Positions 1 through 64,000 of a stretch of 64,000 nt of DNA are shown here, in pieces. The stretch covers positions 13,799,673-13,863,672 of the forward strand of contig CM067349.1 in NCBI GenBank assembly GCA_034190875.2, given 5' to 3'. Below the pieces are notes generated by a model, which searched no databases, was not told the origin of the DNA, and saw only the letters and a program-made list of their open reading frames with translations. Position numbers and translations under genes: made by a program. Positions within the stretch are counted from its first letter, which is position 1, and every line of letters starts with the position of its first letter. The stretch comes from Urechis unicinctus. Lineage: Eukaryota > Annelida > Polychaeta > Xenopneusta > Urechidae.

Positions 1-444
1 TGTTACTAAACATCCAATGCAGGATATCGTTCCGCACGTCATTGCGTAATGCTGTAGTAAGTGTATTATCAGTTCAAATGGTTGTTAGCTGCCCTATCTG
101 ATTGATTCATTTTCAATTGTTCATTTAGCAATAATAATGCAGACTTACACGACAGGCGAGATATTTAGATACAACTATCCAAATTTGCATTAACTGGGGG
201 GAAAAAAACAATTTGGTCAGCCACTATTGCTACTTCAATCGTTCTTAAGTTGATGTCAATTAATATACCACTCATGTTTGATAAATTGCGATTCAATTAA
301 TTGTTAATTGGCCTTACATATATCCCCGGAAGATACCACAAAACGTACTCGCCAGCAATTCTGCAATGGAGAATCGTTGTAGTATTCATATGATTTATAA
401 ATATGTCGCACATTTTGTAAATTAGTGCCTCATTTCAATGCTAT
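1..444. other. AT-rich stretch, no gene seen
   Basis: No protein-like reading frame, RNA gene or repeat array is visible. The stretch ends at a TTCAGGCGTT word (445-454) that recurs immediately after element 1. Confidence 0.6.
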
Positions 445-577
445 TTCAGGCGTTATGTTTTCATAATTACTTGGCCATTTCTGGGTTTTGTCCAGTGTGC
501 ACAAGGATATTTTCGAGATTGATATATATTGGAGACAAAACACAGGCACCCAGTGTGAGGAGTATCCATGCTGTAGC

Positions 578-679
578 CATATTACAATACGTGCAGACAA
601 GGGAAGAATCTCCTTTGATGCCGCGAAAAAGAAGTATGGTATCGGGTCTACTAGGCGGGACCCTTTCTACATGGAATAG
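578..679 (+). pseudogene. Psq-like helix-turn-helix fragment
   Basis: The frame reads ADKGRISFDAAKKKYGIGST followed shortly by a stop at 677-679. The pattern G-x-I-S-x-x-x-A-A-K-K-Y-G-I-x-x-S/T-x-R/L is the signature of the Psq (pipsqueak) type helix-turn-helix, a DNA-binding fold common in pogo-like transposases and other mobile-element proteins. The same stretch with the same KKKYGIGSTR core occurs on the minus strand in element 2 near 46250-46330. After the helix-turn-helix the reading jumps directly to a segment that in element 2 lies about 470 bp further on, so this copy looks internally deleted. It is too short to act as a protein alone. Confidence 0.5.
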
Positions 680-790
680 GAGCCAGGGCAGGCAAATAGA
701 TCGCTTGGGGCATACCACCATTGGGAGAGGCTTAGTAGGCTATAGGGCATACCAGGTGTTCTGGGGCAGACCAATGTATCGCTTGCTTCC
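658..790 (+). repeat. Segment shared with element 2 (inverted)
   Basis: About 130 bp from GGGACCCTTTCTACATG through GATCGCTTGGGGCA to TAGGCTATAGGG matches the reverse complement of 45660-45785. In element 2 the unit beginning CAAAT-GATCGCTTGGG is itself present twice in tandem (about 45600-45770), so this is part of a short noncoding repeat module of the family. Confidence 0.7.
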
Positions 791-1245
791 TGGTTGGCTG
801 GCGGTTGGTTGGCGGGTTATCTGACGGTTTGGCTGGTGGGTGGTTTGGAGGAGGCTGGCCTGGGCTGGAGGGCGAGGTTGGCTGGCAGGGGGTTTGAGGT
901 GGCCGAAAAAAGGGTTGCAGAAATTTGCGCCCTTGTATATGGAGTAGGCTCCAGCCTTGCTTTTGCCTGGCTGTCCTGGTGGTGGTGTAGCTGGCCTGTA
1001 GGCTGGAAGAGGCTGGCCTGTAGGCTGGAGGAGGCTGGCCTGGTGGTGGAGCACGTTCGCCGCCTGCGAACCAGGTGGGCTGGAGGAGACACGTTCGCCG
1101 CCTGCGATCGGGGGTGGTTTGCCTTTGGAGTTCGCTACCTGCTACTGGGGTTGGCTGGCACTTGGGCTGGCTGGTGGGTTGGAGGAGGCTAGCCTGTGGG
1201 CTGGAGGAGGCTGGCCTGGGCGGGGCATGTGTGGCTGGTGGAGTT
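785..1245. repeat. GGCTGG-rich degenerate minisatellite
   Basis: The stretch is dominated by variants of GGAGGAGGCTGGCCTG and TTGGCTGGC, for example near 846, 1007, 1025, 1187 and 1205. A longer direct repeat, ACGTTCGCCGCCTGCGA, occurs at about 1053 and 1091. Long open frames on both strands here (rich in Pro, Gln and Ser on minus, Gly and Trp on plus) follow from the repeat and are not supported as genes. Confidence 0.7.
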
Positions 1246-1277
1246 GTGGCTTTCGTTACATGTCCAGTTCTGTCTTT

Positions 1278-2412
1278 CTATTGTCTTTCCTGTATATGGC
1301 CGGCGAGAAGCAAAGGTTGCCTAGCATGTAGGAGAATGGGGTTTTGGCTATTCGGAGGGCTTCTTTTCCACCATGTGCTCGAAGGAGTTCTTGTATCCTG
1401 TGTCCATGGACCGGGACTGCAGTTGGGCTTTCCGAGGTTCCAAGAACAACAGTACTCTGTTTTGATTTTTGGCGACCCCAAAGTTTCTACAAAGATACTT
1501 TCCGGCTGGCAACGCCGATGGTTTTCGCTGCTCCTCCTTTCGAGGTGGTGGCAGTTCCAGTTCTGTAGGACCTCCATAGTTTGGCAATGGTTCTTCCCGG
1601 GGGCGATGGGCCTGGTGGCAAATTTGGAAGATCTGGATATTTGTTCTTTCCTGCGAGACATCTCCAGTGGCAGTCTTTTTGTTGGCATACACAGTTCTCT
1701 GCCAGACTCCCAACGAGCTGTGTGTATCGTAGGCACCACACAAGAGCATTCGTCGTCGTAGAGATTCTGGATGTTTTGGATGCAAGACGGGATTTCTGTT
1801 GTCTCTGGGACTACAAGCGGCAATGGGACCGGTCTGGGTTCGTAGGCAATGTTGTGGTGGCTCCACAGCGGGCATTTCTTGCTATCGACGCAGTGGTCTG
1901 TTGCCCCACATTTGCAAGTACTATCTGGATCCTCGAAGATCTTTGGAGGTGGGCCATCACATTTGCTGAGTGGTATGTCTGCTTTTCGGGGCCTCGAAGA
2001 AACAATACGAAGCTTGTACAGGTAGACAAAGTCGAGAATATGGCCTGCCTGGACTGGTTCTTGGAAGCTTGCAAGATATATTTCTAGAAAATCTTTTTGG
2101 TATCTGGTATCGTTCGAAGATGCCAAACCCAAGGAAATCTAGAATCTCTAGCTCTCTTTTGGATAGAAACAAGTAGGGAAACCTCTTTTCTAGAAGATCC
2201 CAGTTCTCCGCTCGTTGTCCGAAAGATGGCAGTGCTGGGCGGCTTTTGGAGTCTAGGATAGTATTTGGAGGTGGAGCATTTTCTGGGGCTATTCCACGGA
2301 TTTTTGCGTACCTTGCTTGCGAAATATGGTATTTCTCCTTTGCTGCACAAACAGACAAGGCTCCAGATCGTATCTCGGTATAGGCTTCTCGTGGTAGGGT
2401 TGTTCTTGGCAT
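1278..2412 (-). pseudogene. Element 1 gene: helix-turn-helix plus zinc-knuckle-like protein, frameshifted
   Basis: The start is taken as the ATG at 2412, where the protein opens MPRTTLPREAYTEIRSGALS and continues with a Psq-like helix-turn-helix (AAKEKYHISQARYAKI, residues about 23-38). Similar protein continues in another frame from about 2132, so there is a frameshift near 2100-2132. That second frame carries CKCGATDHCVDSKKCP (about 1870-1916), a compact Cys/His cluster like the zinc knuckles of mobile-element nucleic-acid-binding proteins, although the spacing is not a textbook CCHC. Beyond about 1850 the frames become unclear, with Pro- and Lys-rich fragments in all three, suggesting further indels. 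The product was probably a nucleic-acid-binding protein of the element. No transposase catalytic motif was recognised. A long plus-strand frame at 1581-2087 is its antisense shadow. Confidence 0.5.
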
Positions 2413-2646
2413 GGTATATACCTATGTAGGGTGTTTGGCTCGTTGGTTGTCGAAGGCTGTTGTTTTTTGCATGTTTGGCCCCTGGGCTGGCGCGGTGGAG
2501 GATGTTGGTTTGCGCTGGGTTGTTTGCATTGGTTTGGAGGAGGAGGTGACCTATCTGTGAACCCCCATTGTCATTGTCCTGTATATGTGTGGTTGCTGGT
2601 TTTCTGTACTAGATGTGTACCCATAAAATTTTGACTGGTTGGACAA

Positions 2647-2726
2647 AAACATCACTCCAAATAGAGAAACATCACTCCAAGTAGAGAAACATCACTCCAA
2701 GTAGAGAAACATCACTCCTAATAGAT
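2647..2726. repeat. 20-bp tandem repeat, 4 copies
   Basis: Four consecutive 20-bp units of the form AAACATCACTCCAAGTAGAG occupy 2647-2666, 2667-2686, 2687-2706 and 2707-2726. Units 2 and 3 are identical and units 1 and 4 differ by one and four bases. The array lies just inside the terminal repeat of element 1, where subterminal repeats often serve as transposase-binding sites. That role is inference. Confidence 0.9.
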
Positions 2727-2777
2727 AAATATGTGTGTCCATTTTGAAAAGTGCGCTCGTACCCCTAGTCTCTATAC
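2727..2777 (-). repeat. Right terminal repeat of element 1
   Basis: Read from the outside inward (minus strand) it starts GTATAGAGACTAGGGGTACG, then AGCGCAC, then a segment like AAATGGACACACATA. It differs at only a few positions from the outer 50 bp of the 93-bp terminal repeat of element 2. It is not followed by TA, unlike element 2. Confidence 0.75.
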
Positions 2778-2790
2778 TTCTTCAGGCGTT

Positions 2791-3921
2791 GAGAGCAAAT
2801 GCGCAGCAACCATCCATACTATGAACAGTTACGTACCAGGACCTATCATCAATACGTGATCCAGACAGCTGATCAATACTTACATATATAGGTGACATTT
2901 TCGCTGTATCTTGTGATTGCCTTTCATTTGAAAGCAGTGCGGGCACCCCTATCCTATGTGTTGATGCGTTTTAGATTCAATAGGTGATTGTAAATGTACA
3001 AATACCCTTGAAATACCTTACATCCTTAGCAACCATGCCTTAAGCTCAATGCATCCAATGGTCGCTAATTCTTGTTCGGACACTATGAAGGCTCAGTAGA
3101 CTATACCTTTAACGTCATGCCGTAATGCATACCGAGAATCTTCAACAGTATGTTAAATGTGTGGTCAGGCCTGTAAATAACAAATGATAGTAATGGCAAT
3201 TGGTTGTAAATTGCTAACAGGGAGTTAATTGGGGTTGGTTGTCATACACGTAGTTTCCTGTCCATTGGTACCAACCAGTGATGGCTGGTCAGTATAATAT
3301 AATTCCAGTTAATACTGCATGATAATCAGCAGTCTCTAACCAGCAAACCGGCTCTCCTCAAAATCCCAACCCCGGATCTTTACGCGGATTTGTAAAGGAT
3401 ATTTTAATGTCAGGAGCATTATTCATTTTCTGTGATTCTAGGAATGCCCAACTGAATGGATGAATCGGGTCTCTGAATCAAACGAACGAGGTTCCTTCAG
3501 TTAGATACATGATTGCATACCCGTCTTCTGTGCTTGGATCTGTCCGTCCCAATGTATAATTTCCTCTCAGACATCATATAAAAGTCATATTTGATCAAAT
3601 ACACCATTACAATATTAGGCTACTGAAAATCAGTAATTGCTACTGACCAAGAGACACCAATTCAGTATCTCATGGAAGAGGCGTAGCATAGCCTAAATCA
3701 ATAATGTTAACAAAGGAGAGCACTTCATTAATCCGGGATGGAATATCACCAGTCTGACTTGAAACAAATATAACCCTTATGCAAACTGTAATCTGTTTGT
3801 TTAATTTGGCACAAGAAATTCAATCCCATATTGTATGTGTTCATGATATGATATGCAGATATACAATGTTTCTACGATAACAGAAGGTAGATGACATCGT
3901 AAAATCAAAGATATTAATATC
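2791..3921. other. AT-rich stretch, no gene seen
   Basis: No coding frame, RNA gene or clear repeat was recognised between element 1 and the assembly gap. Confidence 0.55.
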
Positions 3922-4021
3922 NNNNNNNNNNNNNNNNNNNNNNNNNNNNNNNNNNNNNNNNNNNNNNNNNNNNNNNNNNNNNNNNNNNNNNNNNNNNNNN
4001 NNNNNNNNNNNNNNNNNNNNN
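3922..4021. other. Assembly gap, 100 N
   Basis: Exactly 100 unknown bases, the usual scaffold-join convention. The true distance and continuity are unknown. A short ATT microsatellite follows at about 4057-4074. Confidence 0.99.
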
Positions 4022-5793
4022 ATTTGTGGTACTTTTTTTATTATAATTAGTATCAATATTATTATTATTATTATATGTACCATCTTCGTCGTCAACATTT
4101 ATCAATACTTGCATTACAATTATCATTCCTGTGTGATGTGTTTCACGACTTTATAGTTAATAGATTGTGATGTGATGTAAAATATAACCGATGATAACAT
4201 TGTTAAGATATCTACAATTAGACCTGGCTGCATTGTTGCAGATTATAAACTGCTAAATTCAGTGACTGGGTCGTGAATGCTGACAAAAAGTTGTTGCAAA
4301 CAACAAACGTAGTGGGAAACGGTCAGCTTTTAAGTAGCAATATCAATCCCTTGTTTAATGTAAATGGTTTAGATAGGGTGCTCCAAGCTGAGAGAAAAGT
4401 CAAATCCATTTTGCTTCGGTCGGGTTATAAAGTGTGTTATACATTGATCGGCTAAGTTTCGATTTATCAATTATTATTGGTAAGTGGTACTTACATATAG
4501 ATGAATTGATATTTAGATGGGTAATAGACAACGAACCCTTATGGCGTCATTACCCGGTTTACATGCTTTCATGATTTATATGTTCGGCACTTTTTGATAA
4601 TATTATTGTGACACACATTCCAATCAAGCCAAAAATACTGATGGGATGTTCAATCTTCTATATTGATAAACATCCTGCAAAAATTTTGGTTCGTACAATT
4701 TCTTATTCTAGACAACTACGTAACGTATGAATTAGTTACTTAACGGAGCATGGCATCCGATTGCGAATCGGCTGTTTGTGGGCGCAAACATAATTGCATT
4801 AGGGCTTCATACGAGATATTCTTCGGTAGAAATAGGCCCGCGACTTCCGGTTCTTATGATTCATAACGGACACTTGAGCAAACCATTGACGCCTCCTTCA
4901 AGTAGATTAATAATTGGTTGGACATCAGAAACTGGGCGTCAGTGCTGCAAGGTTTGAAACGAAAGTATAATATCTTCCATAATAATTGTTACGACAGACA
5001 ATATTAACGACAAGCAGATAAGATAACTATATAAATAATTTTTCTAGAAAATTGTAGAACCCAATCGCTAACATTCTGCGTTTAATTTCTTAATAACGCA
5101 ATAGGCTGGTAAACTGTTTGAGCATGAGGTAATGCCGTAAACAATTATCATGATGCTTCAATTGGATTATTTTAACTGGTACCTGTCGTCTCTTAAAACA
5201 GACCCCTTCAAAGTAGTTATTGCATGCGCAGAACGCCAGACATTCTCAATACCAGAATGTTCAACCAGAGAATTTTTTGTTATGCACGGCACACCGCTCA
5301 TTATTTTCTGCTTGAATAAGCAAGAGTGATTATCCGTCGAAATTTCCATCGCTATTATTTTATTAACAATTCGACTTCCATCGGTAATTCGTTTTTTGTG
5401 CTTGCTGGGTGTGTGTTAAGGCATTAATTGACCTAACACGTTGATATCGGAACCATGCAGCAAATCTTGCGTTCTGCATATATGTTCATCGTTGATTTTT
5501 AACCCTCGCAGTATTCATATTATCAAGAACAACCTATTTGTACGCGAATACGATGTAACGAGAAAATAACCTAATAATTGTTGTTAGTATAAATATAAAC
5601 AATCATATAAACGCTTGAACTTAAAATATTCATTTGCTACCACTGTGATTAAGCGATGGTCAAATAGTATCATGGCAAATGTACGTATTGCGACCGTGTA
5701 AATTGAGTTACTGGCGGATACTTCCTTAGTAATATTTACGACTAAGATATAGAAAAGTTACTAGTTGTCAGGGGGATACATATATAGTCGCAC
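4022..5793. other. AT-rich stretch, no gene seen
   Basis: Only short chance frames are present (the longest about 60 codons), with no recognisable domain. Confidence 0.5.
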
Positions 5794-5806
5794 TTATATA
5801 TATATA

Positions 5807-5841
<35 letters not shown>

Positions 5842-5912
5842 CTATTATACTATATATATATATATATCTATATATATATATATATATATCTATATATATA
5901 TATATATATATT
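5794..5912. repeat. Interrupted (TA)n microsatellite
   Basis: Runs of TA are broken by CTTA, TTGCTATTATAC and two TATC interruptions. The interruptions suggest an older array than the pure ones at 8394 and 27636. Confidence 0.95.
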
Positions 5913-9118
<3,206 letters not shown>

Positions 9119-9331
9119 GCATATCAAATGTTTTATTCTACCTAACCGATGACACCCTCGTCATATGTGTTACTCTATTTAACCCAGGATACGCATATCG
9201 TATCTTTTACTCTAACTAACCGAAAACACGCTCATCATATATTTGATTCTATCAAACCGAGGACACGCACATCATATGTTTTACTTGATTTAACCGAAGA
9301 CACGCATATCGTATGCTTTATTCTATCGTAC
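9119..9331. repeat. 37-bp tandem repeat, 5 full copies plus a partial one
   Basis: Units start CGAAGACACGCATATCGTAT and end in TTTAAC. Full copies lie at 9147-9183, 9184-9220, 9221-9257, 9258-9294 and 9295-9331, and the 3' part of another unit precedes them at 9119-9146. Every full unit is 37 bp with only substitutions between copies. Because 37 is not a multiple of 3, the open frame through the array (9149-9379) is not a protein repeat and is rejected as a gene. Confidence 0.9.
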
Positions 9332-10879
9332 ACTCGTAGTGATATTAGAGTACAATATAAGTTGTTTTACAATGAGTAAAGTTGATTTAAGTTGTGTATT
9401 GTATACATCTTGCGCCGTTACTTCAGCCGCATGACTGTACTTACCCAACAACTGTCTCTTTTTCATATCTAAAAGGAAATGATAGCTTTAATCCATCTTT
9501 TAAATCTTTACATGGGATGACAGATGCGGTGGCATTGTGTTTAGTTAACCAATCTGCAGAAGTCACTGAGGCGGCATACTAACGCCATTAAAGAATCTGG
9601 GAGAGTAGTATCAAAACCTTCGGTATAACGTCATATTGTGACATATATGTGTGCATGCATTATAAACACGTAAGCCACATGCGTTTAGGTAAGTGATTAT
9701 GAAATAGCTCATATTGATAGTCACAACAAGGATAGCATTGTATTTACATGTTATTGTATCCACTGCAAATTCTCCAATATTGGATGTCGATGACATAAAT
9801 AATGCATATAATAAATGTATAACATATTTGACGGCCATCATGTGCTTGAATACATATAACACACCTAATTAGCACAAGAAACGACTAACCGCTCATGATT
9901 AAGTGTTTTAGCTGATTATTAGCTAATACAACAGGTACGCAGGAAATAGCAATTCTGAATAATGATCATGCTTGCCCAAGCTAGCGGTAAACAAAGGCCA
10001 CGAGTGGTTTATCATGCTTTTTAAAAGAACTTAGTTTGACTATTTGCGAATAAAAAAGGTGCGCTGGAAAAAAAATTGGGACCATGCTCATGCGCTTGGA
10101 AAACATTAACATCAGTCCACGCATTACAAAATAATAAAAAATGTCTCTAATATTGGTGATTTCTGCAACCATTCTCATCATGCAATCATCGCTTTGACAC
10201 GCTCAGCTTTACTATTCGTTGACAGGTGAATCATTAACCAAATATCTTATTATCAGGATTGAACATTGCTTACCATCAAATAAATCCCCGAAGGTCACCA
10301 GCTGCTATGAAGTATTTACGCAAGATGCACCAGTGATTTGTCGAACCAGCCACATGTTTCTCTATCTTGAATTAAGTTACTGGCACTAAAACCGCGGCCA
10401 TTGGGTAAGCGAGGGTTGGTTGCATGAACTGCCGCTGAATTGGTAAGAATCCCGTCAATGATCAGAATATGAAACAATGATATAGATGAGAAATTATCAC
10501 GTCCTTTGGTCATAATCATCGGTGGTAACATTAAAATGCTAACCTGGAGGCTGTATTAGCATACGCTCCGATTAACAACACACTTACTCCCATTTACGCC
10601 AGTAAAGGCTCACAAACGTTATTATGGCAATGATACTCTCTGAAGTTGTAAAGCGCCAGCGTTGTCCCGAAAATGAAATCCCAGAAATATCTTTTAGAGA
10701 GTTATTGCTTTAAGCAAGCTGGCATTTACGGTCAATTTGATTTCATATTAAGATTCCTTGACACTCATATGTGTTACATGATAAAATAACAAAAGAGTGC
10801 TTAGATTGTTTGTTGATGTTTTTGTAGAACGGAACAGCACACACTTTATCGGATATAATACTCATTGGGAATATAAAGC
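9332..10879. other. AT-rich stretch, no gene seen
   Basis: No supported feature. Frames reach at most about 83 codons and lack recognisable content. Confidence 0.5.
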
Positions 10880-11500
10880 CAAAATATAAGTAATTACTCG
10901 TGCCCATTTTGCATTCGTTCGCTCCTGTAATAAATAGCTATGTTTGCATATTTTGCTTGCGTCGATAATGTTTTGGTACACAAGAAGTAAATGCCTATCC
11001 CTTCACAGATACAATATGGTCACAATGCGGGACACAGAAAACAGTAAATGAGCCTATTTTGCAAACATTATGCTAAACGTGTTGTTAACGGGAACAAACA
11101 TCACTTCTTTACTGTGAGGAAGATTGTAGGGCCCCAGGTGCTATGCACATGACTGCTAATTTCCGTATTAAAATTCACATTGACAGGCCTATTAACATGC
11201 TGTGTCGCAGCAGTACAAAATACTCTCTGAGAGCATTTGTAACCCGATACATCAACTTGGTTCATTTTACGTAGCGAAAACATTACTTGTGCTTTTAATT
11301 GGTTGCCGTAAACGTGACTGCGAGGGAACCATATTGTATTATATTGGTTGCATATGTTTGAGAGAGTAAATCCCTACTTGCTCATTTTTCTGACACAAGT
11401 AGAACATAGCATCTAGCAATTGACCCATTTGATAAAGTAACCATTCTCATCGTACAACGACTGCGCTGTCAATGGGGGAGACTAATTAATTGTTGCTTTA
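10880..11500 (+). repeat. Diverged duplication, copy 1
   Basis: This stretch matches 12270-12810 in the same order and orientation. Anchors are GGTCACAATGCGGGACACA (about 11018) against GGTCACAATACGGGCCACA (about 12423), the following AATGAGC block, TGAGGAAG (about 11116 against 12518), and GAGACTAATTA (about 11478 against 12791). Divergence is high, so the duplication is old. Confidence 0.5.
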
Positions 11501-12269
11501 GAACCGTTACGACCCGACTAATCACATTGCATAGTAACACGACGCCACTTAGCGGATCTCTTAAACGGTGAATGAATGATAGTTGGTCAATTCAAGATTT
11601 AACACGTTCAACTGAATTGACAGTGTTAACTCATGCTCTCATCAGGTGAAACAAGGATGTTCAGTCAGTATAATGCGCAGTTGATGTCATAAACTTGACC
11701 AGTAGGTTATGAAATAAATAAAATTACAATAAGCACATTCTGCTACACGTAGCTGTGTTATGAGAAAGTGCAGATAATTTGAAACTTTGTGTAACGCTTG
11801 AACATTCCTGCTGATTTGCTGTAAAGTTATGCATAATAATAGTTAATGTCATCACATGAATGCATCCACTGGCATCTTTTATTAGATCAAAAGTAATCCA
11901 ACATTCATTATTACCTGAATATTATGACATGACACCAAACCACCGTTTGGCAATACTGAAAATGTGGATATGTATTGATGAGAATATTCATAACTATTAT
12001 AATTAACAAATAGTCTCTGACATAGCTAAGCTTGTTCATAGGTCGAAACCAATTTGTTGACAACTAAAGTCAATGTGACGATTGTTGGTTTGTTACTGTC
12101 CTTCCATTACCCGCGCGAATTCGGACGATTATTTTTCGGCTAATGGTCGTTAACGAGAGGAGTGCTGTATAGGCAAAATACTGTATATCAGTGTTGTTTT
12201 ACATATACGTCTATCAGCCATAATTACAATATCAATGATTAGCATGATCTATTACCATACCCAGATAGA
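11501..12269. other. AT-rich spacer between duplicated copies
   Basis: No coding frame or RNA gene was recognised. Confidence 0.45.
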
Positions 12270-12810
12270 AATTTTGCATCGATAGATTCGACGTGAAACC
12301 ATGCCTCAACCCAATATTCAAAGGTTTAATAAGAATTTGCATAGTTGATACGTTTTCGCTAATAATGTGATGATACATTCGAAGTAATGCTCACCCCTTC
12401 TACATTTGATGTAATGTTAGTTGGTCACAATACGGGCCACATAAACAATGAATGAGCGCTTTTGACAGCAGTAACGCCACACTTAGTGTTAAAAGAAAAT
12501 AATCATAACTCTATTTTGAGGAAGTTTTATTGCCCCCCTCCCCACTCCCGTGCTACGTACAAAAGATGTGGCTTTATTAGTGGCGGCTGTTGGTTAAACG
12601 TGACAAATACCTAACATCAAAGCCAGGGGACAATGCAAACATTGTTATATATTTACTGCATCCAACTGATACAGTTACTCTTCCTATCATTCTACACTAA
12701 CAGCTGCTGATTAATTGACCCTTTGAAAGCGTCATGACTAGACGACCTACGTTCATTTCAAAATGACTAGGTTGGTGAATTTCCAAAAATGCGAGACTAA
12801 TTACGTGCAT
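12270..12810 (+). repeat. Diverged duplication, copy 2
   Basis: Partner of 10880-11500, offset by about 1.3-1.4 kb in direct orientation. It contains a C-rich tract at about 12533-12550 (CCCCCCTCCCCACTCCC) where copy 1 has a shorter GGGCCCCAGG segment. Confidence 0.5.
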
Positions 12811-15800
12811 TAACATCATCTAGTTGTCAGTCAAGCTAAAATGTTATCCATGGAAATAAACCTTGTGCATAGAGAGCTAATATGCAAATCTCCACGCTCC
12901 AAAATTTGGAAACCGACCAAATGAAAAACTGCAAATGTATTTATCGTGACAGGAATCATCACTTTTAAGCTGAGATGACCAACAAGTGTATTTCCTGGTT
13001 TGTTTTAGTAACATTCTGTTGATAAGGGTAATTTCTGAATTTATTGAGATGACCAACTCTACGATTGTCTAGGTGAAACAGCAAGGGAAACCATTATTCC
13101 TTAATCTGCCATGCTTACAATCTGTTGTGGGGCGAAAATATCTTAATTGATGGTTTTCACAAAGAGTCATGGTGGGTTCCTATGACATTCAAAGTGTCAG
13201 TAGTAAACGGACGAGCAGATTTGCATTTCAGTTATACAGCATACAAGATGCACTGTATGATATATTTTACATAATCGTTGTATTATCCGTTTATAACACG
13301 CCGCCATTTTAAGTCTATTTCGTCTGGACTTAACATGACTGTGTGATACTGATTCCACCTGCGTTTTATTATGACCCTAAAAACTATTCTGCTTGTTTGC
13401 ATTATGAATTGAACACGACTGATGGTCGATCTTTGGGTTCTGCATTGTCTCAATGTGGTGACCACGACTATCACATATTGGTGCGGGAGAATTGGATGCC
13501 ATATTTAAGAACACCGTAGACTGAAATAACTTTCGAATCATTGCCATATTTGTGTCATTATACCCACCAAACGTTTACGCGTACACTTGGGCCACCATTA
13601 TTGTATACACGGGTCAAAAGAAGGCAACTCCGGTATTATTTACTCCCTTATTTATGCAGAGAATTAGCTCATTATATGCAAGTATATTCAGTTAAGCTGA
13701 AATCAAATGACCTGGCAGCAATATTAACATAGCTGGACGTAATTGAGATATCCCAATACCTGACCAAGTACTGCTTAGTGCATAAAAAAATAACGTTCGT
13801 GAGTCACAAGTCGGTGCCAATATAAAAAATCAAGTACATTAATTCATCATATAATAGAGGAATGCCGTGCGTAAAAAATACCGAACGCGCCATCAACCAA
13901 GCCACACGTACTTTCTACCATCACTTGTGCGAATGGTCTGCTTTAAAGATGGACTTAAAACAACAGCCCTGGTAACCTCCCCACCCGGTACTTCCACTAT
14001 CTAGCAGACATACACACTTATATTCATATTGTAAGGCAACTAAATGGACCCGGTGCACAGACCAGGCAGTGATTAATTGATTTAACCTGGTAATGACTGC
14101 ATTTGTATTCTATCAGCCAAGCCATAAACACTAAGTTAGAGTATTTGGTGCCGGGGATTCTATCCAATAATTTATCAGCATCACTTAGTTTCATCGTGGG
14201 TCGATAAAAGCGTTACCTGACGATTTCATTAAAGTCTGACTGCGGCATCCAATGTATTTGGTGATCTGAATAGGACCGACATTATCGAACCATTTGCAAA
14301 TATAATTCTCTCCCGCAATATGATAATCACGGTCAGTTATTTTAGCTTCACTGAATATACCTGTATATCGTACTTCATATATCCGCATACATAACAACGA
14401 ATACGTACATGGTACCTCATCTGGCGTCTTTTGACACTTGGAGGCATAAATGCATAGCAGCATCAAGCGGGAGGACGTCAGGAGTTAATTGCGTTTGAGC
14501 AAACAGTGTAAGTTACATAGTATGATAGAATGTTAGATATCCATTGCTTGTTCAAGCTAGCTAGAATAATAATGTTGTATAAAATGCCATTATTATATCC
14601 ATATTTTAAGTTGCGGAGCATTTTACCGTTATATAATACCCAACCCAAGAGCACTTAATTACACATAATTCCTAATTTCAGGTAATTTTGAATGTTTTTG
14701 CCAGTCAAACTTTATAAAAATATTACTGAGAACATCAAACAAGATATAAGGTTCTATGGCGTGAGATGCTCTTGTAACAGTCGACAATTTATATAATTAG
14801 TTATTTGCGGAGGAAATGTCATGTTAACCCTATCAATTACTATACATACGCTAGTTGCTGACGCACATGTTTCAAGGAAAAGAAAAATGAAAAGATTGTA
14901 TTGGCAGGTCGTGAATAACGTTTTCTTAAAACAGAATAGTGCTAACGGCAACGCCTATGCGTTTAGTTGAAACCGAATTTCAGTCCTCAACTGCAGATGG
15001 GGTGCCATAGCCAAGCGACAAGCAAAGAAAAAATCGCAATTTGCATCGCTTGGACAGACGTAAAACTGCTTTACCCGCTATAACGTGTGTATTTTTTAAC
15101 AGACATATTACATATAATATTCAACGCATTTGCGATACCAATTGAATGTTAAAGAAATATATCGGACGTATAATTGAATGATTCTTGAAAACATTGCGTA
15201 ATACAACGCAAAAATGCATTTGACATCGCAACACTGTTCTATTATAGGCAATTGCAGTAATTATATGCCTTTGTTTAAATGTGCCAAAAATGTCTGAAAG
15301 CAATTCGCTATTCGTAAACGCCTGAGATTGATGATATTTACACGCTGGACGGAAAAACTTTCTTTGAGATAAAACACCATCCCCCATCTCATAGATAACT
15401 AACACAAAAAGTGTGGTAATGTGTAACTGAAAAGGGACCTGATTCTGGAGCAAAGGCGTCATAAAACCTGCAATTATTTTAGAGAACAGTGGGAAACATC
15501 TGAGATTGGCGCAGTAATGCATACTGATGTAATATCGATGTTTAGTGCATAACCTGCAAAATGTACATATTCAATTCATCCGGGCAGCAACACTCAAATC
15601 CGGTACAGAATGGAGAGCAATTAAAATATCGTTTAGTTTACCAAAAAGTAATTGCTAGTTGACCATTCATTCGTGGACCAAATTCAATATATGGTATTCA
15701 GCCCAAAATATATGATTGATGTACAAAAGCAGCATTTATTTACATGGAATATATTACGGAGTGGTGGTAACTTGAGATTCTAATACATCAGGATGTGTCG

Positions 15801-16687
15801 TGAAAGATCATTCCCCTGCATGACTTCGAACTGCAAACTGCATCACAGATTTAAACGTTGAAATCGAATATTTGGTTGGGTTGGCATATACAATTTGTCT
15901 GCCTTCTTACGCCACTGTGAGCTACATAAAGAGCTGTTCGGCATAAGCCGTTACATGTGGTAAATAGTGTAACACACAGCTAACCGCTATCCAACAATCA
16001 TTACTACCAAACAGAATGGGGATCAAATATATCACTAAAGTGTCATGATTACTCAAAATCAACGTCCATTGATACTGTGTCATGATTTACTCTACGGTTG
16101 TTCAATCAGCAATAAACACAATTGTTATCGATATAGCTGTGTTTAATGAGTGCGGATAGCTAAGGATTAGTTTCTAAAGTAGTTTTTTCAATTTCTTCCT
16201 CAACAAATATACAGCCGATAAAATGCTGCTTTTGCAATTGTTGGGAGAACGAATGCATTAAGGGTAAATACATCCCAGTCGTCTTCATTGCGCCTCAGTG
16301 TTCTTTTCTGACAATGCAAGAAAAGCCAGATTGCTTGCGAGGCTCTATCATGGTGTACGTATTATTTTTATTTTTTGCTCTTACCTCTTGCTTAACGCAC
16401 GTAGATAAGATGCTACAAAGCACCTCTTGATCAAATGCATTAACATTATTACCTTGGGTACTATAAAACGCGCGGTGGCTGTGTCTGTAAACTACATATT
16501 GACAAGCGTGGGCGCAATTTGTCCCCACATATGACCACTGTTCGAATGACCCCTATAATTGAAAAGACATAGTAAATATCGCGTTCAACAGTGCAACAAA
16601 AGGTTGAGTTATGTGTAGATAAGGTGAGTTACACCGGTAATATTTGTTTGAACTGATTTAAAGTGCATTGATTTGAGAGTAGAGACC

Positions 16688-16690
<3 letters not shown>
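12811..16690. other. AT-rich stretch, no gene seen
   Basis: No recognised gene. The longest frame, 133 codons on minus at 15121-15522, has no domain-like content. A C-rich tract lies at about 13978-13990. Confidence 0.45.
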
Positions 16691-16721
<31 letters not shown>

Positions 16722-17024
16722 TCTTATGTGATATATATATATATATATAGTATATAGAGAGATATATATAGAGAGATAGAGGGAGATAGATATATTATCT
16801 CTCAATCTTATATATATCTCCTGAGATCTTCTCTACAGATCTCTATCTCTATATCTCCTATCTCTATAAATCTGATCTATAGAGAGATCTATATCTATCA
16901 GCGTCTCTAGATATATATATCTCTCTCTCTCTCTATATAATATATCTCTCTCTCTTTCTCTATCTCTCTATATATATAAGATATATAATATATAGCTATA
17001 TATATCTTTGAATCGCACGCATGG
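16691..17024. repeat. Compound TA / GATA / TCTC simple-repeat block
   Basis: (TA)n at about 16691-16719 passes into TATAGAGAGATA, TATCTCTC and TCTCTCTC tracts. Pieces of the adjacent 24-bp minisatellite are embedded in it, such as GGTCTTATGTGAT (about 16720) and TCTCCTGAGATCT (about 16817). The block looks like a minisatellite partly overwritten by simple-repeat expansion. Confidence 0.85.
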
Positions 17025-17192
17025 GTCTTCTGTGATCTCCCGGCCTTAGTCTCCTCTGATCTCTTGACAAGGGTCTTCTGTTATCTCTCAACAGGTGTCT
17101 CCTGAGATCTTTCAATAGAGGTCTCCTGTGATCTCTTAAAAGCTGTCTCCTGAGATCTATCAGCGTGGGTGTCCAATGATCTCAGTAACATG
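17025..17192. repeat. 24-bp tandem repeat, 7 copies
   Basis: Seven consecutive 24-bp units follow the pattern GTCTCCTGNGATCTCTCAAC with a variable 4-base end, at 17025, 17049, 17073, 17097, 17121, 17145 and 17169. No indels are needed, and the core GTCTYCTGTGATCT is shared by most units. Confidence 0.92.
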
Positions 17193-18639
17193 TTAAGGTA
17201 ATGTGTTTACATTCTCCTCCTGCAAAAGACATAATGAGCTCGTATTCATAATACACTAAACACTCAGTATTCGGTATCATCTATAATGTAAAGTAACCTG
17301 TAACGTCATATATCATGTTGCCTAATACCATTATAAACCAATGTGATTATCTTATTTTCTAGTCTGAGAGAGAGTTGATGACAGTCAAAGCTGTTTTATA
17401 AAGCAGCCTGGTGAGTAATTCTGTTTAACATAATGGTAAGCTTAGCTCTTAATTTATCAGTTAACTTGATATTAAATTATTCATATTGACATATTTCAGT
17501 TGGCAGATATACAATTGCACTATGAAATCTGACCATTGATGTCATAATCTAACTAAGCTTTTGGGTGTAATGTCTTATTGATATGTATAGTGCTCAGCAT
17601 GGTTTGTTATATTCTTTATTATAGTCATGGATTAAGCCGTCATTTACACTATTTGCTATCGTCAATATTTGGACAGTATAAAAAGTTCAATTATGTTTTG
17701 TCTCTTTCTCTTTCATATGATTAAAAGGTGCGTCTTGGTGAAATTTAGATAGCAGTGAACCAGCGTTGATATTGAACCATTGATAACAGTATTAATAAAC
17801 ATTATGACATGTATACTACTACATGTTACATAGTGCTCCGGTGGATGCAAGCACATATAAAGCAATTTTCGTTATTTATTTATTTTATTTCAGTCATCAC
17901 TAAGCTAAGAGCTCCTGACCCTACCCATGTGGCAGGTTCGCGTATAAGCAGATAGCTTGTTACAGCCGAATGCAATGGATGTGTTTAACATTCATTAGGT
18001 CGCTAATTCTGATTCCGGTTGCTAGAAACTCCAACGGATCCTATCAATAATTTAGTAGCTATTCAGCATTTAGCATTTCTGTACACCTGACGGTCCATCA
18101 CTCTGTGTGATGGTCAAATCTACTGAAAAAACCGGAGTCTTAGTGAAGCAGCGTTTAACGCAAAAATGTTAAAAAATGTCCCATCACTTTTGGTGTATCA
18201 AAATAAAATTTAATCTTTAGGTGAATGTATCACATATGGTATTTTGGTCATGTGATATGGTAGCTGAAATTTGACGATTGCAATAACGATTGTGATTTGC
18301 GTGTTCCGTATTCGCTGGGGGAAAACAACGCTTCATGGTACGGCTTTATGGTGCCAGGTGCTTACAACTACTGGATGATTAGTAAAAACAAACAAGCTTC
18401 GTAAGTCTTCTGAAGCCATTAACAATTGGGTAAATTGCTACATCTTCCTCGGGTAAGGGGAGAAGGGGAGGGGTTCATTATGCATCTGGCTACTCCCTTG
18501 TTCAATGCTACCGCGTTCTTGAAACGTCTAACGTATTCTGGTTATCAATGTTGTTCAATGTGATTCCGAGGAAATAAATTTCAAAATATGTGTGTGGATT
18601 TAAGGCTTTACGGTCGTTTATAATATAGCCGATATGTTT
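17193..18639. other. AT-rich stretch, no gene seen
   Basis: No supported gene. It contains a G-rich tract at 18451-18473, listed separately. Confidence 0.45.
18451..18473 (+). other. Potential G-quadruplex tract
   Basis: GGGTAAGGGGAGAAGGGG followed by AGGGG gives four runs of at least three G with loops of 3, 4 and 1 bases, matching the canonical G-quadruplex pattern. Folding in vivo is not shown. Confidence 0.6.
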
Positions 18640-19100
18640 TACTTCCTGAGTTCCTGACAACCATGTATTGCTGTCATCATTGATTGATATAGAGGTGCAA
18701 ACATTTACTGTAATGTATTTTAGATGGTCCAAACGAAATAAGCCAACGCCGACGAAAAACATGTAAAGCATGATAAAATCTTCCTGGTGTTAACATGGAG
18801 TGTGAAAATTTAGTTAGCGTTTTTTTGGCGAATGCTATAGTTAATATTTAGAGTATAACCCCAGAGCTCTGGCAAGTGAGGTCATTAGGAACGTTGGGAT
18901 AATTGTGCCCTATGATGTTGCTGGTTCTCCAAGCATTCTCGCGTCAGAGCCAACAGCGTAAGGCATTCAACTAATGTGCTTGCACGTATTGATATGGAGC
19001 ATTCACGTTGCATTATCCTTGATGCACGTTCTGCACATAAACGTGAACGTTCCACAGCTTAGTAATTGAGCAGAAACATAACTCGAAGTATTGTGCAACA
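18640..19100 (+). repeat. Dispersed repeat family B, copy 1
   Basis: The stretch shares ATGTATTGCTGTCATCATTG, ATTTACTGTAAT and CTTCCTGGNGTTAACATGGA with 40635-40775, and CCAACAGCGTAAGGCATT then ACTAATGT with 41075-41100. The end, CTCGAAGTATTGTG, matches 49751-49763. Other copies are at 35600-36060 and 44160-44440. Confidence 0.65.
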
Positions 19101-21329
19101 GACTTAAATCCGCTCTTTCTGACACTAACATTACGCTGGAAGGAAATGTGCCTGATGAAATATTTAGTTATATTAAGTAAATCATCCATAGCTGACTCTG
19201 TCATGGCTGGCAAATGTGAACACAGAAGGCTTGTTTCATCCAAAGTAAATCTAATAAAAGGCGACAGACACCCGTTCACTGGGCCTCCGAGAGGTTTCTT
19301 GCTACACCCTTGTTGATCATTAGAATCATGCGATCATGATTTTAACCTTGTATCGATTTCATTAGCGTATTTCCTGCTGTAAATAAATCGTATTAGTGCG
19401 GCCATGTTGCTACATCAATGCCGAACTCCATGTTTTATGCAGTCCATAGTGGAGCATGTAAAATAATATATGCCTATATTTGCTCAGTGTTGCGGAGTCA
19501 AATCAATTCAATTTAATACATGTTGATTTTATAACAATGACCACAGCGAGCAATCTGCGCTACAAACCACGTTTATTAATGTACATTATCAGGCAACACC
19601 ATGTCGAAACCTTTGGTCATAGCATATCGTCATTAATATGCCTATATGTAAAAGGTTAGTTTGTTGCAAGGGGCATTGATGTTACGCTATGATAATAGTT
19701 CTTGACAATACGACAATTCATCATTCTGTGATTGCCGAATAAGGGTATTGGTGTCATAGATAGCGAATCATTTAAGCCATATACCATCCGACTTGATATC
19801 TGGTCAGGTCACAGGAGATCTAATGCAGACGTATGGTACAAAGCAATGTGCTTCTGTACGGCTTCAATTTTATCTATTTTTCCACACCTCGTATAATATC
19901 AAAATACTTGTGAAAATTTGCTGCCGCTGGCCTTTAGCATCCAGCAGTGAGGTAATAGGCCGTTGCTGACGTTATGAAGTGCTTATATGTTTTGCAGATT
20001 GATTCAATGTAGGGTATTTGGGTCTTTACAAGCATATTCGTTGAGCTCTGGTGATAAGCGCTGTCATGAATGCTATTGATATTTGCACAATTATTTATTC
20101 TGAATTATCGCAGAGCGCAGCTTCGCTTGACGAGACGTAATGTGCTTCTGTTATGGGAAGTAACAGTACATCACTTGTTATGATGCGCCACATATGGTAC
20201 GGCTGCATGTAACCGGCACAGCGCAATGTGTACCGTCATCGCGTGATTTTTTTATGGGCGTTTGCAATCGGTTCGCCTTTCTTTTTCCCAGGGAGATTCA
20301 GTTATTGACTATATTACTGGTGACTGCGATACATATCATCAGTTGGACAACCTAACAGTTACTGCATCACGAGCGTGATTACTAGCTCTTCATAGGTATT
20401 AATCATATCTATAACATATTCCCCTGTAGTATATCAAAGGCTGCAAACCCCTGTCGTAAGAAGCAATTAAATAGATACCGCTCCAAAATATGCATTGCTT
20501 TTAGCCACTTCTAAAATTAAGGTAATATTATTTCAGCTGTTTTGACCAAAACTGTACAAAGCATTTGCTTCAAATTTCAGTGCAAAAATGATTGTCAAAA
20601 CTAAATAACAATATGTGATCAGAGCGTTGTCGCATTCGTCGTCACATGCCGCATGATCCTACCATCTGCTCTTTCTCCAGATATTACAATCCAAGAAATG
20701 TAACGTAATCAACGGATACAAAAACTGCAGCTGATTATTGATGCGAACCTCCTGTAATATCAATGTTAACAATCTGGTTATGCAGTTAGTTTCTATTTCC
20801 TCCTATTGTGAATAAGACGTACCATCCATTGCACCCACAGAACTCTGTGTTTGTAAAGCGGAAACTTTCCCACTGCAGTAAGTCCATCCAACCATACGTA
20901 GAAACAGGCATATTAAGAGACAGCAATGTGTGGTTCAGGAAACATCTCTAAATAATTTGCGGAACAATATGTACGAGACTATCTTCCCTCTTCCGTGATA
21001 TGAGTGCCACTTTACATGTGACCTATATGTGTACCTGATTAGAAGTTGTTTCCGAACTAAATATCATACCTTTAACTGTCATAGGGAAATACATAGAACT
21101 TCAGCTATTTGAATATACCATAGAATTGAGACTCTCGCATGTTTCTAGTATTGAATAACTTAAAATCGGGACCAAGTACAATGTTCGCAATGTCGACACA
21201 CGATGAGCTATGAGAATGTATAGTGTATATAACTTCCGCTATATCATTTGCCGTGGGATTTCCGCGGGCAAAACTAGGCTTAGAAGTAAAAAAGACAACA
21301 AATACAATATGAAATAAGTATCACTTTGA
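19101..21329. other. AT-rich stretch, no gene seen
   Basis: No recognised gene or tandem repeat. Confidence 0.4.
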
Positions 21330-22620
21330 TAAATTCACTGGTATGGGGTAGATCTTTCGAAAACAGTTCGCCTCTAACAGCGTCAGCGCAGTTTACTGTC
21401 CTTGACTACCGCGTAGTAGATCGTGATATTAGAATGCCAATAGCCGTCTACAGCAAAGGAACTGTACTGGGATAGATATTAACCTTTGTTGGCTTGTCAG
21501 GGACATGTGAAGGTCTCGCAAAAATAGTTTATAGCTAGGCTAAGCTGTTTGGTGATAATGAAATAACATGCAATACACCCCTACGTCATCAGGCGTCGAT
21601 ACCATGTATGAGACCATGGCTTCTCATTCCACGTGATTGTAAGATACGCTATGACAAAGCAACATACGGCGGCTCATAGGAGCACTCTTAGCCAAGCTAT
21701 AAACTCTTTGCTCAAAGGTAAGCATTGAGTGTTGGACCAACAACGAGATTAATGGGCAAGCCCATGTCGTTTGCGTGTTGCTTATTGGAGTCATTGTGGC
21801 ACTTACTGCGCAAATTATATTACTGATCAATTCACAAGTAATCAAGCTGCAGTATAATTTGGCACTGGAATCAATAATTGGTGGTAGGGGCGGTGCGGGG
21901 TCGCCGTAAGCACGGCGCTAATATTCAAACTGATTGGATGATGATTTCAACTTCAACTTCCAATTCTGTGATGTTGATTGGTGGTATTGCTGTGTACAGA
22001 TCCCTCAAAGTCGAGTTACATGGCATCAGTAAAGGTTTTGCGACAAATGCAATTGATATTTGAATTGGAATTTTATAATGGTGCTACGGGTTTCTCTTTT
22101 TGGCCACGCACAGATTAACAGGTTTTTTTAACGCGATGAGTGCTTGAGTTATGGGTATCATACATTACTTACTCTGATAAGAGGCATTCATATTTGACTT
22201 AACACATGTTGTGGTTCTGTGGGCTGCAAAGATCATGTTAGATTATCTTTCCATCATATCTGCGCTGAATAATTGCTACTCAATTAAGTATGTGAGAGTT
22301 TTGATATCAAGTGGCTCTGTCCAATCAATGCTTCATACAGGAAACGACAAGATTCCTGTTACTCAAGTGAGAGCGAGTTGTTAACTACGTTATAGATTGA
22401 TTTCGTGCATGTGTTAGCCATCACCTCAATATTAACAGCCGTCAGTGCCTGCAAGATAACCGCGGTTACAGATGTATTAATCATATGTTTTCAATCTGCA
22501 TTTGTCATTAATATACGTATCTTTGTGGCTTCGTACTGCTTCAGTTAATGACATCTATGTTGAACAGCACACGAGCGTCTCTACATTAGCTGTTTGAGCT
22601 TTAAAATGTCTAGTAGGTGG
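21330..22620 (+). repeat. Dispersed repeat family C, copy 1
   Basis: Parts of this stretch recur elsewhere in the same orientation. GAAAACAGTTCGCCTCTAAC (about 21358) recurs at about 49925. TTATAGCTAGGCTAAGCTG (about 21530) recurs at about 48778. The segment from GGGCAAGCCCATGTCGTT (about 21750) through GTGAGAGCGAGTT (about 22367), GATTTCGTGCATGTGTTAGC (about 22398) and CTTCAGTTAATGACATC (about 22539) recurs at 30810-31760. Short frames inside it are not conserved between copies. Confidence 0.65.
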
Positions 22621-25600
22621 TTATCTAAAAATGATTTGATAACTTATCGCTGATAAGTAAAAGGTTTAGTTAAAAGTTGCTATGGCCTTAACAGTTATCT
22701 ACAAACAATGATTAATAACCTATTCCAAAACTGATGTATTTTATATGGTAGAGTGAAACTGTTAATCAGGTAATAGCTGCTGATCGCCTGTACTTTTGGT
22801 AAGATATATTGTTTACTTGGCTCAGTAGAGAGCAACGTTGCATATATAGATATGATGCGTTCCTATTACGGCAGGACATTCACAGGACTTTATCAAGGAG
22901 TTGACGCTGTAATGCGGATTTGCCATCTCTCGACCGAATTCTGAGGTAGTGATGCATACTGTGTAGTTATAAGTGCTCCGTTCTAATATTGGCAATGGTC
23001 AACATTACGATCTACATTTGTTCCTGGTATGATAACCCCCACCCCACCCATCCTACACGTGTGGCAATCCTCAACATTTATGCATCATAGTATCGTGAGT
23101 TTAGTTTTCATAAGTTAACCCATCGAAAGCACATCGATCCGTTTTGTTGATTGTTTTGCAATCAGTAAAAACCTGTCGACATCGACTCTCGCACCTCATT
23201 TGCCCAAGGTGATCAAATATGAATAAATATAGTATGCCATGACAAGTATGGACGAAAGGCACGCTTATGCTTGGTCATTTGCTTCATAACAGCTGGATGC
23301 CCGCCTTGCTGTCAGAAGCTGACCATGTCCGCGTTAAGAAAGTGTGTAATGATCACGAACTGCCAGTCGACGCTAAAATATCAGAATGTGTATTTCCTGT
23401 GTTTGAATGAACGTAGCGTACCATGGAATGCAACTAAAAACGTCATATTCGTAGACGTCGAAATATAAACTGACATTGATGTAGCTATATATTGCAACAT
23501 AAGGGTCAAGCTATGCAAGAATACCAGTGGACCGAGCATAAAAATTTCTCGTGTGTCAGGATGGGGTGATGGAAGATGCTTTAAGTGTTCAAGATTCGCA
23601 TTCCTAACATAGAATCAGCTCCGCACAATATCACAGTAATGGCTTGTATTATATCTTTAGGGTATGCTAACGGGTACACATATGTGAAAGACGAGCCGTA
23701 TTGAAGATTATTTCAGGGCAGTCAGGTAGTAATCAAGCAAAGATAACCTGCGATTGCGCCATTTCTATATAAAGAGGCAAGATCAAACGAACCTAGATCT
23801 TTCCTGTAATAGAGCGAGAAGTCCGGGTGAATTAACCGCCTCATTCAAATCCTAATCATGAATGCCACGAAAGCGACTAATTCGAGCCTCCTCGGCTGCG
23901 TGAAACAGACTGCGATCAATGCATGAACATTGTTTGAGAAGAATATTCGCTTGGAACGGAAAGCAATAAGCCTCATGTGACTCATTATTATTCTCCGAAC
24001 TATTTTAGCGTTATATTATCTGCAGCAAACTACTGCAGTTGTCATTATTTCTGTATTTCCTTTTCTTGTTTTGTTCTCATGTGTTTAATTGCTTAACTTT
24101 TATCATTCTGACCAGGATATCATTCATTAATACAGTGATTTATTCCTCCTTATCTCATTTGTTGCTCTATTGTCCATTATGAATGCATGCGGCGTTCATT
24201 TTGCCTCTTCTTTGATCTTTTCCTCACATACCGCCATGGTTAAGTGTGAGTTTTGTGGGGTCTAGTTAGAGATCGTATGCTGGCATTATTCCCTTCAAGA
24301 AAGATACATGTATAAATATAAAAAAAAGCAAAAATAGGCTCAACAAATGATTGAATGGCAGAGATTGGAATCCATTTATTATTGCGTTTGTATACAACAC
24401 TGAAGGTAATGCTCAAGCCGACCCTGTACTGCCTTGTTCTGCAAGAGGGAATAGGCAAGTAGAATCGTTTGTTACAAATATACGTATATGAATGTTTATA
24501 TACATTGATATGGATATGGACACACACAAACACATAGATATAAAAGTGTTGTACTCGCTTACATGAACAACAAAAGGATAGTTTCCTTCGGGACGTTGTT
24601 AGTAAGCCTTTCTATAATGAAACGATTGTATGAGGTACCTCATACCTTATTACCGGCTTGTGTAATCAATAACCGTAATAAAGAAATATTACTGGTTTCA
24701 TAATTCTGGAGCAGGAGAGAAGTTCTTTATATAGAACAGGACACGATATTACCTGGGAGCAGCATTTCCGGGTTGAATGCTTTGAAATAATACAAAATAA
24801 GAGACATCCTATATAACTTACACCTGGTTCGGTTTATTTTCGTGATTCTCTAAACCATAATACTCCATGAACCCATCTGATTGAGGTAATAGAATAGATA
24901 TACCACATCAAGATTACTAAGCACTTCAACCAAAGTTTCCATGACCGGTTCTGAGCGACGTAAACTCAATTTTCCATATTTCTCCGAAAAAAAAGATTCC
25001 GGGTTAGTATTCGCTGTTTGGGCGTTTATATTTGAGCAGCGAGAGGTGCTCACAGATTCTGCTGTAATAAATGCTGCTACTAGACTGCGAAACCGCATTA
25101 CAACGCAGGTGTGTAGGTTTCATACCAGACGTTGTCGGTTATATTCTTGTATTAAATCCTTGCATCACGCGTATTAAATCCCCGCCCTTCAACAGTTGAC
25201 ATCAATGTAAACTTTGCAATTAAAATGTGTTATATGCTTGACATCATAAAATGAAAGTTTTCAAATGTCGAATGGAAAAATAAGTCACATGTGACTCCAA
25301 CTACGATGAATCTTGTCTTGTTGAAGTTCGCCATTAACATTAGTCTATATTCTAAAGGCTTCAATGTCAGTTTTGTTAGGACATTAGGTGACGATGCACG
25401 GAGGTTGTTAACAGTAACTTATGACATATGCAGAATACCAGGGCTGGATTCAGAAACTGCATTGTAACCGATATTGGATTGACCGGACTAGAGGGATCAT
25501 TATGACATTGTACGGAATCACAATCAGTGAATTGATAAATACTATTTACGAATGAATAATAAAGTATTGTTATTGATTACATCTTTGTGCAATGAGCAAT

Positions 25601-26814
25601 AACAAAAATGGTGTATATTTTAGAGTGCATACGTCATAAGTGTTATCATAACGTCACTTGCTGCGATGTGTGAACATTTGGTGTGCTTCAGAATGCTTAA
25701 ATTGCGGCATAGAGATTACGTTTTCATGGGGAAAGTTCAAGATGAATCTATCGAGAATATATATTGATGCTTGTAATGAATATACTGTTTAATATAGCTT
25801 TATTTCAAAGACTAGATACAAAATACCATTCATGTGAAGCTCATGTCGTCCAGCAAGTGAAGCACTAAATGGCATTCGATACTTATGATAACAAAGCTAA
25901 TATAATATTAATCTGTCCGTGTGAAAGGCACACGTAATTGGTTGGGCTTATTGAGTCCAGAAACGATTAATCGCTCACAGGACTATCAGGACTTATCATC
26001 GGAAATGATTGAAAGCGACATGAAATTTTAGACCTTTCACAACACATCCGCACCACCTGGTCGCCACTGGAGACGTGACCATCAGGCAAAACAAAATGTA
26101 TTTCAATGACAACCATTGCTGGAAACTTATCTACTACTTAAGTACAACAAATAGTCATCCGAGAGAAAACGTCCAAATTAACAATCTGGGGATACAGCCA
26201 CCTGTCTTCGGCCCCTTCTATTGAGCACCAGATATTTAATGTATTTAATCGTAACCAGCCGTCTGTATTAACATTAGCCCATAATAAGTATAAATAGCTA
26301 GGTCAGACAATATAGACGACAGAAAAACATTGTTTAATTTGAATGATTAGAAATAAACACAGAAATCCGTTCAGCAAAATTATAATGCAATTTGGCGAAT
26401 GAATGGCGAGTCAATGAATGCAGTGATAACAACTTCACAATCATCCGCCGTTACAGTGGCCATAACGGTCTGAGTTACATGAATAATGGATGTTGGCGAG
26501 AAATTGGCCCTACCCTTTTGAAGTGATGAAGGATTTAATTTCAGGTTCAGGTTTAAATTTGGACTTTTGTGGATAACTGTTATGGCAAAGATTCCTAATA
26601 CTTTCACCTAGGCATCTATATGTGCTGGTGTCTGCTCAAAGGCTGTAATCATTTTTTTCGATATTCTTAGTTATTCATCCGCACACGTTTTTTAAAGAAC
26701 GCAACGCTTACTGTTTGGTAGAGATGATATAATAATTATAATACACAACGGTAAAATGTGGGCCACGTATTCGTTGTGCATTTATTTGGCTTGAGTTTTT
26801 AGTGAAAATGACGC
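22621..26814. other. AT-rich stretch, no gene seen
   Basis: No recognised gene. It contains an 18-bp perfect palindrome (24628-24645, listed separately) and a C-rich tract at about 23036-23050. Confidence 0.4.
24628..24645. repeat. Perfect 18-bp palindrome
   Basis: GTATGAGGTACCTCATAC equals its own reverse complement. It is followed closely by an imperfect inverted repeat, TTATTACCGG (about 24648) against ACCGTAATAA (about 24672). Confidence 0.9.
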
Positions 26815-27300
26815 AGCAAAGAATGTGCAAATTGGTCATTTCTTTCCTTTTATCTTTTAAGATCCATTGTTTCACTGCAGCAACCAGAATAATCCAGGTG
26901 CGTACTTTTGGAATGCAATACGAACGTCCAACACGAATTGCTGCTCATGGTTTCACCGATTTGTTGTCCTACATTGACCGGTCTTACATAAGCTTAATGG
27001 ATGTTTGTGGCGCAGTATCCACTACATATATAACGCCTTAAGTCTGCCTTTCGTGATCAAAGTGAGACGACCCTCAGATACAAATTGCCTTATTTATGTA
27101 ACATGTCTGGTAAAACTGCGTTTTGTTGTATTCAAGTTATTATTGCCTTGGAATCGGAAGGTATTCTTCAATAGGTTAGGCAACAGGACAGAAAACTCAT
27201 TGACAGTAGCGATTTTCGGATGAATCCCCGGTTATCTAAGTGCGTCTGTGGTCCATTGAACACCATGAACCCGAACGTCGGCAACATTGACAGCTTTGGT
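26815..27300 (+). repeat. Dispersed repeat family D, copy 1
   Basis: Colinear with 38120-38610. Anchors are CAAATTGGTCATTTC and AAGATCCAT (26828-26870 against 38137-38175), CTTCGGAATCGG-like with GGCAACA (27150-27185 against 38448-38495), and TGACAGTAGCG (27202 against 38504). They end at TGGTCCATTG (27247 against 38572). Confidence 0.6.
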
Positions 27301-27629
27301 AATAAAAAAATACATTACTAATGTCATCAAACAAACCTATATGTTCGAAAAGGCATCTTCTGTTTATAAATGTTTTCTGGTTACTGGTTAGAATGCATGC
27401 AATCATGTTGAGGCATGTACTTGAGTTGTTCATCAAAATGACCCACACTAAAGTACAATGTTTTAGCGATAACAATATCGCTATTTAACAAACTTTTTTC
27501 AATGAGCGATATCCCGAACCATAGTAGTTCAGCTGAGTGAAATATCGATGGTTGCACAGAGGACCAAATTTGATGGTATGTCATTATGACGCAGCTATAT
27601 GATATCTAGAGTATTTCCGATTAAGCCGG

Positions 27630-27797
<168 letters not shown>

Positions 27798-28369
27798 CTG
27801 TGATTTCACGTACACTTCGGCACTATGGTTCGTTCAGAAGTTTATGCACTTTCAATGCCTCCTTCGGCACTGTATGCCAGACCATTATTATATATTTCCG
27901 TAATAAGGCAACTGCACCTCTGCCTCATTTCGCATAAATTTGTGATTGCCATATCATCTTTGTCGAAGACTGTAGGAGAAGCTTTCATTCCTCGTTAGCG
28001 TTATCAATAGTACGCTACTAATGTCCGAACTTGACGCTCATGTTGTTTCATATATGTACCGTAGGTTAATTTCTTTTATGCAATGGAGTTTTAAAATGTT
28101 ATATAAAGGTATGATGTATGCAAATGATGGTTAAATCGACTGAAACATGCTGCAAGAGTTAGTTATACAGAAGCACTTGAGCTGCATGCAATGACGACAC
28201 CGATAGAGATAAAGAAATTTACGACACGGATGTCATAGGCTGGCTCAGTTTGAAACCATATACCTCAGAAATCGATAATATATTACATGGCTCTGAAATA
28301 CGCTTACTGATACGCTCAGCGAAAATCCAGTCCTTGTATGCAATACGTAGGTACTATCGCAGATTCATT

Positions 28370-28520
28370 GCCTCACATCACACTAAGTGAATCATATTTC
28401 CCGATAGATATCACATAAGTAATAACTATATATAATTCAACTGATGAGAGCCGTCATTACACCTCTCATCATGACTTCATATAAAACGACTGTAAACGAA
28501 CCGCAACCACATATCAACAT
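28370..28520 (+). repeat. Dispersed repeat family E, copy 1
   Basis: Similar to 37245-37400. Anchors are CATCACACT-AGT near the start, TCGATAGATAT-like sequence, ATAACTATATATA, and TGAGAGCCGT followed by CTCAT. Confidence 0.5.
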
Positions 28521-30734
28521 TCAGAATGGGACGGATATGATATTGCTTGACTGAGTGTACCAATTACTGTGGCGTTTAGTGCTCCCTGTAGCAATATATA
28601 TGGAATGTGCCTACTTTTCTCTGATTGTATCATACTGCCAGAATATCTGTGAAACCCATGGGTAACTTAGCACATATTGCATTAGCAGCGCTGAGCTTAT
28701 GAAGGAGTGCATTAACGTAGGTCGGACACGTTCAGCGACAATGGCAGAATAGACAAGATATAATATTGACTTAATCAGCATTGTAGGCGTAGGGACGCTG
28801 AAAAGGGGTATATTGACATTCGCTACAGGCTTAAATCAAGGTACATGATCTGCAAAAGTATGGCTGGGCAAGCTCATTCTGTGGTGCATATTAACATAAT
28901 ATTCATATGACGTTAGCTAAAAGATGAATGAATATCACTTACAAATTTATGCTAGAGAGCTCCGTGATCAGGTTCTTTACCAATCGCATAAAGCCTTGGG
29001 CGGATGTTTTTTTTATAAAATCCGCGGAAAAACCGACAATATCGAAGATAAATTACTAATAAAAACTCCAACACAACAATGCGGACATGCATTCATTTTC
29101 CGCGGCGCATCAGGTGGAATTTTCCTTTCGATTTATGACCAATTAAATCAGCATAATGGCGCTGTTCTTATACCAGCTCCGTCAAGGATCAAGGCTTGTG
29201 GCGAATAATGCGACAATTTAACACTAAGCACTTGTAAGCATAAAGGTTCGGCATAGTAAATGACACTCGCTGCTCTAATAAACAACACGCAAAAGACATC
29301 GGCTCGCCCTCTCATCCTATCCACCAATCGACGCTTTCAGGCGAGTTCAATACCTGGGGAACAATACTGCAGAAGATAGATATTCAATACATCAGCGTAT
29401 CTACATGTCGCAATTGAAGTAGGTTCCTATCCTCGGGTTATTAAATGTATAAACACTTGAAACCGGCTAAAATATAAATCTTACTCAATATCCATACACC
29501 TAAAGGATATATGATGATTGTAAATGGCTTGAACTGCAATATTTTCCTGTGCCCTGTATACCATAAGGATCCATGTTATAGCTGTGTTTACTAAGTCACT
29601 CATTGTCGACTCCTGGTATAGCTGTTTATGCTTATTGCTGGTTGGTGTCAATGTCGATGGGCGCTTATCATTAGATACTATGGTATGTGTATTGGGCCGA
29701 AATACACGGCTGGCATCACCAGGATGCTGATATTGACGTCGATGCGGGCCCACATCAACAACAAATAGTTTTTTCAGTATTCAGCGAGGATGTGCATCTG
29801 ATTACATGAAAATCTGATCACGTATATTGACAGATCATCGACGGATTGTTGTGGCGTTTGACGCCAAATGCAATGACGTTTTCATTAACCAAATATATTC
29901 TAACAATTATTTATATTTTAGTACGGGAGACATATGTTTAGAAATGGCTTGGGCGCTTTAGCTTAAATAGCTAATATTATATGTTATCATTAATGCAGTT
30001 ATTCATAAACATACGCATTAAAGATGTGTTATCAGAAGCATCATATCTCAATGGCTTGATTATTAAATGTCTTCTGCAACCTGCAACAATATTAGAAACA
30101 ATTTGCACCACGCAACTGTGTTGTTGCTATCGTTCTTATCTTATGCTGCTTAGGTATAAGATTCCATGGCGAATAAACATGTTTCGGATATGATTGCCGC
30201 GTGATAAGAGCGTGATAGAACGTTCACACTGCTGTAACAGGTAGTTGGCACAATCAATGAGATGGATAGCAAAAGCAATCAGTAATGTTGTCAAAACTAC
30301 ATATCCCTGGGGAAAGGAATATGGAAAGATTTCCAACATTGATTGAGTGGGTTTCTCCAACCATTAATTGAGGGGATTCGAACTCAGAAGATATATTTAA
30401 GATGAACCGCCGTACAAATTAATTACTAACACTGTAAACTGAGTACTATTCATTGAGTAGTAATGTGCAAACACACATGCAGTCACAGCCCATGCGACGA
30501 CGGCATACGCTCAATCAAATGCTGGCACTTAGACGTGTTAGATGCGTTATTGATGCATAACTTCGAGAACAGCGATCTCGTGATTGTTCTGAGACTAAAC
30601 ACCAATGAGTAAAGTGACCATGACATCACGCTACAGAGAACTGTGACCGGCACAATATTTCGCTATGAATAATAAATCTTTTCTGGTTGTCAGATGCATA
30701 TATATTGAGAAGGGAGGAAGCGGGTTTAGCAAGC
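28521..30734. other. AT-rich stretch, no supported gene
   Basis: A 94-codon frame on plus at 28924-29208 has balanced composition but no recognised domain, promoter or splice context, and is not called. Nothing else is supported. Confidence 0.4.
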
Positions 30735-31810
30735 AAATAAAGGTAATTTATGTCTACCGGAATGGAACTGTCAGGTATGCATTAAGTCTCGCACTGATCA
30801 TGAAATATATGGGCAAGCCAATGTCGTTCTCGTGTTTCCAATTAGAGTAATGGGTGGTTCTTATTGCGCATACTTTAATGCTAATTCATTGAAAATCAAA
30901 TTAAAGCTGGTTAAATGTGTTGCCATAATGAATAGTTTGATATAGAGGAATGGTAGGGGTAAGGGGGAGGGGCTGAGGTAAGCAGGGCGCTAGTATTCCG
31001 ACTAATTAGGTAATGAATGGAAAGGAAACTTCCAATTTATTAATATTTATGGGTGGTAGCGTTAGTGTGTATAAGTCGAGATGTATGACACCATGATGGG
31101 ATTTGCGATAACTACAATTGGTATTTGATTTCAATAACCGTGCTACAGATTTCCCCTTGTTGCTGTGCGCAGAATCCCGTTGTTGCGGTGCACAGATTTT
31201 GGTAGAATACGATTTAAGTTCTGGTCATGGGTATTTATGATTATTAGCATTCAGATGATTTTGATTAGCCGAAGCGTATTTTGTGGTCCGGTGGTACGCC
31301 TTTATCAAGTCATCGATCATATTCAACGTATCACTTGTATCGGCTCCCAATAACTGTTACTCAAATCATCTAGTAAGTAAATGTTTGGCAGAGCAATATT
31401 TGACATTTTGATATCCGGTGCCTTCAGCAATCAACGCTTCAAAGGTATGGCCATAGAGTTTTAAGTACGTTTCATTTCTAAGTAATCATTCACGAAGCAA
31501 CACGATTCCTCTCTCAGACACACTTGGAAATTTGTCGGTCTTCTCCTACCCGAGTGAGAGCGAGTTTTTGGCTACGTTATTGATGGATTTCGTGCATGTG
31601 TTAGCCATACCTTCAATAATATCAGCCGACAGTGTCTGCAGGATGACCGCTGTTGAACGTTCCTCATATATATCAATTATATCTATAACGCCTTCCAATG
31701 TCATAGATATACGAGGCTCTGTGGCTTTGTATTGCGTCAGTTAATTACATCGATGTTGAGAAGCACACGATTGTTTTTACATTAGCTGATTGAGCTTTTA
31801 GAAGACTAGT
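30735..31810 (+). repeat. Dispersed repeat family C, copy 2
   Basis: Colinear with 21740-22620. Shared words are GGGCAAGCC-ATGTCGTT near the left, the G-rich GGTAGGGG segment (about 30949 against 21886), GTGAGAGCGAGTTNTT, GATTTCGTGCATGTGTTAGC and GTCAGTTAAT. A further short copy of the left edge is at 59290-59420. Confidence 0.65.
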
Positions 31811-32496
31811 ATATACGGTAATCAAGTGTCAGTCAAAGTTGTTATAAATGCTTAAACCGTTAACAATTAATATGATGCATGTTCCAATCGACAGATAAGT
31901 GATTGAGTAGGTTGAGAGGTGAGCGTTGCTTGAACTTTCTGTTTCTATATATTTAAATACTCTGAGCGGAAAAATAACCTCATAAATTGTGGTGTTTAAC
32001 AACATAAAATAACACTACCTGACCCTTTCATGTTAAGTAAAGCATTTACTGGATCTGAAATACTGCTCAATAATTGATTTGTTTTCTCTCCGACGACTTG
32101 CCTATGATATCAACCTAGTGATACCGTCAGTTCATACCAGCACCCTTCCCTCCCTGACAAGCTGCATAAATTAGACGTGACTATCTACGCAAGTGTAATG
32201 AATTAATCATATGTAACTACAATCGTGTGCATTAGCAACCTGCCATATATGTTAATTGGGATGTGAGGAGACTTTAGTGGAAAAAACTTCCACGATCCAT
32301 TGATCAAAGCTGGAAATGTACGCAGTACCAGACCGGATGTTCGTCATCAGTTACATTAAGCTGCCAGTTGGCACCAGATGTGTTGATGCAGCTGATTAGG
32401 TCGTTCGAGTTTTACTGACTGCAATAATTATAATCAGATGCCATTGGATGGATATTACAAACCTGAGCTACATCAATAGTGGATGCGATTAAAACA
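31811..32496. other. AT-rich stretch, no gene seen
   Basis: No supported feature. Confidence 0.4.
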
Positions 32497-33160
32497 TCAG
32501 ATCAACTCTTCTGCTGCCAACAATTCTTTAAGTGCTGTTTCTGCGTTAAGGTAGTCTGCGTCCCAGACTCCAGGGGTTCCCCTACGCTTCTCGCCCTTGA
32601 GCCTACGACAAGACAAGGTCTTAAACTGGCGCGTCGAATATTCATTAGACACGTTCGTTAATCTTCGTGACCAATCAACGCAAAGGTTGTAACCCGGATT
32701 GACCTTAATTGCGCGTGTCTGGCTCATGAAACTGGCTTGTGATACGCACCCTCGGTTTTATGTGACTTCATGTACATTGTTGTGGTCTGCGTCCAATGAG
32801 AACACATTGAATGTCTTCTGGAATTATGGGGCGTCTCAAAAGTCCACATTGGCACCACAAAAAGCGCTTTAATCGCTTGGCTGCAGGAAAGTTTGTTTAC
32901 GTAATAGTCAGTTAAAAAGAACCAGTTGTGTGTCTGCTTCTCTCTCTGACTGTGTGATTACCGTTGCCACTCAGCGTGAAACAACAAATCGGGGTGTTGT
33001 AGAATGTGTGCCCGGCTCATAAAAATCACTCGTCCGGTTGGACAAGTTGACTTGACAAGTCCGACATTACAAATCACTTGTCCCGGCAAGCGGACAACCA
33101 TAAGTGTCGAACCCTGGCCCATTCCAAGCATTGCATCGATAGCAGTAGCTAACAACGTGT
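32497..33160. other. CpG-richer segment with CCAAT word and inverted ACTTGTCC repeats
   Basis: This stretch is less AT-rich than its surroundings and holds many CpG dinucleotides. It contains a CCAAT word (GACCAATCAAC, about 32669). A 76-codon minus-strand frame (32497-32727, ending LNAETALKELLAAEELI) has protein-like composition, but no family was recognised. At 33025-33085 the words ACTCGTCC, GGACAAGT, GACAAGTCC and ACTTGTCC form overlapping inverted repeats typical of a foldback or small element end. Whether this is a promoter, a small gene or a repeat cannot be settled by reading. Confidence 0.35.
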
Positions 33161-33263
33161 AGCAAAATGGTTCCTCGTCCCAGCAGCCACATTTACAAAA
33201 CAGTCACGACCCATTAAGCAGCCGAGCGAACAAGTCTTTCAAACGGAGCGTACCAAAACAAAT

Positions 33264-33440
33264 ATGGCGCAGAATCTTCGGAATATGTAGAACTGACAAA
33301 TGAGAGACAACGACTCAAAAGTACCCGAAAGTGATCAAGAAACACGGCTTGTGATTGGAGCATCCAAAATCTGGGATGCTAGTCCAGTTCAAGTCGTTAC
33401 CGTGTCCTAGACTGATGGCGAGACTATTGAATATCAGTAA
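33264..33440 (+). pseudogene. Protein-like fragment, unassigned
   Basis: Starting at an ATG in the context ATATGGCGCAG (33264), protein-like readings continue across two frames: SSEYVELTNERQRLKST, then from the ATG at 33300 a 36-codon frame containing ESDQETRLVIGASKIWDASP and a stop at 33408-33410, with TDGETIEYQ in frame behind it up to 33440. The charged, low-Asn composition differs from chance frames in this AT-rich DNA. It ends about 100 bp before the non-LTR relic and could be an upstream part of it, an independent gene remnant or a chance reading. No family was recognised. Confidence 0.3.
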
Positions 33441-33539
33441 CATGTAAGCAGGGCGCGCAGCCAACAGGCGAGGGGACCTTGACTAGCGTTAAGGTAGATT
33501 TTCTCAGGTTATTTCGGTTGCACCATTTGCTCGGATATC

Positions 33540-34270
33540 AACAACCAATTGATGTCAAATCTGCTTTGTAATTATACACAGCAACGATTGCAAGGGGGAT
33601 CGTGAAATTCCGGATGGTTTTAGCTGCAAAAATGGCTTGAAGCAGGGTGCAGTGTTGTCTGTAATACTTTTCTGTATTTATATGGATAAACTATTCACCC
33701 GTCTGTCACACATTAAAGTTGGATGTCACATGGGTCATACATTTGTTGAGGCACTTGGTCATGCTGATGGTCTGTCGTTTATTGCAACGTCTTTGACCGC
33801 CGCTAAGACAATGATTGAACTCAACAAAGACCAATTCATTAGGTTTCAATGATGACCTGTGCGATGCAGATTGAATGCTAAATGGTTGTACTATTTCTAT
33901 TAGGAAAAATGATTTGCATAATGAAACATATATCGGTAAAAACTATTATGCTAATAATATCAATGTTTCTTGTTCTAATTCATTGTCACAAACATATTTG
34001 CTGATGTCTAGGTTTTGGGCGTACAATGTAGACTTGAGAAACATGTCTTTTAACAGTTTCTGTGCAAGTGTTTATTGCTCGCCTTTAAGGAGTTTAGACC
34101 ACCGACACAGAATGATTTTGCTTAACTTTTTGAAACTACGTTTGGCGTGTCTGGCAGCTTCTCCCTCAAGTAATTGTGAGTTAATATTTTCTAATTATCA
34201 TCAGAAAATGCCACTTTCGCGTTCGCCAGTGACTGCAAACATGTCTACCTCGTTATATATGAATCAACTC
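33540..34270 (+). pseudogene. Non-LTR retrotransposon reverse transcriptase relic
   Basis: Reverse-transcriptase motifs are clear at 33625-33850. They comprise GLKQGAVLS and LFCIYMDKLF (motif 4 region, normally QGxxLSPxLF), then GCHMG and the motif 5 position ALGHADGLSF. There the catalytic Y-A-D-D is changed to HADG (33760-33771), which would abolish activity. YTQQRLQ about 60 bp upstream fits the preceding RT segment in another frame. Downstream, 33875-34291 reads like the region after the RT (FCASVYCSPLRSL, then HRHRMILLNFLK) behind a frameshift and stop at about 33850. The arrangement matches the CR1/jockey-like group common in marine invertebrates. It is a 5'-truncated, multiply broken relic. 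Confidence 0.8.
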
Positions 34271-34299
34271 CAGGTATTGAGCCATGTATGAAATGACTG

Positions 34300-36060
34300 T
34301 GAATAGAAATCTGCTGTGATGGCCTTTTACGTTCCTTTCATCGGTCGCGCTGACGAATGGAGCAATTCGTTGCTGTCAATATCGATAGCACAGCAAAAAC
34401 GCAACAGAACCTACACTATCAGTTATAACCATCCAAAATAAGGTGGGCTTGTCGATTCGTGAGACCGTTTCTTTACATAACATTTAGACAAAATGCATTA
34501 TTGACGTATGAGCCTGTTTTATGGTGTGAGTGTTGCATGCCACATAACTCGCCTTTACCAGGCAGTCATTAAAGTGGTTTAGCGCTATCATTTCCAATCT
34601 GCAACCTAACAGGGTAGACCAAGACTAAATATTGATCACACTGTACGAGCAGCTGCACACAAGATGACAGTCAAGCTACAGACTGGTACACGTTGGACGT
34701 TCTACAGTATTAGAACCTGCGTTACTTAATACAGCAATACAGTTAAATTTATCATGAGTAACCCATAATGTGCAACCTTTATATCGCGATGTTACACATT
34801 CGTCACACCAGCAGCCATTTCGATGCATAGGAAGAGTTTTTTGAGATGTAATCTATTGTTAGAAGATGAATAACCGCTTATAATAAGAAGCTTTTCATTG
34901 GTTAGGACTGATCGATGTAACCGCGTAAGTGATGCATCAGGTATAACAAGAAAGAACAGGCAAGAAAACGTGCAGATAACAATTATTTAGATTAAGTGTT
35001 TATTTATGTGTTTAACAGTACTTATGGGACGTCTCGCCACAGAACGTTGCATCGACTAGCGGCCAGATTGAAATATATCAAGTTTTAAGAATCTGGATTG
35101 TTTCTCTGGTATCACATAGGACAATAATACATTTCGCTGTATAGTTTCAAAACTTCACGATCGTTAATGATGGAGTCTACCTTCACATGGTGATGGCGGA
35201 TTTTCTTCACAGTATTTTTCAATGATTATAAATTTTTTCAACTTCAATGGACTTCGTCTGTTGGTATGAGCGTCAATTTAGTCTGTGTCGATGACATACA
35301 CTTTTCTCTCTTCACTTGCTCCATGGATGCATTCAAATCGAGGAACTGCTCCCTGCAATGAGCCACATATTAATGTTTGTGAATTTTGAGATATTGTACA
35401 TTCCTATGATTAAAATCGAATGGTGAGGTTAACAATATATATGTCATTAACCGGTCTGTAAGATACTTGCAACGATTGCTTATATGCAAGATCTATGATT
35501 AATCAAACCAGCTGATAAGATGATGTACTAATCTCGATAAGGACAATCCGAATACTTGTTCATATTGACACTGCATCGGCGAGGTTGCATTGCTGGCGGT
35601 GTATTTATTCCAAACAAACGGCGGTTGGTTTACTCCATTTATTGCTGACATCCACGTATTGCGGTTAATATTGATGGAAGTAGAGGTGCGTACATCTATT
35701 GTAAAGGCTTTCAATTAACCCAGATGAAGCAAACATACACCAAAAACCAACAAACATAATCAACATGCAGCAAGCTGTCTTGTGTTCACATAGAGCAAGA
35801 CATAATGTAGTTAGTGAATGCTATCGCTAATAACAGAATAACAGAGGCGTCATTATATTTATCCTATTGAATCAGATTTGACATGTGCCCTTTAACGTCT
35901 TTCCCATCGATAGGGAGCCCAGGCCGCTATTCACTAATTCATCTGTGCCATGGCCAATATATCAAGAAAAAGAGACATATAATCGCACGATGTTTAACCG
36001 TACCTTTTGGAAAGTGACTCCATCACTTTGAGGTCATTCGGTACATTCTAGGTAGAACAG
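34300..36060 (+). repeat. Segmental duplication A, copy 1 (includes family B copy 2)
   Basis: Colinear with 42060-44440. Anchors are TTCGTTGCTGTCAA (34367 against 42104), TTCGTCACACCA (34799 against 42557), GGCAAGAAAACGTG (34961 against 43471), GTGATGGCGGATTTTC against TGATGGCTGATTTTC (35192 against 43748), ACTGCTCCCTG-AATGA (35346 against 43917), and GTGAATGCTATCGCTAATAA (35815 against 44297). The copies differ by one large indel of about 750 bp. The block begins just after the non-LTR relic, but the sequence before copy 2 does not look like that relic. From about 35600 the block is also a copy of family B. Confidence 0.7.
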
Positions 36061-37244
36061 CGCACGGCTTAAAGCTCAAATAATAAAGCTGAGCGTTCAA
36101 TGACATCTTATTTATCAATCTTAGTAGCAGTATAACTATCAGATAATGTCAATACTAAGTTCACTTCCGCCTATGTCATGTCTGGCGTACGATATAATAG
36201 GGTTAGGAGTATTTGTTTCATGAAAAGTAACTACTGTTTATTACGCAGCAAATAAATTCGAGAATGATGCTCTTTTGGAAATATGGCGGTCTTTTCGAAG
36301 GAAATGTAAATTTTGACTACGTTATTCATTGCTTCCTTATGAATGCTTGCCTCTTCATCAATTGTTCCTTCCGACTTTGCGTGCAGCAAGAGTTAGGTAA
36401 CACATTTCGTATCAGTTGTTATGATAGCTATTCTCGCTTTACTTGTCAGATGATAACGTATCTGTGCGATTTTATATTGTGTCAGTTAATTACCCGTTCA
36501 GGTTCGCGGCTTATATTTATATTAGAGCTCACTACGTTTGCACGTTGTGTATTATTGTAGCGACTGCTGCTCATAGCGAAGAGCATGTTGCAAGTAGTCG
36601 CATAATTATGCATCGAAATGAATACTTGACAGACGCTGCTAAAATTAATGCTAATATACCGTTCACTTAACAAGGCCTACGAGAATACATACCCTGCAAA
36701 TTCTGCAAAACCCCACGAATTGTTGTCCATAGTAAAGTTTCAAGTGATATCAGCTTGTTGTGTTATCAACGTCATGCATAAGGGCACCAGAGAGGTATTT
36801 TTTTCATTTTTAAATGAAGGGCTTTATGTCGTAACCTTGCTTGACAATCATAATGCTGTAAAACATTGACATACGTAAATCTCAGGGATGCATGGGATTC
36901 TGAAGTCTTATATAAATGTTTGATACATGCAGATGACAAGTGTAAAATATCTTGCACGTCGTTCACTTGGGCAGTATGCAATAACGAAGCCGATAGCAGA
37001 TTGCAACGTGAATGTCATTGAGGGATGCAGTTGGAAGCTGAAGAGCTGTGTCAAATGTATGCTGACGCACTCGGCGGAATAACAATCATCCAATCCAATA
37101 TTCAAATGTGCTGTCACGCTCACGCGCAGACCGTAACCACATGACAGGAAATGCTTCATCTTTTTAAATTCCGATAGGTTACAAACTGGCATCGATCCAC
37201 AGGATCACGCATAACATTTAGTGAATACGCATAACCCATGACTC
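36061..37244. other. AT-rich stretch with a weak family C remnant
   Basis: Positions about 36340-36495 end in ATTGTGTCAGTTAATTACC and resemble the right half of family C (22450-22560 and 31690-31750). No gene is supported. Overlapping short frames lack recognised content. Confidence 0.4.
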
Positions 37245-37400
37245 AGGCATATTACATCACACTGAGTATGTCAAATTCCTCGATAGATATTACAATGTAG
37301 AACAAATTATAACTATATATATTTCCCTTGTTGAGAGCCGTTATCTTATCCCTTATGCTCAAACCACTACATGCATAACGTAATCACGAATCAACATAAA
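37245..37400 (+). repeat. Dispersed repeat family E, copy 2
   Basis: Partner of 28370-28520, same orientation, diverged. Confidence 0.5.
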
Positions 37401-38119
37401 CGAATTAGCACAAGGACAACCAGTGTTGCCAAAATCTCGCTGAACTGGCCTTTAACCGTATTGATCCATCCTCGTATTGTGATAGAATCAGCACCACTGT
37501 AGCTCAATCGGCCTATAAAACATTATCAGTCTCTGCAGAATCCCCTTGCAATAAAGTCAGCGATAGCTTGAGACTAACCTTGGGCAAATATCTACTGCCA
37601 TTTGGAGATCAGACAAGGTTTGGACGTATGATCAAAAGTTGCTAACTGAAAACAACCGGCCGGGTACCAAAGACTAAGTTTGCTTTGTACCACCATTGGA
37701 CATCATGACTGACAAGCAATGATGGACATAATCTGACGTAATGGTATAACGATCACAACTCTTATTATACTAAGGCGTAATTATTGTATCATCTTAGGCT
37801 ATAACCTTTGTCAAAATCAATGCCCCTGTCGAAAAAGGTATTCCTTGTCATATGATTGCTAGAATAATGACCAAAGGGACGGTTACGCTGTTACTAGGTA
37901 CACCAACAACTATGGTTTATGTCGTAAAATGCTTATATATAGAAATATGTATGTAACAACGTATTCTCTTATCGTACCATATAGCAAGACAGGCTCCTTG
38001 GATAATTCTGGCACAAATAGTTTTAGCAGCGAAATATATAGGCTCCGATTATAACTAGTTTAGTGGAAAAAATGTAACAATTATGATACATTTGAAATTT
38101 ATTGGAATGATATGCCATT

Positions 38120-38610
38120 TGTAATTAAAAATATGCCAATTGGTCATTTCATTCCTGTGTTACTTAAAGATCCATGGTTTAACTGCCCGACCTAGAAAAA
38201 TTCAGGGGCGTGCTCGTGGAATATATTGCGAAAGTCAGGATATCATTATTGGTGATGGTATCTCTTCCGATGAGTTGTTCCACTTTGATCGGCAATAAAT
38301 AGGCCTTATTTAGCTGTATGGCGCTGTATGCATAACATATATATTGCCTCAGTTTCTAACATAAGAACGCCTTTCGTGACCAAAGTGGAAGTCCCCCAAA
38401 TAAAACATTGTTTTGCCTATGTATTCGAGGCAACTATTGCTCTGATTGCTTCGGAATCGGCAGAGTATTCTCAATTAGGTTTGGCAACAAAACAAGAATA
38501 TCAATGACAGTAGCGTTTCCGGGATAAATTTCTGACAATAATGCACCACTGGGGTTTTTAAGTGCTGACGTGGTCCATTGGGCTCCACCAACATGAACGT
38601 CAGCAATAAG
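38120..38610 (+). repeat. Dispersed repeat family D, copy 2
   Basis: Partner of 26815-27300, same orientation, with moderate divergence and small indels. Confidence 0.6.
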
Positions 38611-39344
38611 TTAGACTATAACAGCATAAATATTATATTAAATTATTTTCAAACATATAAGCTTATATTGATATATAAAATGCATCCAATAAGTCAGTTA
38701 TATGGATAGACTACGACAATAGCATAATTGGTCTTGGCTGCTTGCAGGTAAAGTGAAGTACTAAAGTCGTTTATTAATAACAATAACGATATTGTTGGAC
38801 TTTGTTCCCGCTGTCAGTCATAAGTACGTGTTCAAAAACAATGGATTCTGCCTGCGAATGAGCAGTGAAATCTGTCTTATCAGTGAAATTAATTATTGTT
38901 TTATCAATGTACGACGCTCAGACAGAGCAGGGTGAGGTTATTTCCGCCTAACAACTCGGCAAGCCGAACACGCTGACGGTTTTTTTTACCAAGATTTCAC
39001 CTGTGTTTATACTGTAGGCCGCGTCACTTTTAGCGATATTTGGTACCGGTTTGTGAAGAAATTGTGAACAGGTCGTACTGTCGCACTATCGGGTAAGAGA
39101 TTTTTCACCTTTCCACAAACAGAATTCGAAAGACAAGGCGACACTTTGGAAAGAATATCTTGGACAGCCAAAGTGATTGGGTTGAGGAACAAGCGAGAGG
39201 CGCTTACAGAAAACTAATTTCTAATTTCTAGGTCAACATTTAAGTGTATGCACGAGGCTATAGATTGGATCCAGTATGAACACACTGTGTTACCTCTGTG
39301 TTGTTGGTACATTTAACAGCTGCTGATGTTCGTTGCTGTAGGTG

Positions 39345-39881
39345 CTCCGTGATGTGAATAATGATGATGGAATTATTGAAACAGAGAGTGATGTTGAGAC
39401 AATTCTGATCCAGCATCTATTCAAGATGATGTTATTACTCAAAGTTCAGTCAGTATCGAGGCATGCTTAGAGGGTCGTATTGTGCTCTAATTCAAGAAGA
39501 AAATAAAGATATATTTTGTCACCTAAAGGTTAGAAAAAAATCATAAAGTATAAAAGTCGTAAACAAAGATGACAATGTTTGACAACTTGTAAGTCACTGT
39601 CTGTTGACTGATTTTTTCACAGCAGATACGTCCTGCAATATGTGGTTTCTGTAAATATTCCAGCAGTCATTGTTTTCTGGCCCAATGACATGCTCAAGAG
39701 GCATACAAGTTGCAATGCAGTGCTCAGTGGTACCAATACCAGCTCAGTACAACAAGGCCACTCAGTAGAGTCTGAGCAAGATGAAGATGAAGATGGCACA
39801 TTAAATGACCCCGATTATAATTTTGATAGTGATACTAACGATGATTGCGACGAAGATATGATTGATAATCAAACTGTGTGA
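39345..39881 (+). pseudogene. Acidic coding remnant, possibly two exons
   Basis: After an acceptor-like TTCGTTGCTGTAG (ending about 39342) the plus strand reads VLRDVNNDDGIIETESDVET and, after a one-base shift, SDPASIQDDVITQSSVSIEA. A second acceptor-like TTTTTTCACAG (ending about 39622) precedes another frame whose C-terminal half is strongly acidic: VESEQDEDEDGTL, then NDPDYNFDSDTNDDCDED, ending at a stop at 39881. Acidic low-complexity tails of this kind occur in many nuclear and mobile-element proteins and identify no family. The frameshift in the first part suggests a pseudogene. The minus-strand reading of the same DNA (Ser-rich) is an alternative but less convincing. Confidence 0.35.
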
Positions 39882-40101
39882 TTTAATGCAAATTATTTGT
39901 GACAACTGTTTAAAAACAGATTCACTGAGTTTTACTATTGCCAAGAAATTATTGCATATATTTGGCTTCAGATCAATGCTTTTCATGTTAAATAACTGTA
40001 CAATTCAATCTGTGTGTCAACTGTATGTCTCATGTTCCAAACACCATAAAGAGCTTGAGTCTATTGTCAGCGCTAAGATTCCCGGCTGCTTATCGACTTA
40101 C

Positions 40102-40253
40102 TCGCTGCCCTCAAGAACCAACGAGCTCGCATCAGTCTCAGAACCCGACTCAGATTTTGACTCTGTATCCATTCTTTGACAGTTTTGTGGGACCCTTAGC
40201 GGTTCATATTGATAACCCAATCCAGGGCACATGTCTTCATTGGATGATGACAT
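40102..40253 (-). CDS. Possible first coding exon, unassigned protein
   Basis: On the minus strand an ATG at 40253 opens MSSSNEDMCPGLGYQYEPLR and continues with VPQNCQRMDTESKSESGSET to a splice-donor-like CGA/GTAAGT at 40102/40101. This leaves 50 codons plus 2 bases. The N-terminus, Ser/Glu-rich with a G-Y-Q-Y-E-P motif, resembles the start of the P2X7-like zinc-binding-domain proteins that are abundant in some marine invertebrates, where a (P)YxxEP motif precedes the zinc-binding region. That resemblance is from memory and weak. No following exon was recognised on the minus strand, so the gene may continue beyond the stretch examined or be broken. A frame running on to 40098 ends in the intron-like TAA. 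The upstream in-frame ATG at 40283 is less likely. Confidence 0.45.
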
Positions 40254-40329
40254 ATTATACAATTTGAATGAGAAGGATAGCATGTGTCAGCGAGATTCCT
40301 CAACGCGCATCAGCAGCTTCAAGTGAAAA

Positions 40330-40470
40330 ACCCAGCTGGCTTGTTGAACCGAAATGACGTCACACAGTACGCCCCCTAGCAACTGGACGATGCAAAATGG
40401 CTTGGAAGTGTTCCGCCGAGTTGTTTCGAATTCCGGAACTTTCGCGGCCGATTTTCATTATTGCGTTTTC
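40330..40470 (-). promoter_or_regulatory. CpG-containing promoter-like stretch with CRE site
   Basis: This is a short GC-richer island in AT-rich DNA, lying just upstream of the possible minus-strand exon at 40253. It contains ATGACGTCAC (about 40352), a consensus CRE/ATF site, then CGCCCCCTAGCAACTGG (about 40370), which resembles half an RFX X-box (GTTGCTAG on minus) or a weak CTCF-like word. Several CpGs follow around CGAATTCCGGAACTTTCGCGGCCG. A plus-strand ATG in the context AAAATGGCTTGG (40398) opens a 25-codon frame, so a bidirectional promoter is possible. No TATA box is evident. Confidence 0.45.
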
Positions 40471-40619
40471 TTAAAACGTTTTCGGTAGCGTTTGCCTATG
40501 TTCGCAAAAGTGTTGACTTTGATCTTTAACTAAATAACACAAAGACCAATAGCTATATTATAATATCTCGATGTGGATGTAAAGCTTCACGTTTATGAAA
40601 GCGCCGACTGCTACACTTC

Positions 40620-41120
40620 TTGTGTTGCTGACAACAATGTATTGCTGTCATCATTGATTTAAGTAGAGATGCATACATTTACTGTAATTGTTTTCAAACG
40701 GTCCAGATGCAATGAGCTTAAGAAGTAGAAAATAACACTGTAAAACATATTCGATCTTCCTGGAGTTAACATGGAGCATGCAAATCTAGTAAGTATTATT
40801 ATTGGAGAGTGACCAAATGAGGGCGTCAATTCATTTAACTGAAAGGTCTTTCCCAAGCAAAATAAACAAATTTAGACACGCCATAGCCAATATATCAACG
40901 AATATAAATATTAGCCGGCCCGATACTTTACCATAATATTTATCGCATGATTTCATTTTTGTAGTATAACTCCAGAAGTCTGGCAAGTGGGACCATCAGA
41001 TACGAACTAACAATCACCGGGATAATTTTGTCCCATAATTCTGCCTGTTTTCCAGGCAATCTAGCGTCAGAACCAACAGCGTAGGGCATTTAATTAATGT
41101 ACCTGCAAGTATTGATATCA
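40620..41120 (+). repeat. Dispersed repeat family B, copy 3
   Basis: Matches 18640-18990 over most of its length and parts of 35600-36060. Shared words are ATGTATTGCTGTCATCATTG, CTTCCTGGAGTTAACATGGA, GTCTGGCAAGTG and CCAACAGCGTAGGGCATT. Confidence 0.65.
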
Positions 41121-42059
41121 GTACTGCTTTGTTAACTCGCCTGTCCTGACTAACCTGTTGTTCTTGATTAATCTGTAACAGGTGTTTCGCTAACGGCTCA
41201 ATATATTCCTATTCGACAATATGGGCGTAATTATGCCGCCACTGCAGCTGCAAATGCTGACATTCTGCCAGGGATGCGAGTCGCCGACCACAACACTTGA
41301 TAGCAACTGTGCTGCTACATCGAATTGAACCATGAGTAATTGCTCTGCTACTAACAATATGTATGAAAACGTACATACTAAAGATAGTAAAACATGAAGT
41401 CACTTCGATTGTGATGAAACCCAATAAATTCTTTGTAATGCATTATCTATACCGGTAATATGCATTGTCGTGTACCTGGACTGTCATTTATTCACTCAGC
41501 CTTCACACCTCATCATATTTTCATCATTGTTTGTCTATTCAGCATTGATTGTATTATCAAGTTACTAGTATATCTCGGAGCATTGGTATAAAGCAGACGT
41601 TAGCTACACTTAATCGGCCCTCAACCACATGAAGTCAACTATGCAATACCATCGGCCATTAACTCTAGCTTTTCCTAGCTATTGCCAATAATCGAAGCGC
41701 ACCAGTTACACAGAACCGGTGTTATTTGCTGAATTGCCTTGTCAAATAAGCATGCTTTTTATCTTCCGTCATCAAGACCAAGGTGTATTTGCTCCCTTTA
41801 TCGACAAGTTGATGGATGAACTGTAATCGTTACTCTCCGGGATATTTATTGATGATGATGTCATGTATAGCAAGTCTACACTATTATGGTTTATAACTTC
41901 GGTGGTTACGCTCTTATGATCGGTGATTTGGTCCATTCCTTTATCACGATTTAAATTGACAATATTCATTATGAAACAGCTCGGACAGCACATCTACCTT
42001 GTTAAATAATAATCAACACCTGGGATGCAGGATTGTTTGCGAAGACTGAGAAGCGAGAT
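41121..42059. other. AT-rich stretch, no gene seen
   Basis: No supported feature. It does not resemble the reverse-transcriptase relic that precedes the paired duplication copy at 34300. Confidence 0.4.
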
Positions 42060-44440
42060 CTGCGGGGCTGGCTACCAAAGGCCGAGATGCCGAACGGAGC
42101 AAGTCGTTGCTGTCAACATTGATAGCAATCTCAATACGCACAGCTTATGCAATAAGATATAATATCGTCCCAATCACCTTATCAAATATGATTGCTTCAT
42201 CTTAATGACAACAAGACCAAAAACTTTAGCATAGACATTCCAACCTTATTACACAAAGACAGTGTTCCGCTGCTAATTAAGCAGTAAATAATAGCAACCA
42301 AGTGTCGCTACCAAAAGCTACATAGATAGGTTTAAATATTTAACTTAGGGTGGATATGAGGATTCACGTAACCATGTTTTACTTAAAAAGGCGAAATTCA
42401 TATATAGTTATATAGTATATTTTGAGACTAGTGAACGATGGATAATTCAATCAAATATATCCCAGTTTAGACCATTTATTACATAATTCAAATATATTGT
42501 TACATTTGTCCTTTGTAGCTCATAATGAACCATTGATATATAGCTAGGTAACACTTTCGTCACACCAACACGACTGAGTTTTGAGAATAGGCATATTGTT
42601 GGAAGATGAACTACCATTTAATTTTTGTTAGGTAGCATTTCATTGGTTCTAACAAAGCGAAATAACCTTGTTTATTGATGTGCAGGCAATTAAGTATCAG
42701 ATGAACCCGACGACTGTATGTAAATCGGAGGATTAATGAATCATCAACCACATCTGTATAATGTACAAAGCTGGACGAATCATAGTGAACCGTCAATTAA
42801 AATAGTCAATTGGAATCGATGCGTAAGTGAGTGAGTGCGAATGATTGAGAAAATCATGATATGAGGATAATATATTGCAATAGCCATGCATATCTGACTG
42901 TCAAGAATGTATCACGCGATTAAAACTGATATCCATTATTTCTGGCAAAAGTTAACCATTAGTCGGTTCTAGTTTTATCTCTATTGCAATCTTTATGCAT
43001 GTCAAATAAATTCGAATAATTAATAAATTTGTTCATACGCTTTATCACTCAAATGTTTATGCATAATGCCTTTACTATGTCCTTACACTACTATATTGCG
43101 CACATAACATTACAGTTTGTTTGATAGAACTCGTACAAACGAATAATGCGCACTATAAGCAATCAACCTCTACCCTTGCTGCGGCAATCACTGTAGTGTA
43201 AGCTATCCAAATGTCGTCTGTCATCCACAAACGTTAATACGACGACATAGAAACCCGTATATATAATGCCTAAATCAAACAAAGCGGGTGTTTCAACACA
43301 AACCGAAAAGTAATGACTAAAATGCTTCCAAGTATTCAGTATCTATTTACTCAAACGTCCATCAAGATATCAGTTATTCTTGGGATTACGTGTAGATGTA
43401 TAATGTGCACGACAACAGTTTGCGACCCCAATTACTTTTGTAATTGCTGCTACTGCCATTTAAAAGGAGCAGGCAAGAAAACGTGAAGCCAGCGATGACT
43501 CAGTCAGTGTTTATTTGCATGTTCAACCGCAACTGTGCGAGCTGGCACAAACTCGCCAACCATCACTCATTTGCTAATATGATAATGTTGAAAGCTGTGG
43601 CTAACGACGGGCTGTCAAAAGGGTTCCGTGTGATTCTAAAGGAACCATCAAGTAAATAAAACCAACTATAATAGCTGTATGATAAAGCATATCTTTGTAT
43701 GGCTGGAACGCGTCACTGTCGTTTATGACAGAGCCTTTATTCACTTGATGATGGCTGATTTTCATGCCTTCTCTCTAGTATCTTTTAGATAATATAAACA
43801 TAATACTAATTGCACTTAATTATGTGATATGAGCGCTATCTATGTCGGTGACGACAGGTTTTTCCGTTGCTTCCCGGCGTGTTCAGTGTATTAGTTTCCG
43901 CATTTTTACTGTGGAACAGCTCCCTGAAATGACAGTAATGTACCGGAAATAAACCTCACATTGATAACCGTGTTTGATTAACAGGGAACATATACAGCTG
44001 TGGCTGTTATACATTTTATTAACTGCCCTGTGAAATACCTGCAAAGAAAGCAAATATGTGCGACACATTATTAATCAATAAGAGAGGTAAAGCAAGTGTG
44101 AGCCAACTTGCTAATGAGGTGAATCGCTTTCAGAAAAAGCCGAAAACATGTTCATATTTACACTACGGAATGTTGCATTGATTGTCGAATCTGTATTGCT
44201 GTCAGCATTGATTTAATTACAGGTGCATACATTTATTGTAAAATGAACCTATGTATCGAAATACAGGGTGTCTATGTAGTTAGTGATATATTCGGTGAAT
44301 GCTATCGCTAATAAAAGAATATCAGAGGCGTTCGCAAATTTTAATTATATTTGACAATTGGATTTTAAAGTCTTTCCCACCAATAGACAAACCAGACGGC
44401 TATTCACTAATTCATAATTGCCATACCTGATGCATCAGCG
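42060..44440 (+). repeat. Segmental duplication A, copy 2 (includes family B copy 4)
   Basis: Partner of 34300-36060. It carries about 750 bp extra between about 42690 and 43450. The final part from about 44160 belongs to family B (GTATTGCTGTCAGCATTGAT, GGTGCATACATTTATTGTAA). Confidence 0.7.
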
Positions 44441-45347
44441 GAAAGAACCTTAGATTGATCTCTGCTATATTTGTTACCGCTATTACATTGTTGTTCCTGG
44501 TTTATTTTGCCTCCAGATTTGCAATGACTTCTACAACAATTTCCGACCTAAGTGTAAGGTTCCATGATTAAGATGTCTAAACAATGTGCTTGCATCGGTT
44601 TGAGGTCAAATGCACGTAAACATTTGCAATAAAAAAACTTTGGTGAGTTATCAATTATCAACGTAAATTAGCATAAAGTGTGAACGCATGTTTAATTATA
44701 AATAATGCTTTGCATGACGCTTTCGTATCCGTCTTTGCAATCTAGCAGTTATCCTATGCATTGCAAAATAACTGAGATATAACTTTGGGAATTACTGAAC
44801 TGTTTTAAAAAGCAAATGCGCAGAACATGTCAATGTAGTATGAACCTCGAAAGGGTCAGAAGTTATAGTTACTGTTCTTTGACCAACTACAAACAACTTC
44901 TAGTCTCATGAATAATAGTTTGCGATGCATAGTCACTCACTTAATTCACTTGCCTAGTGCTGATTTCCTGTTTTAGACAAGCTTATATTGGGATGCGTGG
45001 CTCAATGAGTTCTTGGCGAAAAGCAGATGCTAAGTATTGCGTGTTTTGTAGTTGACCGACGAACAGGTATGTTTCAATGGTTTGTGTTAGATATCTTTAG
45101 TTGGCTTTTTTTGTATTGGCGTCTGGATTGATAAGAACGAATTGAATCCACTGGGTAGGATGTACAGAATCCCACTTGGGCGTACCATCTCACTAGTTGG
45201 TAATTGTACGTATACATACTATTCGAATTGCATGTGTGTCTTTTGTCAAAATATGTACAACAAGTTGTATTGGAGTATTGGATAAATATGGAAGACCGAT
45301 TATTATTTGTTTGCTCCTTGAATCATACAAAAGTTATATGTATGCAT
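44441..45347. other. AT-rich stretch, no gene seen
   Basis: No supported feature up to the TA that flanks element 2. Confidence 0.5.
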
Positions 45348-45349
45348 TA

Positions 45350-45442
45350 GTATAGAGAGTGGGGGTACGAGCGCAGTTTCCAAATGGACGCACATACAGA
45401 AAATCAGCCAGCCTTGGGTACGAGCGAACTTCCACTTCCTAC
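45350..45442 (+). repeat. Left terminal inverted repeat of element 2
   Basis: It starts GTATAGAGAGTGGGGGTACG. The word GGGTACGAGCG occurs twice, at about 45363 and 45416, a possible pair of transposase-binding sites. It is paired with 48404-48496. Confidence 0.95.
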
Positions 45443-45815
45443 ACTACACTAATATAAGAGCGTACAAAACGTCGGGACTACCCATAGTTGGGACTATCTC
45501 CAGGGATCGTGGTTTGGTCTCTTTGTTTTCTTTTTTCCACCCAACGCCTTTCACGCCCCTGTTGTTGGTAGCATGCAATCGAGCCTCCCCAACGTCTGCC
45601 CAATAGCCTACAAAACCTCTTCCATTGGTTTCTTTGTTCTGTCCCAAGCGATCTATTTGTCAACCCTATAGCCTACAAAACCTGGCCTGTCCTGTAGCCT
45701 ACAAAGCCTCTCCCAATGGTGGTCTGCCCCAAGCGATCGATTTGCCTGCCCTGTCTCCTATTTCATGTAGAATGGGTCCCACCCAACTAGCTTAGTCTAG
45801 GGTCCAATGTCCCGA
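45443..45815. repeat. Noncoding module of element 2 with tandem 100-bp unit
   Basis: Read on the minus strand, the unit with GATCGCTTGGG, CCA-TGG-AGAGG and TTTGTAGGCTA occurs twice (about 45600-45680 and 45680-45770). The same module is in element 1 at 658-790. No gene is supported. Confidence 0.6.
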
Positions 45816-46370
45816 CTAGTGGTAGGCTTGGGGGCCGGTTCTGGTTTTGGTAGAAAACTTCGATGCGGCTTCCATGTGGTTCTTTGTAATTTTCCAAACC
45901 TTCCATGCAAGCAATTTGGCGAATCCTGCATATCCCGCCATTTGCAATCTTGTCCAAATCGACGCTAGGTCCGCAGTGGTTCCTACACTGGTTCCAACCT
46001 CTTCTATATTGTCTTCCAGAACCGACAAATTGTCGTCTATGACGTCCTCTACGGATTCTGCAATAGTGTCTACCTTTTATTCTATATCGTCCATATTTTT
46101 CTCTATATTTTGCATTGTATAGTAGCCAGCATCCCATTGGGATTGCTACTAGTAGACTCTTGGGTTACCTTGGCTGGCTGGTGGAGGTAATTTGGATTGC
46201 CACTCTGGAAGACCTCCATAGAGCTTGCTGGCCCCTCTGTTGCCCAAGTTCTCGACAGCCTAGTGGACCCGATACCATACTTCTTTTTTTGCGACAGCAA
46301 CAGAAATTCTTCCCAAGTCTGCACGTAGGTTTTGCACTGCTTCTTCGGAGAGGTATTCTGTGAATGGCAT
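45816..46370 (-). pseudogene. Element 2 gene a: Psq-like helix-turn-helix and coiled-coil protein, broken
   Basis: The start is the ATG at 46370 (MPFTEYLSEEAVQNLRADLG). A Psq-type helix-turn-helix follows with GRIS and an A-K-K-K-Y-G-I-G-S-T-R core. In this copy the A-run near 46275 carries an indel that throws the frame into an early stop, while the next frame continues KKKYGIGSTRL. Further on the frame changes again near 46100. The C-terminal part reads SVLEDNIEEVGTSVGTTADL and WTRLQMAGYAGFAKLLAWKV to a stop at 45816, with heptad-like leucines and acidic residues suggesting a short coiled coil then a hydrophobic stretch. Length would be about 180 residues. The likely role is DNA binding for the element. 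Element 1 has a truncated homologue at 578-679. Confidence 0.55.
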
Positions 46371-46429
46371 AGTATTGGTACCCAAGACTAAAGCTCCAAA
46401 AGGTCGTCCCAACCACGTCAATCCACTCC

Positions 46430-46679
46430 TACCCACGCCTACCCCGTCCTTGCAACCAGCCCACCCGGTATAGTGTTATACTAGGCCACAACAATACAAC
46501 AACAACACTACAACAATACCACAACAATACTGCAACAATCCTACAACACTACTAAACAATACTACAACAATACCTTGGCAATACAAGGCAATACCATACT
46601 ATACACACACACTACCACGCGACCTACACCCACCCATGCGCATCGATTCTTGTGGCAGACTAGTATAGAACCCCCATAA
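46430..46679. promoter_or_regulatory. Divergent intergenic region with ACAACAATAC repeats
   Basis: Between the heads of gene a (minus) and gene b (plus) lies a degenerate 10-12-bp repeat of ACAACAATACC (about 46488-46590). Its position between divergent genes makes it the likely promoter region of both, which is inference from layout. The repeat would also explain local slippage. Confidence 0.4.
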
Positions 46680-47282
46680 TGACGGCATATAATGTTGGAA
46701 TGGAGGAGTGGGTTCCTCCTGGCAACATAGACATATAGACAAATAGGTGTATAGGGCTCCCAACGTAGGTGGTATTGATGGTCCTCCCAGATGTGTGCCA
46801 AGATTCGACCGGGATATCTTTGTGGGTGCGGTCGAAGAATACCAAACGTGTTCCCAGAGATTCCAGAAGTTGGCACCACTACGCCATCTGGCCCCAGAAA
46901 AATTGTTGGCCATGTTTCGCGGGAGAACACAAAAAATATGCATAGATGGTTGCATGGGCCGCTGTATATTGTACAGTACGATGGCGTCTACGTGCCATGT
47001 GCGCAAAACGGGTTCTGTTTTGGGGTGGGAGCTAGGCCGTATTGGCAAAACTGGTAGTCTACACTATATAGACAAAGACACCCGGGTATATTCGTAGATG
47101 CAACTGGAATGCAAAACAGGAGAGCGTATTTCTTTCCCTATCTCGACTTCCAGAGGGCAATCCAGAATGCTCGGCAGATAACATGCGGTTTGGAGGAGCT
47201 GGAAAAAGAGGCTTCCCTGGTGGAGGACCCGAAGGTGTTGAGGTGGATAGACAAAGACCAGGCGAAAGAGTGGTGGTCGTAG
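46680..47282 (+). pseudogene. Element 2 gene b: unassigned plus-strand protein, frameshifted
   Basis: Protein-like sequence continues through three frames. The ATG at about 46680 gives MTAYNVGMEEWVPPGNIDI and a stop. The next frame has APNVGGIDGPPRCVPRFDRD and RFQKLAPLRHLAPEKLLAMF. Another has HRWLHGPLYIVQYDGVYVPC. The last reads HPGIFVDATGMQNRRAYFFP and ITCGLEELEKEASLVEDPKV, ending KEWWS at a TAG at 47280-47282. Aromatic and charged residues with few low-complexity runs make this a credible former protein of about 200 residues. No family was recognised. It is divergent from gene a and ends 77 bp before the end of gene c, tail to tail. At least three frameshifts show that it is dead in this copy. 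Confidence 0.5.
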
Positions 47283-47359
47283 ACGTTGGGCCGGCTGTAT
47301 GCCGTGGGAGATAGAGGGTACTTCTGTATCCGTGCTGGGGTGGAGGTATATCCTTCATG

Positions 47360-48392
47360 CTAGACCCCGACAATTGCAACAAGTCTGGACTTGTTCTTGG
47401 TGGGGTTGGTCCGGAGTGCTCCAATCTTGCAAACAATTGGGCCCAGTATTTTTTCCAGTGATTTCGAGAGCCGGTCGACTTCCTTTTCCAGAAAGTAGCC
47501 ATAGGCCGCAAACTCAAACCCGTCCCGCTCCAAGAAAAGGACTGTGCGCTTGGCCCCTCGGAAGGTTTTCTTGCAAAGTGGGTGCATGTGTATGCCCCCT
47601 CTTCCATGCCCTGGAAGTTTGAGAGCTCTAGGGCTTTGGGTGCCACGGTTTCTACAAGATATGGCGATGCGTAGTCTTCTAGAACTATATAGTCCTTCGC
47701 TATTACATCTAGGCTGCTTGCCGATTCAGCCGAGGCTTGCAGTGCTTCGAGCATGTCAGGGCGTGGGGCATGCCGCACAGATATTGGGTTCCACGCGATC
47801 TGTTCTCCTCCTCGCGGACGAAAGGTCTGCTCGGGGTGGATTTGGATATCCAAAGAGTAGGGTCTTCGCGACTCAATCCAGTACACCTGGCGGTCTAGCC
47901 TATCCACCGAGTTTGCGAAGAACTCCTTGCACTGCTCCAGAATCTCCCCATAGCCTTGGTAGGCCAGACCACGACGACTTGGTCCACAGCTTGCTCGTGC
48001 TCCAGTTCAATTCGGGCACTCTTTTCTTCCCCATCTCTGCACCTATACCCGAGAACCGACCACTGGCCAACATTCAGGGATATTTTGGTTGTCTTCCCGT
48101 CCAACAAACGCTCCAGAACCTCCTCTATCGTGGCCGTCAGGTTCTTTCGACGCTGGAAGACAGCAGAGGCTATGTCTTGCAACTCTTCCAGTTCTTTTTC
48201 TCGGATCCGCTGCTGCTTTGCATAGGGCTCTCTCTCAGCTTCCTGGTATTTCCTGGTGGACTCTCTCCACAGTTCTGCATTCCTTGCATCCAGAATTTCC
48301 TCCATGCGCATTTGGTGGTTGCGGGTAAAGCACATGGATATCTCTCAATGGATGGCCACATGGGGAGCTTCTGGCACTTCTTTGTTTTCCAT
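47360..48392 (-). pseudogene. Element 2 gene c: long coiled-coil protein, unassigned, broken
   Basis: The gene starts 12 bp inside the right terminal repeat with an ATG at 48392 (MENKEVPEAPHVAIH), then an in-frame TGA, then ISMCFTRNHQMRMEEILDAR. A highly charged helix follows (RKYQEAEREPYAKQQRIREK, ELEELQDIASAVFQRRKN), predicted by eye as coiled coil. A frameshift near 47900 leads to VDRLDRQVYWIESRRPYSLD and on to DYASPYLVETVAPKALELSN. Another near 47590 leads to PLCKKTFRGAKRTVLFLERD, then AAYGYFLEKEVDRLSKSLEK and a stop at 47360. Total length would be about 340 residues. Size and position make it the best candidate for the main element protein, but no catalytic triad can be assigned. The plus-strand 287-codon frame at 47544-48407 is its antisense shadow. 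Confidence 0.55.
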
Positions 48393-48403
48393 TACCACTC
48401 TAT

Positions 48404-48496
48404 GTAGGAAGTTTAAGTGCGCTCATACCTCAGGCTGGCTGATTTTCTGTATGTGCGTCCATTTGGAAACTGCGCTCGTACCCCCACTCTCTATAC
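48404..48496 (-). repeat. Right terminal inverted repeat of element 2
   Basis: Reverse complement of the left repeat, identical over its outer 65 bp. It is followed by TA at 48497-48498. Confidence 0.95.
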
Positions 48497-48498
48497 TA

Positions 48499-56093
<7,595 letters not shown>

Positions 56094-56164
<71 letters not shown>
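56094..56164. repeat. (AT)n microsatellite with one C interruption
   Basis: AT runs on both sides of a single C at 56128. Confidence 0.97.
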
Positions 56165-56165
<1 letters not shown>

Positions 56166-59100
56166 GGGGTAAATACATACTTATAGTGCAGCACCTTGAT
56201 TTTCGTAGTTGAAGATATAAGAAGCAGGAATATTTGAAGCCGCATCTGTGGTACTGCTATAACATAGTCTGCTACGATCATTGGCAGTAACAAGGAAAAT
56301 GTTGAGCTAAGATCCGACGGTATAGCAAAGTTGTCTACAGTTGGACGAGGACAGATGAAGTTGAGTTAATATGCCTCTGCTCAGTGAAATACGGGTAACT
56401 CTATAATCTAATCAATTCCGAATATATAATCTATAACTCATTCCCGCTTTGTGAGCACTATTCGCTACACATAGGAACGATCTGATTCTCCCAACAGATG
56501 CGTCATCGATGCAGTGAGTTGTTGTCCGAACAAAGACACATTCTATTTTCATATCCCTACCACGACTCATCTGCACATCACAACAACATACAAAAATTAT
56601 CAAACGCATGAAAAAAATTTTCGTCCCTGTACCCATGATTATATGACTCGGTCATACCTGAACAATGTGTATCGAAGTGGGTGGTCTTGCCAGCTGGCAT
56701 TAGACATCAAGGCACAGAACACACAAGATGCATTCAGTACGTACATCTTCACAACCTGAAACGCAGCCCTTGCTCTCATCTACCCGCATGGGACCAAAAT
56801 CTGTTGTATCTTCGGGCTATACTGACACTCCATTGTTGCGGGTGAAATGCCAGGTGACGATGCCAATAGCGAAAAAAAACCCAGGATGATGTTTATTTGT
56901 AAAAAAGCAGGAAAATATTATCAGCTGACTCTACATATGTACACATGTCGTGGGTATGATGACATCTCGCCACAAATTATCAGTCAATATGAAAAAGATT
57001 ATTTGAAGGGGTGTACGGTATCCGCATTTTCTCAAAGGAGCTGTTAGTGCATTGTCACGGGAACGAACGGCAAGTGAAGAAATCGATCAGCATAATACTC
57101 ATAATGGTACATTTTCAGTGTTTTGTTTCTTTAGAGCCACCATACATTAGCGCTGTCAAATGTGACATTACACCGCCTTGTTGATATCGCATGTGTGGCA
57201 AAAATTAGATGTTTGCTTATTATAGTAGACTGAGTAAAACAAAAGGCAAACTGAGTGCCGAGAATATTTACAATGCAGATTCCACATCGATTTAGTTTAG
57301 TCTCACCTGCTGACGTCGCCTCACGCGTCCGGGACGGATCAAATAAATTATGTAGCAGTTCTTCGGAGTCAATAAATGGTTTAGTTTATATGAAAGGGGC
57401 AGGTGGTGTTGTTTTAAGGCGTCGGTCTTCGCATTCTTTGACGTTTTCTATAACTTTCTACTCAGCTCAGAGACTTTAAACAAATAGAAACCAAAGGTAT
57501 AAACCTCACATAGATTTCGGCGACACAGTCTACCCAGATAATTTACATTATTACGAATATGGCGTTTGTTATTGCTTGTCATCGAGTGATTGAGGACACC
57601 CGCCAACATCAAGACGTAAAATGAAGCATCGCCCCACGAAAACGGATCATGCAAAAAACAACCTAATTACAGTCTTCAAATTACAGCTGTTATGTCAGAT
57701 ATTGTTATGAATATCGCTACTGAATGGACACAAAATAAAGAGATGGGGACATTTTGTAACAATTGGCGTCAAACACCGCATAACCAAACTATCCACTTTT
57801 TAAACATATCCGACCCTCAGATTGAATAGCTAAATATTGTCAGTAAGCGTGCTGCTACTAAAATGATTTAAGGATTCCAGTCATAGACAAATACGGTAGT
57901 CTTTCACTCCTTAACTGTATGAATTGCGTATAGAATCAAGTTATCTCGCGGTTGTGAGTTTTAGACAATGCGCTGTCAAATCCTAAGATCGGGACATCGG
58001 CATTGTCTCAACGCCGACCTTTGAATTAGATAAGGTGGTGAATTGTATATCTAACTGTGGCGTTATTGGTTCCCAAAAAATAGTGTAAGGCGGATAGGCG
58101 CGTCGAGTTCTTTGTTGTATAGATTATATTGTCAAGTAACTGGTCTAGTTGGCAATGGAAATGTGTTTATGTCTATCTGACCGGAGCTCCGAACAATTTC
58201 GATATTGCTGTTCTCACAGTATTGCATCAATAATACATCACTGAGAACGTGGTCAGGTTACCGGTATTCGATCAAACGTTTGAAGTCCTTGTGTAGCTTA
58301 TTATTGAAAGTGTTTGTGCATATTAGCATTCTAAACTTATTACTCAGTTAAGGGTGTTGGCTAGTAATTTTTACAGTGATATTTGTGACCTTATTCATTT
58401 CCATATATCGTTTGAGTTAGGATTTCTTTCAACACAATGGTCGGGGCAATGGCCAGAATATATCCGAGCACCGTTTGGTAAGATGGTAACACCAGCGTTG
58501 AATAGTGCATTTTGTTCCCTCCTTATATTCAGCGAATAAGTTTTTTAACCATTTATGCAAATGATTTTGTAACTGGCTTCAAAATACGTTTGTAAACTGG
58601 TTACCATCAAACCATCGTGATATGAAGTTTTTTTGTTTACTCACTTTAACGCATTGTTTTGTGAATATTAACATTTCTGATAACCTATCAAATCCGCTAT
58701 TTTAGCCAAAGCTCGAAAGCCGTTTTCAAACAATCAACTCAAGCTTCAACTGATAGATTATTGTAAGAGCCAATTTAAATTGATGAATCCACCTCAATAT
58801 TTGGCGTCAAGCGCAGCAACAATCCCCAAATGCTCTGTCAATAGACGCGACCAGAATGTTATCTAATCAGATGTAGTTCAAAGCCGAAAACCTAAGAGCA
58901 ACTTAGTATAGATTTAGACCTTCCGTGACGTCTATATTAGCATTCTGGTTATGCCATCTGTAGTTATCAACCCTATCTGTTGTGAATCAGAAATACCTAG
59001 CCAGTGTACATACGCAGCATGTAGCCTATGTAGTGATAACAGTCCGGCATTAACATCATCCCGCCATAGTCATTAAGAGCCACACCAGAAGACGACAATG

Positions 59101-61024
59101 AGTGACTCAATCAACGCAGATATATCATGGGCACAGTTTTATGTACGGGACACCTGCAAATGTTAGTTCAAGGCATTTTATAGTTGTTGTATATCAGTTA
59201 TGAATATTTGATGAGATTTATACTTTAGCCGATGAGTTCAATGGTAAATAGAATGAAACGTAAGTTAAAGGATCCATCCCAGAATTAAAGGTACCTAATG
59301 TTTACCCGAATGGAACTCACAAATGAGTGTCGATTGCCAAAAATAAAGTAAGAGGTCGGGGCAATGAAGTTTGCGTGTTCTTAATAGACAAAGTGTCTTT
59401 TACTGCACAGAGCCCAAACACTAATAAACGCCATTATGCTGACTTATTGGGTCATAAATCCAAGTGACCCTTCCACCTAATGGGTCGCTTTAATGAATGA
59501 ATATATGCATCATAATATCAGTTTATTCGTGGAGATCATAACCAAACTCGCTGAAAGCATATCGCGTTAAGTATGCACCTCTAGTATCTATTTATTATAT
59601 ACAGTGATTTTTTCTTCATTTCCTCATCCAGTAGCCCACGACATATGCATAATTTTCTCATTTAAAGAATTAAATGATTGATCATATGCCATACTTCTCT
59701 TGATTGTGCCTCGACTTGCCCAGCTATCAAATGTCACGAGACCCCTCTCCACCGACGGATACAGTATTTAGCGTCCCTCTGACCCCATCGCTCATTAGAC
59801 GGCTGATGATGGGGTCGAGTTAATTCTATCCTGCCTTTTTCTCTGTATGTGTCAGACCGACGCTAATGCACAACGTATAAGCTCAGCGCAGCTAAAACTA
59901 TACGTGCCAGAATTATGTCAGGGTCAGGGTCTAGCATTATGGCGCAATCAGAGTTGATTGCATATATAGATCTACACCGAGCTATATACGCAATAAATCA
60001 CGTTTATTGGTTGCACTCAGGCAATCAACAGCATAGCCGCCCTATTCTCCACCATCTCCGTATTTGTGTGCCAAGATTGAATGAATGATGTCTACAGGAG
60101 GATTGATGTTAGCGAAGATTATAAGCTAAGTTGATACAATACATGCGCAAATACGAATCACTGTTCATGCATTGATCGCATGTTTATTATGCTTATTGGC
60201 TGACTTTTTGGCAGTTTTGCATTCTCCATTTTATGTTAATGGTTCAACGTTTGCATTTTAACATTAAAATAATTTAATATTGTTTGTTAGGCTGTTTTAC
60301 CTACATGGCTGTGTTTAATTTATGACTTTTGGCTGTCTTCTTTATTTGCTGACATTGCTTTTTATCAGTGTGTAAATGTAAACGGCTTTGCGTTGTTATA
60401 CATATTCGGTATTTGCGACAGATAGGTGGTTATGATGCATAACTATACTTATTAATGTCATTCCCGCGTGTCAAAACAAATGCCGACACTCCACACCAGA
60501 TAACCAGAGTCACGGCCAACTTGTTTTGCAATGTACCTCACACCTTATTCGATGGATGTTTCCTCTTGACGGAACAAGCCTGGTTGATGCAGAATTTATC
60601 AAACTCCTATGCGTACTTAATACCATCGTAGCAGTACAACAGCGAAGTAGACAAATGATACAAGAAAGATAAAGATACTATACAATCGAAAAACGTAATG
60701 TACGGATAGCAGTACAGAGTGCATACCTAATAGTGAACATAAATTGATCGTTATATGTAACCCTTGTTTAATACTACTTGAATTCATTGCATTCCTTAAA
60801 CTCTATTATTTTCATGAATCGCAGGTATAATTGTTTGGCAATGAACTCTTGCTATAATTGCGGAACATTCATGGTTAGATTGCGCGTGCTGCTTATTGCA
60901 AGAGTAATGCAATTACAGCCAGTTCTCAATATACACCTTGTAAAATTTGATTAAGCACGCCACAAGAAAAACAACGTGACATGTACATTTATATTTTCAC
61001 GCCATGTTTGATATCATATAGGTT
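56165..61024. other. AT-rich stretch, no gene seen
   Basis: Positions 59290-59420 (ACCGAATGGAACT-like start, then GCAATG-AGTTTGCGTGTT) resemble the left edge of family C. A perfect 9-bp inverted repeat is at 59781-59816. No coding frame is supported. Confidence 0.4.
59781..59816. repeat. Inverted repeat, 9-bp stem
   Basis: GACCCCATC (59781-59789) and GATGGGGTC (59808-59816) are exact reverse complements separated by 18 bp. No T-run or gene context supports a terminator role. Confidence 0.7.
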
Positions 61025-61124
61025 NNNNNNNNNNNNNNNNNNNNNNNNNNNNNNNNNNNNNNNNNNNNNNNNNNNNNNNNNNNNNNNNNNNNNNNNNNNN
61101 NNNNNNNNNNNNNNNNNNNNNNNN
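61025..61124. other. Assembly gap, 100 N
   Basis: Exactly 100 unknown bases. Frames touching the gap cannot be judged. Confidence 0.99.
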
Positions 61125-62978
61125 CTCGCAATAGTGGTCTCAGAAATGTTTCACGTGACATTGGTGGATGACCTGCATTGGAAAACTAATCCCATCACAT
61201 TTATGGCAGCTGTTTTGTCATTGTTGTACACTGCATTGAAAAGTGATTTGATGTTTCATTCGGTTGAATATGCGCTTATATCATCACAAATATGTATATT
61301 GGTGGTGTTTAATACCATTAAAACGGATTTTAAACAATCTGATGATAATGTAGGTTGAAAACATGTCGATATTAGTTATGTATGTAACCACAGTAGTTCT
61401 ATCTTTGTAACATACTTTGCGCACTTCATGTCGTGTGGTTTTCAATGTGAGCCCCAAGGGGAGAAGTGTTGGCATTAGTGTCCCAAACATTTAAATATTT
61501 TCCTCAGCACATCGTCATATATTCGCCAGTGCAACAGTTGGATTTATTTAGCTGGGAGTGTCATAAAAACAAAATAAAGTACGTTGGGTGTCATTCACTT
61601 GCTGTTTGCTTCATGGCGCCTAGTATATGGAAGATGCAAGAATATTGCGCTTATACTTTAAATCAAATTGAACGCGTAACGTTTCACACAACGACTGATC
61701 GAGGCATTGCGATATAGCTACCATGCTCTAAACAAGTGTAGTAAAAGTACTACTTTTGTACAGCTATCAGAGCTGCTTAATGCCTTAGGTATCAAACTTA
61801 TTCTCAAACTATTTGACGTTTTTCTATCAACTTGCAAAATTTACCTCGAACGAAATAAAGTTCAAATACGAGAGGCAAGTGTGAATTTCTGCAATGCGCA
61901 TTCCGTGAGGGCTTCATATCAGGATAATAAGTAAATCCTATGTGTCTATCTGCTTGCGACATCACAGCTTAGCAATATCCTAACAACAGCCCATACTTAG
62001 AAGCTCAATTGAACAGATACAGTAACTACCATCCTCGAAGTAATTGCTACCGCTTTACATTACCAGGTTATGGCAACATTTGCATTCTACAAGCCAAGCA
62101 ATGAATCTAAAGAAGCTTCATTTCGCGATAGAGCTCAATTTCTTTCCATTAATTCTTCTTTAAGGTTGCTGGAACTCCAAATGGCTTTATCTATTTGTCT
62201 CGCTGCACTTAACCAATACCAAATAAAGCTCTATTAGTTTCGTATTTGCAGCAATCTGAACAATAGCGAGGAAATCCGATTTTATAACTTCAGAAGGCAC
62301 GGTCAGAGATTCGATACATTACTCATGCATCACATAAGCTGACACTTTATTATCATAGAAGAATTATTCAGTTAGTTGCAATGTTCAAACGTTGCTTGCT
62401 ATCTTTCGGACAATTACACTGCAAGGGCCTGCACAGTTTTTATATACGGAACATAGGGTCTCGCGACAAAATGAAATAACATGTAGTTTCGGAAATTATA
62501 AACCTATTAATTCAAACTCTGGCAGCGTAGCAAGTCGCGTAGGATTCATAATCAAACGCGATATATCAATCAGATGAGTTTCTGGCGGCATGGCAGATAA
62601 GACATGTGAGAGATAAGACATATATGGAGTTGATTAATGGGCTTATTTATAAGAAGCTTACATCGCGCACAGCAAAGTTTTTTTTGGAGGGAGACAACCA
62701 CCCAGGCTAGGCTGACCAGCTTGGCCACCCCCACCCAAAGGGTTTTTGTGTTACGAATATACAAATGCTAAAACAAATTAACATACCAGATGCTTTGCAC
62801 CAACCTCAGTTGAAATCCATAGATCAGAGTTGCCACAATGAGCAATACAAGAATAGCACTACTTTAACACAAATAACTGATGATAACAAAAATGAAAGAG
62901 ATAATAATGTCAGAGTACAGAAAAAACAGCTGGACAAAAAAACCAATGAGAGCTAGGAATCATAAACCTCAGTTGACA
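61125..62978. other. AT-rich stretch, no gene seen
   Basis: Several short plus-strand frames have no recognised content. A GC-richer patch at 62690-62750 contains GGCCAAGCTGGTCAGCCTAG on minus. It faintly recalls a tRNA A-box, but no B-box follows. Confidence 0.4.
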
Positions 62979-63253
62979 TTATTCGAACAGGTCCCGAGGC
63001 TGGCAGACAGCTGAACCTGATCCCAGAACGGAGCGTGCAGGAGGGTGTCCAGTAGAAGGCGAAGAGCTTTGAGCAGCAGCAAGATCCAAGACAATGGCTT
63101 GCATTTGGTCCATTTTCTCTCGCATGACTTGCAATTGAGACGCAATGTCGATCTTGACTGAGACTTGTAGAGGATCGACAGCAGATTTCTTTGACTTGGG
63201 TCCAGCCACGTAGCAGATGGTTTCCTCTTACGACCTCGGGTTGATGTAGACAT
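62979..63253 (-). pseudogene. Gag-like or unassigned basic/coiled-coil ORF, frameshifted
   Basis: On the minus strand an ATG at 63253 opens MSTSTRGRKRKPSAT. A second frame then continues AGPKSKKSAVDPLQVSVKID and IASQLQVMREKMDQMQAIVL to a stop at 62979, with a Ser/Pro-rich tail. The basic N-terminus plus amphipathic helix (L-x-x-M-x-x-K-M-x-x-M) resembles the start of some retroelement Gag proteins or of DNA-binding cofactors, but no family-defining motif is present. The GC-richer composition stands out from the flanks. A one-base shift near 63209 separates the parts, so it is broken or spliced. The tandem array at 63619 lies upstream of its start and could be the 5' region of the same element, which is inference. 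Confidence 0.4.
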
Positions 63254-63618
63254 CTGCAGCTCTTGCAATTAAACGGCAAAGTAACTGCAGAAAATGATGG
63301 GCATAACCGGACCATTTCTAACAAAATTTGTTATAGAACGAGGCCATTGAGCCGTTAGATAGAGCCTAAATTAATCTAGAAGAGAGACATTGTAAAGCAT
63401 AAGTAGTTATAGGTAACAGCCACATAATGTAATTGGTGATAAAGGCCAAGAGAAGACAAGCGGTGATGAAGATCAATAAATATCGAATACATAATTGAAT
63501 AAAGTACCAGCCTACGAGGATCATGCCTAAAATTATATAAACTAGGCCAAGGCACTCAGATAGACATAAGCTGGCATGAATAATAGTTGCAAAATAGTAT
63601 TGACCCCAAAGTCTTCTA
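63254..63618. other. AT-rich spacer with hydrophobic minus frame
   Basis: A minus-strand frame at 63366-63653 is very hydrophobic (three stretches such as LGLVYIILGMILVGWYF). AT-rich DNA readily gives such frames and no homologue is recognised, so it is not called as a gene. Confidence 0.4.
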
Positions 63619-64000
63619 AGCATGAGTTTACGGAAAAATAACGGCCAGGCCAAAAAAGGGGGCTACGTGACAGACAAGCTCACGGAAAATAATGAGACCG
63701 ATATCTCGAACTTGAAACAGAAGCTCAGGGAAAATAAAAGCCCCGGCCAAAGGTAAAGGCCGTTACAAAAAGACAAAAAGGGAAGGGGCACCATCGTGAA
63801 ACATAAGCTCACGGGAAAAAATATATAAAGCCAGGCTAAGAGAGATCAGGAATTATAAGCCGGGGAAAAATATCACATAGAGACCTAAGTCCCAAAAAGG
63901 AAGCATAAGCTGTTAAAGATAATAGAGGCCTAGCCAAAGATGTTACAAGGTACACTCCCATAAGAAAAAGGTATAAAACAGCAGAAACAGACGCACGGTA
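63619..64000. repeat. Degenerate tandem repeat of about 50-bp units, cut by the window edge
   Basis: Units follow the pattern CATAAGCTCACGGAAAATAA, a GGCC-AGGCCAAA segment and a short tail. They start near 63619, 63672, 63715, about 63800, 63850, 63900 and 63950. Similarity is plain in the AAGCTCACGGAAAAT core, weaker in the tails, and one unit has about 35 bp extra. The array reaches the end of the window, so its true length is unknown. Confidence 0.65.

Follow-up and report, generated by a model that had tools for sequence, protein, structure and literature searches.

A probable dead composite mobile element of Urechis unicinctus: Maverick-type arms around the remnant of a three-gene module

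A 3.15-kb feature in a 64,000-nucleotide stretch of the genome of the annelid Urechis unicinctus (hereafter the window) is probably a dead, non-autonomous composite mobile element, in which Maverick-type terminal arms lie on either side of what is left of a three-gene module. An initial annotation, made from the letters of the window, described the feature as a single transposon flanked by TA and without a recognisable transposase. The arms and the gene-bearing interior are instead two different families that are found separately in the genome (the assembly searched comprises 1.19 Gb in 926 contigs). The annotation also offered the reading "non-autonomous member with accessory genes", which was near the mark, although the membership is in the Mavericks and not in a TA-duplicating superfamily. 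The coordinates of the element and its parts are collected in Table 1.

Table 1. Parts of the composite element and its flanks, in positions of the window.
Feature	Position	Strand	Details
Element (composite)	45346-48500		3.15 kb; window = C8:13799673-13863672
Left target-site duplication, TATGC	45341..45345		Equals 48501-48505; also precedes the unmutated terminus in segmental duplicate L002
Right target-site duplication, TATGC	48501..48505		Equals 45341-45345
Left Maverick-type terminal arm (AGTAGTATAGAGAG...)	45346..45447	+	Inverted match to 48396-48500
Right Maverick-type terminal arm (...CTATACTACT)	48396..48500	-	Inverted match to left arm
Three-gene module remnant	45455..48406		Left end TAAGAGCGTACAAAACGTCGGGACTACC at 45455; lacks the right module end and ~2 kb on that side
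Gene A remnant, frame broken	45816..46387	-	tblastn 46385-45906 with a relative; open frames
CAACAATAC-like 11-bp degenerate tandem repeat, family D1, between genes A and B	46475..46583	+	
Gene B remnant, frame broken	46757..47360	+	tblastn 46757-46885, 46843-47094, 47130-47360
Gene C, C-terminal part only, frame broken	47361..48377	-	tblastn 48377-47964, 47943-47554, 47578-47361

The inverted ends first noticed in the window are real. The arms align over 96 nt at 94% identity (90/96), the outermost 67 aligned columns are identical, and the terminal 21-mer (up to three mismatches) has three matches in the window and none in 100 shuffles. The target-site duplication (TSD), however, is the 5-bp TATGC on both sides of the element and not TA; the TA flank was apparent only because the start of the element had been set 4 bp too far in. 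At the left terminus of the window copy the first bases are mutated to ATTAGTATAG, where the left end of the segmental duplicate L002 reads ATATATGC followed by AGTAGTATAG.

Judged by its termini, its 5-bp TSD and a family-B DNA polymerase (PolB) C-terminus in one related pair of termini, the outer part of the element is a Maverick/Polinton. The termini have the (AGT)n...(ACT)n form of that family (AGTAGTATAG...CTATACTACT). A terminus pattern allowing up to three mismatches occurs at 528 places genome-wide (265 forward and 263 reverse) and its backward control at none. The left arm, used as a query, gave 40 scored matches of 623 candidates, mostly away from any interior match. Among the matches listed, at least 14 inverted terminus pairs were counted by eye besides the window copy and its duplicate. 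The spacing of 14 listed pairs is 9.4-14.5 kb in 11 cases and 5.7, 6.6 and 22.8 kb in the others (intact Mavericks: 12-25 kb). Flanks were fetched for 10 of the 14, one of which (C2) is itself composite; a 5-bp TSD is exact in seven of the ten and has one mismatch in three, and none of 90 mispaired flanks agrees over 5 bp. The window copy and these ten pairs, three with the one mismatch, fall in the 5-6 bp range of Maverick TSDs. The composite has the ends and the TSD length of inverted-terminus elements of 9.9-14.5 kb in this genome.

The polymerase was read beside the terminus in one full-size pair only, of 12.3 kb. The sequence 450-900 bp inside the left end of this pair translates as a PolB C-terminus that runs toward the terminus with one in-frame stop and includes the YTDTDSL motif. 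Since a pair with this terminus encodes a PolB C-terminus, the outer part of the window element is placed with the Maverick/Polinton family, whose full-length members carry a protein-primed PolB. No PolB C-terminus was recognised in the matching stretch at the other end of the same pair. Genome-wide, PF03175 has 91 matches over the cut-off. Within a single open frame, for instance on C1 near 58.473 Mb, such a match is immediately followed by a PolB-like C-terminal peptide. The genome also abounds in C-terminal fragments of PolB (4007 first-look candidates).

The inner module recurs in the genome as a unit in its own right. With the whole 3.15-kb element as the query, the interior is matched at many places without arms, and the interior copies L003, L040 and L043 have inverted ends of their own, TAAGAGCGTACAAAACGTCGGGACTACC. 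The most complete copy, L040, is 5420 bp long. A module-end pattern (up to two mismatches) is found at 79 places genome-wide, and its control at none. Listed matches to genes A, B and C within 6 kb lie inside the module end at 54 of the 79 places, only outside it at one, and near neither side at 24, in a check that also took in 22 listed terminus rows; the 25 ends with no listed gene inside may reflect the incompleteness of the lists or decay.

The genes of the module run in the order A minus, B plus, C minus, and this order and these strands recur at divergent loci. First-look candidates number 509 for the gene C core (many in long open frames), 830 for gene A and 151 for gene B, and the best 150 of each were scored. 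Neighbour counts used 149 listed gene C rows of 151 matches, 150 gene A rows and 96 of 126 gene B rows, further pieces of an already entered gene B place being omitted by eye. Of 37 listed C-B neighbour pairs, 36 are on opposite strands, and of 24 C-A pairs, 23 share a strand. Gene B lies within 8 kb at 33 of the 149 listed C places, compared with a mean of 0.135 and a maximum of 2 when B was placed at random; 24 of the places have A nearby and 13 have both. These 13 loci include gene C sequences only 55-59% identical to the query. Listed C places with no listed B nearby (116/149) and listed A places with no listed B or C (102/150) may reflect incomplete lists or decay. In parts of the module, substitutions between copies have a 3-base codon periodicity (lowest p 2.5e-15, at module positions 3101-3300); because many frames look alike in the codon-rate scans, conserved order and protein matches were used instead. 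The recurrence of A, B and C together, with the same relative strands, shows that they are genes and not chance frames, and so upholds the original description of three protein-like remnants in minus/plus/minus order.

The window copy is a degraded version of this module. Its pieces are 85-92% identical to positions 1-3450 of the L040 module, and the right arm follows directly. Read by eye, gene A has a helix-turn-helix (HTH)-like N-terminus, a coiled coil and a hydrophobic C-terminal stretch. A query with the gene C core finds nothing in the window at E 0.01; this copy has lost the core and the right module end. A single further near-full copy was found, L002 (C8:13224264-13227397, 98%), which was considered as an independent transposition and rejected, as its flanks are duplicated too (C8:13222764-13228897, 96.9% over 6.1 kb). 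The exact compound is therefore one insertion and its second near-full copy a segmental duplicate.

The gene C core spans 445 aa without a stop at L053:1135-2469 (minus) and 381 aa at L055. NT-S-GKH and K-Y--VV--F are among the residues invariant in seven gene C rows (48-86% identity to the first). In Pfam, no window frame or module protein scores over the cut-off, the best sub-threshold match being DASH_Duo1 to the gene A coiled coil (E 0.019); the gene C core itself has no Pfam match up to E 10 and no Rep-family match up to E 5. The best PHROGs match has E 0.04, which is not above chance, and the best NCBIfam match E 0.11, far below the cut-offs. A sequence search of the PDB gave one match at E 0.73 and a profile search none; phage sequences gave no match, plasmids two (best E 0.9), IMG/VR no confirmed match and Rfam none. 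For the gene C core, then, nothing in Pfam, NCBIfam, PHROGs, PDB, phages, plasmids or IMG/VR rises above chance. Single-sequence structure prediction of the window gene C piece (pLDDT 76.7) yields a long helix followed by strands; the predicted model matches 115 PDB folds at E values up to 10, none significantly (best E 0.98), and several Holliday-junction resolvases are among them at E 1.2-3.9, likewise not significant. The predicted structure of the window gene B piece, with a pLDDT of 35, is of no use. As to the suggestion that gene C was the best transposase candidate, the stretch in question is indeed the C-terminal remnant of a module gene, but it is without the core, and no transposase signature was matched. 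As far as these library searches reach, the module of genes A, B and C appears to fit the alternative label of a "poorly described family".

Module and Maverick arms are strongly associated in the loci read. By eye, 18 of 19 module ends compared continue outward into Maverick-type terminal sequence. The 19 were taken from 23 printed ends, with L002, L012 and L019 omitted as copies and the right end of L042 omitted for its 10-base flank. The test was extended to a 151-bp stretch by a listed terminus near a gene C match of 66% identity (L080), where a Maverick arm likewise abuts the opening bases of a module-like end, bringing the total to 19 of 20. The exception is the right flank of L003, which is not assigned to any sequence type. 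When shared joints are grouped by eye, the 20 ends represent 14 distinct joints, of which 13 fall in Maverick-type arms. Because the loci had been selected for their resemblance to the window copy, shared ancestry may account for part of the association. Two arm families occur at the joints: the arm of the window element, and a second arm with a PolB C-terminus and a short AGTAGT...ACTACT palindrome. Outside the count, module ends at L046 and L052 also lie beside Maverick-type sequence.

Some composites have a 5-bp TSD at their Maverick ends: the window copy (TATGC), L040 (GCCTT, by eye) and C2 (GACAT). The C2 pair, 5.7 kb long with an exact TSD, holds a gene A match and a module end, as expected if composites move as units. 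Neither an empty site nor an active copy was found among the loci read.

At the level of single bases, the picture at the joints is mixed, and it bears directly on the possibility that the module is a cut-and-paste transposon with a TA-rich target (TTATAA- or TTAA-like) that often landed in abundant Maverick repeats. This plain nesting is unlikely, but several observations suit it. TTA precedes TAAGAG or its variants at 19 of the 23 printed module ends, giving the palindrome TTATAA; PolB C-terminal fragments are abundant, as noted above; and un-joined relatives have a suitable site in some cases (TT/AA or TA/AA at the left joint of L035, TAT/AAG at L042, and TTATA in L033 for the L080 joint, by eye). 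Against it, un-joined relatives at five joints (the L031 group, L033, the L034 group, L035 right and L038) have TG, AG, TT or CT and no TA. No un-joined relative was found for the joints of L040, L041 and the right side of L003. Moreover, the flanks of L035 do not make up a single interrupted site: both are the same PolB C-terminus heading outward (88.6% over 290 columns), and simple insertion into one site does not leave a Maverick end duplicated in this outward orientation. The 18 of 19 ends in Maverick-type sequence are also far above the few-percent share of the genome that such sequence occupies (a rough figure, 4007 x ~12 kb).

It is less probable still that genes A, B and C are native to a divergent Maverick lineage, with the module ends as its internal inverted repeat. 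The HTH-like segment of gene A matches an open reading frame beside a Maverick terminus at 1957-2421 of the window (14/35 identical, E 1e-4, single comparison), and the excess of gene A candidates (830, compared with 151 for B and 509 for C) points the same way. A fixed internal repeat, however, would not be joined to different positions of two Maverick arm families, as the module ends are, and the placement of listed genes inside module ends (54/79) and almost never only outside them (1/79) also speaks against this origin. A TA-duplicating DNA transposon with three genes, of a new or known family, is extremely improbable and was rejected by the TSD test, for although boundaries can be chosen that put TA next to both ends, the window copy and all ten further pairs have 5-bp TSDs (exact or with one mismatch), and arms and interior are found apart from each other in the genome.

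The composite is thus likely to be an inactivated, non-autonomous, Maverick-terminated element with a three-gene module, plausibly a satellite of Mavericks. In such a satellite, the Maverick machinery (integrase and protein-primed polymerase) would move and replicate composites in trans, and the module would behave as a passenger or satellite of Mavericks. A protein of the module itself, with gene C as the best candidate, may define the precise module ends and join them to Maverick arms. Two outward arms could originate by end-joining or template switching during the replication of linear Maverick DNA, after which only properly terminated products could spread. The window copy would then have lost the gene C core and the right module end, gained stops and frameshifts, and been carried along with its flanks in a segmental duplication. 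A bolder version, that the module is an autonomous hyperparasite of Mavericks which spreads by acquiring Maverick termini and is thereby copied and inserted by the Maverick polymerase and integrase, and that gene C is an undescribed recombinase or replication protein, is possible and is put forward tentatively.

Phages and giant viruses are known to have satellites that rely on a helper for their ends and machinery. No Maverick satellite in a large eukaryotic genome, including one of this three-gene type, appeared among the open-licence papers listed in the literature searches. If the satellite reading is true, the composites offer a gene-bearing parasite of Mavericks that is open to testing. 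Gene C also represents a protein family whose first-look candidates number 509 in a single genome and which matched nothing beyond chance in the libraries searched.

Comparison with known systems separates the element from TA-duplicating transposons and places it beside Mavericks and their parasites. Its inverted ends resemble those of Tc1/mariner, pogo and ISL2EU elements (the last of which also carry YqaJ), but TA adjoins an end only if the boundary is shifted, the TSD is 5 bp and not TA, and no transposase family was matched; in particular, no DDE transposase of these groups was found in Pfam over the cut-off. For the module, TTA at 19 of 23 ends recalls the TTAA or TTATAA targets of piggyBac- and Kolobok-like elements, but un-joined relatives at the five joints listed above have no TA, while those at other joints have a suitable site. 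The layout of gene C faintly recalls that of rolling-circle initiators, a lead that Pfam did not support; no Rep domain of the HUH/rolling-circle type was recognised in gene C by the Pfam or PDB profile searches, and a remote similarity is possible. A feature shared with Maverick/Polinton elements is the PolB C-terminus next to the terminus in one pair of full size; the window copy differs from them in its length of 3.15 kb, in having no standard Maverick gene that could be seen, and in its foreign three-gene module.

Vertebrate Mavericks are reported to have (AGT)2//(ACT)2 termini and a 6-bp TSD (PMC8097293); the AGTAGT...ACTACT termini are the same here, whereas the TSD is 5 bp. Polinton-like viruses are described as having TSDs of 5-6 bp, a range that includes the 5 bp found here (PMC12220804). 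The closest parallel among the literature compared is the insertion of Ngaro retrotransposons in endogenous virophages (EMALEs) of Cafeteria (PMC8547959). Ngaro elements belong to the DIRS order and have a reverse transcriptase, a tyrosine recombinase and split direct repeats (PMC8547959), whereas the Urechis module has inverted ends, three genes without known relatives and outward arms on both sides. As in that system, a second mobile unit resides, for some types mostly, inside Maverick-like elements, including their terminal inverted repeats and protein-primed PolB genes, in an arrangement of nested parasitism (PMC8547959).

A second Maverick-type end lies in the window, belonging to the same terminus family as the ends of the main feature, and the region in which it lies (window 426-2782), which also holds an HTH-like open reading frame, pieces of gene A from the module and some of the module's repeats, is probably a further damaged composite.

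Features of the second terminus region and of a compact terminus pair elsewhere in the genome
Feature	Location	Strand	Remarks
Maverick-type end	window 2743-2782	minus	AGAAGTATAGAGACTAGGGG
HTH-like ORF	window 1957-2421	minus	within 426-2782
Gene A fragments and module repeats	window 587-785		within 426-2782
Compact terminus pair, 5.7 kb	C2:56055100-56060760		exact 5-bp duplication

The pair on contig C2 encloses a gene A match within a 244-aa open frame, together with a module end and the C-terminus of PolB. A genome search with the main feature also recovered a composite of the left arm and part of the module, present in multiple copies grouped towards the start of contig C12 (255-643 kb and 4.12-4.15 Mb). 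The main feature itself lies in an inverted segmental duplication, the two copies (L001, C8:13843522-13849670; L002, C8:13222764-13228897) being about 620 kb apart and, by sequence comparison, 96.9% identical across 6.1 kb, flanks included.

Because the PolB C-terminal peptide gives 4007 first-look candidates across the assembly (150 of the 4007 were scored), the host genome appears to be very rich in Mavericks. Near the module ends at six loci (L003, L009, L025, L034, L035 and L044) are near-palindromic units of about 50 bp, AGTAGT...ACTACT, with G-rich and C-rich halves; these are possibly hairpin-like Maverick termini.
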